From a virus: DNA of 50,465 nt. Positions 1-50,465 of the stretch are shown piece by piece; the stretch's first letter is position 1; each line of letters starts with the position of its first letter. The position numbers were made by a program, and so were the translations under genes. The stretch spans positions 1 through 50,465 of the IMG/VR virus record IMGVR_UViG_3300024429_000003. The stretch is one strand, 5' to 3'. The notes under the pieces are model-generated. The model saw only the letters and a program-made list of their open reading frames with translations, was not told the origin of the DNA and searched no databases.

Positions 1-127
1 GGCTAAATAAATCTGTTGCTGTATCAATATCATCAAGTAATTTCCATAATTTAATTGTTTTTTCTTTCATATGCCTTTATTCCTTTCAGATAACGCAGAA
101 TTAACCGGATTGTGAGGGCTTTTCCGA
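1..127. repeat. Terminal overlap, left copy (circular genome)
   Basis: These 127 bases recur exactly at 50339-50465. An exact overlap of odd, k-mer-like length is what an assembler leaves when it closes a circle, so it most likely marks a circular or circularly permuted molecule and not a physical terminal repeat. The overlap carries the start of the small minus-strand gene whose full copy is at 50214-50408, and the left half of attC site 1. Confidence 0.9.
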
Positions 128-155
128 GCAATTCCGGTTAAATGACTTGTTATAC
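89..155 (-). other. attC: attC-like recombination site 1
   Basis: Read on the minus strand the site opens with TATAACAAG (R'' side) and closes with GCGTTATC (R' side), the classic outer boxes of integron attC sites. Inside, AACCGG-A-ATTG pairs with CAAT-CCGGTT, leaving one extrahelical A after six paired bases, as in well-studied attC hairpins. Spacings between outer and inner boxes (8 and 6 nt) also fit. The preceding gene (101-262) ends inside the site, as is common for cassettes. Confidence 0.85.
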
Positions 156-262
156 GGTTTCTTTTTTAAATTTTCTCTTATCTGATATCGGTAACAATTA
201 TATTTAATATTTTTTATTTTACAAATTTGCCGTAAACTACAATTAATAAAATCACATTTCAT
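101..262 (-). CDS. Small four-cysteine cassette protein (53 aa), unknown
   Basis: A 53-codon frame starts at an ATG preceded by a GGGGTG ribosome-site-like stretch and ends with TAA inside attC site 1, so its last ~16 codons are encoded by the recombination site. The N-terminal half has cysteines at residues 3, 8, 14 and 23 (MKCDFINC start), followed by a lysine-rich stretch, suggesting a small metal-binding or DNA-contacting protein. It is the only gene between attC2 and attC1. Function is unknown and the frame is short, so it could be non-coding cassette filler. Confidence 0.5.
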   Translation of the reverse strand: MKCDFINCSLRQICKIKNIKYNCYRYQIRENLKKKPYNKSFNRNCSEKPSQSG

Positions 263-297
263 TGATACACCCCAAATCAAAATGCCTTATTCCTTTC

Positions 298-361
298 GCA
301 TAACGCTGCGATAACCTGCCTGAGCCTTTATGCGAAGGTCAGGTTTATTGGCTTGTTATAT
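298..361 (-). other. attC: attC-like recombination site 2
   Basis: The minus strand reads TATAACAAGC at the R'' side and GCGTTATG at the R' side. The inner stem is AACCTG-A-CCT against AGG-CAGGTT, again with one extrahelical A after six paired bases. The site is almost identical to attC3 (one difference over about 59 nt) and different in sequence, but not architecture, from attC1 and attC4. Confidence 0.85.
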
Positions 362-362
362 T

Positions 363-578
363 TTAATCATCTAATTGCATACAACATCCTAATTTTGTGG
401 TAGCCCCATCAGGCCTTGGCATCCTCGGAGTTGATTTTGGACGGTTGAATCTTTTTGCGCAGGCGGCAAGATGTTCAAGACCAAGAAAACAATGCCCATT
501 TTTTTCCTCAATAAAATCATCTTCCCCCCAAATATCCCAATTGTTACAATTACTATTAACACATTTTTTTCTTCTCAT
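363..578 (-). CDS. Cysteine-rich cassette protein (71 aa), unknown
   Basis: Lies alone between attC3 and attC2 on the strand in which the attC sites read, with its stop just before the R'' box of attC2, which is standard cassette organisation. The ATG at 578 is chosen because a GGAGG sits 8 nt upstream; a TTG start at 593 would bury that site. Cysteines occur in a CxxxxC pair near the N-terminus (KKCVNSNC), two more around the middle and a CC near the C-terminus, so a zinc-binding fold is possible. No family is recognised. Confidence 0.7.
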   Translation of the reverse strand: MRRKKCVNSNCNNWDIWGEDDFIEEKNGHCFLGLEHLAACAKRFNRPKSTPRMPRPDGATTKLGCCMQLDD

Positions 579-605
579 TTTACCAACCTCCAATTATTAT
601 TTAAA

Positions 606-669
606 ATATAACGCTGCGATAACCTGCCTGAGCCTTTATGCGAAGGTCAGGTTGATTGGCTTGTTAGGG
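606..669 (-). other. attC: attC-like recombination site 3
   Basis: The minus strand reads CCCTAACAAGC (R'') through GCGTTATA (R'). It has the same inner stem with extrahelical A as attC2, from which it differs at one internal base and in the outermost R'' bases. It closes the gene-free cassette at 670-839. Confidence 0.85.
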
Positions 670-839
670 GGTGTGTCGGTTAAATACCAGGCTTTCCCAA
701 CACAAAGCTCTATGAGGCTGCATAAACCTGATCAGTTTATGCTTTCAACTATACATAATCCTAACCATTCGCTACCTGGGCACTTGGCCTACTTTGGCGT
801 ACAGTCCCCCTTATTATAATTTTTTTATTATCATTCTCC
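670..839. other. Gene-free cassette between attC4 and attC3
   Basis: About 170 bp bounded by two attC sites with no credible reading frame on either strand. The minus strand offers only MIIKKL and similar tiny peptides. It contains an inverted repeat, CATAAA...TTTATG, around a CTGATCAG palindrome near 721-741. Integron cassettes without genes are known; such units may carry promoters or small RNAs. The plus-strand frame through here crosses attC2 and attC3 and is not credible. Confidence 0.6.
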
Positions 840-907
840 CTTAACGATAGAATTAACCGGATTGTGAGGGCTTTTCCGAACAATTCCGGTTAAATGACTG
901 GTTAGCT
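840..907 (-). other. attC: attC-like recombination site 4
   Basis: The minus strand reads GCTAACCAG (R'') to TATCGTTAAG (R'). The inner stem is the AACCGG-A-ATTG type and is identical to attC1 over 31 bp (849-879 versus 97-127), then differs by one base (A here, G in attC1), then matches for about 19 more. The R' box is a little degenerate. It lies 53 bp downstream of the nuclease gene stop and is the first attC met by transcription from the regulator promoter. Confidence 0.8.
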
Positions 908-960
908 AATTTTTCCATAAGAAAATTAATGCAGTTAATTAGTTCATCAATTTTTACTTA

Positions 961-1623
961 TTAATTATCTCCGGAAATCTTTTTTGCTTCAAGTTTTTTG
1001 ATGACCGTAAAGACATCGCCGATAGTCCAGGCATAGCCGATGACCCTGCCGGCTGCCTCAGCTTCCCGGCCCCATTTTTTCTGCAGAGGAGAAGGGGTCC
1101 CTTTTGCAGATTTAAGCTCTACAGATCCGGCCGCGCCTTTCCAGCATAACAGCCAATCATGGATACCGGCACAACTGCAATATTGACCTTGCTCTTTCCT
1201 GGTTGCCTGAAGATCTTTACCGAAAAGAGGCCATAACTTTTTTACTTCTTTATTCAGGTCCTTTTCTAAACGATATTTTTTGTTAATGATTGATTCAAAT
1301 TTAGACAAGTCAATGCCAAAATTTTTTTTGAAATGGAGGAGAGTATCTTTTTCAGATAATGGTCTTATTTCATTACTTGTTATTTTCATAGATTCAGACA
1401 TTTGTGTGGAATTTTGCCATTTTGAATCCTGATTAAATGTTTTCATATCATACAACCAAGATTCAAATTCATTATCTCCCATAACATGCCGCATTGCATC
1501 TAATAAGCTATTGCCTACTTCATCCCGTTCTAAAGTTTTATCTTTAAGATAATATTTACAATAAACCCATTGGCAGGCTGCTAACAGCTTTCCGATAGTC
1601 CTATTTAAATTGTCAATTTTCAT
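961..1623 (-). CDS. VRR-NUC-type nuclease (220 aa)
   Basis: The C-terminal ~75 residues carry the VRR-NUC pattern: an HDWLLCWKG region, then VELKSAKGTPSPLQKKW, then an AEAAG and a VFTVI segment. This gives the acidic/lysine E-x-K core and the following glutamine of PD-(D/E)xK nucleases. Phage VRR-NUC proteins are proposed Holliday-junction or flap nucleases. The N-terminal ~130 residues are helical, charged and unrecognised, so the protein is longer than the usual stand-alone phage VRR-NUC (~100 aa). It is the last gene before attC4, in an operon with the genes at 1648 and 1979. It may act in recombination or in inter-phage competition. Confidence 0.7.
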   Translation of the reverse strand: MKIDNLNRTIGKLLAACQWVYCKYYLKDKTLERDEVGNSLLDAMRHVMGDNEFESWLYDMKTFNQDSKWQNSTQMSESMKITSNEIRPLSEKDTLLHFKKNFGIDLSKFESIINKKYRLEKDLNKEVKKLWPLFGKDLQATRKEQGQYCSCAGIHDWLLCWKGAAGSVELKSAKGTPSPLQKKWGREAEAAGRVIGYAWTIGDVFTVIKKLEAKKISGDN

Positions 1624-1647
1624 AATTTTTCATAAGTACGGATTTTT

Positions 1648-1950
1648 TCATAAGGCATCCTCACATATATATTCTTGTCTAAATTTTATTATAATATCCA
1701 TCTTAATCATTTTTACAACATCGCGATAAGTAACCAAATTTTTGTATCCATTTTTAGGGTCTTTTACGTATTTAATATTATTTTCTTTTATTATGAAAAA
1801 GAAAAATTCTTTTTTCATTTTATCGCCGACTATTCCCATATCTTCTTCTATTCGCCTATTTAAATCATTTTGGTTCCATTTTTTCCCATAATCATTCATT
1901 ATTTTTTCTGTTAGTCGTTCTTCTTCTTCCCAATTTATTTTATAGGCCAT
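1648..1950 (-). CDS. Unknown charged protein (100 aa)
   Basis: A charged, mostly helical protein of 100 residues starting MAYKINWEEEERLTEK, with alternating acidic and basic patches and no recognised motif. It lies between the ribbon-helix-helix gene and the nuclease gene on the minus strand with gaps of about 25-30 bp, so the three are probably co-transcribed. A weak purine stretch (AGAAAAAGAAA) precedes the ATG. Confidence 0.6.
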   Translation of the reverse strand: MAYKINWEEEERLTEKIMNDYGKKWNQNDLNRRIEEDMGIVGDKMKKEFFFFIIKENNIKYVKDPKNGYKNLVTYRDVVKMIKMDIIIKFRQEYICEDAL

Positions 1951-1978
1951 TTTCTTTTTCTAAGGGTATATAGCTTTT

Positions 1979-2155
1979 CTACTCCCCGATTATATGAATT
2001 TTTAAAAGTTGTACCGTTAACGGTTGCCGAAGATATTCTTCCAGCAATTCAGTAACCAGACACGAATAGCTTTTTTTTGTGACCGTTGAAAGCACTTTTA
2101 ATTTCATATGTAGTTCCGGCGTCATAACCAGGCTTACTTTCCCTTTATACATCAT
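1979..2155 (-). CDS. Ribbon-helix-helix (Arc/CopG-like) regulator, 58 aa
   Basis: The 58-residue product fits the ribbon-helix-helix pattern: a short basic beta strand (YKGKVSLVMT), a first helix (PELHMKLKVLS), a turn, and a second helix (SYSCLVTELLEEYL). Such proteins bind operators as dimers. Its promoter (2205-2233) fires away from, and nearly abuts, the integrase promoter (2241-2269), so it is well placed to repress integrase and itself. ATG at 2155 is used; an immediate second ATG at 2152 is an alternative. Confidence 0.75.
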   Translation of the reverse strand: MMYKGKVSLVMTPELHMKLKVLSTVTKKSYSCLVTELLEEYLRQPLTVQLLKIHIIGE

Positions 2156-2204
2156 AATATTATAATTCCCTTCATTGTCAGTGAACTTATGCCTCTGTTA
2201 AAAC

Positions 2205-2233
2205 TAATATCACTATATTCCCTGTTTTGTCAA
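2205..2233 (-). promoter_or_regulatory. Sigma70-type promoter for the minus-strand regulator/cassette operon
   Basis: On the minus strand TTGACA (2233-2228) is followed after 17 bp by ATATTA (2210-2205), about 50 bp upstream of the ribbon-helix-helix start. Transcription would run through the regulator, the unknown gene, the nuclease and on into the attC array. Confidence 0.65.
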
Positions 2234-2240
2234 GTTTAAT

Positions 2241-2269
2241 TTGCAAACTATTTTGATTAGTGGTATAAT
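2241..2269 (+). promoter_or_regulatory. Sigma70-type promoter for integrase
   Basis: TTGCAA (2241-2246), a 17-bp spacer, and a perfect TATAAT (2264-2269), 29 bp upstream of the integrase ATG. The CCTCCGAGG palindrome between promoter and gene covers the likely ribosome site. Confidence 0.75.
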
Positions 2270-2297
2270 AACAATACCTCCGAGGTTTTAGCAAAAA

Positions 2298-3422
2298 ATG
2301 AAAATCAGAACTAAAGAAAAATGTCCTTTGTGCGGGGGGAGATTTGTCGATATAGGCTGGACCTTTATCTGCCCGAAAAGAGAATGCCTGACACATCCGA
2401 AATATTATTATATCGAGATATGCTGGAAGGGAAAACAATATCGATTATATTCTTCGAGTAGAGGAAAAGGATTTAAAACCTTCGATTCCGTAAAAGAAGA
2501 ATTTAAGCGAATAGAAGACAGGATTGCTGAAAGGTCCTTTGACCCGGAGGACTATCAAAAAAATAGAGAAATACACTTTTCCTTCGAGCATTATGCTGTT
2601 AAGTGGGTAGAGCAATGCCGGACAAAACTTGACCAAAATATTATTGCTCCTCTTACATACAAAGCATCGGAGAGATATACCCGCCTCTATTTTATTCCTC
2701 ATTTTAAAAAATCTGATATCAGAGATATTAATAACAGCGATATAACCGACTTCTGGCATGATCTTCCGGCTTCTCTGAAAATTAACACACAGAAGAATAT
2801 TCTCCGCTGGCTGCATACATTATTTTCCTACGCAAGACAACGGCAGGATATTTTTTATCTTCCGGTTTTTCCTAAAATAAAAGCTGAAGACAGCTTTATG
2901 CCTATATTAAACACAGAAACTATAAAAAAAATTTATAACCGGGTCAGACCGGCATACAAGCCTGTAATTCTATTCCTCTGGAAACAAGGCTGCCGACCGG
3001 CAGAGGCCAGATCTCTACAAATAGAGGATATTAATCAACATAATAAAACAATAACTATCAGACGATCATATTCAGGAAATGTTTATCGCGCGAAAACTAA
3101 AAATAAAAAAATCAGGATAATTCCTATCCATCCTTTAGTCTGGGAAACATTAAAAAAAATAACAAAAAAAGAAGGTTTCATCTTTCTGACTCCTCAAAAT
3201 AAACCAATCAGTCATTCCACTATTCGGCGTGTGTGGCTTAAGGCTGTTACAGCTTGTGATTTGCCTCATTGTCCCCCGTATACCCTCCGCCATAGTTTTT
3301 GCAGTCGGGCCATTAACGCCGGCGTATCAAAAAAACTCGTCATGGAATTTTTGGGGACTACTGTTTCCAATTATATCCATATCTCTCCTGTCGGCCTTCA
3401 GGCATGTCTTGAAGAAGATTAA
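2298..3422 (+). CDS. int: Tyrosine integrase with N-terminal zinc ribbon (374 aa)
   Basis: A phage-type tyrosine recombinase for site-specific integration and excision. Residues 9-30 form a zinc-ribbon-like segment (CPLCGG...CPKREC), followed by a beta-rich arm-binding region, a core-binding helical domain (about 90-185) and a catalytic domain. Catalytic Arg is near residue 233 (GCRPAEA), the basic beta-hairpin is KTKNKKIRIIP, and box II reads YTLRHSF with Tyr where His is usual (about 328) and Arg 331. The nucleophile is Tyr359 (SNYIHIS). The usual LGH is LGT here. The extra helix between patches II and III that marks integron integrases is absent, so this is not IntI. No attP core could be assigned. 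Confidence 0.9.
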   Translation: MKIRTKEKCPLCGGRFVDIGWTFICPKRECLTHPKYYYIEICWKGKQYRLYSSSRGKGFKTFDSVKEEFKRIEDRIAERSFDPEDYQKNREIHFSFEHYAVKWVEQCRTKLDQNIIAPLTYKASERYTRLYFIPHFKKSDIRDINNSDITDFWHDLPASLKINTQKNILRWLHTLFSYARQRQDIFYLPVFPKIKAEDSFMPILNTETIKKIYNRVRPAYKPVILFLWKQGCRPAEARSLQIEDINQHNKTITIRRSYSGNVYRAKTKNKKIRIIPIHPLVWETLKKITKKEGFIFLTPQNKPISHSTIRRVWLKAVTACDLPHCPPYTLRHSFCSRAINAGVSKKLVMEFLGTTVSNYIHISPVGLQACLEED

Positions 3423-3443
3423 TAATTTTTTTTATTTTTTTTC

Positions 3444-3472
3444 TTGACAAGGTAATATAAAGCTGATATAAC
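3444..3472 (+). promoter_or_regulatory. Sigma70-type promoter for the excisionase/early genes
   Basis: TTGACA (3444-3449), a 17-bp spacer and TATAAC (3467-3472) lie just after the integrase stop in an AT-rich stretch, about 120 bp before the excisionase-like gene. This is probably the main rightward early promoter. Confidence 0.75.
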
Positions 3473-3590
3473 TTTATATAGCTAAAGTAAATAATTTTTA
3501 CCGATAAGGTTATTAAGGGAAGGAATAAAGATGGAAGAAAGAAGAGGTTGTGTAGGAATATTGGAAAAGCACTTAAACGGGGAGGAGGAT

Positions 3591-3773
3591 ATGGCAAAAA
3601 AATTTATTACCGTTAAACGATTTGCTGAGATACTTAATATGGATCATCAAACAATAAGACGGAAAATTAAAGCCGGAGAAATACCTGCCTATAAAATAGG
3701 GGGAAAAGTACTATTAAAAAGAGAAGAAATTGATAAGTGGATTGAATCTCAAAAAATAGAGGTAAGAAATTAA
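3591..3773 (+). CDS. Excisionase-like winged HTH protein (60 aa)
   Basis: MerR/excisionase-type helix-turn-helix (HTH_17 pattern): ITVKRFAEILNMDHQTIRRK, then IPAYKIGGKVLLKREEIDKW. This is the small DNA-binding fold of phage Xis proteins and related regulators. The ATG at 3591 is preferred because GGAGGAGG lies just upstream; an in-frame ATG at 3531 would add 20 residues that do not match the family. Position directly after integrase supports a role in excision, though a purely transcriptional role is possible. Confidence 0.8.
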   Translation: MAKKFITVKRFAEILNMDHQTIRRKIKAGEIPAYKIGGKVLLKREEIDKWIESQKIEVRN

Positions 3774-3799
3774 GTAAAACTACAAGGGAGGGAATAAAA

Positions 3800-3904
3800 A
3801 TGAGTATAACCAGTAATTACGTGTCCTTGTCACCCCTTGTCGTTTCACTTAATTTCTTATCAGATAAAAAACCCTTAGGGGAGAGGAGAAAAAAGCATGG
3901 ATAA
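3800..3904 (+). CDS. Possible small protein (34 aa), unknown
   Basis: A 34-codon frame (MSITSNYVSLSPLVV start) has an excellent GGGAGGGA ribosome site 6 nt upstream. Its end overlaps the next small frame. The strong ribosome site is the main argument that it is translated; it could be a leader controlling the downstream gene. Confidence 0.4.
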   Translation: MSITSNYVSLSPLVVSLNFLSDKKPLGERRKKHG

Positions 3905-3968
3905 TATTACCGTTTACAAAAGGGCAGTCATCCTCCCCGATCATTATTATAACCAGGTGACACAATGA
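3897..3968 (+). CDS. Possible leader peptide (23 aa) coupled to the HTH gene
   Basis: A 23-codon frame begins shortly after GGGGAGAGGAG and ends in an ATGA overlap with the HTH gene at 3965. This arrangement couples translation of the two. The peptide has no recognisable motif. Confidence 0.4.
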   Translation: MDNITVYKRAVILPDHYYNQVTQ

Positions 3969-4192
3969 ATACAAGAGAAATAGCAAATATATTTGATTAT
4001 CTGAATTATAAAAGAATATCGCTGGAACATAGTGTACCATTTTGCTTAAGACTTCTCAATAAGCAAATAAATGAAATAGCAGAGCAGGCAGGCGTTTCAA
4101 GAGGGTATTTTTATAAATCTCTTACCGGCGCCAGAAAAATAAATAAGGGAATAAGGCAGGAATTAGAGAAGCTGGGGATTAATATTAATTAA
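3965..4192 (+). CDS. Small HTH regulator (75 aa)
   Basis: Residues about 35-65 (NEIAEQAGVSRGYFYKSL) read as a helix-turn-helix of the Cro/TetR-like kind, with an IAxxAGVSxxxFY core. The protein probably binds DNA and controls the early region. It is translationally coupled to the 23-residue frame upstream and is the last gene before the structured, gene-free stretch at 4201-4679. The exact family is uncertain. Confidence 0.6.
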   Translation: MNTREIANIFDYLNYKRISLEHSVPFCLRLLNKQINEIAEQAGVSRGYFYKSLTGARKINKGIRQELEKLGININ

Positions 4193-4200
4193 GGGAATAA

Positions 4201-4395
4201 CGGCTGAATAAAAAAAGGTAACTGCACGTATCGACGCCACGATGGCATACGAACGACGCCTTTGCCCGGATACGCGGAAAGATGCAGGAATATGCCGGGC
4301 CTATTCAGCCGGCATGAAAGCTCTATAAAATGCCCTGCGGAACCGGACAGACACTAAAAATAATGTCGTCGGCCAGAGTATAGGTGAGCTGAAAA
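4201..4395 (+). ncRNA. Candidate structured RNA
   Basis: This gene-free segment is richer in G+C than its surroundings and folds in nested fashion. CGGCTGAATA (4201-4210) pairs perfectly with TATTCAGCCG (4302-4311). Inside, CTGCA (4222-4226) pairs with TGCAG (4283-4287), CGTATC (4227-4232) with GATACG (4269-4274), and GCCA (4236-4239) with TGGC (4243-4246). A second hairpin pairs GGCAT (4311-4315) with the ATGCC that follows 14 nt later, and AGCTC near 4320 can pair with GAGCT near 4387. No known RNA class was recognised. An origin or regulatory leader are alternatives. Confidence 0.5.
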
Positions 4396-4416
4396 ACAAC
4401 TATAATCAAGGAGGGT

Positions 4417-4434
4417 ATGCCTATGAAATGCTAA
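4417..4434 (+). CDS. Possible 5-residue leader peptide (MPMKC)
   Basis: A perfect AAGGAGGGT ribosome site sits directly before ATG CCT ATG AAA TGC TAA. Such a strong site before a five-codon frame, between two folded segments, is typical of a leader peptide or a remnant. It is followed by GGAGCC/GGCTCC pairing (near 4450 and 4497). Confidence 0.3.
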   Translation: MPMKC

Positions 4435-4530
4435 TGTTTTAATTGGATTGGAGCCAGTATATCTAAGAGGACACACGGGGCCGGGTTTTTACGGCTCGGC
4501 TCCGGACTTAACGGCACGGTAAAAAAGAGA

Positions 4531-4636
4531 GGGAAGAATACTCCTACCAAGATGAATTCTTCCCCCCACAAAAACACAAAAAGGAGAGAGTTTTTTTATT
4601 TACTCCCTCCCCTTGCGCTTTTTTAATTATAACACT
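4531..4636 (+). promoter_or_regulatory. Hairpin and possible terminator before the helicase operon
   Basis: GGGAAGAAT (4531-4539) pairs perfectly with ATTCTTCCC (4556-4564). Downstream an imperfect AAGGAGAGAGT/ACTCCCTCCCCTT stem ends in CTTGCGCTTTTTT, which may be a rho-independent terminator. With the folded RNA upstream this suggests a transcript ending or being attenuated here before the replication genes. No other feature is seen up to 4679. Confidence 0.4.
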
Positions 4637-4679
4637 AATCAAAATAGTCTGCAAGGTTTGATCGGCTGAAAGGATAAAT

Positions 4680-4946
4680 ATGAAAGATTTAAAAGTATTA
4701 AAAAAACAGTGCCTGGAGGCGCTAAACGATCCAAAAAATTTACTTGCCGCTCTGCTTTTTCAACTCGGCGGACAGGCAACCATTGAACATAAACATTTAG
4801 TCAGGGCGGTTAGCGGGTTTGACGGGCGCTGTTACGGTAAAAATACACCGACAGGGTTAATTTTGACTATGGAACCAACCGGGCAGCCTGTTAATGATGA
4901 TTTTCTAAATAAAATATTGGAGCAAAATCATGCCCCGTCCTGTTGA
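4680..4946 (+). CDS. Unknown protein (88 aa)
   Basis: First gene of the replication operon; its last 17 bp overlap the helicase start. The N-terminal half is helical (KVLKKQCLEALNDPKN), the C-terminal half has a GFDGRCYGKNTPTG segment that may be a beta turn. No family recognised. A GAAAGGA ribosome site precedes the ATG. Confidence 0.65.
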   Translation: MKDLKVLKKQCLEALNDPKNLLAALLFQLGGQATIEHKHLVRAVSGFDGRCYGKNTPTGLILTMEPTGQPVNDDFLNKILEQNHAPSC

Positions 4947-6375
4947 AACCGAAACGACGAAAACAAAAATTCCATCGTCATTTAATTATTTGATGGATCA
5001 TCAAAAAACAGGGCTGCTCATAACGCAGACAAACGATTATTATGGTTTCTGGGATGATATGGGCGTCGGCAAAACAGCAATGATGATTGCTGTTATCCAA
5101 ATGACGGGGCTTAAAACCTTAGTCGTCTGCCCTCGAGGGGTCATAAAAACTGCGTGGATTAAAGATCTAAAAAAATTTGCCCCGGAGTGGCTCCCCTATT
5201 ATGTGAATTTATGGGAATTATGGAAGAAGCGTAAGAATATCGGCGGACAGCTTAAATATGAAACAAACCTAAAACATTGCAAAATTGGAATCGTGAATTA
5301 CGAATCGTTCAAATCTCAAATTGAACATATTTGGAACGCCGGTTTCAAAATGGTAATTCTTGATGAATCTACCCGCATTCGGGACCCTAAATCTTCCATT
5401 GCTAAAATGATGATCGAATATTGCGATACTATTCAATACGTTTACCTTTTGTGCGGCGAGCCTGCGCCTAATCATTATCTTGAATATTATAACCAGATCA
5501 GGGTCATGGATAAAAAAATTTTTGGCAGGAGTTATTATGCTTTCAGAAACACTTATTTCAGACCTCCAAATAAAGCTGTGAAAGAAGTCCACTATGTTAT
5601 GAAGTACGAAATGAAACAGAAATTTTTAGACAAACTTAAATCAGTTTCTCGTGTTGTCTTCAAGGAAGATGTTCTGGACTTGCCTGAAAAAACGTTTAAT
5701 ATCCGCGAAGTTACCATGGATGCCGTCGAGACGAAAGCGCACAAAGAGATGAAACGACATTTATACACTCTGTTCAAAGATGTGGAATATGTAGCCGCTA
5801 ACTCAGCCGTAAAAATAATGAGGCTCAGGCAGATTACAGCGGGGTTTCTAATAAGCGCAGATAAAAGAGTCACAAGGCTTGGAAAGAGTAAATTGGATGA
5901 ATTGATATTGCTCCTCGATGAAATCGGAAATCATCAAGTATTGATTAGCGTGCAATTCCATCCGGAAGGGGATCAAATAGAGAAATATTTTTCTGACTAT
6001 AATGCCATTCCTTCTCATGAGCACAAAAAGACGTGGGGAAGGTACGACGGAACAGTTTCTTATAAACAACAAGATAAGGCCATAGAAGATTTTATGGCCA
6101 AGAGAACTCAATATCTGATCTGTCATCCAAAGTCAATGGGCCATGGGACTGACGGCCTGCAGCACGTATGTTCTTATGGTATTCATTTCTCAGTTTCTTA
6201 CTCTTCCGATGCAGATAGACAATGGAACAGCAGATTGCACCGTAACGAACAAAAGAACATATGCACGTATTATTACCTGCTGGCGGCTAATTCTATAGAC
6301 CTTGTTATCTATAGAGCTTTTCGGAATAAGCAAGATGTATCAATGGCAGTTCTTAGATACATTCAAGGGAGGTGA
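4930..6375 (+). CDS. SNF2-type superfamily 2 helicase (481 aa)
   Basis: Phage SNF2/DEAD-like ATPase that probably remodels or translocates on DNA during replication or recombination. Walker A is MGVGKTAMM (residues ~44-52), the DEAH-box equivalent is ILDEST (~143-148), and the C-terminal RecA-like lobe ends with the SNF2 motif VI variant NSRLHRNEQK (~433-442). The segment CHPKSMGHGTDGLQH before it corresponds to motif V. Length is typical for phage members (450-500 aa), which lack the long inserts of chromatin remodellers. Confidence 0.85.
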   Translation: MPRPVETETTKTKIPSSFNYLMDHQKTGLLITQTNDYYGFWDDMGVGKTAMMIAVIQMTGLKTLVVCPRGVIKTAWIKDLKKFAPEWLPYYVNLWELWKKRKNIGGQLKYETNLKHCKIGIVNYESFKSQIEHIWNAGFKMVILDESTRIRDPKSSIAKMMIEYCDTIQYVYLLCGEPAPNHYLEYYNQIRVMDKKIFGRSYYAFRNTYFRPPNKAVKEVHYVMKYEMKQKFLDKLKSVSRVVFKEDVLDLPEKTFNIREVTMDAVETKAHKEMKRHLYTLFKDVEYVAANSAVKIMRLRQITAGFLISADKRVTRLGKSKLDELILLLDEIGNHQVLISVQFHPEGDQIEKYFSDYNAIPSHEHKKTWGRYDGTVSYKQQDKAIEDFMAKRTQYLICHPKSMGHGTDGLQHVCSYGIHFSVSYSSDADRQWNSRLHRNEQKNICTYYYLLAANSIDLVIYRAFRNKQDVSMAVLRYIQGR

Positions 6376-6378
6376 ATT

Positions 6379-6657
6379 ATGTCTACATTAATTGAAGACA
6401 CTTTATACGAACCAAAAATCGACAAAATAATCGAACAGCTTGCCGCTAAACGCTTAGCGCTGTTAGAAAGGGATGAATGCCCTGTGTGCCTTTTATTCGA
6501 GAAATGCTGTGTATTTGAAGCTATGGAGAACGAAGAAGGCGGAGATATATACGATGCGCTTATGCCGAATGGTGAGTGCAAGGTAAAAAAAAGACTGGAA
6601 AATATTTCGGATAAAGACCTCGGAGATTTTTATCTGCTCAGACATTGGGAGGATTAG
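6379..6657 (+). CDS. Unknown protein with CxxC (92 aa)
   Basis: Starts 3 bp after the helicase stop behind AAGGGAGG. It has a helical N-terminus, a RDECPVCLLFEKCC segment around residues 33-46 and another Cys near 69, so metal binding is possible, then an acidic C-terminus. No family recognised. Confidence 0.65.
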   Translation: MSTLIEDTLYEPKIDKIIEQLAAKRLALLERDECPVCLLFEKCCVFEAMENEEGGDIYDALMPNGECKVKKRLENISDKDLGDFYLLRHWED

Positions 6658-6660
6658 GGC

Positions 6661-6741
6661 ATGAAACCAGCAAGCTCCATGCCCTTTGAAAACATGCAAC
6701 TCGGTTATAAAGGATACCCCTCAAAACTAACATATCAATAG
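6661..6741 (+). CDS. Possible small protein (26 aa)
   Basis: A 26-codon frame with a GGGAGGA ribosome site 8 nt upstream, lying 3 bp after the previous stop. It fits the tight spacing of the operon, but the length makes it uncertain. Confidence 0.35.
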   Translation: MKPASSMPFENMQLGYKGYPSKLTYQ

Positions 6742-6753
6742 AAGGTATGTCAA

Positions 6754-6933
6754 ATGATTACATGCGCGGAAATCACAAAAGACGACACTAATGAGAAAGA
6801 CCCGCAATATTTTCTTACTGTGAAATCTATCAGGCTTCAAAAAAGCTGGAAAGTTAATCTAAATTTAATTCCGGACCCGGCGCAAAGAGAAATATTTTTG
6901 TCCTGGGCGGAAGAAACCTGGGAGGTAATGTAA
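6754..6933 (+). CDS. Unknown small protein (59 aa)
   Basis: Begins after AGAAGG and ends in a TAATG overlap with the next gene, which strongly suggests it is real. The product is a mixed alpha/beta sequence with a SWKVNLNLIPDPAQREIF segment. No family recognised. Confidence 0.65.
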   Translation: MITCAEITKDDTNEKDPQYFLTVKSIRLQKSWKVNLNLIPDPAQREIFLSWAEETWEVM

Positions 6934-7505
6934 TGTATGAACCGGCTGATATTATTGATGAAGGAATTAATAAAGCATTACAGGTAAGTCAGATGTTTGA
7001 AGATAAAGAATCTAAGGCCAATATCTTGGAATTAGCGCAAACCCTGAAGTTGAAAAATGACAGGCAAACGGCTTTAGAGGCGGAAGCTAAGACCCTTAAA
7101 TCCGAACTGGCAAAAGAAGGCGAGCAACTGTACTCGCTGATGATTGAAGCGAATATGCCGTCAGTGGGGATAGAAAATAAAACCTTAGCCCCTAAGCTTT
7201 ACCGGACTGCGTCTATTCCGACGCATATGAGAGAAGAGGGGCACGAACAGTTAAGGAAAACAGGTAAAGAGGCTTTTATTGAAGAGAAGACGAACGCTCA
7301 GACTATTGGCGCCGATTTCCGTCAAATGGTTGAAACAGGCGAAGCAATCAAAGAAGAAATCGACGGTGAAAAGGTATGGGTTTATGCTGACGGGCCGTTA
7401 AAAGGGAAACAAATTGCCTTTTCTATCACCGAGAAGAAGCAAATAGGAATAACAAGTATTTCAGCTAAAAAGAAAGGCAAAATGAAGGAGATGAGGGGGA
7501 TATGA
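6933..7505 (+). CDS. Coiled-coil early protein (190 aa), Gp157-like in layout
   Basis: Residues ~25-75 form a heptad-like coiled coil (LEAEAKTLKSELAKEGEQLY), followed by NMPSVGIENKTLAPKLYRTA, a beta-rich half and a lysine-rich tail. This resembles the organisation of siphophage Gp157-type early proteins, which sit beside recombination genes, but the match is by layout only. It has TAATG and ATGA overlaps with both neighbours. Confidence 0.6.
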   Translation: MYEPADIIDEGINKALQVSQMFEDKESKANILELAQTLKLKNDRQTALEAEAKTLKSELAKEGEQLYSLMIEANMPSVGIENKTLAPKLYRTASIPTHMREEGHEQLRKTGKEAFIEEKTNAQTIGADFRQMVETGEAIKEEIDGEKVWVYADGPLKGKQIAFSITEKKQIGITSISAKKKGKMKEMRGI

Positions 7506-7732
7506 TAATCCATAACTGGACTGAAATAAATCTTCCATGGGGAAGAGAATACAGCGAAAAAGATTCATTTTGTAAACAACAGCTAAATAAAGCAGGGACT
7601 TTAATTGAATTAAAATCGGGAGACGTTTTATTAATCGGAGACATAAATGAATTAAGCGGTATCTGTGATGGTTGTACCGCTATCTTAGAAGATACAATTA
7701 TTAAACGATATAAAATTATTTGGAAAAAATGA
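7502..7732 (+). CDS. Unknown small protein (76 aa)
   Basis: Overlaps the previous gene by ATGA. The sequence is beta-rich, with TLIELKSGDVLLIGDINELSG and a GICDGC segment. No family recognised; conserved operon position supports expression. Confidence 0.6.
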   Translation: MIIHNWTEINLPWGREYSEKDSFCKQQLNKAGTLIELKSGDVLLIGDINELSGICDGCTAILEDTIIKRYKIIWKK

Positions 7733-7748
7733 AGGAAATGAGTGAGAG

Positions 7749-7856
7749 ATGATCCAAGCTGTTTATGAAGCCATAGGAGGTGTTATTTTCGGCATATGGA
7801 TAGCAGAAGGATGGATAATTTTCAAAAATCATTTTAAAAATAAGAAAGGAAAATAA
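7749..7856 (+). CDS. Possible small membrane protein (35 aa)
   Basis: A 35-codon frame ending 1 bp before the ATPase gene. Residues ~5-25 (YEAIGGVIFGIWIAEGWIIF) form one predicted membrane helix, followed by a basic tail, giving an N-out/C-in small membrane protein. It could be a holin-like or signalling peptide. Confidence 0.45.
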   Translation: MIQAVYEAIGGVIFGIWIAEGWIIFKNHFKNKKGK

Positions 7857-7857
7857 A

Positions 7858-9408
7858 ATGTCATCACTATTATTACAGAAAACTAAAATTATTAATGTCG
7901 GGCCAATCAAAAACATTGAGCTGATTTTCAATGGCCCGGGGGTCTATACCATTTCCGGGAAGAACGATGTAGGTAAAACTACTGCCTTACAAGCTATTGC
8001 AATATTATTACAACCCTTTCCAAGAAAAGGAGAAAACCCTCTGAAAAACGGCGAAAAATCAGGTGAAGTCATTGCCTGGCTGGGAGATTCCGGCAACGGT
8101 TTAGAGGTGCAAGATAATCCGACGCCTGAAATCCACAAATATAAACTTTCCCGCAGATTTACGCCTGATAGTATATCGAAGGATAAAAACAACGTAGATG
8201 TATTGGTAAAAGGAGTTGGCTCCGTCGTTTGTGAATATGTAGGAAATGATTTCAAAGGAAAAATACCTCCAAAGGATGTATTGAATAGTTTTATTGCTGA
8301 TTTGGGATCATTTGATCCGTGGGCTTTTATAAAACTGGATGACAAAGACCAGATGGCGGCGGCTTTAACAGTAGTAAAAATTTCGCTCGATCGACAAAAA
8401 CTGGCTGAGATTGCAGGACTTGACCCTGAAAGAAATGCCTGGATCTGGCCGGACAGTGATCTGGACTGTATGGATCAACTATCAAATAAGCTATATGTAT
8501 GCAGGCAGGAGACGAACCGGTATCTTGAACGAGCTAAGGCTGTTTTTGCTGACATTGTGATCCCGGAAGACCGCAAAGATACAAAAGCCGTAAAACTTGT
8601 AGAGTTGCTGGCTGAAAAGCAGATATTAGATGAAAAGAAGGAAATTAATGATGCAAAACATATAAAACTTATTGATTTGAAGGTTGATAAGGATGATAAG
8701 CTTCGTGAGTTTGAAAATTGCACAAAACAACAGGTAACAAATATCGACACCATAGACAATCAGATAGCAGTTCTACATAAGCAAATCAATATGCTCAAAG
8801 AAGAAAAAATAATCCAGATTAATGCCGGGAACGTTGGACGTGAGAATCTGAAAAAACAAATTAAAAATATCAACAGCGATATCGATTTTCAACAAAAAAC
8901 TGTTGATGCTCTTATCCCCGTTGATTACACCGAGATCGACTCCAGGATTTCCAAAGCCGACGAGACAAACGTCTGGGCCGCGAAGGTGGAAGATAAAAAG
9001 ATCAAAGAAGCTGAAGTCGATAAACTTTCCAAAGGAAGCATTGATTTTACTCTGAAAATGCAGAAAATTACCGAGTACAAAAGAGAACTCCTCTCTCAAA
9101 CAAAATTTCCCTGCGAGGGAATGTCCTTCGCTGACGGAAAAGTAACCATGAAAAATAAAGACGGTATAGATATTCCCCTCCGGTCCCATGGCGGCAAAAC
9201 TCAACTTTTTGCCGCATTTGAAATATTAAGAGCGCAGAACCCGAAGCTTAAGGTTGTTCTTTCGTTCAGTGAAACACAAATTGATGAAGAAAACACAGCA
9301 GTTTTAGATAAATTAGTCAAAAAATACGGGTTCCAGTTCTTACGCTGCCAGGTGGCTGAGGTCGCAGAGGACGGAATGTTTTTTATTGAAAATGGTGTAA
9401 TGGGGTAA
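7858..9408 (+). CDS. RecF/SbcC-like AAA ATPase (516 aa)
   Basis: An SMC/RecF-type ATPase. Walker A is SGKNDVGKTT (residues 33-42) after a beta-rich start. The central part (~240-400) is a charged coiled coil. The C-terminal lobe has RSHGGKTQLFAAF, where an ABC signature would be expected, and VVLSFSETQID in the Walker B position; the usual DE pair is not obvious, so ATP hydrolysis could be altered. Such phage proteins are found beside recombination and single-strand-binding genes and probably handle DNA ends. It ends in a TAATG overlap. Confidence 0.8.
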   Translation: MSSLLLQKTKIINVGPIKNIELIFNGPGVYTISGKNDVGKTTALQAIAILLQPFPRKGENPLKNGEKSGEVIAWLGDSGNGLEVQDNPTPEIHKYKLSRRFTPDSISKDKNNVDVLVKGVGSVVCEYVGNDFKGKIPPKDVLNSFIADLGSFDPWAFIKLDDKDQMAAALTVVKISLDRQKLAEIAGLDPERNAWIWPDSDLDCMDQLSNKLYVCRQETNRYLERAKAVFADIVIPEDRKDTKAVKLVELLAEKQILDEKKEINDAKHIKLIDLKVDKDDKLREFENCTKQQVTNIDTIDNQIAVLHKQINMLKEEKIIQINAGNVGRENLKKQIKNINSDIDFQQKTVDALIPVDYTEIDSRISKADETNVWAAKVEDKKIKEAEVDKLSKGSIDFTLKMQKITEYKRELLSQTKFPCEGMSFADGKVTMKNKDGIDIPLRSHGGKTQLFAAFEILRAQNPKLKVVLSFSETQIDEENTAVLDKLVKKYGFQFLRCQVAEVAEDGMFFIENGVMG

Positions 9409-9668
9409 TGAATACTATTATTGTTGATCTTTTCAAAGCTGATCTTTTAGAAAAGGAAGAAATTCCTGATGTATATATACATATTACAGATAGACTTCCT
9501 GAATTTAAAGGAAAAGACTGTTTCAAAAATGCTGAAGAGCTTTATGAGAAAGAAGCTGAAAGATTAGAAGATATTCTTCAAAAATGTTTACCACAAGGAG
9601 TAAAGGACAGACTATTAATAAAATTGATGAAACGTAAAGTTTCATTGTATAGAGGAATAACATCATGA
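9408..9668 (+). CDS. Unknown acidic protein (86 aa)
   Basis: Starts in the TAATG overlap with the ATPase and ends in an ATGA overlap with the next gene. Helical and acidic (ELYEKEAERLEDILQK), no recognised motif. Probably a partner of one of its translational neighbours. Confidence 0.6.
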   Translation: MNTIIVDLFKADLLEKEEIPDVYIHITDRLPEFKGKDCFKNAEELYEKEAERLEDILQKCLPQGVKDRLLIKLMKRKVSLYRGITS

Positions 9669-10732
9669 ATGAGCCAATAATAGCCCATATAGATTATGCC
9701 CCTGCACCGGGATGCTCTAATTCTGATACTTATGGGGAAATATGTGTCAAATGTAACCAATGCGGCAGGTTCAATGAGCCTACCCAAAAAAAAGGAGAAA
9801 TAATTATGTGTAATACAGCATTAGCGGAAGAAGCAAAAGAGCAGTCAGCGAGTTCACAACCATCCGGGGGTCAACCTCTAAAAGGTCAGTTAGCGAGTCC
9901 ACAACCCCCCGAGGGTCAACCTCTTCATCAAAGAACAACAAATGAAAAAGCATTAGCACAAACATTACCACAAGAGGCAAAAGATCAATTAGCGGCAGCA
10001 ATACAAGGGAATCAGGAAATAGTAAAGCAACCGCAACAAGCTTTATCTGTACCGGAAGCGAAGAAAGCAATTCTTGATTTATTCAAGGATAAAGCGCCGG
10101 CAATTGAACAGCTTCCTAAGATTAAAATTATTCATGAGGCGCAAATGTTCCAAATGCCGGGGGAGCTGGCAGTAAAAGAGATTCGCGGATGCATTATCGA
10201 TCAGTACAAATGTAATGCATATTGGGAAAAAAGGGAAAATGAGGACGAAATTTCTCCTCCTCTATGCAAGTCTTACGATAGTATCAAGCCGGCAATCACA
10301 AGTCAAAAAATTCAGTGTGAAAAGGGCTGTGCTTTATGCCCGATGAATCAGTTTCAGAAAGATGAAGAGGAAAATTGGTTTAAAATGTGTAAAAATATGC
10401 GGCGTTTATTTTTGATGGTTGGTGATTTTCAGCTTCCTTTGCAGTTATCCTGCCCGCCGAAAAGTATTCCAGCCTTCAGCGATTTTTCTACAGACATAAT
10501 GGGCGCAGGTTGGCCGTATCAGGCGGGGAATGTGAAGTTGACTTTGGATAGGGAAACTAAAGGGAAAGCGGTATATTCAATTCTGAAGATAGCTACGACG
10601 AGTATCGAACAAGATATTGAGGCATGCCGTAAGCGCCTTCAGGTAGCCGATCAATTTGAAACTATTATCCATGAACAGGATATAACTTTCGATGATTACA
10701 TCCCAAACATTACAGGAGACAGTAATGAATAG
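9665..10732 (+). CDS. Cysteine-motif phage replication/recombination protein (355 aa)
   Basis: The body (from about residue 155) matches a family common in phage early regions: PKIKIIHEAQMFQMPG, CNAYWE, then KGCALCPMNQ and a MCKNMRRLFLM segment. The cysteines look metal-binding. The family is often next to recombination genes, and a single-strand-binding role is plausible but unproven. Residues ~30-40 hold a separate CVKCNQCG ribbon. Around 55-115 there is a Pro/Gln/Ser-rich linker with two near-repeats. An ATG at 9806 with AAAGGAGAAA upstream is a good alternative start, removing the ribbon. Confidence 0.7.
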   Translation: MNEPIIAHIDYAPAPGCSNSDTYGEICVKCNQCGRFNEPTQKKGEIIMCNTALAEEAKEQSASSQPSGGQPLKGQLASPQPPEGQPLHQRTTNEKALAQTLPQEAKDQLAAAIQGNQEIVKQPQQALSVPEAKKAILDLFKDKAPAIEQLPKIKIIHEAQMFQMPGELAVKEIRGCIIDQYKCNAYWEKRENEDEISPPLCKSYDSIKPAITSQKIQCEKGCALCPMNQFQKDEEENWFKMCKNMRRLFLMVGDFQLPLQLSCPPKSIPAFSDFSTDIMGAGWPYQAGNVKLTLDRETKGKAVYSILKIATTSIEQDIEACRKRLQVADQFETIIHEQDITFDDYIPNITGDSNE

Positions 10733-11306
10733 AGAACAAATCAAAAATGAAATACAAAAATTATGGGATACTGTTGAACGTATGGGAGTTAGCGATCTTT
10801 ATGCATTTCTTGAAGATTCCGATTTCTTTGAAGCTCCTTGCTCCACTGAATATCATCTCTGTTATCCGGGCGGGTTAGCCGAACATTCTCTGAATGTTTT
10901 TAATCTGCTGAAAGAGAAGACACAGAGATACAATTGTGGAGGTGTATCTAATGACACGATGATTATATGCGCTCTCGGTCATGATCTGTGCAAAGTTAAT
11001 TTCTATGCCAAGGGAACAAAAAACGTCAAAGAAGATGGCCGATGGATCACAAAAGAAGTCTATAAGGTCAATGATCAATTCCCTATAGGGCATGGTGAAA
11101 AATCGGTGTCCATCCTGCAAGATTATATAAGTTTGACTGAAGAAGAGAAGTTGGCTATTCGTTGGCATATGGTAAGTTTTGACCCGGGGATACATTTTAA
11201 TTATCCTTCCGGATTTCCCTTTAGGACGGCAACCAATAAGTACCCTTTAGTAACTCTTCTCTTTACCGCAGATTATGAAGCAAGTCAGATTATCGAAGCT
11301 AAGTAA
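10725..11306 (+). CDS. HD-domain phosphohydrolase (193 aa)
   Basis: HD superfamily metal-dependent hydrolase. The first metal-ligand region is GGLAEHSLNVFNLL (His ~51), the HD pair is in LGHDLCK (~84-85), and further histidines occur in GHGEKSV and IRWHMV. Phage members may act on nucleotides. The ATG at 10725 with AGGAGACAGTA upstream is chosen; an in-frame start 33 nt earlier lies deeper inside the previous gene. It is the last gene before the tRNA-like element. Confidence 0.85.
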   Translation: MNREQIKNEIQKLWDTVERMGVSDLYAFLEDSDFFEAPCSTEYHLCYPGGLAEHSLNVFNLLKEKTQRYNCGGVSNDTMIICALGHDLCKVNFYAKGTKNVKEDGRWITKEVYKVNDQFPIGHGEKSVSILQDYISLTEEEKLAIRWHMVSFDPGIHFNYPSGFPFRTATNKYPLVTLLFTADYEASQIIEAK

Positions 11307-11313
11307 ATCACAT

Positions 11314-11453
11314 GGCAGGGTGGCGCAAAAGGTAACGCAAAGCCGGTAACGTGCCGGAGGTCCTGTTGCGGAAGTGGCTCCTGAAAAATGGTGATCCATG
11401 AATTGACATGGTCATACGGGCAAACTGGGGGGTGCAAATCCCCTGCCCTGCCA
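11314..11453 (+). tRNA. tRNA-like element, atypical (140 nt)
   Basis: The ends look like a tRNA: GGCAGGG (11314-11320) pairs with CCCTGCC (11446-11452) followed by A, extendable to 8 bp with a T-G pair. A GCG...CGC D-arm encloses AAAAGGTAA. A T-arm of GGGGG/CCCCT encloses the seven-base loop TGCAAAT. In between, CCGG-TAACGTG-CCGG could be an anticodon arm, but there is no T at position 33, and about 60 extra bases (with GATCCATG/CATGGTC pairing) precede the T-arm. It is therefore not a normal tRNA; it could be decayed, a tRNA mimic or an RNA of another class. Confidence 0.45.
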
Positions 11454-11512
11454 AACCACAGCATGTAGTAACGCTTTTTTTGGCCAGTTCCATATATAAT
11501 ATTTTAACCTAA

Positions 11513-11566
11513 TTTAATAAGAGGGGAAATTTTATTATGTTTAATAAGAGGGGAAATTTTATTATG
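11513..11566 (+). repeat. Perfect 27-bp tandem duplication of a translation start
   Basis: Positions 11513-11539 and 11540-11566 are identical. Each copy contains a TAAGAGGGG ribosome site and ends in ATG. Because 27 is a multiple of three the two starts are in frame, so the next gene has two complete initiation sites. Confidence 0.9.
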
Positions 11567-12058
11567 GGAACCAGACCGTTTGGCTCTGCCGATCCTGATG
11601 ATCTTCATCCGGAAAATAATAGAACAGAAGTACCCCAAAGTGATAATACTTTAGACAATGAGGATACAAAGAATATTTTAGACAGTATTAATTCAGAGAT
11701 CGAAGCCATGAAGGAAGAAAACGCAAAGCTGATGGGAACGATTACCAGGCTTAGGGGTGAGAACCTGGATTCAGGTAAGCAGATTAAAGAACAACTTGGA
11801 TTGATTCAAATACAGTTCAATTTAGGACCAAAGGATGATGAGGGAAATTTTGAAATTTTGTTCAATAAAGTTATTGAAAACATTCCCCCCCTTAAAGCCA
11901 AAGACATCCTCGGCTACGGAGTGTTCCGTAAAAAGATTTTAGGTCTCACCGGCCGGTTATTGCCTGATGTTGATAAGACGGGTTGGGAGCTTTTCCTGCA
12001 GGAGAATATTCAGGTATGGATAAAAAGTTTCAAGATCAAAGACGACAAAGAAAATTGA
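11564..12058 (+). CDS. Unknown protein with coiled coil (164 or 173 aa)
   Basis: Starting at the second ATG gives 164 residues; the first ATG (11537) gives 173, adding MFNKRGNFI. The N-terminus is acidic and disordered, residues ~30-80 (from 11564) form a coiled coil (EAMKEENAKLMGTITRLRGE), and the C-terminal part is a small alpha/beta region. No family recognised. It overlaps the next gene. Confidence 0.7.
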   Translation: MGTRPFGSADPDDLHPENNRTEVPQSDNTLDNEDTKNILDSINSEIEAMKEENAKLMGTITRLRGENLDSGKQIKEQLGLIQIQFNLGPKDDEGNFEILFNKVIENIPPLKAKDILGYGVFRKKILGLTGRLLPDVDKTGWELFLQENIQVWIKSFKIKDDKEN

Positions 12059-12306
12059 TCTGGATTATAAATTATCTTGTTGAAGAAGATTTTCCCTCTG
12101 AACATTTAGACGCTATTTCTCATATTATTGGTCTTTTTAACGAAGACAAAGAATCGGAAAGAAGAATATTTGAATTCGCAAACAAACTGTATAAAAAGTA
12201 TGTAGGTGAACGTCCTCAAGTAAAAAAACAAAATTCTGCCAAAAAACTCCTTGGCGAAAATGACCATATGACTGAAGCGGATTATCAAACGTGGGATAAG
12301 CTTTGA
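12016..12306 (+). CDS. Unknown protein (96 aa)
   Basis: The ATG at 12016 (MDKKFQDQRRQRKLIW) is favoured over one further inside the preceding gene because it shortens the overlap. Basic N-terminus, helical middle, lysine-rich tail. Ends in a TTGA overlap with the helicase, so translation is coupled. Confidence 0.65.
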   Translation: MDKKFQDQRRQRKLIWIINYLVEEDFPSEHLDAISHIIGLFNEDKESERRIFEFANKLYKKYVGERPQVKKQNSAKKLLGENDHMTEADYQTWDKL

Positions 12307-13796
12307 ACATATACCGTATCGTCGGCCCGCCAGGGACCGGCAAAACCTACAAAATATTAGAGCTAATTGCTTCGGCCTGTGATAAGTATTCCCCCGAGCA
12401 TATCGGAGCGGTCAGCCACACCAATACAGCAGTGAATACAATGATCGATCGAATTATTCAATCGTCTGATGTAGACCCTAAAGTTATTAAGTGGGTAAAA
12501 ACTGAGCATGGTATGTGTTTCAACCTGCTCTCTCTGGATAAGGAACAGGTAGCGGATAAAAATCTCCGGGAGTGGAATAAGGAATTTCCGCAGTACATGC
12601 TGAAAACAACTTCTCTTGATGAAGACCAGACAAAAAATGAATTGATTGACACTAATGAAGAGATCTGGCAGGCGATACAAATATGCCGTAATAAGATGAC
12701 CCCGGAGGGGTCCTGGCCGGCATATGTGCTGGACTTTTGGAAATGCTGGAAAAATTGGTGTACCGAGATGGGTTATATCGATTTTACTGGCATGTTAGAG
12801 CAAATCCTGCTCATCGGCAGGTGTCCTCCTGTCAAAGTTCTGTTTGTCGATGAAGCGCAGGATTTAACAAAACTCCAGCTTGAAGTGATAATGATGTGGG
12901 CCAAGTCTGTAGAGGTATGCTGCTTAGTCGGTGATGCCGATCAGTGCATTTACAGATTTGCAGGGGCGGAACCCGAAAATTTTCGCAATATATCCTATAA
13001 ATGGGGGGATGTTCTAACTCAAAGTTACCGGGTCCCGCCCACCGTCCATAAAAAAGCTATGGACATTTTGTCTCAAATATACGACAGGGAAAAAATTGAG
13101 TACCGTCCATGCAACACAAACGGCGAAGGGCAAGTAATATACTGCAATGAACCGGATTTTTCCCTCCCGGGTAAGCATATGATCATTGCCCGCTGCAATT
13201 TCAGGGTTGAACACTGGCGGCGAAGATTGGAGTCTGAATATATGCTCTGGGAAAATCCTTGGAGACCGGAAGATAAAATATTGAACATCGAAAAAACAAG
13301 TGAATTTTCGGCGATTAAGACTTATTTAAAATTGGCGCATGGTGAGGATGTCTTTGAGCCAGATCTAAAGAAAATGGCCATAAAAATCCGTGCTGAGGGG
13401 AACATTAAGAGAGGGGAGAAAAAAATCATCGAAGCTAAAATTGTTTCAAAAACAAAAAAAATAGATATCTTTGATTATGCCTCCTGGGGGTTCACTGATA
13501 ATTTTTTAGCGTTTAATAAGTCTCTTGATGAGATCATAAGCTTCAAGACATTAAGCGGAAAATACGCCAAAATTTTGGCTGATATGGACAAATTGGACCA
13601 AGAGGCCGTTATCCTGGGCACCATCCACAGTGTTAAGGGCGGTGAAGCCGACAACGTGTGGATCGATCCCATTAAGACCCGCAGGATTTTACAGGCCGAA
13701 GCGCAGGATCAAAGCGTCCGGGATGATGAACTCCGGATTATGTATGTGGCCATAACCAGGTCGAAAAACACGGTCGGGATTATGGGGAGGAGATGA
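12303..13796 (+). CDS. UvrD/Rep-like superfamily 1 helicase (497 aa)
   Basis: All key SF1A motifs are visible: Walker A GPPGTGKT (residues 8-15), motif II LFVDEAQD (~180-187), motif III LVGDADQCIYRFAGA, motif IV QSYRVP, motif V GTIHSVKGGEAD and motif VI YVAITRSK near the C-terminus. It is shorter than UvrD (~720 aa), as usual in phages. It uses a TTG start in a TTGA overlap. It likely unwinds DNA at the fork or in recombination; a second helicase of a different family is encoded at 4930. Confidence 0.9.
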   Translation: MNIYRIVGPPGTGKTYKILELIASACDKYSPEHIGAVSHTNTAVNTMIDRIIQSSDVDPKVIKWVKTEHGMCFNLLSLDKEQVADKNLREWNKEFPQYMLKTTSLDEDQTKNELIDTNEEIWQAIQICRNKMTPEGSWPAYVLDFWKCWKNWCTEMGYIDFTGMLEQILLIGRCPPVKVLFVDEAQDLTKLQLEVIMMWAKSVEVCCLVGDADQCIYRFAGAEPENFRNISYKWGDVLTQSYRVPPTVHKKAMDILSQIYDREKIEYRPCNTNGEGQVIYCNEPDFSLPGKHMIIARCNFRVEHWRRRLESEYMLWENPWRPEDKILNIEKTSEFSAIKTYLKLAHGEDVFEPDLKKMAIKIRAEGNIKRGEKKIIEAKIVSKTKKIDIFDYASWGFTDNFLAFNKSLDEIISFKTLSGKYAKILADMDKLDQEAVILGTIHSVKGGEADNVWIDPIKTRRILQAEAQDQSVRDDELRIMYVAITRSKNTVGIMGRR

Positions 13797-14212
13797 TGAG
13801 ACAACTTATAATATGCACTATATGTAAAAAAAAATTTATCACAACAGCAAAGAGGCTCCCGAAAAACTGCTGGAAATGCCGGAAAGAAAAAACAAATAAA
13901 GCACAGAAAGAAAAGGCAAATAAAGCACATAGAGAAGATTATAAAAAACATAGAGAAGCAAGATTAAAATATCAAAAAGAATATGATTTAAAACATCGGC
14001 CTCCTAGAAAACCTAGAGAAGCAAGAAAACCTCGTAAAACATATGAAGAAATAAAAGAGCAAATGCGTATTTACAGCAAAGAGTATTATCAAAAAAATAA
14101 AGAAAAAATATCAGAGTATCGACGAAAAAACAGAAAGAATATGAATATATTAAAGTATGAAAAAATATTAATGAATGGGCTGAATATGCCAAACAATATT
14201 ATCAAAAAATAA
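13793..14212 (+). CDS. Zinc-ribbon, Lys/Arg-rich repeat protein (139 aa)
   Basis: Residues ~7-30 form a CTICKKKF...CWKCRKEK zinc ribbon. The rest is extremely basic with repeating Tyr/Lys/Arg units (KYQKEYDLKH, YYQKNKEKISEYRRKN) that resemble the repeated tails of phage HNH-like and DNA-binding proteins. No catalytic HNH residues were found. ATGA overlap with the helicase. Confidence 0.65.
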   Translation: MMRQLIICTICKKKFITTAKRLPKNCWKCRKEKTNKAQKEKANKAHREDYKKHREARLKYQKEYDLKHRPPRKPREARKPRKTYEEIKEQMRIYSKEYYQKNKEKISEYRRKNRKNMNILKYEKILMNGLNMPNNIIKK

Positions 14213-14276
14213 AAGAAAAAATATTAATTCGACTAAAAAAATAAAAAATCTTATTTCAGGTTAAAGGGGGGAGATT

Positions 14277-15656
14277 ATGGATTTAGTAGATTATGCAATA
14301 GCTTACAGAGCCCTCGGGTGGCCGGTTATTCCCCTGCATCATATTATGGCGGACGGGTATTGCTCTTGTGGCAAAGGCGATAAGTGCGATTCGAAGAACC
14401 GCGGCAAACATCCGACAATTAAGACCTGGACGCCGTATCAAAAAGAATTGCCGAGCGAAGAAAGGATCAGATATTGGTTTACTGATCGGCATAAGAATAT
14501 CGCTGTCGTTACAGGCAAATTATCTAAGCTCTTGGTTACAGACTACGACGGCCTGAAAGCACAAGGAATATATCAGAGGATCATAGGAGACCGGATTAAT
14601 ACCATCAGACAAAAGACCGGTGGCGGTCCTGACAGAGAGCAGGATTTTTATATCCGGCCGGAAGGTATGCATATAAAAAACGCAACGGATTTATTCGGCG
14701 AAGGTTCCGGGGTCGATATCAGGGCAGAAGGCGGGTACGTAGTTGTTCCTCCATCAATTACCAAAAATCAATATAAATGGATTATTGACCCCGTTGAAAT
14801 GGGTCTTAATGATCTCCTTCAAGCGCCGAAAGAGCTACTGCAGTTCCTTATTGATTCAGGCAAGAAAACAATAAAGGAACAAAAAAACGAACCCGACTGG
14901 CAAAATAAATTATTAGCCGGCGTATGTGAGGGCGGAAGAAATGCGGCAGCCGCCAGGCTTTTTGGGTGGTGGCTGCTTATATGGAAAAATAAGCAGGCGG
15001 CTTTTGATCGCCTATATGGGTGGAATCAAAGAAATATTCCTCCATTGACTGACGCAGAATTAAGAAAAGTTGCAGACAGCATATCGGGCCGGGAGGGAAT
15101 TACGTGTTTGAAAGCCTGCGCTGATTTCTCCTTTGAAAAAGTCGTAATCAGAGATGCTGTAGATGGTCACGGGGACGCTATTTTTTATTTTGACAAGGGG
15201 AAAAAATGTGTCATCACCGGCAAAGAAGCTATTTCATACAGATTATTAAGAAGCTCTGTCTTTAATGCGAGTGGAGAATATTTAATGCCGGTAACTGAAA
15301 AAGTTATAGCGCCGATAATGCAAAAAGTTTTCGCTGAGGCAGAGCATATTGAAAAGCCATTAGAGTATAGCGCCTATTCTATTATAAGACACGTGATAGA
15401 ACGACGGATTGATGATATTACTCATAGCGCCCTTGAAATGGTCGAAAAATCGATTGTTGTGCACGAAGGATATATTTACGTCAGCATGTATACAATCATC
15501 CAGCAGGTGGACAATATCTCCAAGAAAATAAGCCAGGCAGAGATTGTTGACGCATTGATATTTTTCGGATTCACAAAAAAAGTTATCCGGACAGAAAAAA
15601 AACAATTACGGGTTTGGATCTGTGAGTTCGATAAATTCAAAAATATAATTTTGTGA
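14277..15656 (+). CDS. Bifunctional DNA primase-polymerase (459 aa)
   Basis: The N-terminal ~200 residues fit the Prim-Pol domain: AYRALGWPVIPL, GKHPTIKTW, the metal-binding VTDYDG (~86-91) and SGVDIRAEGGYVVVPPS. A PriCT-like helical region follows (CEGGRNAAAARLFGWWL). No helicase domain is fused, so a separate helicase must serve it. GGGGGGAG lies upstream of the ATG. The stop codon is inside the first iteron of the putative origin, tying this gene to replication start. Confidence 0.85.
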   Translation: MDLVDYAIAYRALGWPVIPLHHIMADGYCSCGKGDKCDSKNRGKHPTIKTWTPYQKELPSEERIRYWFTDRHKNIAVVTGKLSKLLVTDYDGLKAQGIYQRIIGDRINTIRQKTGGGPDREQDFYIRPEGMHIKNATDLFGEGSGVDIRAEGGYVVVPPSITKNQYKWIIDPVEMGLNDLLQAPKELLQFLIDSGKKTIKEQKNEPDWQNKLLAGVCEGGRNAAAARLFGWWLLIWKNKQAAFDRLYGWNQRNIPPLTDAELRKVADSISGREGITCLKACADFSFEKVVIRDAVDGHGDAIFYFDKGKKCVITGKEAISYRLLRSSVFNASGEYLMPVTEKVIAPIMQKVFAEAEHIEKPLEYSAYSIIRHVIERRIDDITHSALEMVEKSIVVHEGYIYVSMYTIIQQVDNISKKISQAEIVDALIFFGFTKKVIRTEKKQLRVWICEFDKFKNIIL

Positions 15657-16150
15657 CACCTCAAAAAACTCCTGGGGTACTATAGTGTTTTTTGACTTTT
15701 GGTGTCACAGAGCATTATTTATTTTTATCAATTAGTTATCTATATTTCTGTGACACTTAATTTTATAGTGTCACAAGGTTATTATTTGTTTTTTAAAATA
15801 TAAGTATTGTTTTGTGACAGTGTGACGGCATATCTCGCAATTTTTTTAAATAAAATATTATTTTATTTATGAAAATACGCAAATAAATGGGCTGTAGTGT
15901 CACAAAATGACTTTTATTTCAATTAAAACAAATAATAAGGCTGTGACACCACTACCTGGAAGGTGTCACAAGGTAGATATAAATTATTGAAGTCGCTAAA
16001 GGTCGCTGTGACACCAAAAGGGTTTTTCGGTAAAGAGATGTCACAGACAAATTCTTACAATTTAGTATATTATAAATTATAATTTTGAAAAAAAGATAAA
16101 AATCAAAAAAAATCAGTATAATATAATGAGATAAATTATTAAAATTATTG
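15652..16150. other. ori: Putative replication origin: iterons plus AT-rich stretch
   Basis: About eleven copies of TGTGACAC/GTGTCACA lie in 400 bp: 15652, 15701, 15749, 15767, 15813, 15821, 15896, 15942, 15962, 16007 and 16039. Several form perfect inverted pairs, for example 15749-15757 with 15767-15775 (9-nt loop) and 15942-15950 with 15962-15970 (11-nt loop). From ~16046 to 16170 the sequence is almost pure A/T, fitting a DNA-unwinding element. Directly downstream of the primase-polymerase and at a boundary in gene direction, this reads as an origin; an operator cluster is the alternative. Nothing else is seen up to 16250. Confidence 0.7.
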
Positions 16151-16250
16151 AGAAAAAAGCACAAATGAACTACTTTTTTCAGATGTTTGTTTAAAAAAGA
16201 ATCGTATGTTGTAATATTATAATGTTCTAATATTTAAGGAGAAATTAATT

Positions 16251-16484
16251 ATGACAGAAGAAATGATAGTTTTATATGATTGGACGTATGCAACGGACAC
16301 AATTGAAATAAATACAGGTTTTATATCTATGTTGGAATATTTTCATCGTCAAGAACAACAGATTATGAAATCCCCTGACAGAAAAGTGAAAATTGAATCC
16401 AAGGGTTCTTTAATCCGTTTTTTGGTCAATGATATTGCGGATAGTAAAAATGTGCAGAGAAATGAATTTAAAAAGGGGCTGTGA
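16251..16484 (+). CDS. Unknown protein (77 aa)
   Basis: Follows the origin behind AAGGAGAAA. The product starts MTEEMIVLYDWTYATDT and is mixed alpha/beta with no recognised family. Its stop codon lies in the loop of the following terminator, so it ends a transcription unit. It may be an early regulator or an origin-linked factor. Confidence 0.65.
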   Translation: MTEEMIVLYDWTYATDTIEINTGFISMLEYFHRQEQQIMKSPDRKVKIESKGSLIRFLVNDIADSKNVQRNEFKKGL

Positions 16485-16497
16485 CGCCCCTTTTTTT
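16475..16497 (+). terminator. Rho-independent terminator with iteron-like loop
   Basis: GGGGC (16475-16479) pairs with GCCCC (16486-16490), followed by seven T. The loop TGTGAC equals the left part of the origin iteron, and the stop codon of the preceding gene lies inside it. It separates the early plus-strand unit from the convergent minus-strand cluster. Confidence 0.85.
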
Positions 16498-16514
16498 CTG
16501 TTGCAGTCTATAGT

Positions 16515-16679
16515 TTAGAATAATTTAGAATAGTCTACTTGAAAAAAATATCCACAAGAACAACATTCAACCTCCCCTTGATCCTCCTCTTCTTCATTTC
16601 TCGTTCCACAACGAGGACAAATCCATTTGTATCCAATTAAAATTAATTCTATTCTTTTAGGACTATGCCCTTTTTTCAT
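16515..16679 (-). CDS. Zinc-ribbon protein (54 aa)
   Basis: Two cysteine pairs, WICPRCGTRN (~21-24) and ECCSCGYFF (~39-42), form a classic small zinc ribbon. Its ATG overlaps the stop of the upstream minus-strand gene (ATGA), so it is the last gene of the cluster. Probably a nucleic-acid or protein-binding adaptor. Confidence 0.7.
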   Translation of the reverse strand: MKKGHSPKRIELILIGYKWICPRCGTRNEEEEDQGEVECCSCGYFFQVDYSKLF

Positions 16680-16867
16680 CTCTCAATTTCTTCTTTTACT
16701 CGTTTACTTATTACCCACGCCTCACCTTCACCACCACAAGGTGTGACGAGATAATCCACTCTGCCGAATATCTTGCGTGTGCCGACTATCTGTACAGGTA
16801 TTGTTAAGATTGTCGGCTTACGGATATTGTTGGCCCTTACTCTTATGTAGCCGGTTTTCATCTTCAA
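16676..16867 (-). CDS. Unknown small protein (63 aa)
   Basis: Beta-rich, basic N-terminal part (TGYIRVRANNIRKPT) and a TPCGGEGEAWVISKRV end. The start is preceded by the cluster's repeated leader ending GCAAGAGGAGAT. No family recognised. Confidence 0.6.
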   Translation of the reverse strand: MKMKTGYIRVRANNIRKPTILTIPVQIVGTRKIFGRVDYLVTPCGGEGEAWVISKRVKEEIER

Positions 16868-16897
16868 TATCTCCTCTTGCGGCGGGAGCGATCCCGA

Positions 16898-17107
16898 TTA
16901 TTGGTTGGTCTCCTGTTCTTCAGTTAATTCTTTACCTTCCAAAGAGTAAATTTTATCTATTCTTACCCAAATGACTTCAACTTTATCTATGTCTAAACGT
17001 ATGCTGTTTTTAATAAGAGCATCATTTCTTGTAAAATTCATCAGTAATGCGTCAAACTGCTTATTTGATCTAAAATCAGTTCTGGCAAGTCTTATTTTTG
17101 CAGGCAT
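16898..17107 (-). CDS. Unknown small protein (69 aa)
   Basis: Basic start (MPAKIRLARTDFRSNK) and acidic tail (GKELTEEQETNQ). It has the repeated GCAAGAGGAGAT leader directly upstream. No family recognised. Confidence 0.6.
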   Translation of the reverse strand: MPAKIRLARTDFRSNKQFDALLMNFTRNDALIKNSIRLDIDKVEVIWVRIDKIYSLEGKELTEEQETNQ

Positions 17108-17158
17108 CTCTCAATCTCCTCTTGCGGCTAGGGTAGGGGTTAGCCTCCCCGGTTATTA

Positions 17159-17359
17159 TCAATCAAAAAAATTTTCAGCAAAATGTTCTTCAACAACAGA
17201 AACTCCATCAAGACTGTATTCGTCAATAATCTCTTGCGCTTCTTTCTTACTATCAAAAGCACACAAATAACTAGGGTTAATGTTATGCCATTCAACAATC
17301 CCACCCATCTCAAAATGTAAAAATAAATCGCCACTTTTTAAAATATATTTAATCATCAT
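17159..17359 (-). CDS. Unknown small protein (66 aa)
   Basis: Starts MMIKYILKSGDLFLHF and holds an EWHN segment and a helical acidic end. The pattern resembles small phage proteins in which a beta strand precedes a conserved DSKKEAQEII helix. The leader here is the second variant, with GGCGGGAATAA before the ATG. Confidence 0.6.
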   Translation of the reverse strand: MMIKYILKSGDLFLHFEMGGIVEWHNINPSYLCAFDSKKEAQEIIDEYSLDGVSVVEEHFAENFFD

Positions 17360-17418
17360 TTATTCCCGCCTTTCGGCTGTTATTGGTTATCATTCATCCT
17401 TCCCGCCTTGGTTATTGG

Positions 17419-17706
17419 TTAATTAGGAAAAAGTATTTCAAGAACAGCTAAATATACTTTTTCTGTATTAAGCCGCATTTTGTATGACCACCAGAAGATC
17501 TCAACACTTTTCACTACATCCTTTTCTATTTCCTGGAGTGTAGAAAAAGTGTTGATTATTTTTTCATTTTTATTGACAGCGATAGCAGGATTATTTCCAA
17601 CAACAATATCTCTTGCTATTCTTTTTGCTATTCTTTTTTCCTCTTTTTTAATAATTTCCTTATTAGTTATTTCCTCTTTTTCTGAAAATCCTATTAATTT
17701 TTCCAT
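17419..17706 (-). CDS. Unknown helical protein (95 aa)
   Basis: The ATG at 17706 (MEKLIGFSEKEE) follows the repeated GAGGAGATTTTGAGG leader and is preferred to an upstream TTG. A highly charged helix (KEIIKKEEKRIAKRIARD) dominates the first half. No family recognised. Confidence 0.6.
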   Translation of the reverse strand: MEKLIGFSEKEEITNKEIIKKEEKRIAKRIARDIVVGNNPAIAVNKNEKIINTFSTLQEIEKDVVKSVEIFWWSYKMRLNTEKVYLAVLEILFPN

Positions 17707-17752
17707 CCTCAAAATCTCCTCTTGCGGCGGAATCGCTCCCGCTGGTTAGCTG

Positions 17753-18112
17753 TTAATTATTTTTCTTTATATAATCCAATTCTTCTCTCACAAAATTATT
17801 CATCTCTTTTTCAAGAGTGCCTCTTTCCGGGAACTCTTCATCCGTTTCCACCGCTATCCATTTATCATCGAATGAATTTATGTTATCCACACACACAGAA
17901 AACATAATTCTGGTAGTTTTTAAAGCCGTAAAAATTTTTTTTATATTCAAGGCCCGGATTAATTTCGGACGATTTTCTTTGGGTATCGTCCAAAGAAGAT
18001 CTAGGTTTACAATAAAAACTATACAGGCGTCAACGCCTTGATAATAGTCCCTAACAACCTGTGCTCGATCAACGGCGAGCCCTATCTTGTGTTGTTCGTC
18101 TACGCATCTCAT
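17753..18112 (-). CDS. Unknown protein (119 aa)
   Basis: The largest protein of the cluster. Alpha/beta pattern with a hydrophobic CIVFIVNLDLLW core strand and a TTRIMFSVCVDNINSF segment, then an acidic helical tail. No known motif. Preceded by the repeated GCAAGAGGAGAT leader. Confidence 0.6.
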   Translation of the reverse strand: MRCVDEQHKIGLAVDRAQVVRDYYQGVDACIVFIVNLDLLWTIPKENRPKLIRALNIKKIFTALKTTRIMFSVCVDNINSFDDKWIAVETDEEFPERGTLEKEMNNFVREELDYIKKNN

Positions 18113-18190
18113 CTCTCAAATCTCCTCTTGCGGCGAGATCGCTCCCGCCTTGCGTTTCCCCGTCCAGCCGATAGGTCAGCTATTGATGGG

Positions 18191-18424
18191 TTATACTCTT
18201 TTCCCGTTAAGATAACGAAAAACATTATCTTTTCCACCAAGATTGAAGGATTTTTCCCTTCCAACCTCCAGAATATAATATTCCCCTTGAGTATAATATT
18301 GATCTGATTCAATGGCATGTCGAAAAACGTATACTCTTGCTCCGGTTTTTTTTAGCTTCTCGGTTGCTGATTGTCGCCTTGCTTTGTCCATTGCGTTTTT
18401 TCTGATCATTCCCTGCATTGGCAT
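18191..18424 (-). CDS. Unknown basic protein (77 aa)
   Basis: Basic N-terminus (RKNAMDKARRQSATEKLKK) then a beta-rich part (ARVYVFRHAIESD, EYYILEVGRE). The beta part looks like a small barrel used by other short proteins here. The leader is the GGTGGGAAGGAATAATG variant. Start could also be one of two later ATGs in the first 12 codons. Confidence 0.6.
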   Translation of the reverse strand: MPMQGMIRKNAMDKARRQSATEKLKKTGARVYVFRHAIESDQYYTQGEYYILEVGREKSFNLGGKDNVFRYLNGKRV

Positions 18425-18461
18425 AATTCATTATTCCTTCCCACCTTGCGGCTGTTATTGG

Positions 18462-18677
18462 TTATCTTACAGTGATACCATGACTCTGCGCATAATCCAC
18501 AGCTTCATAATATCGATTGAATTTTTTCGGCGTTATTTCACATCCGTTAATATCACATAATATCCGAGGTAACGGACCTACATAAGTATATTGTCCATCG
18601 TATCCTCTAATTACTTGAGGGGTATCCCAAAGGACTTTTGGCTCTTCGTTCTGAACTTCATCATTTTTTATAAGCAT
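18462..18677 (-). CDS. Unknown small protein (71 aa)
   Basis: Acidic start then a beta-rich core with CDINGCEITPKKFNRYYEAV and a final helix. Overlaps the upstream gene by 17 bp, so translation is likely coupled. No family recognised. Confidence 0.6.
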   Translation of the reverse strand: MLIKNDEVQNEEPKVLWDTPQVIRGYDGQYTYVGPLPRILCDINGCEITPKKFNRYYEAVDYAQSHGITVR

Positions 18678-18987
18678 GATATTCTCCCCAGTAATAATGA
18701 TTAATTGTGTCTAGTGTGCCATAATAATGTCCTCTATGGATTACACCATAAGCCTTAATTCCCCATATTTGCCCATCCGCATCAACCATATATTTCCCTG
18801 ATGTTCCCACATCTACTTTTACGTATTTCTTGCCTGGTTTGATCTTTACTTTGCATTCCTCAATATTGCCTTGGCAATTCCATCCTGCACGCTTTAGTCT
18901 GTCTAATTGATCATTTTCCAATACCGTGGCAAAATTTTGAAGTTTGCCCGCTAACCGCTCAAATATTTTCAATACGTCCTTAATCAT
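18661..18987 (-). CDS. Unknown protein (108 aa), first of the minus-strand cluster
   Basis: The ATG at 18987 is chosen because GGAGG lies 8 nt upstream; a longer frame from 19077 would add 30 residues without a ribosome site. Residues 1-30 are helical (KDVLKIFERLAGKLQNF) and the rest beta-rich with a KIKPGKKYVKVDVGTSG segment. The C-terminal part repeats the KAYGVIHRGHYYG style of aromatic beta strands. No family recognised. Confidence 0.6.
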   Translation of the reverse strand: MIKDVLKIFERLAGKLQNFATVLENDQLDRLKRAGWNCQGNIEECKVKIKPGKKYVKVDVGTSGKYMVDADGQIWGIKAYGVIHRGHYYGTLDTINHYYWGEYHAYKK

Positions 18988-19077
18988 TACATTACCTCCA
19001 ATACGGTTAATGTTATGTTGCCAAATTACATTATTATCTAATAGCAAGTTATATGCCATATCAATAATAACAACCAC

Positions 19078-19346
19078 TTAGCATATCCGATGCGGAGCTA
19101 GGTCTGGGTTTTTGTAACGGAATTGAGACGTCTTATATATATAAGGATTAGAAAACCTAGGCTTATGAACTGGTCGAATGCAATTTAGTCGTGGTTATTT
19201 ACGCAATTATCAATAATGAAATTACAGGTCTCTATGGACGCTGTTTGTGAGACTTATGGATAATTATCGTAAGGTTATGGATATTTTACTTGACAAATGA
19301 CTATAGATGTGACTACAGTTATTATAATTATAGGGTATTGGTGTTT
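19078..19346. promoter_or_regulatory. Divergent regulatory region between minus cluster and terminase
   Basis: A 270-bp gene-free region from which the minus cluster and the late genes diverge. It contains the perfect 14-bp palindrome CTTATATATATAAG (19132-19145), a possible operator. A TTGACA (19290-19295) and a TATAAT (19323-19328) are seen on the plus strand but 27 bp apart, so they do not form one standard promoter; a phage-specific late promoter may be used. Confidence 0.45.
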
Positions 19347-19787
19347 ATGACTGAGAGACAGAAAAGATTTGTTGATAATTATATTGATTCCGGCAATGGA
19401 GCGGAGGCAGCACGAAACGCCGGGTATGCTGAGGGTAACGCTCGGCAGCAAGCTAACGAGAACATTACAAAACCCGACATAAAGGCCGCTATAGCAGACA
19501 GGATGGACTCTGCCGGGATTACTGAAGCTAAGTTATTGAAAGTATTAGAGGAAGGTTTAGCCGCTACTAGAACGCATCTGGACAAGGATGGTGGCATAGA
19601 AGAAACCGACGATTTTTTAACCCGCCATAAGTATCTTGAGACAGGTCTCAAGCTTCGTGATGCCTTCCCTGCTGAAAAGAAGAAATTAGAGCATGATTTT
19701 ATTACGCCCGAGGCTGAGAAAGCCGCTACAGAGAGGGTTAATAAGCTATTTGTCAAAAAACAGACTGAAGCTAACACAAAAGGATAA
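19347..19787 (+). CDS. terS: Terminase small subunit (146 aa)
   Basis: The N-terminus matches the terminase_2 family: MTERQKRFVDNYIDSGNGAE, AARNAGY, then a helical NITKPDIKAAIADR. These proteins bind the packaging site and stimulate the large subunit. The ATG at 19347 gives the family's usual start; an upstream TTG frame adds residues out of pattern. It is the first late gene and ends 1 bp before the large-subunit start. Confidence 0.85.
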   Translation: MTERQKRFVDNYIDSGNGAEAARNAGYAEGNARQQANENITKPDIKAAIADRMDSAGITEAKLLKVLEEGLAATRTHLDKDGGIEETDDFLTRHKYLETGLKLRDAFPAEKKKLEHDFITPEAEKAATERVNKLFVKKQTEANTKG

Positions 19788-19788
19788 T

Positions 19789-21681
19789 ATGAAACTAATA
19801 GCATTATCATTTATATTGTTATTTATCGTTATTTTTTGTCGTTCTATTTCTATATCCCAAGCATATCAAGAGAGTCTGGCTACCGAGAAGGCTATAATCA
19901 AGTTTGATCCTCTAACGTTGGTCGAGGAGGGATATCTCAGAATTAAGATCAAGGACATAAAACCGGGTGATGAGGAAAAAGGGACATTCATCCCGCTCAT
20001 TCCTAACCGTCCGCAGCGTCGATTTCTTCAGTTGTTCCGAAAACTTCAAAAAACCAATCAACCAATCCGTATAGTCATTCTCAAAGCTCGTCAATGGGGA
20101 GGCACTACCATTGTTGATGCTATTATGTATGCTCTCACAGCCTATCAATCCAATATCAACAGTATGATTATTGCTGATGAGAAAAAAGGAGCGACATATA
20201 TTCTTGGTATGGCACAGAATTTTCAGAAATCCGTCGAGGATGACTATCCCCATCTTGCGATATCAACAGTTCATAATAATAAGCTTGAATTGGCTTTTCG
20301 TGATACTCGATCGGTGATATTCATTGAATCTTCTGAGAATAAGGATGCCGGCCAGAAGTACACGCTTCATTATTTGCACTGCTCAGAGGTCTCTAAGTTC
20401 CATTATACCGATGAGCTCTTCGGCGGACTCCTACCCGCAGTCTCGAAAGCTCCGGGATCGATTATTGTGATGGAGTCCACAGCTAACGGAATCGGAGACT
20501 ATTTTCATTCATTATGTATGCAGGCCGAAGAGAATAGCGAACGGTTCAAGGATGGCGATTACTCAAGCTATAGGGGGGAGTGGTTGCTATTTTTTGTACC
20601 GTTCATGGAACATGAAGAATATAGCAAGCCATTTGAGAATCAGGAGCAGCGCCAATCGTTAATCAATTCCCTTGACGATGAAGAGCAGGCATTGTTAAAA
20701 CTGCAATATTCGACTATCGACGGTCCAAGATACACGTCTCTCAAGAACCTCAATTATCGTCGATGGGTATTAGAGAACGACTATAAGCGAGACATTGATA
20801 GGCTTCATGAGATGATGCCGACCACAGTCGATGAGGCATTTCTGGCTAGTGGACGTATGGCCTTTGATCCTAAACGCTGCAAAGAGATATACAATTATAC
20901 CCTCACCCAATCTTATAAGATCGGCATCCTTGAACCACAGAAAGACAATTCCAAGTTAATTAATTTCTTCGAGCAGCGAAACGGAGAATGGAAAATATGG
21001 GAGTTCCCACCCACTGAGCGCAACCCAATACATCCTGTTGACTATGTGCTGACTGTCGATCCACCGGGGCAGAAAGAGATTGAAGGGAATGTGGACGGCA
21101 AGAAGGGTGATTATGGCACAATAGGTATCTTTAGACGTAGACAGCCGGGAGAGCTGAAAGACTTCCCACAGGTAAGGCTTGAGCAGGTAGCTGAGTTCAG
21201 ATCACGTATGGCGCCTGATTTACTGGCTGATGAAGCCTATCATGGGGCCTTAGCTTATGGTATTAAGATGGTATTTCCAGAGGCTAATAGTTATGGATTG
21301 ACGACCATCGATCATCTGAAGCATAGGATAGGCATATATGTTCGTGAAACATACGACGAAAAGGCTAAGAAAGTTAGCAAAAAGCTCGGCTGGTATACCG
21401 GGCCAGGCATATCGGGCACAAAAAAGCTGATGATCACTGAGCTTGCCGCAGCTATAAGAGAACGAACAATTTTCGTAAGGTCTACGGTAATGGCAAACGA
21501 ACTTAAGACCTATATAGTAGCCGCAGACGGCACAACCAACGCTCAAGAAGGCTGTTTCGATGATACGGTTATTGAGGCTGCATTGGCAATACAGGCCGAT
21601 TTGAGGACACCGAGAAAGTCAGCATATAGCCAGGTGATACAGGTAAGTACAGAGAGAGGAGAGGATAAATGTGATTGTTAA
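19789..21681 (+). CDS. terL: Terminase large subunit with hydrophobic N-terminus (630 aa)
   Basis: Packaging ATPase-nuclease. The Walker A-like motif is LKARQWGGTT (~98-107), followed by a segment with SEVSKFHY and the coupling motif MESTANG (~228-234). The nuclease part begins around 423 with DPPGQKEIEG and continues with FDDTVIEAALA near the C-terminus. Homologues usually begin near IKFDPLTLVEEGYLRI, but here about 35 residues precede this, starting MKLIALSFILLFIVIFCRS, a strong hydrophobic stretch. AAAAGGATAAT supports the ATG at 19789. Confidence 0.9.
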   Translation: MKLIALSFILLFIVIFCRSISISQAYQESLATEKAIIKFDPLTLVEEGYLRIKIKDIKPGDEEKGTFIPLIPNRPQRRFLQLFRKLQKTNQPIRIVILKARQWGGTTIVDAIMYALTAYQSNINSMIIADEKKGATYILGMAQNFQKSVEDDYPHLAISTVHNNKLELAFRDTRSVIFIESSENKDAGQKYTLHYLHCSEVSKFHYTDELFGGLLPAVSKAPGSIIVMESTANGIGDYFHSLCMQAEENSERFKDGDYSSYRGEWLLFFVPFMEHEEYSKPFENQEQRQSLINSLDDEEQALLKLQYSTIDGPRYTSLKNLNYRRWVLENDYKRDIDRLHEMMPTTVDEAFLASGRMAFDPKRCKEIYNYTLTQSYKIGILEPQKDNSKLINFFEQRNGEWKIWEFPPTERNPIHPVDYVLTVDPPGQKEIEGNVDGKKGDYGTIGIFRRRQPGELKDFPQVRLEQVAEFRSRMAPDLLADEAYHGALAYGIKMVFPEANSYGLTTIDHLKHRIGIYVRETYDEKAKKVSKKLGWYTGPGISGTKKLMITELAAAIRERTIFVRSTVMANELKTYIVAADGTTNAQEGCFDDTVIEAALAIQADLRTPRKSAYSQVIQVSTERGEDKCDC

Positions 21682-21698
21682 AAGGATATTCGGATAAA

Positions 21699-21923
21699 AT
21701 GATCGAATGTAAGCAAGTGATAGACGTTATCTGTGATGTTTGTGGAGCAAAAAAGCAGATCTCTACTCATATTTGTTATGGTGACGATCAGCCAAAAATA
21801 AAAGAAATGATAAAGGCCGAAAATTGGCGGATTATAGAGTTTGATAATATTGCTACAGTGGTATGTTCAGAGCATAAAACAGAATATTATAGTGGTTATA
21901 TGATCGATGAGAAGAAACTATAA
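21699..21923 (+). CDS. Small cysteine protein (74 aa)
   Basis: Starts MIECKQVIDVICDVCGAKK with a CxxC pair and has a later VVCSEH, so a zinc site is likely. It lies between terminase and portal, ending directly at the portal ATG. The start at 21699 avoids overlap with the terminase; a TTG at 21675 would overlap it. Unknown function. Confidence 0.6.
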   Translation: MIECKQVIDVICDVCGAKKQISTHICYGDDQPKIKEMIKAENWRIIEFDNIATVVCSEHKTEYYSGYMIDEKKL

Positions 21924-24245
21924 ATGAAACGCCAAAAGCATTTAAACATAGAAAATCAAATCATCCTTAATCGCATCATCAACGATCAGGCAAAAGATGA
22001 GCAAGATTCTGGCACATACCGAGCCAATCGTTTGAAGTGGGACGAACAGAATGAAGCTTTAGAAAAAAAAACTTCAGAGAGAAAATTCAATACAAAAGGC
22101 ACTGAAACCAACTCATCAGGTGATATATTAATCAGTCGGGTATTATCTATTATTCAAAAACCTGTCTCTTTTATGCCGACTGAAAAGAACGACGCAGAGA
22201 AAGCTGAGAAGAATGAGGAATTCTATCGGTATTACGTCAATGATTACCTGGATGGATTCCATAATTTCATCGTTGAATATATCACTACCATTAAGGATTA
22301 TGGCTTTGGAATAGCTCAGATTAATTGGGAAAGGAGAGAAACTAAAGATATAGATATACGTCCATATCCTGTTGAAATAATGATTGACGAACAAGGCCAA
22401 GAACAGTTAGTCAGCCAGGAGACAGGCGAATATATAACACAAGAGACGATAGTTCGGGAAATATTCTCATCTGATAAATATCGGATTCAAGAGCCTACAG
22501 GCAAAATAAAAGAAATCGGTGAAGACCGTCTTGAGATAATCTATGAACAGCATATTGATAACCCTACCGATCCGAATAAGCAGTGGGACATAAAGGTATG
22601 CATAATAGATTTCAGTGTAGATGAGAGTAACGGCATATTAATTGCTAAGGTAGAAATGCCGCAAGTCGAGTATGATGGAGTAGTAATTGATAATCTCAAC
22701 TATGATCGTGTCTTCCATCCTGCCGACGCCAAAGACCTGCAACGCTGTGATCATGTGATAGTCGAGTTTGAGACAACCATATCTGAATTGATTGCCGGCA
22801 ATGAAAAAGGCGAATATCATATTTCTCCTGAAGATATGGACATCATTAAAAAGAATACCGATCATCAGAAAAAGTATACTTATTCTTCTGTAGAGCAGAA
22901 GGAAAAAACCGTTGAAGGCACTGAAGAGTCAATGCACCCTGAAAATTATAAGCCTGTAACCTGCTTAACCGGGTATTATTTGTTTGATGTGGAGGGTAAT
23001 GGTAAACTTGAACAGTGCATATTTACTATAGTTTCTAAATGTAGAGTAGTGATAGAGAAAAGGTATTTATCAGATAAGTACCGGCATGGTAAGCGTCCCA
23101 TAACTTGTGGTAAGTGGTTGCCAAGAAAATATCGGCTGTTCGGTATTGGCTTACCTGAGAAAATGCGTTCTCTTCAGTTATTGATAGACGATCTAAGGAA
23201 TCAGATATTAGAGACAGCCGCATATATGGCCAACCCACCCGGTTGGTATGACCCGGTAGGCGGCACAAACGAAAAAATTACTACAAAGATAGGGCAATAT
23301 CTTCCCTACCCTGGTGGTAGTGGTAATCCGCCTGTGACCATACCGATTAATGCGGATCTCAGGGCTCTGTTTGAGATGTTGAAACATTATATGGAGCAAT
23401 TTCAGAAACAATCTATGGTTTCTGAGCCACTGCAGGGGCAGCAAGGAGGGTTGAAGACGGCTACGGCATTCATGAAGGCATTAAGCGAGAATTATCAGAA
23501 TCTTTCTATTATTTTTAAGAATGTTCTTGATGCAATAAAGCAAGTTCATAAGATGATTTGGATGAATATAGTCGCTTATATGCCTGACGATATGGAATAT
23601 CGGACAAAGGGTAGCACAGAAGTGCAGACATTTTCCAGACGAGACATAATCAAGAATCCGGATATAAATATTGATGTGACTGCCGAAGAACTTTCTAAAG
23701 AGTATATGCAAACGGCGATCACGGAGGTATTTATGAACTTGGCCAATAATCCGTTAATGATCCAGGCCGGCATAGTGCAACCGAGGAATATGTATGAGAT
23801 GGCTAAAGACTATGCTGAGTCATTCAGTAAGGGAGCCAAAGATTATTTAACTGAACCTCCGCAACCTGAACCTCCGCACGATCCGGAAGAAGAGAATTAT
23901 CTTATGGTGCAAGGGGAAGAGGTTGTTCCTTCGCCTTTGGATGATGATGCACAGCATATACAGATACATCAGGTATTTCCGGTGAATAATGCGCAACAGA
24001 TACAACCTGAAGTCTTCGCTCAAGTAGTAATGAGAATACAGGCGCATAATAATTTGCACATACAAGCGCAGCAAGCTAAATTGCAGCAACAGTTAATGAT
24101 GGCACAGATGGCAGGGCAGCAAGGGGGCAAAGGAGCGGGACAAGGCGGGCAGTCTCAAAATCAGGGGGGGCCGGCCATGGTGTCACCGCAAGGTAATATG
24201 ACAGGCCTTAATATGCAGATGCCGGGGATGGGGGAGATAGGGTGA
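21924..24245 (+). CDS. Portal protein, podovirus type (773 aa)
   Basis: Head-vertex connector through which DNA is packaged. Size (~770 aa) and layout match P22-like portals: acidic N-terminal part, a central stem/clip region and a conserved helical segment (GGLKTATAFMKALSENYQNL, residues ~508-527). The C-terminal ~80 residues are Gln/Gly/Met-rich low complexity (QAKLQQQLMMAQMAGQQ), like the barrel extension of such portals. It follows terminase immediately, the standard order. Confidence 0.85.
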   Translation: MKRQKHLNIENQIILNRIINDQAKDEQDSGTYRANRLKWDEQNEALEKKTSERKFNTKGTETNSSGDILISRVLSIIQKPVSFMPTEKNDAEKAEKNEEFYRYYVNDYLDGFHNFIVEYITTIKDYGFGIAQINWERRETKDIDIRPYPVEIMIDEQGQEQLVSQETGEYITQETIVREIFSSDKYRIQEPTGKIKEIGEDRLEIIYEQHIDNPTDPNKQWDIKVCIIDFSVDESNGILIAKVEMPQVEYDGVVIDNLNYDRVFHPADAKDLQRCDHVIVEFETTISELIAGNEKGEYHISPEDMDIIKKNTDHQKKYTYSSVEQKEKTVEGTEESMHPENYKPVTCLTGYYLFDVEGNGKLEQCIFTIVSKCRVVIEKRYLSDKYRHGKRPITCGKWLPRKYRLFGIGLPEKMRSLQLLIDDLRNQILETAAYMANPPGWYDPVGGTNEKITTKIGQYLPYPGGSGNPPVTIPINADLRALFEMLKHYMEQFQKQSMVSEPLQGQQGGLKTATAFMKALSENYQNLSIIFKNVLDAIKQVHKMIWMNIVAYMPDDMEYRTKGSTEVQTFSRRDIIKNPDINIDVTAEELSKEYMQTAITEVFMNLANNPLMIQAGIVQPRNMYEMAKDYAESFSKGAKDYLTEPPQPEPPHDPEEENYLMVQGEEVVPSPLDDDAQHIQIHQVFPVNNAQQIQPEVFAQVVMRIQAHNNLHIQAQQAKLQQQLMMAQMAGQQGGKGAGQGGQSQNQGGPAMVSPQGNMTGLNMQMPGMGEIG

Positions 24246-24496
24246 ATATATTAATGGATATTGTAGTTGTAATTATATCTCTTATTGTTATTGTTGTGTC
24301 AATATTTCAGCGAAAATATAAACCTACAGTATTGATTAAATATAAAAACGGTAAAAAGGAAGTATTAAAAGGTCCTATATTAACAGAAAAAGAGATGTTT
24401 AAATGGATTGATAATATGGACGAGAAATTGTTTAAAAATAAAGAAGTTGCAAGTACGAGTTATGAATATGGGTATGTGAAGTGTGAGACATCATAA
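24242..24496 (+). CDS. Small membrane protein (84 aa)
   Basis: Uses GTG at 24242 in a GTGA overlap with the portal (an ATG four codons later is possible). Residues ~6-23 (DIVVVIISLIVIVVSIF) form one membrane helix, followed by a basic cytoplasmic tail. One-helix membrane protein with a holin- or spanin-like outline, but without any family match. Confidence 0.6.
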   Translation: MNILMDIVVVIISLIVIVVSIFQRKYKPTVLIKYKNGKKEVLKGPILTEKEMFKWIDNMDEKLFKNKEVASTSYEYGYVKCETS

Positions 24497-24666
24497 TGGT
24501 AGAATTAATCTGTGAAGGGTGTAAAGGTAATTTAGATATATGCACTAATTTAATGCTATATATAAGTAATCATCATTTGGTGATTAGGTGTCCTATGTGT
24601 AAATGGGAAACAAGAATTACGGTTAATGAGCATGGATTTGTTACGAAGGTGAAGGATTGTGAGTAA
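24496..24666 (+). CDS. Zinc-ribbon protein (56 aa)
   Basis: ICEGCKGN and RCPMCKWE supply two CxxC pairs, as in small zinc ribbons. Overlaps both neighbours by a few bases. Unknown role. Confidence 0.6.
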   Translation: MVELICEGCKGNLDICTNLMLYISNHHLVIRCPMCKWETRITVNEHGFVTKVKDCE

Positions 24667-24898
24667 ATCGGTATTTTTTCTTGATGGTCCAGAAAAAAAT
24701 AAATTAATGTCTCTTCCCTATGAGAAAGGGAGTATATCATTTTATAAATATGAAGGACATGGAAAGAATTTTTTAAAAAATCCACCATTATTAAAAGAAC
24801 CACCTCAGCCCAAAGAGTATAAATATGTTATTTCTAAGATAGCTGAAGGATATCCAAGAGGGTATGGATTAGATTTATATGGAGCTAGATTATCATGA
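24659..24898 (+). CDS. Unknown small protein (79 aa)
   Basis: GTG start in an 8-bp overlap with the previous gene. The sequence (VFFLDGPEKNKL...LKEPPQPKEYKYVISK) is beta-rich with a proline segment, similar in style to short phage proteins of unknown function. Ends in an ATGA overlap. Confidence 0.55.
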   Translation: MSKSVFFLDGPEKNKLMSLPYEKGSISFYKYEGHGKNFLKNPPLLKEPPQPKEYKYVISKIAEGYPRGYGLDLYGARLS

Positions 24899-25197
24899 CC
24901 AAACCCCAAAAACATAGCGCCTTACCATACAAGAAGCATAGCAAGCGCTGGAAGCGGAAGAGAGAGGCTTATTTGTGGGCACAAAGCAGGACAGAATATT
25001 TAACTTATGAGTTTATAGAAACTACGACTAAAAAAATAAGAAAGAAGGTTTTTCGTGATAAAGGTTTTCAAATATGCAGGAAAGTATTGGCCGTAGTAAA
25101 TTTTGCAAGACAGTTAGTAATGTATCAACAAGGGTCAAGAGTAAGGGAATTAGAGGTTTTTTGTAATTGGAAAGGTTTTCAGGGGATAATTGTATGA
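24895..25197 (+). CDS. Unknown basic protein (100 aa)
   Basis: Very basic N-terminal half (SKRWKRKREAYLWAQSRTEY) followed by a helical region. ATGA overlaps on both sides. The charge suggests nucleic-acid contact; no family recognised. Confidence 0.6.
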   Translation: MTKPQKHSALPYKKHSKRWKRKREAYLWAQSRTEYLTYEFIETTTKKIRKKVFRDKGFQICRKVLAVVNFARQLVMYQQGSRVRELEVFCNWKGFQGIIV

Positions 25198-25427
25198 AAG
25201 AAGGCTGGATATGTCCAAGATGTAAGACGATACATGCGCCGTATATAGATAAATGTGATTGTTCGGCTGATTTGCCTATAGTTGAGGAAATAAAAATAAA
25301 ACCAAGTGTGCCACCACACCTGCCTTATATATGGCCAAATGAAATGGAAAGATATAGGATAATGCCTACACCTACACCTAAACCATATTATCCATCAGGT
25401 ATCCATCAGGTATGGGACCTTTTTTGA
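25194..25427 (+). CDS. Zinc-binding small protein (77 aa)
   Basis: Starts MKEGWICPRCKTIHAPYIDK then CDCSAD: a short zinc knuckle, followed by a proline-rich tail. The ATG at 25194 overlaps the previous stop (ATGA) and is preferred to a start further upstream. Similar MKxGWxCPxC proteins are common in phages; function unknown. Confidence 0.65.
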   Translation: MKEGWICPRCKTIHAPYIDKCDCSADLPIVEEIKIKPSVPPHLPYIWPNEMERYRIMPTPTPKPYYPSGIHQVWDLF

Positions 25428-25455
25428 TATACGGAACAGGAGGACAGTATTTTAC

Positions 25456-25881
25456 ATGATTCCCTTATACTACACAAAGCTGCACAAATATAAATATAAG
25501 CTGGCTAAGCCATTCAAGTATAATACCGGCATAAAAGGCCGTAGAGCTACAACAGAATATATATTGCTGTTCCCTGACGGTGAGTTGACCATAAAAATTG
25601 GTTATAGGTGGGATGGGCCTAGTGGCCCCACTCCCGATACAAAAACGTTCATGCGAGGAGCATTAATTCATGATGCGTTGTATCAGCTAATCAGAATGTA
25701 TATATTACCTGTATCGTTCAGGAAAATATCAGACAGATTATTAAGGAGGGTATGTATACAAGATGGCATGAATAAAATAAGAGCATGGTGGGTGTATAAC
25801 GCTGTGAGGTTGGCAGGTAAGGGATCTGCCGAACCCGGTACACAGAAACCGGATAAAATTTATTGTATAGGAAAGGAATGA
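25456..25881 (+). CDS. DUF1353-family protein (141 aa)
   Basis: Matches the phage DUF1353 signature: YRWDGPSGPTPDTKTFMRGA then LIHDALYQLIR. Function of the family is not established; conserved Asp/His residues suggest an enzyme. It is often found near lysis or tail genes of phages and prophages, so it is one of the few candidates here for a lysis-related role, though there is no direct support. An AGGAGGAC ribosome site lies before the ATG. Confidence 0.8.
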   Translation: MIPLYYTKLHKYKYKLAKPFKYNTGIKGRRATTEYILLFPDGELTIKIGYRWDGPSGPTPDTKTFMRGALIHDALYQLIRMYILPVSFRKISDRLLRRVCIQDGMNKIRAWWVYNAVRLAGKGSAEPGTQKPDKIYCIGKE

Positions 25882-25882
25882 A

Positions 25883-26155
25883 ATGCAAGATCAGTGTGCG
25901 CCACCAAAAAACTTGTATGAAATAGAAAGAGAGGTAGATCAATTAAAAGGGAATATTGAACAAATGGTCGGTATGAGTGAGACGTTACGAGACAAGCTAT
26001 CTGTTGTTTTGCGATCTGACCCACTAGAACCTTCTGCGGATAAACTTTCCACGAATACTTGTACCCCTCTGGGAGCTAAACTCAGGACTTTAGCAAATCA
26101 GGTAAATAATATAACGGATATACAAGCGGATATATTAAACAGATTAGAACTTTAA
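25883..26155 (+). CDS. Coiled-coil small protein (90 aa)
   Basis: Heptad-like first half (EREVDQLKGNIEQMVGMSET), then a Ser/Thr-rich TPLGAKLRTLANQVN segment that resembles short phage proteins paired with DUF1353 genes. Unknown function. Confidence 0.6.
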   Translation: MQDQCAPPKNLYEIEREVDQLKGNIEQMVGMSETLRDKLSVVLRSDPLEPSADKLSTNTCTPLGAKLRTLANQVNNITDIQADILNRLEL

Positions 26156-26192
26156 AAGAATAACCATCATATAAGAAAGGATAATAAAAACA

Positions 26193-26951
26193 ATGAATAG
26201 CAATCTAAAAGCGTTAACCAAAGGCTTTATCATCACATTAACCGTATTTTTTACAGTGTGTGTATTATTGGTTTGTATGACCTACGCTCAAACCAAGGGT
26301 GTCATAGACTTTATGGTGCAGAAAGCATCTGAAACGGGTATTGAAGATTTAAGTGTTGATGCTGACTTCCAGGTGCATCGGGAAAATATAAAGATAGAAT
26401 TGGATTTTGAATTAAATAAGGTGCAGACAGCCGAGAAGCTTGACAAACTGGACGTTTATACCGGGATTCAATACAATATTCTATTAAGTAAGCAGGTATA
26501 TACTTATGCGGCTATGAAATATAAAACCAATACCGGCTATGAAATAAGGAGTTCTACTTCCTTCGGAATGGGTGGCGGGTATTTTCCTGGGTTACAAGAT
26601 CCAAACCAAGAGGATTTTTTAGACTATAATATTCAGGCCGGACTTTTTTTAAATACAAAATATTTTGATGATAATACCTATGAGCGCAATACCATTCTGA
26701 ATTTATCCGGAGGGATTATTTACCCGATCAATGATATTTTTTCAGCATACGGTGAGGCGGAGATCGACTTTAATATGAGAAGGGCTTTTTATGACTATGA
26801 GAGTATAGTTGATGCAGGTGTAAAGGCGAAATTAACTGAGGGTGAGAAAGTATCCTCAAACCTAAAGATATGTAACGTATGGCGGCATAATCATTTAGCT
26901 GATATAGAAGACCAGAAGGTTTACGGGATAAAGATAGGGCTTGAGTTTTGA
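26193..26951 (+). CDS. Outer-membrane beta-barrel-like protein with signal peptide (252 aa)
   Basis: The first ~33 residues are a Sec signal (positive start, then FIITLTVFFTVCVLLVCM and TYAQ|T as a likely cut). The rest alternates aromatic and polar residues in amphipathic strands (YTGIQYNILLSKQVYTYAAM) and ends in Phe (GLEF), as outer-membrane barrels do. The layout recalls DUF481/YdiY-like barrels, which are rare in phages. It might alter the cell surface in infected or lysogenic cells, for example to block superinfection. AGAAAGGA lies upstream. Confidence 0.65.
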   Translation: MNSNLKALTKGFIITLTVFFTVCVLLVCMTYAQTKGVIDFMVQKASETGIEDLSVDADFQVHRENIKIELDFELNKVQTAEKLDKLDVYTGIQYNILLSKQVYTYAAMKYKTNTGYEIRSSTSFGMGGGYFPGLQDPNQEDFLDYNIQAGLFLNTKYFDDNTYERNTILNLSGGIIYPINDIFSAYGEAEIDFNMRRAFYDYESIVDAGVKAKLTEGEKVSSNLKICNVWRHNHLADIEDQKVYGIKIGLEF

Positions 26952-27133
26952 AATATACCAATACATCAGGTAAACCATTATCGGTGGAGGTCCTGGAAAA
27001 GGCCTATAACGGTCTTAAAGTAATGAGCAAGAATGGCGGGAAGTTACAATTAGAACCACAGGTAAAGATAAAACTGTCTGAGTATATTTTTCTTAATAAA
27101 GCGCAACAAAGATTTTATGAAAGTATGATATGA
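26948..27133 (+). CDS. Unknown small protein (61 aa)
   Basis: TTG start in a TTGA overlap with the barrel gene. Sequence KYTNTSGKPLSVEVLEKAYN suggests a beta strand then helix; the end is KAQQRFYESMI. No family recognised. Confidence 0.5.
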   Translation: MKYTNTSGKPLSVEVLEKAYNGLKVMSKNGGKLQLEPQVKIKLSEYIFLNKAQQRFYESMI

Positions 27134-27393
27134 AAGCTCATCTTCGGGCATGTTCGGCTTGTGGAAGCACAGAGTTTTACGACGGTAAGACTGAAATACA
27201 GTATTTAAAGATTAAGGGAAAGCTTGTAAATGGCTTTACTCATAAAATAAGTTACATGTTAAGGTGTGCTGTATGTGGGCGTCCTTGTATGGAAGATAAT
27301 GATTTTATCGAAAGTAAAAAAACAATGGAATTAACCGAAGATGAGACAAAAGCTATGAGAGACATTAACAGCCGGGCCAATGCGGAGTTCTAG
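27130..27393 (+). CDS. Zinc-finger-like protein (87 aa)
   Basis: ACSACGSTEF near the start and RCAVCGRPC near residue 53 give two CxxC pairs in a rubredoxin/zinc-ribbon spacing, followed by a charged helix. ATGA overlap with the preceding gene. Unknown role. Confidence 0.65.
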   Translation: MKAHLRACSACGSTEFYDGKTEIQYLKIKGKLVNGFTHKISYMLRCAVCGRPCMEDNDFIESKKTMELTEDETKAMRDINSRANAEF

Positions 27394-27506
27394 GCTTACA
27401 GCCAATGACCTGGCTTAATTTATATCCCGCGGAGGACTTATCTTATTAATATCGACAGTGAGAAAATGGATAGGTCTTCCAAGGGATCATTTTATTAGAG
27501 TGATAA

Positions 27507-27686
27507 ATGGCTTTTGAACTGACAGTAAAAGACAAAGATAAATCGTACAAGATTACAACGGGTGATATTCTCGATGTAAGAAATAATTGGGATTATTGGA
27601 TAGAAAAAAAAGATGGCGAAGGCCAGAGTATAAGTGAAAAGAACCTCTTTGATATTCTTGATAAATTTTTTGAGGAAAATATGTAA
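27507..27686 (+). CDS. Unknown small protein (59 aa)
   Basis: Beta-rich start (AFELTVKDKDKSYKITTGD) and helical end. Directly abuts the next gene. The 113 bp before it hold only an in-frame 10-residue frame and no clear signal. Confidence 0.55.
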   Translation: MAFELTVKDKDKSYKITTGDILDVRNNWDYWIEKKDGEGQSISEKNLFDILDKFFEENM

Positions 27687-27866
27687 ATGGATTATAGCAC
27701 TTATGAAATAATGGAAATGATTATAGATGAGATGTTTGGCGCATTAGGCTGGCTTGATGGAACAATAGCGCTAAGTGATCGTGCTAGAGAGTATAAGGCT
27801 GAAAAGTTAAAGAAGTTATTATTAGAAGCTGAATTACATTTAAAGACGTTAAAGGATAAGACGTAA
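27687..27866 (+). CDS. Unknown helical protein (59 aa)
   Basis: All-helical pattern (MIIDEMFGALGWLDGTIALS then KLKKLLLEAELHLKTLK). It starts right after the preceding TAA and ends right before the next ATG, an operon arrangement. No family recognised. Confidence 0.55.
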   Translation: MDYSTYEIMEMIIDEMFGALGWLDGTIALSDRAREYKAEKLKKLLLEAELHLKTLKDKT

Positions 27867-28082
27867 ATGCTAAAAAAACGATTAAAGAAGGATATTATTA
27901 TTAAAGCAGGTACAATTTTTGAAGATTGTTCTAATCGTATAATAGAGATGCACGACAAAGAGCATATAAGATATGATTTCGGTTTTACAAAAGACGGTAT
28001 AGGAACAGTGCTTTGTAGTTACGAAAAAGACGACACAGAATTAGAGGAATGGTTTGAAGATGCCAAAAGCTCTGCACAATAA
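27867..28082 (+). CDS. Unknown small protein (71 aa)
   Basis: Basic beginning (LKKRLKKDIIIKAGTIFEDC) and a beta-rich middle, resembling small proteins with a KAGTxF start that phages use in many contexts. Overlaps the next gene by 23 bp. Confidence 0.55.
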   Translation: MLKKRLKKDIIIKAGTIFEDCSNRIIEMHDKEHIRYDFGFTKDGIGTVLCSYEKDDTELEEWFEDAKSSAQ

Positions 28083-28185
28083 ATTAGCTAAAGAGGCAGC
28101 AAAGCAAGGATTAAAAGGTAAACGGAAACTTGCTTATGTTTACGGTGCTATGAAGAAGATTGAGAAGAAGAAAGGTAAAAAATGA
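28060..28185 (+). CDS. Conserved small basic phage protein (41 aa)
   Basis: MPKALHNKLAKEAAKQGLKG followed by a VYGAMKKIEKKK tail matches a short lysine-rich protein found in many tailed phages between portal and capsid genes. Its role is unknown. ATGA overlap with the next gene. Confidence 0.7.
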   Translation: MPKALHNKLAKEAAKQGLKGKRKLAYVYGAMKKIEKKKGKK

Positions 28186-28394
28186 CACCACAAAAAGTAA
28201 TAGACAATAATTTTATTTATCATGCGCCAAAAGAAGGTCAACAGGAAAAATATCAAGCATTAAGATCAAAAGCAAAAGAATTTGCAGAATTAATTAATAA
28301 GGTTTGTCCTGACAGTAGAGAAAAATCTGTTGCCTTCACTCAGCTTGAAACATCAATTTTTTGGGCTAATGCATCAATAGCCAGGGACGAATGA
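28182..28394 (+). CDS. Acb2/Tad1-hairpin-type anti-defence protein (70 aa)
   Basis: The sequence fits the small helical Acb2/Tad1 hairpin family: FIYHAPKEGQQEKYQALRSK, then PDSREKSVAFTQLE, then IFWANASIAR. Known Acb2 proteins from phages bind and hide cyclic oligonucleotide messengers and so block CBASS (and some Thoeris) immunity. Length (70 aa) is typical. It lies in a block of small accessory genes next to the GroES homologue. The family match is by motif recognition; which messenger it binds cannot be read off. Confidence 0.8.
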   Translation: MTPQKVIDNNFIYHAPKEGQQEKYQALRSKAKEFAELINKVCPDSREKSVAFTQLETSIFWANASIARDE

Positions 28395-28404
28395 GGATGA
28401 AGAA

Positions 28405-28668
28405 ATGACAATAAGACCAATTGGAGACAGACTTTTGGTTAGGCAGAATGTTGTTCCCGAGAAATCAAAAGGCGGCATAATCATGCCGGACGGAGCAAGA
28501 GAAAAGAGTATGTTTGGCGCTATAGTGGCTATAGGCAAGGGATTAGTCAATTTCAAGATAGGTGATACGGTGTGTTTTGGCAGGTATGCCGGTCAGCTAT
28601 TTGAAATTGATGAGGTCCCTCACTTGATTATAAGATTTGATGATATTTTGGCTGTGGATCAGGTATGA
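28405..28668 (+). CDS. GroES-type co-chaperonin (87 aa)
   Basis: Matches the Cpn10 family along its length: IRPIGDRLLVR at the start, the mobile loop with KSKGGIIMPD (GIxMP in place of GIVLP), GAIVAIGKG, and DTVCFGRYAG and IRFDDILAV at the end. It is slightly shorter than GroES (~97 aa). Phage co-chaperonins such as T4 gp31 replace host GroES to fold the capsid protein; no GroEL is encoded, so it must work with the host's. Confidence 0.9.
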   Translation: MTIRPIGDRLLVRQNVVPEKSKGGIIMPDGAREKSMFGAIVAIGKGLVNFKIGDTVCFGRYAGQLFEIDEVPHLIIRFDDILAVDQV

Positions 28669-28892
28669 CCAAAGAAGAGTCCGAAGCAATAATCACCTTA
28701 TCGCATTATCCTGAAGCCGATGTATTGAAAAAGGTGCAGGCGGAGGAGTTAGAGAAACTAGCTAATAATATTTTATCCCGTAATCATACAACCCCGCAGA
28801 GATTAATTGATTATGAGGCAGGGCTATATCAAGGCAAAAAATTGTTTTCTTTTTTGGGCATGAAAGAGCAGGCGAAGAAGGTGGGGAAATAA
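28665..28892 (+). CDS. Unknown helical protein (75 aa)
   Basis: ATGA overlap with the GroES gene. Helical sequence (EEIITL...EELEKLANNILSRN... YQGKKLFSFLGMKEQ resembling phage proteins with a LIDYEAGLYQG motif) without a known function. Confidence 0.6.
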   Translation: MTKEESEAIITLSHYPEADVLKKVQAEELEKLANNILSRNHTTPQRLIDYEAGLYQGKKLFSFLGMKEQAKKVGK

Positions 28893-29108
28893 ATGCTAAT
28901 AAGCCGTGATAAATTGCATGAATTACAGGTATTGGAAATGGAGGCCTTCAATAGAATGTTTCCAAACGCAGAACCCGGAGAAGGCGGGTTATTGTTTAAG
29001 GTTAAAGGGTTTAAAGAAAGAGAAGAAAGAAGAGGTCCCTCAATCCGCCACACACACAACCTACGCTATCGTAAATATAAGGCGTATTTGGAAAGGTGTT
29101 ATGGATGA
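28893..29108 (+). CDS. Unknown protein (71 aa)
   Basis: Starts directly after the preceding TAA with GGTGGGGAAATAA as ribosome-site region. Contains NAEPGEGGLLFKVKGF then a basic tail. The alternative frame at 28906 uses the same DNA and has no ribosome site. Confidence 0.55.
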   Translation: MLISRDKLHELQVLEMEAFNRMFPNAEPGEGGLLFKVKGFKEREERRGPSIRHTHNLRYRKYKAYLERCYG

Positions 29109-29278
29109 AAGATTTTGGTAGAAGTGAGTTTTGGGATATAGAACCGGATAAAATTATAGAATGTAAAATAAAGGGTCATATTCTAACAAATGAGCCAATT
29201 AAAAATAAATACGCAATGCATAGATTAACGTGTAAAGATTGTGATTATACTTTTACATATTTGTGTCATTCTGATTAA
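29105..29278 (+). CDS. Zinc-binding small protein (57 aa)
   Basis: ATGA overlap with the preceding gene decides this start. The C-terminal half has LTCKDCDYTFTYLC, a compact zinc finger. Unknown role. Confidence 0.6.
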   Translation: MKDFGRSEFWDIEPDKIIECKIKGHILTNEPIKNKYAMHRLTCKDCDYTFTYLCHSD

Positions 29279-29290
29279 AAGAAAGGCGCT

Positions 29291-29725
29291 ATGGATAAAA
29301 TTTTAAAAATATTAAAAGAAGCTAAAAGACACGGCACACAGAAAGACTATCCTGAAGGGTCAAGATATATTGTATTTTCTGAAACGCTGATAAATGAGAT
29401 GATCGAACTAATAGAGCATTGTATTGGTATACCAATTTTGATACAGGCATTAGAAGATTTTGAAGAGGGGGAACTTATTATAGATAATGGAGTTCATGTA
29501 ACAAATAATGATAAGGTTAATTCTTTTTTTGTTGGCGAAAAATGTATCATAGGTGATTTATTACAAGTAGACAGAAGAGATGGCAAGGTAAAAAAAGTAA
29601 CTAGCTATGATTTTGATAATTCAAAATTCAGAAAAGAACTAGCTAAATTAAATGCAAAGGAATATTTAATACAAAACGCTCCTTCAAAAAGTGTAGTCAG
29701 ACGGTTGGAGAAACAGGTTAAATGA
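29291..29725 (+). CDS. Unknown protein (144 aa)
   Basis: Helical start (DKILKILKEAKRHGTQ), then an acidic strand region (EGELIIDNGVHVTNNDKVNS) and a charged C-terminal helix. GAAAGGCG precedes the ATG. No family recognised; ATGA overlap with the next gene. Confidence 0.6.
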   Translation: MDKILKILKEAKRHGTQKDYPEGSRYIVFSETLINEMIELIEHCIGIPILIQALEDFEEGELIIDNGVHVTNNDKVNSFFVGEKCIIGDLLQVDRRDGKVKKVTSYDFDNSKFRKELAKLNAKEYLIQNAPSKSVVRRLEKQVK

Positions 29726-29931
29726 CCCAAACCAAAGAGTTGCAAGATAAATTAAAATGGCCTATAACGACGATGCTTACTTGCGTTATTGATAATCCTG
29801 ATTTTGCAGGGAAGGTTCTTACTTCGTTTAATAGCGGTGGAGTTGTCGGTGTAGAAGTAACGCATAACCAGATTAAACCGCCCAAATTAACAGACAGAAT
29901 AAAAAAATTTATAGAAGGGATATTAAAGTGA
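29722..29931 (+). CDS. Unknown small protein (69 aa)
   Basis: Contains SGGVVGVEVTHNQ after a helical start. No family recognised. GTGA overlap with the next gene. Confidence 0.55.
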   Translation: MTQTKELQDKLKWPITTMLTCVIDNPDFAGKVLTSFNSGGVVGVEVTHNQIKPPKLTDRIKKFIEGILK

Positions 29932-30302
29932 GTAATACATTGCATTTACCGCCACAGGAATTAGTCAAGAAATTAAGATTTGAAAATATGCAGTTGCAGC
30001 ATACGATAAATGCTTTGTTGGGTGTTGATAATCTGCGACGTGAGGTAGTTGAATTATGCGTATTTTTGGCGTATAAAAATGGTGGTACAGTAACTATTAC
30101 GCCGGAAGATTTGAAAGCTGTTGATAAATGCACAGTACATAAAAGCACTGATAAGGAAACAGGCGCGCGGACATATAGTATTGAGTTAAGGAAGGAGCAG
30201 GGGCCCTGTGATTCTTCTAATTCAGCTATAGATAAGGAGTTACAGGCATCAAAAATAGAGCTCCTAAAGAAAAAGGAACCAATATTAAAAGCAGTAAAAT
30301 AA
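29928..30302 (+). CDS. Unknown coiled-coil protein (124 aa)
   Basis: GTG start in a GTGA overlap. Helical first half (QELVKKLRFENMQLQHTIN) and a lysine-rich tail (ELLKKKEPILKAVK); between them VTITPEDLKAVDK. Last gene before the terminator at 30350, closing the accessory block. Confidence 0.6.
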   Translation: MSNTLHLPPQELVKKLRFENMQLQHTINALLGVDNLRREVVELCVFLAYKNGGTVTITPEDLKAVDKCTVHKSTDKETGARTYSIELRKEQGPCDSSNSAIDKELQASKIELLKKKEPILKAVK

Positions 30303-30349
30303 AGTAGTGGGACTTTAGATTTAACCTATTATAAGGATTTAAACCTGAA

Positions 30350-30389
30350 CCCCTGTTGAGATCGTAATTGATCTTGGCAGGGGTTTTTT
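30350..30389 (+). terminator. Rho-independent terminator before the scaffold gene
   Basis: CCCCTG (30350-30355) pairs with CAGGGG (30378-30383), with an inner GATC/GATC pairing and symmetric 4-nt side loops, followed by TTTTTT. It isolates the capsid genes from the accessory block, so a promoter or read-through must feed the scaffold gene. Confidence 0.85.
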
Positions 30390-30421
30390 GTTTTTTAACC
30401 CTGTTTTTGAGAAAGGTTGTT

Positions 30422-31333
30422 ATGACACAGGAAGAATATAGGGCAGCGAAAAGATTAAAGGAGCCGGAAACGCCCCAAGCTCCGGATTTGGGCGCACAGC
30501 CGGAAACGCCCCCGGCAGAAGAGTTGTCAATGGGATATGAAGAACATCTACAGTCATCAGAGAAAAATCAACAGCCTGAAGGTGATCTATCTCCTGAAAT
30601 CCCACAAGAGAAAACTCCGGAACAAAGAGCGCAGGAGGATGCAGCGGAGTACAGGCGGAAATATCAGGAATCGGAGGGCAAGGTTGGACTATTGCAACAG
30701 CAGATGAATTTTACACAGCAGCAATTATTTGACTTGCAACAGCGGAATAAGCCACAGCCTCAAGTACCACAGCAGGAAGAAATCCCGGAGTTTGAAGATC
30801 CGAAAGATACAATAAGATGGATACAGGCGGATAATGCCAAACAGCGTAAAGCCGATCTGGACGCATTAGAGCAAAGATTTGAGCAAAAATCTCTAAAGGC
30901 AGAAAGAGAGCAGGCAGCGGGAAGAATAATTAATTCATATGTTGATATGGGTAATCCTGCATCTGTGTTACATCAGCAGTTTACGCAAGACTGTTGCCAG
31001 CGAGGGATTGATCCACAGACGGCAGATCCGTTTACGTTGGAATCTGTAGCAGCTATAGCCGCACAGAAGTGTGGTGTTTTACCACAGAACATTCAACAGA
31101 ATCCTCAAGTTGGGCAGCCATTACAGCAAACAAGACCGGCAATTCCCGGCATACAAAGACCTGCAGGGCCGAAACCTGTAGACAGTTTACCACAGCTTTC
31201 TCAAAGACAGCTTAATTGGTCTAAGCAATTAGGACGAGATCCTAAGAAAGTACAGCAATTTATGAAAACGAATGAGGCCAAATATGTTAGGTCTGATGGT
31301 ACGCCTCTTTACGGAAAGGGCAATCAATCATGA
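30422..31333 (+). CDS. Scaffolding-like protein (303 aa)
   Basis: Acidic, Gln/Pro-rich, helical protein directly upstream of the coat genes, the classic place for an internal scaffold. Helical coiled segments occur at ~90-190 (EYRRKYQESEGKVGLLQQQM). The C-terminus is basic (GRDPKKVQQFMKTNEAKY), like the coat-binding end of P22 scaffold. ATG at 30422 with AGAAAGG is used; an upstream TTG in the terminator would add a false hydrophobic leader. Confidence 0.7.
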   Translation: MTQEEYRAAKRLKEPETPQAPDLGAQPETPPAEELSMGYEEHLQSSEKNQQPEGDLSPEIPQEKTPEQRAQEDAAEYRRKYQESEGKVGLLQQQMNFTQQQLFDLQQRNKPQPQVPQQEEIPEFEDPKDTIRWIQADNAKQRKADLDALEQRFEQKSLKAEREQAAGRIINSYVDMGNPASVLHQQFTQDCCQRGIDPQTADPFTLESVAAIAAQKCGVLPQNIQQNPQVGQPLQQTRPAIPGIQRPAGPKPVDSLPQLSQRQLNWSKQLGRDPKKVQQFMKTNEAKYVRSDGTPLYGKGNQS

Positions 31334-31866
31334 GCGAAAAACAAGCGCAAACAGCAGTAAAAGAGGCGCCAAAAGCAGAAGTTACACAGCAGGAAAACGC
31401 TTCTTCGGAAACGCCACAACAAGCAGAGCCACAAAGAATCAATATTCCTATATGGAGAGAAACAGATCCGCGCGAAATAAAGAACCCCGTTCCCGGTAGA
31501 CGCTATCATTTTTTATCTGATGAGGATGTAAAAAAAGGGGATTTAGATGGTTGGGATTTAGATCATGGGCCTAATGATCCCATGAGAGCTAAATCAGCGA
31601 ACCCTAATTCCGGGCAACTTACTCACGGGTCAGTTACTAATGCGGGTACGGAAGTGCGTGTCGGGACTATGGTGTTGGGATGGATGCCGGAAAAGATGGC
31701 TCTGGCAAGAGAGAAGCATTATGTAGACAAAGGCAACGCTCCAATAAGAGATATGCAGGACATGAAGCAAGCGACTGAAGCGGCGCAGGAAAAGTTACGC
31801 GAACAAGGAGTTTCGCCTGATCTTATAAAAGTGTCGGGCGGAATTACTATGAACAGGAGGTTTTAG
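31330..31866 (+). CDS. Unknown capsid-region protein (178 aa)
   Basis: ATGA overlap with the scaffold. The first 35 residues are Ala/Glu/Gln-rich and disordered; after that come beta-rich segments (GRRYHFLSDEDVKKGDLDGW) and a final helix. Short proteins of this kind between scaffold and coat are frequent, function unknown; a minor head protein is plausible. Confidence 0.6.
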   Translation: MSEKQAQTAVKEAPKAEVTQQENASSETPQQAEPQRINIPIWRETDPREIKNPVPGRRYHFLSDEDVKKGDLDGWDLDHGPNDPMRAKSANPNSGQLTHGSVTNAGTEVRVGTMVLGWMPEKMALAREKHYVDKGNAPIRDMQDMKQATEAAQEKLREQGVSPDLIKVSGGITMNRRF

Positions 31867-31868
31867 AA

Positions 31869-32426
31869 ATGATTAATGTTTTTATGTTAATTATTGGCAT
31901 ATTTATTTTTCTTATATGCCTTTGCGCAAACGGAGATACACCTTTGGGCTTTCGACCTACAGGGCATATGTACGGGACACATCCTTACCAGGTAAGCAGT
32001 AGTTATGCTACAGCCATTAAGGAAGGCAGTCCGATTAAGCCGGTAGCAGGTGGGTATGTAGAGCTTGCGGCAACGACTAACACAGGAATTTTAGGTGTTG
32101 CGGCTAACGCTATTGCGGCCAGCACAGGCGGGACATTGTGGGTTTACGACCACCCGTTGCAGCATTTTATATGTCAAGATGATGCGTCGGCAACCTTAGA
32201 TATTACCATTCAGAATGCGAATATGGATTTTTCTACTGAAGGCTCCTCCACCGATCAATCGGATGTTGAGCTAATTGCAACGGCTATTACATCAGACGGA
32301 CAATGCAGAATATTGTACCCGGCAAAGACCAGATACCCGGATGGAGTTGAAAACGTTGTTGGAGATAACTGTGATTGGGTATGTATGATTAACGAGCAAG
32401 CACGCAAAGCTACGGCCGGCGTATAA
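31869..32426 (+). CDS. Capsid decoration-type protein with hydrophobic leader (185 aa)
   Basis: From residue ~20 the protein is a recognisable podovirus capsid-stabilising protein: ANGDTPLGFRPTGHMYG at the start and a TRYPDGV...WVCMINEQ end. Homologues normally start M-ANGDTP. Here that Met is replaced by a 19-residue hydrophobic leader, MINVFMLIIGIFIFLICLC. AGGAGG 9 nt upstream supports the ATG at 31869 and no in-frame start lies nearer the conserved part. Cutting after the leader would leave exactly the canonical mature N-terminus. Confidence 0.75.
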   Translation: MINVFMLIIGIFIFLICLCANGDTPLGFRPTGHMYGTHPYQVSSSYATAIKEGSPIKPVAGGYVELAATTNTGILGVAANAIAASTGGTLWVYDHPLQHFICQDDASATLDITIQNANMDFSTEGSSTDQSDVELIATAITSDGQCRILYPAKTRYPDGVENVVGDNCDWVCMINEQARKATAGV

Positions 32427-32444
32427 TGAGGAGGTGAAAATACT

Positions 32445-33356
32445 ATGACTATGCTACGAAGCCAATTTACAGACTTATTTGCTGAGTTTTTAGCCTTTTT
32501 GGATATGATGATATTCGAAGAGTGGAACGAATACGATCCAATCTATAAACAAGTCTACAACGTAAAGTCTACTTCTAAACCTTATGTAGAAGGGACAGGA
32601 GTTTCTGGATTAGGATTGTTTCAGGAAAAAGAAGAATCCGACGACGCAGCTTTAGACCGCATGTATCAAATGTACGATAATCGGCTGACAATCCTTAATT
32701 ATGCCTTAAAATACGAACTTTCCGAAGAGTGCCTGGAAGATGATCAGCTTGGAGTAATGGAGAACGCGGCCAGAGCTATGGGTAATAGCGCAGCGGTAAC
32801 GCCTGACTTAATAGCTGTGAATAAATTCAATAATGGGTTTACTTCAACAACTGATTGCCCTGATGGTGTGGCTTTCTTTTCTGACGTTCACCCGATTCTA
32901 GGTGGTACGACGAAAAATGAGCCTACAACCGGAACTGATTTTTCCGAGAGCGCCTTAGAGCTTGCAATTAATGATTTTCAGACTTATCAAGTTAATCATC
33001 GAGGCCGCAAACTTCATATTATTCCTAAAGTATTACTCCATGCGACAGCTAATCAGTGGAAGGTGGAAAAGGTCCTTAATGGTCAGCAGCAAACCGATTC
33101 GGCTAATAATGACCTTAATGCCATCAAGAGAAAGACCAGTCTTAGAGGAATTACATGGCATCACTTGTCAGATCCTAAAGCATGGTTTTTGGGCGCAGCG
33201 CCAAATCAGCATAAGCTGATGATGTATGAGAGAAAAGCCTTCGGCACAGCGCACGATACGGATATCAGTAAACAGATCGCAATTACCGTGGGAAGTTTCC
33301 GACAGAAGGAGGGTCATTTTGACTTTCGTGGTTGGTGGGGAAGTCCAGGACAATAA
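32445..33356 (+). CDS. Major capsid protein, HK97/Mu-gpT-like (303 aa)
   Basis: Sequence and position indicate a coat protein. The N-terminus fits gpT-like heads (RSQFTDLF, YNVKSTSKPYVE), a central part has PDGVAFFSDVHPILGG and LKRKTSL-like strands, and the end FDFRGWWGSPGQ follows the P-domain. Its folding may depend on the GroES-like protein encoded at 28405. AGGAGGTG precedes the start. Confidence 0.85.
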   Translation: MTMLRSQFTDLFAEFLAFLDMMIFEEWNEYDPIYKQVYNVKSTSKPYVEGTGVSGLGLFQEKEESDDAALDRMYQMYDNRLTILNYALKYELSEECLEDDQLGVMENAARAMGNSAAVTPDLIAVNKFNNGFTSTTDCPDGVAFFSDVHPILGGTTKNEPTTGTDFSESALELAINDFQTYQVNHRGRKLHIIPKVLLHATANQWKVEKVLNGQQQTDSANNDLNAIKRKTSLRGITWHHLSDPKAWFLGAAPNQHKLMMYERKAFGTAHDTDISKQIAITVGSFRQKEGHFDFRGWWGSPGQ

Positions 33357-33368
33357 GGAGGGATTGAT

Positions 33369-34274
33369 ATGCCATTAACAAATTTTCCGAACGGAATTAC
33401 TTCTTTTGGTATACCTCAGTTAGGTGAAAGCATTCCCATAGCTCTACAGCAGAGTAAATATTATTTTGTAGATAATAAATACGGGAGTGATAGTTATATT
33501 GGAGACACGCCTGACGAGCCTTTTGCTACTATTGCGGCTGCTATAACTGTTATGAATGCTAGGATTGATTGGTCAGATACACGATGGGCCGCTAATGATG
33601 TTTTGGTTATATCCCCTGGTGTTTATGCGGAGAATCTTACTTCATTGCCTTATGGGTGTTCTGTAATTGGGTTAGGGGATGCTTTTGATCTTAACGGACA
33701 AAGGGGAGTAACTATTAAACCTGCCTCCGGGAGTCCTGTTGATTGTACTTCTGTAATCAATTCACTGATTAAGAATATTTGTTTTGCGTCTCCCACGGAT
33801 GCAGGTACGGAAGTATTATTTCAAGCTGATAATTTTAATCGTAATGTTATGATCGGGTGTTTATTCGCCGGGGTAGCCGGGGCGTCTCCTACCACAACAA
33901 GGGGTTTTGAAGTAGTTAAAGATATGACTGGCAATATATTAAGCGGGTGTAAATGGTTGGTATGCAGAAATGGTATTTATATAAATACGGATAATGCCAA
34001 CAGCAAACAAGCATCTGGTAATATAATTGAAAATTTTGTGATAACAGGCGGTGATCAAAAAGGTATCTATTTTGACGCAAACACTGTCCCGTCATATACG
34101 CAATGCAATAACGGAGTTATTAACGGGGGTGGGACAACTCTTGCTCTAGGAATTGATGATGATACTGATTTAGTTCACTTTAATAACGTTATGGTAGAGG
34201 CGTCGGCAAATGATCCTGCTACCGGATCAGGTAAGTATAATAAATGTTATCTTAATGGTGGATTAATCACTTAA
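33369..34274 (+). CDS. Right-handed beta-helix protein after the capsid gene (301 aa)
   Basis: The N-terminus is MPLTNFPNGITSFGIPQLG, a start seen in small structural proteins next to coat genes. A pectate-lyase-like beta-helix follows (SYIGDTPDEPFATIAAAITV, then repeating strand-turn segments with DANTVPSYTQC). The context suggests a head-attached fibre or decoration, not a tailspike. AAGGAGGG upstream. No catalytic residues can be assigned. Confidence 0.65.
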   Translation: MPLTNFPNGITSFGIPQLGESIPIALQQSKYYFVDNKYGSDSYIGDTPDEPFATIAAAITVMNARIDWSDTRWAANDVLVISPGVYAENLTSLPYGCSVIGLGDAFDLNGQRGVTIKPASGSPVDCTSVINSLIKNICFASPTDAGTEVLFQADNFNRNVMIGCLFAGVAGASPTTTRGFEVVKDMTGNILSGCKWLVCRNGIYINTDNANSKQASGNIIENFVITGGDQKGIYFDANTVPSYTQCNNGVINGGGTTLALGIDDDTDLVHFNNVMVEASANDPATGSGKYNKCYLNGGLIT

Positions 34275-34297
34275 AACGGATGAATAAAAGAGCTATA

Positions 34298-34331
34298 GGG
34301 GAGAGGTTTCATAGCCTCTTCCCTTGTTCTT
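34298..34331 (+). terminator. Hairpin after the head genes (possible attenuator)
   Basis: GGGGAGAGG (34298-34306) pairs with CCTCTTCCC (34315-34323) around an 8-nt loop. Only a broken T-run follows (TTGTTCTT), so this could be a leaky terminator lowering expression of the tail genes relative to the coat. Confidence 0.5.
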
Positions 34332-34346
34332 AAAGGAGCAAACATT

Positions 34347-34550
34347 ATGGCAGACAGTAAGAATGTTGCAAAAAAGACAGTGCAACCAAAAAACGTAACA
34401 TCATTATCCAAAGCATCAAAGATCGGTGATATGGTGAGTTTTATTATGAAAACAGGTGAAAAATTACAGGGAGAGTTGTTAAATTTTATAGGCGATAAGG
34501 GCGCAATGGTTCTTATGGCTGGTGGAAAACATCAAGCTGTAAAGGTCTAA
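34347..34550 (+). CDS. Small structural-region protein (67 aa)
   Basis: Lys-rich N-terminus and then a beta-rich half (GDMVSFIMKTGEKLQGELLN, GDKGAMVLMAGGKHQA) suggestive of a small barrel. AAAGGAGC precedes the ATG. Unknown. Confidence 0.6.
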   Translation: MADSKNVAKKTVQPKNVTSLSKASKIGDMVSFIMKTGEKLQGELLNFIGDKGAMVLMAGGKHQAVKV

Positions 34551-34553
34551 GAA

Positions 34554-35423
34554 ATGGATTTTCAGGAAATATACGAAACGGGTATGAGGGCTTGCCATCA
34601 TCCCGATTTAACCGGCACAGACGCCGAGTTACTCATTGAGGTTAAAAAATGGATTAATCACAGATATAAAAATATCTGTTCTCTTTTAGGGCATCGTGAC
34701 CCTGTATACGGTAGGGCAAAGTCTACTTTGGAGACTGTAGCTTCTTATAATACCGGAACAGTTGAAGTAGATGGAACTACTGCTCTTGTCGGGACTGATA
34801 CGGTATGGACTGAGGCTATGGAGGGAAGGAAATTTAAACTTAGTTCATTCAATGAGGTTTATGAACTCGATACCTATACCTCTGCCACAGCCTTTACGAT
34901 AACAAAAGCCTGTAATGAGGATGCCGGTGATGAGTTTTCTTATGTGATCTATCAAGACATAATTTCTCTTCCTGCCGATTGTGCCCAAGTTGTATCTATT
35001 GGTCAGTGGAGAAGACCGAAGGCTATGGATAAAATCGGTATTAGAAAAATGCGTGAATTACAACTTGCAGATCCATTCTCTGTTGATCCGATTACTGTAG
35101 CCGATCCTTTGTATTGGTGTTATAAGACGCCTTCTACGATTATCGTTTATCCTGTTCCATCAAGAGTAATTCTTTTACCTATTGATTATACAAAGGATTT
35201 GACTAACTTATCAGATGATGCCGATGAGCCGATATTTGACATTAATTTTCATGATGTGCTTGTTATGGGTCTTATGGCAGATATTTATAAATATGATGAT
35301 GATCTTCGAGCAAGAGATGAATTAACTGAGTTTAAACAACGACGGGCAGAATTAATCAGAAAGGCAGCTTGGGATACTGACCCATTAGAAATCACGCCGA
35401 ATATAAAAAGAACGGCAGTATAA
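34554..35423 (+). CDS. Head-tail adaptor, P22 gp4-like (289 aa)
   Basis: Starts with a helical region (ELLIEVKKWINHRYKNICSL) typical of gp4-type adaptors, has an inserted beta domain (TLETVASYNTGTVEVDGTT) and ends in a charged helix (DDLRARDELTEFKQRRAE). These proteins bind under the portal and join the tail. Position between coat and tail genes fits; the beta insertion is larger than usual. Confidence 0.7.
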   Translation: MDFQEIYETGMRACHHPDLTGTDAELLIEVKKWINHRYKNICSLLGHRDPVYGRAKSTLETVASYNTGTVEVDGTTALVGTDTVWTEAMEGRKFKLSSFNEVYELDTYTSATAFTITKACNEDAGDEFSYVIYQDIISLPADCAQVVSIGQWRRPKAMDKIGIRKMRELQLADPFSVDPITVADPLYWCYKTPSTIIVYPVPSRVILLPIDYTKDLTNLSDDADEPIFDINFHDVLVMGLMADIYKYDDDLRARDELTEFKQRRAELIRKAAWDTDPLEITPNIKRTAV

Positions 35424-35481
35424 GAAAAAAATCAATAACTTATTTATGAATGTAGGGGTTACAGATTTTTTAATATGTAAC
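35424..35481 (+). repeat. Intergenic repeat, copy 1 (with hairpin near the next start)
   Basis: Nearly identical to 40002-40056 (a few changes over ~55 nt). It contains the inverted repeat GTTACA...TGTAAC around GATTTTTTAATA. In copy 1 a second perfect hairpin follows, ATGGTAAA (35502-35509) with TTTACCAT (35519-35526), immediately before the AGGAGAAA ribosome site of the next gene. Likely a shared control element or recombination joint. Confidence 0.75.
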
Positions 35482-35537
35482 GCTTAACAAAGTCTAAGAA
35501 AATGGTAAATGCCAGGCCTTTACCATAGGAGAAAATT

Positions 35538-36128
35538 ATGGACTGTATAGGTTTTGAAACGCTGACCGTTACAAATGTGGCGATCGGTTTTGCGAATATA
35601 CCGGGGACACTTAGGGCCGGGCCCATAACTCAGAGCACGGGGTCAGGGCTTAATGATTTAACTATTGACGCTTCAAGCTTTACCGGCAAAAAAGCATATA
35701 ATTATCAGATAGTTGTTGATGATGATGCATCTGACCCGGAGACGGTTAAATGGTCAGATGATGGCGGATCTACATTTAAGAAAACAGGTGTAGCGATGGT
35801 GGCCGGGACACCTGTCACATTAAATCGTGGGCTTACATTTACTTTTGCAGCCAAGACAGGGCATACGGAAGATGATGTTTTTGATTTTACTGTGTATCCT
35901 GATGGGCTTATCCCTGTGCCTGAAAAAGCTCGTTGTGTGCTTGAAACGGCAGATATAAGGAGCCGGGAGGATGGTACAGATCCAACAGCTACCGTAGGAC
36001 GACTTCATAAAACGCAAGTTACCGAAGATGATTTTTTTGATATTATCGGGATAAATAATATAAAGAAAGTTCGGTTTTTTCGTGACGGCGGAACCCCCGG
36101 TGTTTTAGATATTCATTATTATAGGTAA
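35538..36128 (+). CDS. Beta-rich tail protein (196 aa)
   Basis: All-beta pattern with KKAYNYQIVVDDDASDPETV, a GLTFTFAAKTGHTEDDVFDF segment and a DDFFDIIGINNIKKVRFF end. Such proteins near the adaptor are usually parts of tail spikes, needles or fibre attachments. No specific family recognised. The hairpin described above may control its translation. Confidence 0.6.
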   Translation: MDCIGFETLTVTNVAIGFANIPGTLRAGPITQSTGSGLNDLTIDASSFTGKKAYNYQIVVDDDASDPETVKWSDDGGSTFKKTGVAMVAGTPVTLNRGLTFTFAAKTGHTEDDVFDFTVYPDGLIPVPEKARCVLETADIRSREDGTDPTATVGRLHKTQVTEDDFFDIIGINNIKKVRFFRDGGTPGVLDIHYYR

Positions 36129-36133
36129 ATAAA

Positions 36134-37528
36134 ATGTCTCTCGGTAGACCTACAAGAAATATGAATCTCGTCATACATGAAGATTCTATTATCGATCATG
36201 ATGCTCTGCTGAATTTTGAAGCGAATGAGCATATAGATTGGACAGATACGGATGAAGATTTGCTTACTATAGGCACACTAGGCGCAGGAGCAATTACGGG
36301 CACATCATTTATTATTGGTGCAAATACCCTAGATACGAATGAGTTTGCCTTCCTTGACGGGCAGGATCAATCGGTTTTAATAGCCTCATCTCCCACTTTT
36401 AACGATATTACAATTTCTACCCCGTCAAATATTTATGCACTGTCTCATGATAATTTTGCTGATTTTATAGCAGATGAGCATATTAATGTAAAAAATTCAT
36501 TTACACAGAATGATGCGCAATATATCGCCACAGATGAAATCAGGGCCAGGGACGGCGACGGATTAAAGTTGCATGACGATGACGGCAACGGGATATTTGT
36601 TAAGGATGGGGGCAACGTCGGTATAAACGAAATAGCCCCCGAAACCCTCCTTGAGATGTCATCTACGGCTCCTTATTTAACATTACATAATAGTACAGCA
36701 GAAGATACAGAAGGAGGACGAGAAGGTAAAATCATATTTAAGGGTGAGCAGTCGGGTGGCGAAGAAACAACTCTTGCAATAATACAGGCTTCACATGACG
36801 GTGTTGGTGATGATCAGAAAGGCGATTTGATATTCTATACTAATGACGGGACGGACGGTGATACTCCAACAGAAGCTGTTAGAATTGATAGCGCCGGGTT
36901 AGTTACTATTCTGAGAAATAATTTAAATGTAGGTGAAGATGATGTGGCTGACAGAATTTTGAATGTTTATAGCGACACAGCAGGTTCATATATCAGTATT
37001 CGTTCACAGGGCAATGCTGCCGGTTGGTATACTTATGGGACTAGTATGAATTTTGCTGCGGCTACAGCATCAAAAAATATAGTTTTTTATGCTGGCGGTC
37101 TTACTGCTGGTGATTTAGCTATGACAATAAATCATTTTGGCAATGTTGGGATAGGTGACTCAACACCTGCGGCACGGGTTGAAATACTTACTGATACATT
37201 TATACAATTGCAACTTTCTCATGATACTACAAATCATATTACTTTTGTCGTACAATCAGACGGCGATTTAACTATAGACTCAAATAAGGCGTCCTATGAC
37301 CTTGATTTCGGTGACGGGAACCTGATTACTACCGGCGCCCTTGGCGCGGGATTAGCCACAACGGCTAGTCATTATCCTTCGGCAGATGATACTTATTATC
37401 TGGGCAAAAATGATGATGATGCGCCTGCGGCCTGGAAGGGTCTTATTCTGAAAGATCAGACAGACGATAAATATTATCGGATAGAGCTTAATAATGGTGC
37501 AATAAGCATTGTAGATTTAACGGATTAA
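36134..37528 (+). CDS. Tail-fibre-like protein (464 aa)
   Basis: Low-complexity, repetitive beta sequence: NEHIDWTDTDEDLLTIGTLG, GNVGINEIAPETLL and GNVGIGDSTPAARVEIL, motifs typical of phage fibres with repeated GNVGIG-type turns. A short N-terminus with VIHEDSIIDHDALL probably attaches to the tail. Host contact is the expected role; the C-terminal DKYYRIELNNGAISI segment resembles the end of other such fibres. Confidence 0.75.
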   Translation: MSLGRPTRNMNLVIHEDSIIDHDALLNFEANEHIDWTDTDEDLLTIGTLGAGAITGTSFIIGANTLDTNEFAFLDGQDQSVLIASSPTFNDITISTPSNIYALSHDNFADFIADEHINVKNSFTQNDAQYIATDEIRARDGDGLKLHDDDGNGIFVKDGGNVGINEIAPETLLEMSSTAPYLTLHNSTAEDTEGGREGKIIFKGEQSGGEETTLAIIQASHDGVGDDQKGDLIFYTNDGTDGDTPTEAVRIDSAGLVTILRNNLNVGEDDVADRILNVYSDTAGSYISIRSQGNAAGWYTYGTSMNFAAATASKNIVFYAGGLTAGDLAMTINHFGNVGIGDSTPAARVEILTDTFIQLQLSHDTTNHITFVVQSDGDLTIDSNKASYDLDFGDGNLITTGALGAGLATTASHYPSADDTYYLGKNDDDAPAAWKGLILKDQTDDKYYRIELNNGAISIVDLTD

Positions 37529-37537
37529 GAAAAAATA

Positions 37538-37711
37538 ATGACATTTGAATTAACAGAGCAAGAACATAAAAATCTCAACGTATTTTTAAATTTGGTTGTG
37601 TTTCAAGGAACCAGAAGAGAGATAGTTCCAGAACTAAACGAACTTAATCGATTATTGCAGATATTTAATCCTGCACCTAAACCGAAGAAACCAATACCAG
37701 AGAAAATATAA
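37538..37711 (+). CDS. Conserved small phage protein (57 aa)
   Basis: MTFELTEQEHKNLNVFLNLV followed by a short helix and a Pro/Lys tail matches a tiny protein often seen near tail genes. Unknown function. No good ribosome site but placed between two tail genes with short gaps. Confidence 0.6.
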   Translation: MTFELTEQEHKNLNVFLNLVVFQGTRREIVPELNELNRLLQIFNPAPKPKKPIPEKI

Positions 37712-37724
37712 AAGAAATAAAAAG

Positions 37725-39929
37725 ATGCCGACAAGACGGATATCGTTTAGTGTAGACGCTCCATTTCTTGGGCTTATGTATGAAAATAAGCCGGGATTCG
37801 ATTCTCGATATTTATCCAAAGCCTATAATATATTTTTGGATCGAAACGGATATGTGGAAAAACGTCCGGGCGTCTCTCTGGAAGATATGTCTTTAGCCGC
37901 TCTTGGAGATGTAGCTATAAACGGTATATTTGAGTATACCAAACAGGGCACAACGGGCAACCCTACGGTAAAAAAAATTATTCATACCGGCGGATACGCT
38001 TACAGTTTATCCGGATCTGATGTTTTGGCTAATAAATCGGCATTAAATTCAACGGCTATGGCTGTAGGAAATTATATTTCCCATGCAGTCTTAGCAGACA
38101 AATATTACGCTGCTGACGGAAATACTATACTTCAATATTATGATGGAACTACTTGGCAAGATATTGATACACCGCCCGAGAGCGGAATAATCGGTACTTT
38201 TGCTCCTGCCGTAATCGCTGTCCATGGATGGAGTTTATGGGCAGGAGGGCATCCCGGCAATCCGTCTTATTTATATAAATCAGTGCCTCATATTGGTTAT
38301 GATTTTAATACAAATCTTGCGGCCTATAGCGTAATAGATGGGTTTGCTCTTGTCGGAGCGTCACAAATTCCTGTCAGAACTGATGATGGGACTGTGATTA
38401 CCGAGATAATTGGTGATCATTATGAGCAGTTAATTATTGGAAAAGAAGATTCAATCCATAGGATAATCGGGGCAACTAAAGCCGATTTTGTCATGCCCCC
38501 TGCCGGGATTATTGATGGGATAGGCATGATTAGAGGTTCGGTAGTAAAGGCGAACAACGATTTATTTTTTGCCTCTACAAAAGGTATCCATCGTTTATCT
38601 ACCGTTGAGCAATATGGAGACAATAAAGAGTTTTTTATTTCTCATGCTATCCAGGATCTTTATGACGGGTTCGATAAAACTAATATGCTGAATTGGTGCA
38701 GGTCTGCTCATTGGCCGTCTAAGTCATGTATCGCTTGGGTCTTTCCCAGTAAGGATGCAGACACAAATGACACTATTATATTTTTCTTTTATGCGGTCCC
38801 CCCTAATGGCGGTTGGGCCATAATGACAGGGCATAATATTTCATCTATGGGAATTCTTACGCATAACGGAACCCCTTCATTGTATATGGGAGATCACTCA
38901 AGGCGGTTATTAAGAGTAGCGCCCGAGATGGGAAATGATTACGGTTCTGCTTTCACTATGGAAGCTGAATGGGTAATTAACCCAAAAGACAGAAAAATAT
39001 GGAAAGGATTTAGAGAAGCATTTATCAGTTTTTCACCTACAGGTGGCGGGATAGACGTAAAGACTAAAGTTGATAATAATGATTGGTCGGATACTCACAG
39101 CATAATTTCAAACGAGAAAACAGCCTCAGCTGACGAAATCAGAGCAGAAATCGCCAGATTCCCTGTTGATCGATCAGGACATATCTTAACGATCAACTGT
39201 CAAAATTCAGCTTTTGAGGAGGCAGTTGAAATATATTCCGTAGGCGGTGAATTTGTGTCGCAAGGGATCAGGGGGAGAATTGTTCCAACGGCTTCGGCCT
39301 ATATCTCTATCGATATTCTTTATATCAAGACTGCTGTGCATTGGGGCAAAGATGAAGATAACACCTGGCGGATGTTTAATAATCAACCCGACGATGCAGC
39401 TAGTGATTATCCGGATGATGTAGCTTTTGAGCGTAAAGATTTCAGTGTATGGACAGAGAAGTTTGCTATTGAATCAAATACGGCGGCTGTTTTAGGTTCA
39501 GCTACGGTAGATTTTAATGATGTATTTACAAAGAATGTCTATATCAATGACGGCGGGTGTATATACCTTTTTGCTACAGGCGGAGATGAGACGACTAATG
39601 GCTGCTATCGTATTACATGGTTTGAAGGTGTTGTATATTGGCATGAGTTAATAACTGGCACATGGACTTTGATATTTGATACTAAGCCGGTTACAGCAGA
39701 CCCTTCAGTGCCTGTAGAAATATCAGGGTATACCGAGCCATTAGACCCGACAATCCTTGAGGCTGACAATTTCTATTTGGATAAAGCCGGAGCGATTTAT
39801 CTTTATCCTTCAGACAATGAGCAGACAACGGATAATTGCTTAAGAATTACCCGCAGCGTTCAGGATTTAGCAATAAAAAAGAGATCTCTTGGCGGATGGT
39901 TAGAAACTTTTGCCTTTACCAGAAAATAA
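37725..39929 (+). CDS. Tail stabilisation/tubular protein, P22 gp10-like (734 aa)
   Basis: Size (734 aa) and repeated beta segments (HTGGYAYSLSGSDVLANKSA, YYAADGNTILQYYDGTTW, IHRIIGATKADFVMPPAGI) suggest the beta-propeller-like tail protein of short-tailed phages (P22 gp10/T7 gp12 class). It starts MPTRRISFSVDAPFLGLMYE, a start seen in this group, and an N-terminal KAYNIFLDRNGYVEKRPGV segment is typical. Assigned by layout and local motifs. Confidence 0.7.
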   Translation: MPTRRISFSVDAPFLGLMYENKPGFDSRYLSKAYNIFLDRNGYVEKRPGVSLEDMSLAALGDVAINGIFEYTKQGTTGNPTVKKIIHTGGYAYSLSGSDVLANKSALNSTAMAVGNYISHAVLADKYYAADGNTILQYYDGTTWQDIDTPPESGIIGTFAPAVIAVHGWSLWAGGHPGNPSYLYKSVPHIGYDFNTNLAAYSVIDGFALVGASQIPVRTDDGTVITEIIGDHYEQLIIGKEDSIHRIIGATKADFVMPPAGIIDGIGMIRGSVVKANNDLFFASTKGIHRLSTVEQYGDNKEFFISHAIQDLYDGFDKTNMLNWCRSAHWPSKSCIAWVFPSKDADTNDTIIFFFYAVPPNGGWAIMTGHNISSMGILTHNGTPSLYMGDHSRRLLRVAPEMGNDYGSAFTMEAEWVINPKDRKIWKGFREAFISFSPTGGGIDVKTKVDNNDWSDTHSIISNEKTASADEIRAEIARFPVDRSGHILTINCQNSAFEEAVEIYSVGGEFVSQGIRGRIVPTASAYISIDILYIKTAVHWGKDEDNTWRMFNNQPDDAASDYPDDVAFERKDFSVWTEKFAIESNTAAVLGSATVDFNDVFTKNVYINDGGCIYLFATGGDETTNGCYRITWFEGVVYWHELITGTWTLIFDTKPVTADPSVPVEISGYTEPLDPTILEADNFYLDKAGAIYLYPSDNEQTTDNCLRITRSVQDLAIKKRSLGGWLETFAFTRK

Positions 39930-39941
39930 AAAAATAAAAAA

Positions 39942-39982
39942 CCTGGTATTTACGGTAGAAACCAGGTATTTACCATTTTTTT
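39942..39982 (+). terminator. Possible terminator after the gp10-like gene
   Basis: CCTGG (39942-39946) pairs with CCAGG (39962-39966), and TGGTA with TACCA, followed by seven T. Two near-copies of the GGTATTTAC unit make up the arms. Strength is moderate; it lies just before intergenic repeat copy 2. Confidence 0.5.
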
Positions 39983-40001
39983 AAAAAAAGGACTAAGTAA
40001 T

Positions 40002-40056
40002 GAAAAATCAATAGTTTATTTATGAATATAGGGTTACAGATTTTTTAATATGTAAC
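40002..40056 (+). repeat. Intergenic repeat, copy 2
   Basis: Second copy of the element at 35424-35481, again with GTTACA...TGTAAC around an AT-rich centre, and again upstream of a receptor-region gene (tailspike). The two copies are 4.6 kb apart. Confidence 0.75.
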
Positions 40057-40088
40057 AGGTAAATAGTTGAAAAATAAAAGGAGACCTT

Positions 40089-42575
40089 ATGAAAAAAATA
40101 ATGTGTATTTTGTGTATTTTGTTCTTTGCTTCAACAGCGTACGCCGGTTATCGATCAACAGACGGCTCCTACCATGTAGGGGATACGGTTTCAATCAGCC
40201 AGTATTCGGATAATCTGAGTACGGCGCTTGCTGCTATCGGCTCGGACGATAAGGAATTAATAATCAATGAAACAATTGCCTTAACGGCGCATTGTGTAGT
40301 CCCTGCCACCTGTAAAATTCGTTTCACCAAAGGCGGAATAATTACCCTCGGAGATTATAATTTAACAATCAATTCCCCTTTCAGGTGTGACCGGCAATAT
40401 ATTTTTAATGCTACAGGTACAGGAGTTGTTGCTTTTGGCGCAGACTCAGTAAAAGAAATTTTGCCCGAATGGTTTGGAACAGCCGACGACGATGTAGTAT
40501 TGCAAGATGTTATTGATGCTCTTGGGGCTAGTAGTATTCCTCTTTATTTTTCTCAAGGCACATGGGACATAGATGCGTCTTTGACTTTTGTAGCGACCAC
40601 TACAATGAAATTTGATAAAGGCGCTATTTTGGATGTGAATGATGGCATAACTGTAGCAATAGGCGGATATGTTGATGCAGGGCCGTATAAAATATTTGAT
40701 GTAGACGCTAATTCAACAGTATCGCTTGCCGACACAACGATAGATGTTTATTCGACATGGTTTGATGAGAATTTAACTGCGGCCGTAGGTTCTATCGCTT
40801 CTTACGATCAGATTTTGCATATCACTGACTCGACACTTAATTCCTCTATTGCAATTGCTAAAGATATAAAAATTGTTCTTGAGTGTGATGCTACCAGCAC
40901 ATTATCAGCAAGTGCGATTTTTGATGTTGACGGAGTTTTAAGTGAGTCTACTTACGCACTTTCGGCAGACGAGGACGAGGGATCAGAAAGTGTAGTGGTT
41001 GCAAGCGCTACAGGGCTTGCAGTTGGAGATTATATTTACTTCCGTCAGCCGCAGACAACGGCATATGTTGATTCTCATTATAGAATTGTCAGTATCGCTG
41101 ATACTACATTAACTCTTGACAGAGATTTAGATATTGACGCAGATTCGAATTGTATTATCTATGAGCATACGCCATATAGATTTAATTTTGACGGAAATGG
41201 GAAAACAGTCTCAATGTCTGGTGATAGACCACAGTTTATTAACATGGTTCATAGCAGAGACTCTAAAATATCAGATACTCATTTATACTTTTCGGGAAAT
41301 GAACCAACTACATCCAGTTCCGTTATAATCCCTGTTTTTGTTGATAAATGTTACGGAATTACTATTGAAAATATGACATTTAAAAATCTTGACGGAGGTG
41401 AAAATTTTTCCTGCTTGGGAGTATATCGGTCTTCGGGCATAGACGTTGATAATATTTTTATCCCGGGCACAAAAGGAAAGGCTGGAGGATTAGTATTTTT
41501 ATATAATACTCAAGGGAACGTGCATCATTGTAGGCTTTTCAAGGTACAGACCTCGGGGACGGGAGTTATATTTTCTTATCTTTGTCATTATTTTGACATT
41601 AATAATAATATAATTCATTCATCAACTTATCATGCGGCCGATACATCAGGATCAGGAATACAAATAACCGCTTGTGTTAATGTTAATTGCAATAATAATA
41701 CAGTTGCTAATTGTAGAGGTATTGCCGAAATATATGTTTCAGGATCTTCTGACAGAGTAAATATTACAGGTAATATCATTTCTCATTCCGGGGTTGGAAC
41801 AAACGATTATAAATCAGCTATCCAGCTTCGATCAGGAACGAATATAAAATGTAATAGTAACTTGATTGAAACTGATGGGGCCACCGGGATACATCTTAGA
41901 GGAATTGATGGATATTCTTTGCAAAATAATACGGTAATTTGTACTGGAATTCACGGATTACTATTAACAAAAGCCGGTTCAGATGCCGATGAAGCAACCT
42001 ATTATCCCTCAAACGGTATTGTTTCAGGGAATGATATAAAATTAACTAATGCTGTTGCTACCTGCACTGGTCTTAATTTGGGCAGTAAGGCATATGAAAA
42101 TAAAATATGTGATAATAAAATTGAGTATACTAGCACTAGTGTTGCTGCCGGTAACAAATGGGGAATGCTGTTAAATACGGCAGATACAAAAACGGCTGTT
42201 CATGATAATTATATTTATACTGCTATTACTGACGCCAATTTTCCTATTATCGGGATTCAGTTATCTTCTTTTGCCGGGGCTTTTTGGAATAATATGGTTG
42301 AGGGAGACAATGATACACCGTATACATTTACTACCCCAACGGGGTACGGGCACGATAACTGGTCTGTTGGTTCAAATCTTGGTTATGGATATGTAGCCGC
42401 AGTAATAAATACAAAAACCTTTGCCGGCACGTGCGCAAGGAAAATGGGGACTACAGCGGCCAGGCCGACACTGGGGGCCGCCGATGCAGGGTTTATTTAC
42501 TGGGATACAAATTTAACTGAAGCCATTGTATGGAACGGATCAGGGTGGGTGGCTTGTGACGGGACAGGGTTATAG
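40089..42575 (+). CDS. Tailspike-like beta-helix protein with Sec signal peptide (828 aa)
   Basis: Residues 1-19 are a textbook Sec signal: MKKIMCILCILFFASTAYA, cut after AYA. The mature part has a beta-structured head and a long right-handed beta-helix with many short N-rich rungs (NNNIIHSSTYHAADTSGSGI, CNNNTVANCRGIAEIYVSG), and ends in a RPTLGAADAGFIYWDTN cap. Beta-helices like this bind or cut surface polysaccharide. A signal peptide is unexpected for a virion protein assembled in the cytoplasm; it could instead be an exported enzyme. AAAGGAG ribosome site. Confidence 0.75.
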   Translation: MKKIMCILCILFFASTAYAGYRSTDGSYHVGDTVSISQYSDNLSTALAAIGSDDKELIINETIALTAHCVVPATCKIRFTKGGIITLGDYNLTINSPFRCDRQYIFNATGTGVVAFGADSVKEILPEWFGTADDDVVLQDVIDALGASSIPLYFSQGTWDIDASLTFVATTTMKFDKGAILDVNDGITVAIGGYVDAGPYKIFDVDANSTVSLADTTIDVYSTWFDENLTAAVGSIASYDQILHITDSTLNSSIAIAKDIKIVLECDATSTLSASAIFDVDGVLSESTYALSADEDEGSESVVVASATGLAVGDYIYFRQPQTTAYVDSHYRIVSIADTTLTLDRDLDIDADSNCIIYEHTPYRFNFDGNGKTVSMSGDRPQFINMVHSRDSKISDTHLYFSGNEPTTSSSVIIPVFVDKCYGITIENMTFKNLDGGENFSCLGVYRSSGIDVDNIFIPGTKGKAGGLVFLYNTQGNVHHCRLFKVQTSGTGVIFSYLCHYFDINNNIIHSSTYHAADTSGSGIQITACVNVNCNNNTVANCRGIAEIYVSGSSDRVNITGNIISHSGVGTNDYKSAIQLRSGTNIKCNSNLIETDGATGIHLRGIDGYSLQNNTVICTGIHGLLLTKAGSDADEATYYPSNGIVSGNDIKLTNAVATCTGLNLGSKAYENKICDNKIEYTSTSVAAGNKWGMLLNTADTKTAVHDNYIYTAITDANFPIIGIQLSSFAGAFWNNMVEGDNDTPYTFTTPTGYGHDNWSVGSNLGYGYVAAVINTKTFAGTCARKMGTTAARPTLGAADAGFIYWDTNLTEAIVWNGSGWVACDGTGL

Positions 42576-43001
42576 CTTTTTTAATTTTTTAACAAAAATA
42601 TATAAAAAAATTAATATACCAAGCACATAAAAATGACGGGTACGAATAGTTTCACCAAAAAGAGACAATTTTCCATCATGAAAATAATGGCAAATAACCC
42701 TATTCGTAAAAGGAATGTCCCAAATCCAAAAGCTTAGGGGAAGAAATGAAAAGAAGAAGGCCATAATAATTTTTTTTATCTGTGGGTGTGTAGGGGACAG
42801 TCGTAAGATTATTATTGCAATTATAATAGCCCACGGCAAAGAGGGGTCATATGATAACCATTTAATGAGAGAAATTACTGTATAATCCTTACCAAATGGG
42901 TTCAACATGCAAGTTGGATAATAGAAAATAGCGTGGTGTAAAATTGCGGTCAACGGTATGATGAGGAGGGGTAAAAATTTTATCATAGATTTTATTTTCA
43001 T
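42570..43001 (-). CDS. Four-helix membrane protein on the opposite strand (moron), 143 aa
   Basis: Four likely membrane helices (near residues 5-25, 54-66, 78-96 and 120-138), for example IIMAFFFSFLPLSFWIW. The gene opposes all neighbours, overlaps the tailspike end by 6 bp and has its own promoter at 43008-43036. The ATG at 43001 lies about where transcription would start, suggesting a leaderless message; ATG 42986 is an alternative. Layout fits a lysogenic-conversion gene such as a superinfection-exclusion or surface-modifying protein; no family recognised. Confidence 0.7.
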   Translation of the reverse strand: MKIKSMIKFLPLLIIPLTAILHHAIFYYPTCMLNPFGKDYTVISLIKWLSYDPSLPWAIIIAIIILRLSPTHPQIKKIIMAFFFSFLPLSFWIWDIPFTNRVICHYFHDGKLSLFGETIRTRHFYVLGILIFLYIFVKKLKKL

Positions 43002-43007
43002 AAAAAA

Positions 43008-43036
43008 AATATAGACAATAAAAAATTTGTTGTCAA
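43008..43036 (-). promoter_or_regulatory. Sigma70-type promoter of the membrane protein
   Basis: Minus strand: TTGACA (43036-43031), 17-bp spacer, TATATT (43013-43008). The start codon begins 7 nt after the -10 box. Confidence 0.8.
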
Positions 43037-43159
43037 GGTAAATTAAATATAAAAAATAACCTGAGGAGATGAAACTGCTAAATTTACTGATTACACCATA
43101 TGCCATTCAGAGAAGCTTGCAAGGTGTGAGGCGTTATAAAATAAGAAGGTAAAATAGAT

Positions 43160-44089
43160 ATGATAACATTAAGTTTGTTTCGTTTTTTCTTTTGTCCGGT
43201 ATTATGTTTTTTACTGTATTTTTGTTGGGTTCAATGGATTCCCGCGGCTATTAGTGCTGTCGGTGCTATTGCGGGGGCGGTTAAAGGCAGCCAAAAAGGC
43301 TCGGGGAGCACACCTGCGACAGTACCAACGTCAGGAACGTCGTGGCAGACATCAAGACAAGCTTTGCCGAGTGCTACACCAATGCAGGCATATGGCGAAA
43401 ATGCTCTCATGCAGATGATGCAAGGATATAACCCACAAGGGCAATTAGGGTTAGCCGGACAGTCTACGGGGGCCATGAGTAATCTTTTCGGAGGGGCGGC
43501 CCCACAGGTATCCCCACAGCAGCAAGCACTCATTCAGGGTCAGACACAGAATTTTATGCGAGGATTACAGCAGCAATTAGAGCAGTACGCCAAAGGCGCA
43601 AAGTCAGGCAATCAGCAGTATTGGCAAGGTAGAGGATTACCAGGATCAAGCATGGAGGTAGGTGGCCAATCTAATATTGACGCTCAAATGATGCAGCAAT
43701 TAGCGCAAGGGTATACTCAGGCCAAGGGGCAGGAGTTACAGAATCTTTTACAATATCCCATGCAGAATCTTCAGTATATGCAAGGTATGGGAAGCTTGCA
43801 GCAGCAATATAATCAGCCGTTCTTAGAGATGATTAATCAACTTGGTATGTCAAGACTGCAAGGACCGAGAGATGTTACACAGACAGGAGCTACTACCGGC
43901 ACGGCAGTAGCGCAGCAAGGGGCGTCTACAGGCGGCGGGATAATGGATATTCTTGGAGGTGCTAAAGGCGGACTAGAGATGGGCCAAGGGCTTAATACTC
44001 TTATTAGCCTTTTTGGTAATAAAGGTAGTGGTGGGTCAGGGAATACAACACCGTCCGGATGGGTTACGGATGACACTGTACGCGCATAA
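43160..44089 (+). CDS. Gln-rich internal virion protein with hydrophobic leader (309 aa)
   Basis: The body begins WIPAAISAVGAIAGAVKGSQ, a start found directly after Met in phage internal/ejection proteins, then a Gln/Gly/Met-rich helical region (QQQLEQYAKGAKSGNQQYW). Here it is preceded by ~25 very hydrophobic, Cys-containing residues beginning MITLSLFRFFFCPVLCFLLY. AGAAGGTAAAATAGAT precedes the start. Predicted role: a protein injected with DNA or lining the ejection channel. Confidence 0.65.
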   Translation: MITLSLFRFFFCPVLCFLLYFCWVQWIPAAISAVGAIAGAVKGSQKGSGSTPATVPTSGTSWQTSRQALPSATPMQAYGENALMQMMQGYNPQGQLGLAGQSTGAMSNLFGGAAPQVSPQQQALIQGQTQNFMRGLQQQLEQYAKGAKSGNQQYWQGRGLPGSSMEVGGQSNIDAQMMQQLAQGYTQAKGQELQNLLQYPMQNLQYMQGMGSLQQQYNQPFLEMINQLGMSRLQGPRDVTQTGATTGTAVAQQGASTGGGIMDILGGAKGGLEMGQGLNTLISLFGNKGSGGSGNTTPSGWVTDDTVRA

Positions 44090-44105
44090 TAGGAGGTAAA
44101 AATAT

Positions 44106-45299
44106 ATGCCAACGCTTTCCGAAATGCTGATAGAAGGAGAGAAAAGAAGAAGAAGGAAAAAGAAAGGTGTCGGAGCGGGTGAGCTCCTTGAACAATTAAC
44201 AGTAAAGAAGTTATTCAAGCCCGGCAGGGAAGAGTATTGGCGATATATGCAGTCAACCGGCATGGAATCTCAGGATATAGTAGACGCCATTTTTAAGGAT
44301 CAGAAAAATAATATTGCAAACCCGAAAGATATTTCAGCCGCACAGGAGAAAGCAACACTACAGACCCAGACAGGGCAGAATCTTCTTGATGTATTGAGTC
44401 AGGGGTTACAACAGCAGGCGCAGGGTGCGCAACCTCCTTCAACTATGCCTCGACAGAATATACAACAAGCCCCTTCAACTATGCCTCAACAGAATATACA
44501 ACAACAGATGCCTTCTGCTTTACAGCAGCAAACAGTATTACCAATGCAAGATGAATGGCGACAGGATATACAACTGCCTGCTGCCTTACAGCAGCAAACA
44601 GTATTACCAATGCAAGGTGAATGGTTTCTTTCTCCACAGCAGCAAGGCATTCGCGGATTAATGCAGGCCGATCCCCGGTCAGCTACCTTTGAGACTATGC
44701 AGAAGAGTTTCCCTCAAAGGTTTAGTCCTCCTCCGGATCCATTAACTCCATCAGAACGAATGACACAGGAAGAACTTGGTATATTAAAAGGTGTTAAAGG
44801 TAAAGAGAGAAAAGAGATTGCTGCTTTTCCATCATTAAAACCGCATAAACCGCTAAGTCCTTATGAAGAACGAAGACTTAAATTAAGTGAAAGACGACAA
44901 AAGTCTTTGGAGGAATCCAGAAGAATAGGATTAATAAGAGAAAAACGGCTTAGTTTGGCCGATGACCGACGATATGAGATCGCTGTAGAAAGATTAGGTT
45001 TAGCTACTGCAGACCTGGATTTGGATAATCGAAAATATTTAGTAGAATTAGCCAAAATAGATGAAGCCAGCGATTATAGAGCAATTAAGGCAATATTAGA
45101 GCAGGCCAAAGCAATAGCCCCCGGCCAAGGAATGACGAATGATCTTTTAGGGCAGGCTATCGAACGACTAAAGATAATGGATACCAGATTTGATAAAACG
45201 CACAAGCGTGCGGTAAAGCGAGTAAAATCATGGTTTTTCTGGGAAAAACCTACATTGAGAGGGGTTAAAGAAATTGACCAATACGGAGATCTGTTTTAA
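44106..45299 (+). CDS. Internal/ejection protein with tandem repeats (397 aa)
   Basis: Basic start (EGEKRRRRKKKGVGAG), a Gln/Pro-rich repeat zone (~110-175) and a helical, charged second half (SERRQKSLEESRRIGLIREK). AGGAGGTAAA upstream; TAATG overlap with the giant gene. Sits in the P22 gp7/gp20/gp16-like position as the second of three internal proteins. Confidence 0.6.
   Translation: MPTLSEMLIEGEKRRRRKKKGVGAGELLEQLTVKKLFKPGREEYWRYMQSTGMESQDIVDAIFKDQKNNIANPKDISAAQEKATLQTQTGQNLLDVLSQGLQQQAQGAQPPSTMPRQNIQQAPSTMPQQNIQQQMPSALQQQTVLPMQDEWRQDIQLPAALQQQTVLPMQGEWFLSPQQQGIRGLMQADPRSATFETMQKSFPQRFSPPPDPLTPSERMTQEELGILKGVKGKERKEIAAFPSLKPHKPLSPYEERRLKLSERRQKSLEESRRIGLIREKRLSLADDRRYEIAVERLGLATADLDLDNRKYLVELAKIDEASDYRAIKAILEQAKAIAPGQGMTNDLLGQAIERLKIMDTRFDKTHKRAVKRVKSWFFWEKPTLRGVKEIDQYGDLF
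44436..44624 (+). repeat. In-gene tandem repeats
   Basis: Two copies of a 31-nt unit (44436-44466, 44472-44502) encode PSTMPxQNIQQ, and two 43-nt copies (44516-44558, 44582-44624) encode ALQQQTVLPMQxEW. The copies differ at only a base or two, so the duplications are recent. Confidence 0.85.
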
Positions 45300-48200
45300 T
45301 GCCCAGATGGTCAGAAGTTGAAAAAGATCCCCGATATCTGACTTTAACAGATGAGGTAGAGCGTCAAAAAGTAAGACAGAAATTTTATGATAAACATGTT
45401 GTCCCCCGGTTTAATAGTTTAAATGCTTCTGAAGAAGAAAAAAAAAGAGTAATAAATAAAATATTTAAAGGCAAATTTGTTCAGGCGCCCTTTGAAAAAG
45501 CCAAAACAAAAGTTTTGAATATTGCAGCGCAGAGGGCGCAGCCGCAAGAGATACAACCGGGCATAAATGCGCTTATTCCGGGTACGGCTATGCCGCAACC
45601 CTCCCCTATGCAGAACCTAGAACAGAGTTTTGCCGCTGTTCAGGAACAACTAACCGATCCATTAAAGCCTTACGGGAAAATTCAAAAATTATTACCCCAT
45701 ACCGATTTTCAACAGAAGGCTTTTCAGCACGGATTATTGCCGACACAGCCAAAAGAGCAAAGGCTTATGTTGAAGATGGCTAAAAAGGATTATCCTGTTT
45801 CTTATTATGGCGGGCAACTCACAGGTTATGCTCTTAGTTATATACTTACTGGTGGAGTTAGCGCTGCAATGAAAACCAGTCCCCGGATATGGTTAGCAGC
45901 TCAGAGGTTTGGACCTAATATTAATCAGACAATCAATATTATGGCCAATGCCGCTAGAAGCGTTTCTGCGTATGGCGCTAAAAAACTTGCTGATAATATC
46001 TTAGATATAGCCGTGGGAGGAGAAAAACCCACAGTCGGGAAGCTTGTAGGCGAACCTTTAGAGATGGCAGGTTTTGGATTAGTTCTGGGTGGCGCTGTAG
46101 GGATAGAGAGTACAGCCGCTAGATTAGCAGTAACGGGGGCAGCTAGTGCAGGGTATGACACAATAGTAAAAACAGGTAAAAGGCTATGGGAATTATATGG
46201 CGGGCAAGAGCATACTAAAGAAGATGTAATAAATGACTTAAGAGATATTACGCTCATGGCAGGTATAAGGACAGCGGTTCGGTCTATTGGCTCTGCAAAA
46301 CTTACTCAGCAATTAAAAGAAGCCAGAATAGTAGATTTTTATCAGAATAAATCTCTTGCTGGTATTATGCATGGAAAAGCTGGTACTGCAACAGAGTGGG
46401 CATCTGCCAGAAAAACATTATTAGAACCAAAGGCGCTGTCAAAGGCTATAGGAAAACAGGTTTTTGGTATGTCTGAGGCTGAAGTAAGCGCTAAATTAGT
46501 GAAGCCTGGACCGCATCATCCTACCATAAAAGAGCTTCATGATATGGTTTTTAAAACAGCTGGCCCAATAGTTTACGAACAGGTAATTGAAACAAAGATG
46601 CCGGGTTTTGAAGGACTGCCCCCGGACATGAAAGAAAAGCTTGTTGGCGGTATTATTGGATCTATAAAAGGCGGGATGCCGATAGCACAGGCCATTGATT
46701 CGGCCGCCGAGGCGGTCAGGCCGATAACCGAGCAGGGATTAATGTTTTTACAGAGCTTAGCCGGACAAATACCGCCTGGTGAACAAGTCATATCTGGCGA
46801 GCCTGCTATCTCTTCGCCACAAAAAATATCCTCACAAGAAAAGATGCAGGCATTTTTTACGGGAGGTTTGCCGAAACAAGCGCCTGCTCTGCCAAAAATA
46901 AAGGTCCCGGTTAAGCCGATAATTAAAAATTCCGCTATTCAAGATGCATATAATAAGGCCATGGAATTAATCCCTGAAGATATTAGAAACGACATCGATG
47001 TAAAGGCTATTGTAGAGGTAAAATTTTCAGATCTATATGAAGGGGAAGGGGGAAGGCTTGAAAGAGGCGGCAAGGGTGAACATTTTGTTTTAATAGAAAA
47101 GGGTGAAAAAGATATTGTCGAAACATTAACCCATGAATTATTACATAGCTATGTTCTGAGACATCCGGAGTTAGAAGAAGGCGGCGGATATTTCTGGATG
47201 GAAGACGCTGTTAATAAATTACATGATAAAATAAAAGGGCGTCCTGGGGCCAAAGCAAGAGCTCAAGTGATCAAAACAAAATACCTCACGCAAAAGCCTG
47301 TCACCGAGCAACAAAAAGCTACTATCAAAAATCTTCGTCCTAAGATCAAAGAGCTGGAATTAAAATTGCAGACAGGCAAATCATCAATCAATAGTCTCAC
47401 CTCTTCTGAAGCCGATCAGTTGATTAAAAAGTTACAGGCTGAAAAACAAACTGAGACAGCAACTAAGATGGAAAAGTTTTTCGGCATAAAGAAAGCTAAA
47501 CCAAAAGTCGGTCTGACATTAGAAGAGGCAATAAAGAAACCTGTCCCCGGCATACCTGAAAAATTTCCCGGTAAAGAAGAAACTGTCGGCATTAAATTCA
47601 AGGCTGAAGGGCAAGAGTTATACAAACCTATTATCGAGGGAACGAGTAATAAAATACAGCGGAAAATAGTGCATACCATGGCCAAAGATGCCGGGATGAA
47701 TGAGGTTGCTTACAGGGATATAATAGAAAAAATGGCAGGGGTTAGAAGTATTACACAAGTATCCGAAGAGGATGCACAGAAAGTTATCCACGCCATTGAT
47801 GATAAATTGAGAGTGCAGGAAGATAAAACGCTGAAAAGTATATTGATTTCGCCAAAAAGGAAAGCTGAAATATTAGAAAACAGAATTACCAGATTGGAAC
47901 GAATAGGCCGAACAGTTGCGCCGGCAGATTATGAAAACCAGGCAAAGGCAGTTGAGAGGATTAATCAAGGCAAAGTCAGCAAAAAAGATTTAAAAGATCT
48001 TGGCGTATATAAAGCTATGACCGAAACTAAAGAAAAGGATTTCCCAGGTATTGAAGCGACATACTTATCAAATTTACGACCTGTGAGACATGTATTTAAG
48101 GCAGATCCTAAAGCATGGCGTATGTATAAGCCTTTAGAGAAAGCATCAAAGGCTGCGGATAAATTACGATTCAGCCTGGAAAAAGAAGTGAATGAAGTAG

Positions 48201-49762
48201 TGAAAAAATTAGGCATGTCTGATAAAGACCTTATTGCCGTCAGGGAATTTATGGAACGTACCAAAGAGGCGCCTACGACACTAACAGAAAAACAGGCTAA
48301 GTTCAGGGATTGGCTGCACAAAAAACAGGGTGAAAATCCGGGTGAAGGATTGCACGGATTATTCAAAGTAAAAGGATTCGTTAAAGAGGATTATATATCC
48401 AGGCGCCTTGATCGGGAAGCTTTCAGCATGGAAGAAATTTTACGGGATCGGCTGACTGACTTTGTCGATGATAAGAAGGTATTACCGAAAATCAAAAACT
48501 GGTTCGATCTGACACGGACAGGAAAATTAAAGGGCGCTAAGAAAAATGCTCTTGATATTTACAAAGACTATATCCGGGCAGGGACCAGGAAGTTATATTT
48601 TGACGATTTGCTAAAAAATATGCGTAAAGAAGACCTCACAAAATTGCAGCCGGGCATGAAAGAGGCCATGAATGATTATATCTATCGGCTTCTTGGGTAT
48701 CCGACAACACAGGCATATAAATTTCAGGAATTATTAAATAGAAGTTTGAGCGTTCTCCCTGGGGTAAAAGGTGAGCTTAGTTTAAAAGGCACAATGAATT
48801 TAGCTCAGTTCTTAGTGGATTTTGCTTATGTCCGGCACCTTGGATTCAGATTAAAGAGCCCTACTAAAAATTTAATTCAGACTATAAATAATACTGTTCC
48901 GGAATTAGGTTTGTATTGGACAGCCAGGGGGTTTGGTAGATTATTTCAAAAAGGATTTAAGGAAGCTAGTAAAGCAGGTATACTTTTAGAGTTTGCGCCG
49001 GTCATGTTCAGAGAATTTGCTAAAGGTGATTATGGTGATTGGTGGAAGACCACTAAGGATTACTCTTTAGGCATGTTTCAATTCAGTGATATGGTAAATA
49101 GGTGTATTGCTTACTATGGATCTATTGATAAATTCGACCATTTTTTAAAGAGCTATAGAAAACATAAAAATATACCTAAATTCCTTAAATGGCTTGAAGT
49201 TAATCATATGCACCCTCGATACCAAGAAGACATAACGGAAGCGCTACAAACGGGTAATGTCAACGAAGCACGAAAGATATATGCTGAGAAGATCACAGGC
49301 GATACACAATATCTTTATACAAAGCAGGACTCTCCATTAATTACGTCCCATCCCGGGGGTCGGATGTTATTTCAATATGCCTCCTGGCCGATTAATTATA
49401 CTGAATTGTTGGTTGATGATGTTAAACAGAAACATTGGCAGGCTATTGCAAGAAGATTGTTATTATATGTGGCCATTGGTGGGCTTATAAAAACAGGGGT
49501 AGTTGATGAAAAAAACCTGTTAAGGCAAGCGACGGGGTTAGGGCCCTATAAATGGAAACGTCAAAAAGATATAGTCCCGGCTTCTTTAGCTCCAATTGCT
49601 GATACACTTGATTTAATATTATTGCAAGGGGCCAGGCAGGCTTTACAAAAGAAACTTTTAACTAAAAAACATTTTACAAGATATGGAAAGAAAGTTCTTC
49701 CATTAGTAGGGCAGGATATTCAGAAAGCAATAGAGAAAAAATCCGTAAAGGAATTATTTTAA
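45299..49762 (+). CDS. Giant internal/ejection protein with HELLH motif (1487 aa)
   Basis: Largest gene, last of the virion operon. N-terminal ~120 residues are disordered, then Gly/Ala-rich hydrophobic segments (~155-290) that may insert into membranes. At ~612-616 is HELLH inside ETLTHELLHSYVLRHPELEE, followed by an EEGG segment: a zinc-metalloprotease-like active site. Long charged coiled coils follow, and the last ~350 residues (LVDFAYVRHLGFRLKSPTKN, FQFSDMVNRCIAYYG) match the C-terminal region common to very large phage internal proteins. It probably enters the cell with DNA and may cut a host protein or peptidoglycan-linked target. Confidence 0.7.
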   Translation: MPRWSEVEKDPRYLTLTDEVERQKVRQKFYDKHVVPRFNSLNASEEEKKRVINKIFKGKFVQAPFEKAKTKVLNIAAQRAQPQEIQPGINALIPGTAMPQPSPMQNLEQSFAAVQEQLTDPLKPYGKIQKLLPHTDFQQKAFQHGLLPTQPKEQRLMLKMAKKDYPVSYYGGQLTGYALSYILTGGVSAAMKTSPRIWLAAQRFGPNINQTINIMANAARSVSAYGAKKLADNILDIAVGGEKPTVGKLVGEPLEMAGFGLVLGGAVGIESTAARLAVTGAASAGYDTIVKTGKRLWELYGGQEHTKEDVINDLRDITLMAGIRTAVRSIGSAKLTQQLKEARIVDFYQNKSLAGIMHGKAGTATEWASARKTLLEPKALSKAIGKQVFGMSEAEVSAKLVKPGPHHPTIKELHDMVFKTAGPIVYEQVIETKMPGFEGLPPDMKEKLVGGIIGSIKGGMPIAQAIDSAAEAVRPITEQGLMFLQSLAGQIPPGEQVISGEPAISSPQKISSQEKMQAFFTGGLPKQAPALPKIKVPVKPIIKNSAIQDAYNKAMELIPEDIRNDIDVKAIVEVKFSDLYEGEGGRLERGGKGEHFVLIEKGEKDIVETLTHELLHSYVLRHPELEEGGGYFWMEDAVNKLHDKIKGRPGAKARAQVIKTKYLTQKPVTEQQKATIKNLRPKIKELELKLQTGKSSINSLTSSEADQLIKKLQAEKQTETATKMEKFFGIKKAKPKVGLTLEEAIKKPVPGIPEKFPGKEETVGIKFKAEGQELYKPIIEGTSNKIQRKIVHTMAKDAGMNEVAYRDIIEKMAGVRSITQVSEEDAQKVIHAIDDKLRVQEDKTLKSILISPKRKAEILENRITRLERIGRTVAPADYENQAKAVERINQGKVSKKDLKDLGVYKAMTETKEKDFPGIEATYLSNLRPVRHVFKADPKAWRMYKPLEKASKAADKLRFSLEKEVNEVVKKLGMSDKDLIAVREFMERTKEAPTTLTEKQAKFRDWLHKKQGENPGEGLHGLFKVKGFVKEDYISRRLDREAFSMEEILRDRLTDFVDDKKVLPKIKNWFDLTRTGKLKGAKKNALDIYKDYIRAGTRKLYFDDLLKNMRKEDLTKLQPGMKEAMNDYIYRLLGYPTTQAYKFQELLNRSLSVLPGVKGELSLKGTMNLAQFLVDFAYVRHLGFRLKSPTKNLIQTINNTVPELGLYWTARGFGRLFQKGFKEASKAGILLEFAPVMFREFAKGDYGDWWKTTKDYSLGMFQFSDMVNRCIAYYGSIDKFDHFLKSYRKHKNIPKFLKWLEVNHMHPRYQEDITEALQTGNVNEARKIYAEKITGDTQYLYTKQDSPLITSHPGGRMLFQYASWPINYTELLVDDVKQKHWQAIARRLLLYVAIGGLIKTGVVDEKNLLRQATGLGPYKWKRQKDIVPASLAPIADTLDLILLQGARQALQKKLLTKKHFTRYGKKVLPLVGQDIQKAIEKKSVKELF

Positions 49763-49763
49763 C

Positions 49764-49874
49764 ATGCCGGCAATGTGTGAATGGGGAGTAAAGGCCAATG
49801 AATCTATAGAAAGGGAGCTTGAAGATATGAAAGTCTGGATTAATAAAATTGAAGAAAGACTATATGTGCTGTAG
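49764..49874 (+). CDS. Possible small protein (36 aa)
   Basis: A 36-codon frame after the giant gene, one helix (ESIERELEDMKVWINKIEER). Helical short proteins at this place exist in other phages (coiled-coil spacers). No ribosome site is obvious. Ends the plus-strand late operon, about 60 bp before attC5. Confidence 0.4.
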   Translation: MPAMCEWGVKANESIERELEDMKVWINKIEERLYVL

Positions 49875-49932
49875 TGAGATCTTTGGTCTTTATAATTTTG
49901 CAATTCATCACCATAGGGTTAGTGATGTTAAG

Positions 49933-49996
49933 AAATAACGAATACATCAGGGGCGCACAGCTCTATCGTGCGTCCCTTGAATGCGCTGGTTATATT
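49933..49996 (-). other. attC: attC-like recombination site 5
   Basis: The minus strand reads TATAACCAGC (R'') to TTCGTTATT (R'). CAAGGG-A-CGCAC pairs with GTGCG-CCCCTG (one mismatch), with the extra A in the same place as in the other sites and the same 8- and 6-nt spacers. The stop codon of the gene at 49990-50217 lies inside the R'' box. It is the most diverged of the five and marks the array's downstream end, next to the late genes. Confidence 0.75.
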
Positions 49997-50217
49997 TTAA
50001 ATAGTGTCAATTGTCTCTCAGACACCGATTTCTCTTTAATTTTTTTAATGCCTAATTGTACTCTGATTTCATCACACCAAATTTTGTACGGGTGCATTGC
50101 CCTTTCGCCGTAGGGATATGCCTGTCGTAGTTTTTTACGTAGATTTTTTATATCAGATGTGCCAACTATAGATATAATCTCTGCGATTATAGGTCTTACC
50201 TGATCACGCCTAGTCAT
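49990..50217 (-). CDS. Conserved small cassette protein (75 aa)
   Basis: Sequence MTRRDQVRPIIAEIISIVGT and LRQAYPYGERAMHPYKIW, DEIRVQLG is of a type seen as short hypothetical proteins in bacterial accessory regions. All-helical with basic residues. Its stop sits in attC5 and its start overlaps the previous minus-strand gene (ATGA), so the two form one two-gene cassette. Confidence 0.7.
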   Translation of the reverse strand: MTRRDQVRPIIAEIISIVGTSDIKNLRKKLRQAYPYGERAMHPYKIWCDEIRVQLGIKKIKEKSVSERQLTLFKI

Positions 50218-50408
50218 ATTTTCTCTTTAGTTTCCGGATCAAATAAATTATACCCATCCGAAATAAATATTTTATGCCGTTCCTGCTGTTTTTTGGTTAC
50301 ATATTTATAATATGCTTCATAAGATTTTAAATCGTGGAGGCTAAATAAATCTGTTGCTGTATCAATATCATCAAGTAATTTCCATAATTTAATTGTTTTT
50401 TCTTTCAT
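50214..50408 (-). CDS. Small cassette protein (64 aa)
   Basis: Starts right after attC1 (in the circle), behind GAAAGGAATAAAGGC, and is translationally coupled to the next gene by ATGA. KLWKLLDDIDTATDLF, then QQERHKIFISDGYNLF, resembles small accessory proteins of other mobile elements. Its 5' part is repeated at the left end of the window because of the terminal overlap. Confidence 0.7.
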   Translation of the reverse strand: MKEKTIKLWKLLDDIDTATDLFSLHDLKSYEAYYKYVTKKQQERHKIFISDGYNLFDPETKEKI

Positions 50409-50465
50409 ATGCCTTTATTCCTTTCAGATAACGCAGAATTAACCGGATTGTGAGGGCTTTTCCGA
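50339..50465. repeat. Terminal overlap, right copy
   Basis: Exact copy of bases 1-127; see the left copy. It ends inside attC1, exactly at the base before the first difference between attC1 and attC4. Confidence 0.9.

Follow-up and report, generated by a model that had tools for sequence, protein, structure and literature searches.

Integron cassette arrays are documented in bacteriophage genomes. Qi et al. (2023) describe complete integrons and 17 integrase-less attC clusters (CALINs) in phages, virulent ones included, and IntI1 recombined five of the six phage attC sites tested (PMC9892861). Carriers of CALINs include Tetrasphaera phage TJE1, Polaribacter phage P12002L, and Pseudoalteromonas phage PH101, while Vibrio anguillarum phage p16 undergoes excision at two attC sites; attC sites are also thought to hold weak terminators (PMC9892861). 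A further report describes IntI as acting at secondary sites as well (PMC10127599), and promoter activity has been shown for gene-less cassettes of Vibrio superintegrons (PMC11014356). The locus described here is a new example of these known phage CALINs. It very probably consists of four complete cassettes and the 3′ part of a fifth in a circular temperate tailed phage, with exchange only through IntI supplied in trans. A sequence-only reading of the same DNA knew of no standard example in tailed phages, a view that the published phage CALINs and complete integrons overturn (PMC9892861). Its central proposal, an integron-type cassette array on a phage, stands for the attC sites and the integrase-less array but not for its novelty.

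The window, the whole stretch of DNA analyzed, comprises 50,465 nucleotides and corresponds to positions 1 to 50,465 of IMG/VR virus record IMGVR_UViG_3300024429_000003. Its first 127 bases are identical to its last 127 (50339-50465), as where an assembler leaves a k-mer overlap at the ends of a circle; 127 is a common assembly k-mer size, and the genome is best read as circular with 50,338 bp. Because the contig is circular, positions 49933-50465 and 1-907 are contiguous and make up one minus-strand locus. The record encodes a terminase, a portal(-like) protein, a head protein, helicases, a primase, an amidase, and a tyrosine integrase, and the host of the array is an uncultured, circular, temperate tailed phage. 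The array has the late genes on one side and the lysogeny/integrase region on the other.

The tyrosine integrase (2298-3422, plus strand) is the sole tyrosine recombinase detected in the record. It is a phage integrase (PF00589, E 3e-20; phrog_1, E 2.2e-44) and not an IntI, scoring 43.2 bits with TIGR02249 against a cut-off of 265. A six-frame search of the record found no IntI, with best scores of 30-43 bits against the same IntI cut-off, which agrees with the sequence-only reading. The 1487-aa late protein encoded at 45299-49762 contains a GemA-like segment at approximately residues 784-843, with PF06252 just below its cut-off. Single-sequence searches of IMG/VR with this late protein, the integrase, and the terminase found no relatives and no related phage with a different array. 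Among isolated phages and approximately 700 bacterial genomes, the best match to the terminase reaches only about 30% identity.

The array contains five attC sites, all on the minus strand and within approximately 1.3 kb across the circular junction, where a CALIN is defined by at least two close sites. It lacks the IntI gene that a complete integron combines with attI and is an integrase-less attC cluster. The first site, attC 1 (839-907; R″ TAAC, R′ GTTAAGG), and attC 4 (88-155) belong to type A and share 87% identity, while attC 2 (606-669) and attC 3 (298-361) belong to type B and share 91% identity. The last site before the late gene, attC 5 (49933-49996), is the weakest and represents a third type, C. 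The cassettes therefore derive from two or three site families at the least. Covariance models call the sites at 88-155, 298-361, 606-669, 839-906, and 49933-49995, all on the minus strand.

All five sites have the outer boxes TAAC and GTTA, in keeping with the paired R″ and R′ boxes of attC (YAAC/GTTR), and in each the coding strand has an extrahelical A after its inner box, as in the bacterial training sites. Covariation was assessed in an alignment of four window sites and three published phage sites; attC 5, which has an imperfect inner box, was not part of it. In these seven sites, three outer pairs are invariant and the fourth is kept in six. Covariation is evident in the inner stem (AACCGG/CCGGTT versus AACCTG/CAGGTT), where both partners change in 9 of 11 pairs and 97% of cells are paired, whereas control slides give 0-2 such pairs. 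The sequence-only reading had placed five attC-like stem-loops on the minus strand with these outer boxes and the extrahelical A, and all of them are present, within one base of the positions it gave. The inner stem that it described covaries, and in attC 5 (49933) the inner box is imperfect. Likewise, its conserved spacers exist, but the model assigns 8-9 nt to each side, and the lengths of 8 and 6 nt that it proposed hinge on how the stem is drawn.

Identification of the sites relies on two covariance models. The first, R1, was built from attC sites of bacterial arrays that were not pattern-selected and contains no window sequence. Its sources are IntI-linked sites in Thermomonas, a Desulfobacteraceae MAG, and a gammaproteobacterial MAG, together with sites elsewhere in these and further MAGs, and most of the training arrays are from genomes with a true IntI. 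With filters off and the whole 50-kb window searched, the five sites occupy ranks 1-5, all on the minus strand, at 26.7 (attC 4, E 2.4e-4), 23.2 (attC 1), 17.3 (attC 2), 16.0 (attC 3), and 15.8 bits (attC 5), and the sixth-best match scores 9.9 bits. Taken singly, the E-values of three of the five are 0.05-0.13; the decisive evidence is the joint ranking of all five sites, on one strand and in one place.

The second model, R2, is broader (27 bacterial sites) and includes pattern-selected ones, so it is less independent than R1. It scores attC 4 at 42.2 bits (E 2.5e-8), attC 2 at 37.5 (E 3.7e-7), attC 1 at 34.9 (E 1.6e-6), attC 3 at 33.8 (E 3e-6), and attC 5 at 21.7 (E 0.0034), and the matches ranked next in the window all come from two of these sites read on the opposite strand. 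As a positive control, R2 recovers each of the three attC sites published for phage TJE1 with scores similar to those of the window sites, and as a negative control it finds no match in 699 kb of phage DNA that had been selected on other grounds. It also finds none in the first 50 kb of the 132-kb genome of phage PH101. A search with an attC covariance model had been proposed as a check on the sequence-only reading, with a lack of matches counting against it; models of bacterial sites built for this analysis place the five sites first in the window, and R2 matches every one of them (E 2.5e-8 to 3.4e-3).

A 2-gap attC pattern drawn from four of the window's own sites matches four of the five, attC 1 among them, and does not occur in 100 dinucleotide-preserving shuffles of the window. 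The pattern was then used to locate bacterial arrays, and 6 of 12 examined bacterial genomes with sites of the window's sequence class contain an IntI above the curated cut-off. A looser first pattern was rejected because it gave mostly chance matches. A home-made box-and-stem detector was likewise rejected as proof, since only two of the five sites reach its score threshold of 12, the higher at 14, and random sequence can at times do as well; it was kept only for collecting training sites in bacterial arrays. Rfam returned nothing at gathering scores.

Read on the minus strand, the locus runs from an Arc-like regulator through a 100-aa ORF and a 220-aa ORF to attC 1, an ORF-less unit, attC 2, a 71-aa ORF, and attC 3. 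It continues with a 53-aa ORF, attC 4, a unit of 64- and 75-aa ORFs, attC 5, and the convergent end of the 1487-aa late gene. Cassette boundaries were inferred from the G/TT in each R′ box. Within these bounds, cassettes 3, 4, and 5 each pair a compact ORF content with their own attC, as gene cassettes do, and cassette 2 is without an ORF. Cassette 2 (612-844, minus strand) spans 233 bp between recombination points, with no convincing ORF in its sequence. It contains a palindrome, GCATAAAC-CTGATCA-GTTTATGC (N7 spacer), at 720-742, which is a possible operator.

Cassette 3 (304-611, minus strand) encodes a Cys-rich 71-aa ORF that begins at an ATG (MRRKKC...) with GGAGG ahead of it and stops 1-2 nt before attC 3; the ORF has no Pfam, PHROG, or PADLOC match. 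Cassette 4 (94-303, minus strand) has a leader, GAAAGGAATAAGGCAT, that abuts attC 3, and a 53-aa ORF that starts at ATGAAATGTGAT (MKCDFINC...) and reads into attC 4. Cassette 5 is divided by the ends of the record. Its first part (1-93, minus strand) holds the leader GAAAGGAATAAAGGCAT, which abuts attC 4, and the start of the 64-aa ORF, and it resumes at 50338. The second part (49939-50338, minus strand) holds the 64-aa ORF (50214-50408) and the 75-aa ORF (49990-50217); the stop codon of the latter lies against attC 5 or overlaps it. Cassettes 4 and 5 open with a common leader, GAAAGGAATAA(A)GGCAT, immediately after the R′ box of the preceding site. Thus, in cassettes 3, 4, and 5, ribosome-binding leaders lie right after the previous site, and stop codons fall at or in the attC. 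The gene-then-site order, abutting stops, and leader placement are consistent with cassettes, and the order is the one that the sequence-only reading described. The cassette genes have nothing recognizable in Pfam, PHROGs, NCBIfam, or PADLOC.

Upstream of attC 1, the 220-aa ORF (961-1623, minus strand) has a weak endonuclease match (phrog_93, E 1.3e-9). Since the first cassette has no fixed 5′ boundary, this gene may either belong to cassette 1 or be resident in the phage. It is preceded by the 100-aa ORF (1648-1950, minus strand), which has no function assigned and shares the transcriptional direction of the array, and by the 58-aa Arc-like regulator (1979-2155, minus strand; weak match to phrog_3180, E 0.0026). 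Both strands of the interval that separates the Arc-like gene from the integrase contain promoter-like sequences, with those of the minus strand at 2233-2206 and 2181-2154. A consensus scan of positions 1-2600 found no terminator-like sites from the Arc-like gene to the array. The Arc-like gene is a candidate head of a leftward operon reading into the cassettes, and leftward reading of the cassette genes would start either from this operon or at a promoter inside cassette 2.

The 75-aa gene is the sole cassette gene with relatives. Its family is present at 67 other viral loci, on more than 200 Pseudomonas plasmids, and on Aeromonas plasmids. One relative occurs in a prophage-like region of a Desulfobacterota genome, beside a gene read by eye as Mu-GemA-like. 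The family has an invariant core, AYPxGER..PY..W, and no convincing Pfam or PHROG match. Its candidacy as an integron gene was rejected: among the copies examined, no attC lies near the relatives in the plasmids, the Desulfobacterota prophage-like region, or the 67 viral loci. It is a phage and plasmid gene that occurs here as a cassette. A comparison with bacterial integrons, suggested with the sequence-only reading, found no match to these cassettes among the bacterial arrays examined, and the 75-aa family appeared only outside attC arrays. None of the cassettes was found beside an attC in the bacterial or viral loci examined.

More than ten other viral contigs contain attC sites, several of them together with phage structural or replication genes, and phage attC arrays may be commoner than the 2023 survey implies. 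The IMG/VR contigs L003, L004/L009, L006, L010, L014, L020, and L024 carry one to eight sites each; several of these encode portal, terminase, helicase, or Sak4-like genes, and L010 has two clusters. Two further viral contigs, L021 (with head and portal genes) and L023, are 99.8% identical along 6.8 kb, up to a break within an attC (13340-13395 in L021, 1324-1379 in L023), beyond which their cassettes differ. A cassette of L023 reads as a DNA methyltransferase. This divergence supports gene turnover at such sites. The break lies mid-site and not at G/TT, which makes IntI action no more likely an explanation than homologous recombination of similar sites, and the genes there run opposite to the model-called attC strand. 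The question raised with the sequence-only reading, whether related phages carry different cassettes at the locus, is answered for this pair, which is unrelated to the phage described here, and not for the latter.

Each attC of the array is expected to fold as a single-stranded hairpin whose extrahelical base would permit IntI recombination of the bottom strand. Since the phage itself lacks IntI, its cassettes could be inserted, excised, or exchanged only with an IntI from the host cell or another element. Exchange would be possible if phage DNA, folded as single strands, came into contact with a host IntI. The array was probably acquired from at least one host integron, either through IntI recombination at an attG-like G/TT or as a captured piece of a host integron, and movement of these cassettes between phage and host integrons is plausible. 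A more ambitious reading makes the array a working gene-exchange port, in which resident genes become cassettes, are swapped by a host IntI during infection or lysogeny, and supply replaceable small host-takeover or counter-defense genes expressed from the lysogeny operon. This reading draws on the cassette that carries an otherwise ordinary phage gene family and on the divergence of L021 and L023 inside an attC, and it is best regarded as speculative and rather unlikely. The opposite reading, a dead remnant whose cassettes were captured once with host DNA and now persist as ordinary phage genes that no longer recombine, is a tentative possibility of somewhat greater weight. The missing IntI, three unrelated site types, one weak site, unrecognized genes, and the normal non-cassette life of the 75-aa gene elsewhere fit such a remnant. 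However, the outer boxes and stems are intact, the near-identical site pairs (87% and 91%) differ at tolerated positions, and the L021/L023 break suggests that such arrays can turn over.

The remaining alternatives concern what the sites and the record are. An explanation of the stem-loops as terminators, or as dispersed hairpins of another kind that separate small genes, is highly improbable: although they are sited between or after short genes and attC sites are themselves thought to contain weak terminators (PMC9892861), the consensus scan found nothing terminator-like in 1-2600 and gave a single match, at chance level, near 49968. Moreover, attC boxes, spacers, and the extrahelical base are conserved, the bacterial attC model matches, and the hairpins are absent from the rest of the phage. 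A false circle or chimera that joins a bacterial integron to a prophage is improbable. The overlap equals a common k-mer size (127) and is located in cassette 5 and attC 4, and IMG/VR is mostly metagenome-derived; against this, the array spans only approximately 1.3-1.5 kb in continuous sequence with phage genes on both sides, the gene set looks complete, and neither an IntI nor further attC sites are present. Use of an attC as attachment site by the phage tyrosine integrase, leading to integration into host integrons, is very improbable. The integrase gene is 1.4 kb from the array, and phage p16 provides a precedent with its excision at two attC sites (PMC9892861), but the integrase is of ordinary phage type, no integrated copy or attL/attR pair was found, and a five-site array is unlike an attP.

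Among described systems, the array is closest to the CALINs of TJE1, P12002L, and PH101, with which it shares several attC sites, small cassettes, no IntI, and a tailed-phage genome. It differs from them in that its uncultured phage has its own integrase and its five sites of three types lie beside the lysogeny region. The recognizable cassette genes of those CALINs are methyltransferases, whereas the cassettes here have no recognizable function. A complete integron for comparison is found in Desulfobacteraceae MAG Umea1_bin-2529 (contig CAIMCT010000012), where an IntI gene (8689-9618, minus strand) is followed by three divergent attC sites. The two share the attC sequence class and gene-site order, and one of the MAG sites matches the window's pattern; in contrast, Umea1_bin-2529 has an IntI divergent to the array, a bacterial genome, and different cassettes. 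Cassette 2 resembles the gene-less promoter cassettes of Vibrio superintegrons in being a short ORF-less unit that ends in an attC, but promoter activity has been shown for the Vibrio cassettes (PMC11014356), whereas cassette 2 may contain a promoter. The locus is a clean example of integron cassettes traveling in phage genomes, and if a host IntI acts on the sites, phages would be both cassette carriers and users of the bacterial gene-exchange system. Its contribution to the phage CALINs already known is that the carrier is an uncultured temperate phage, that the five sites fall into three types, and that the array sits next to the lysogeny region.
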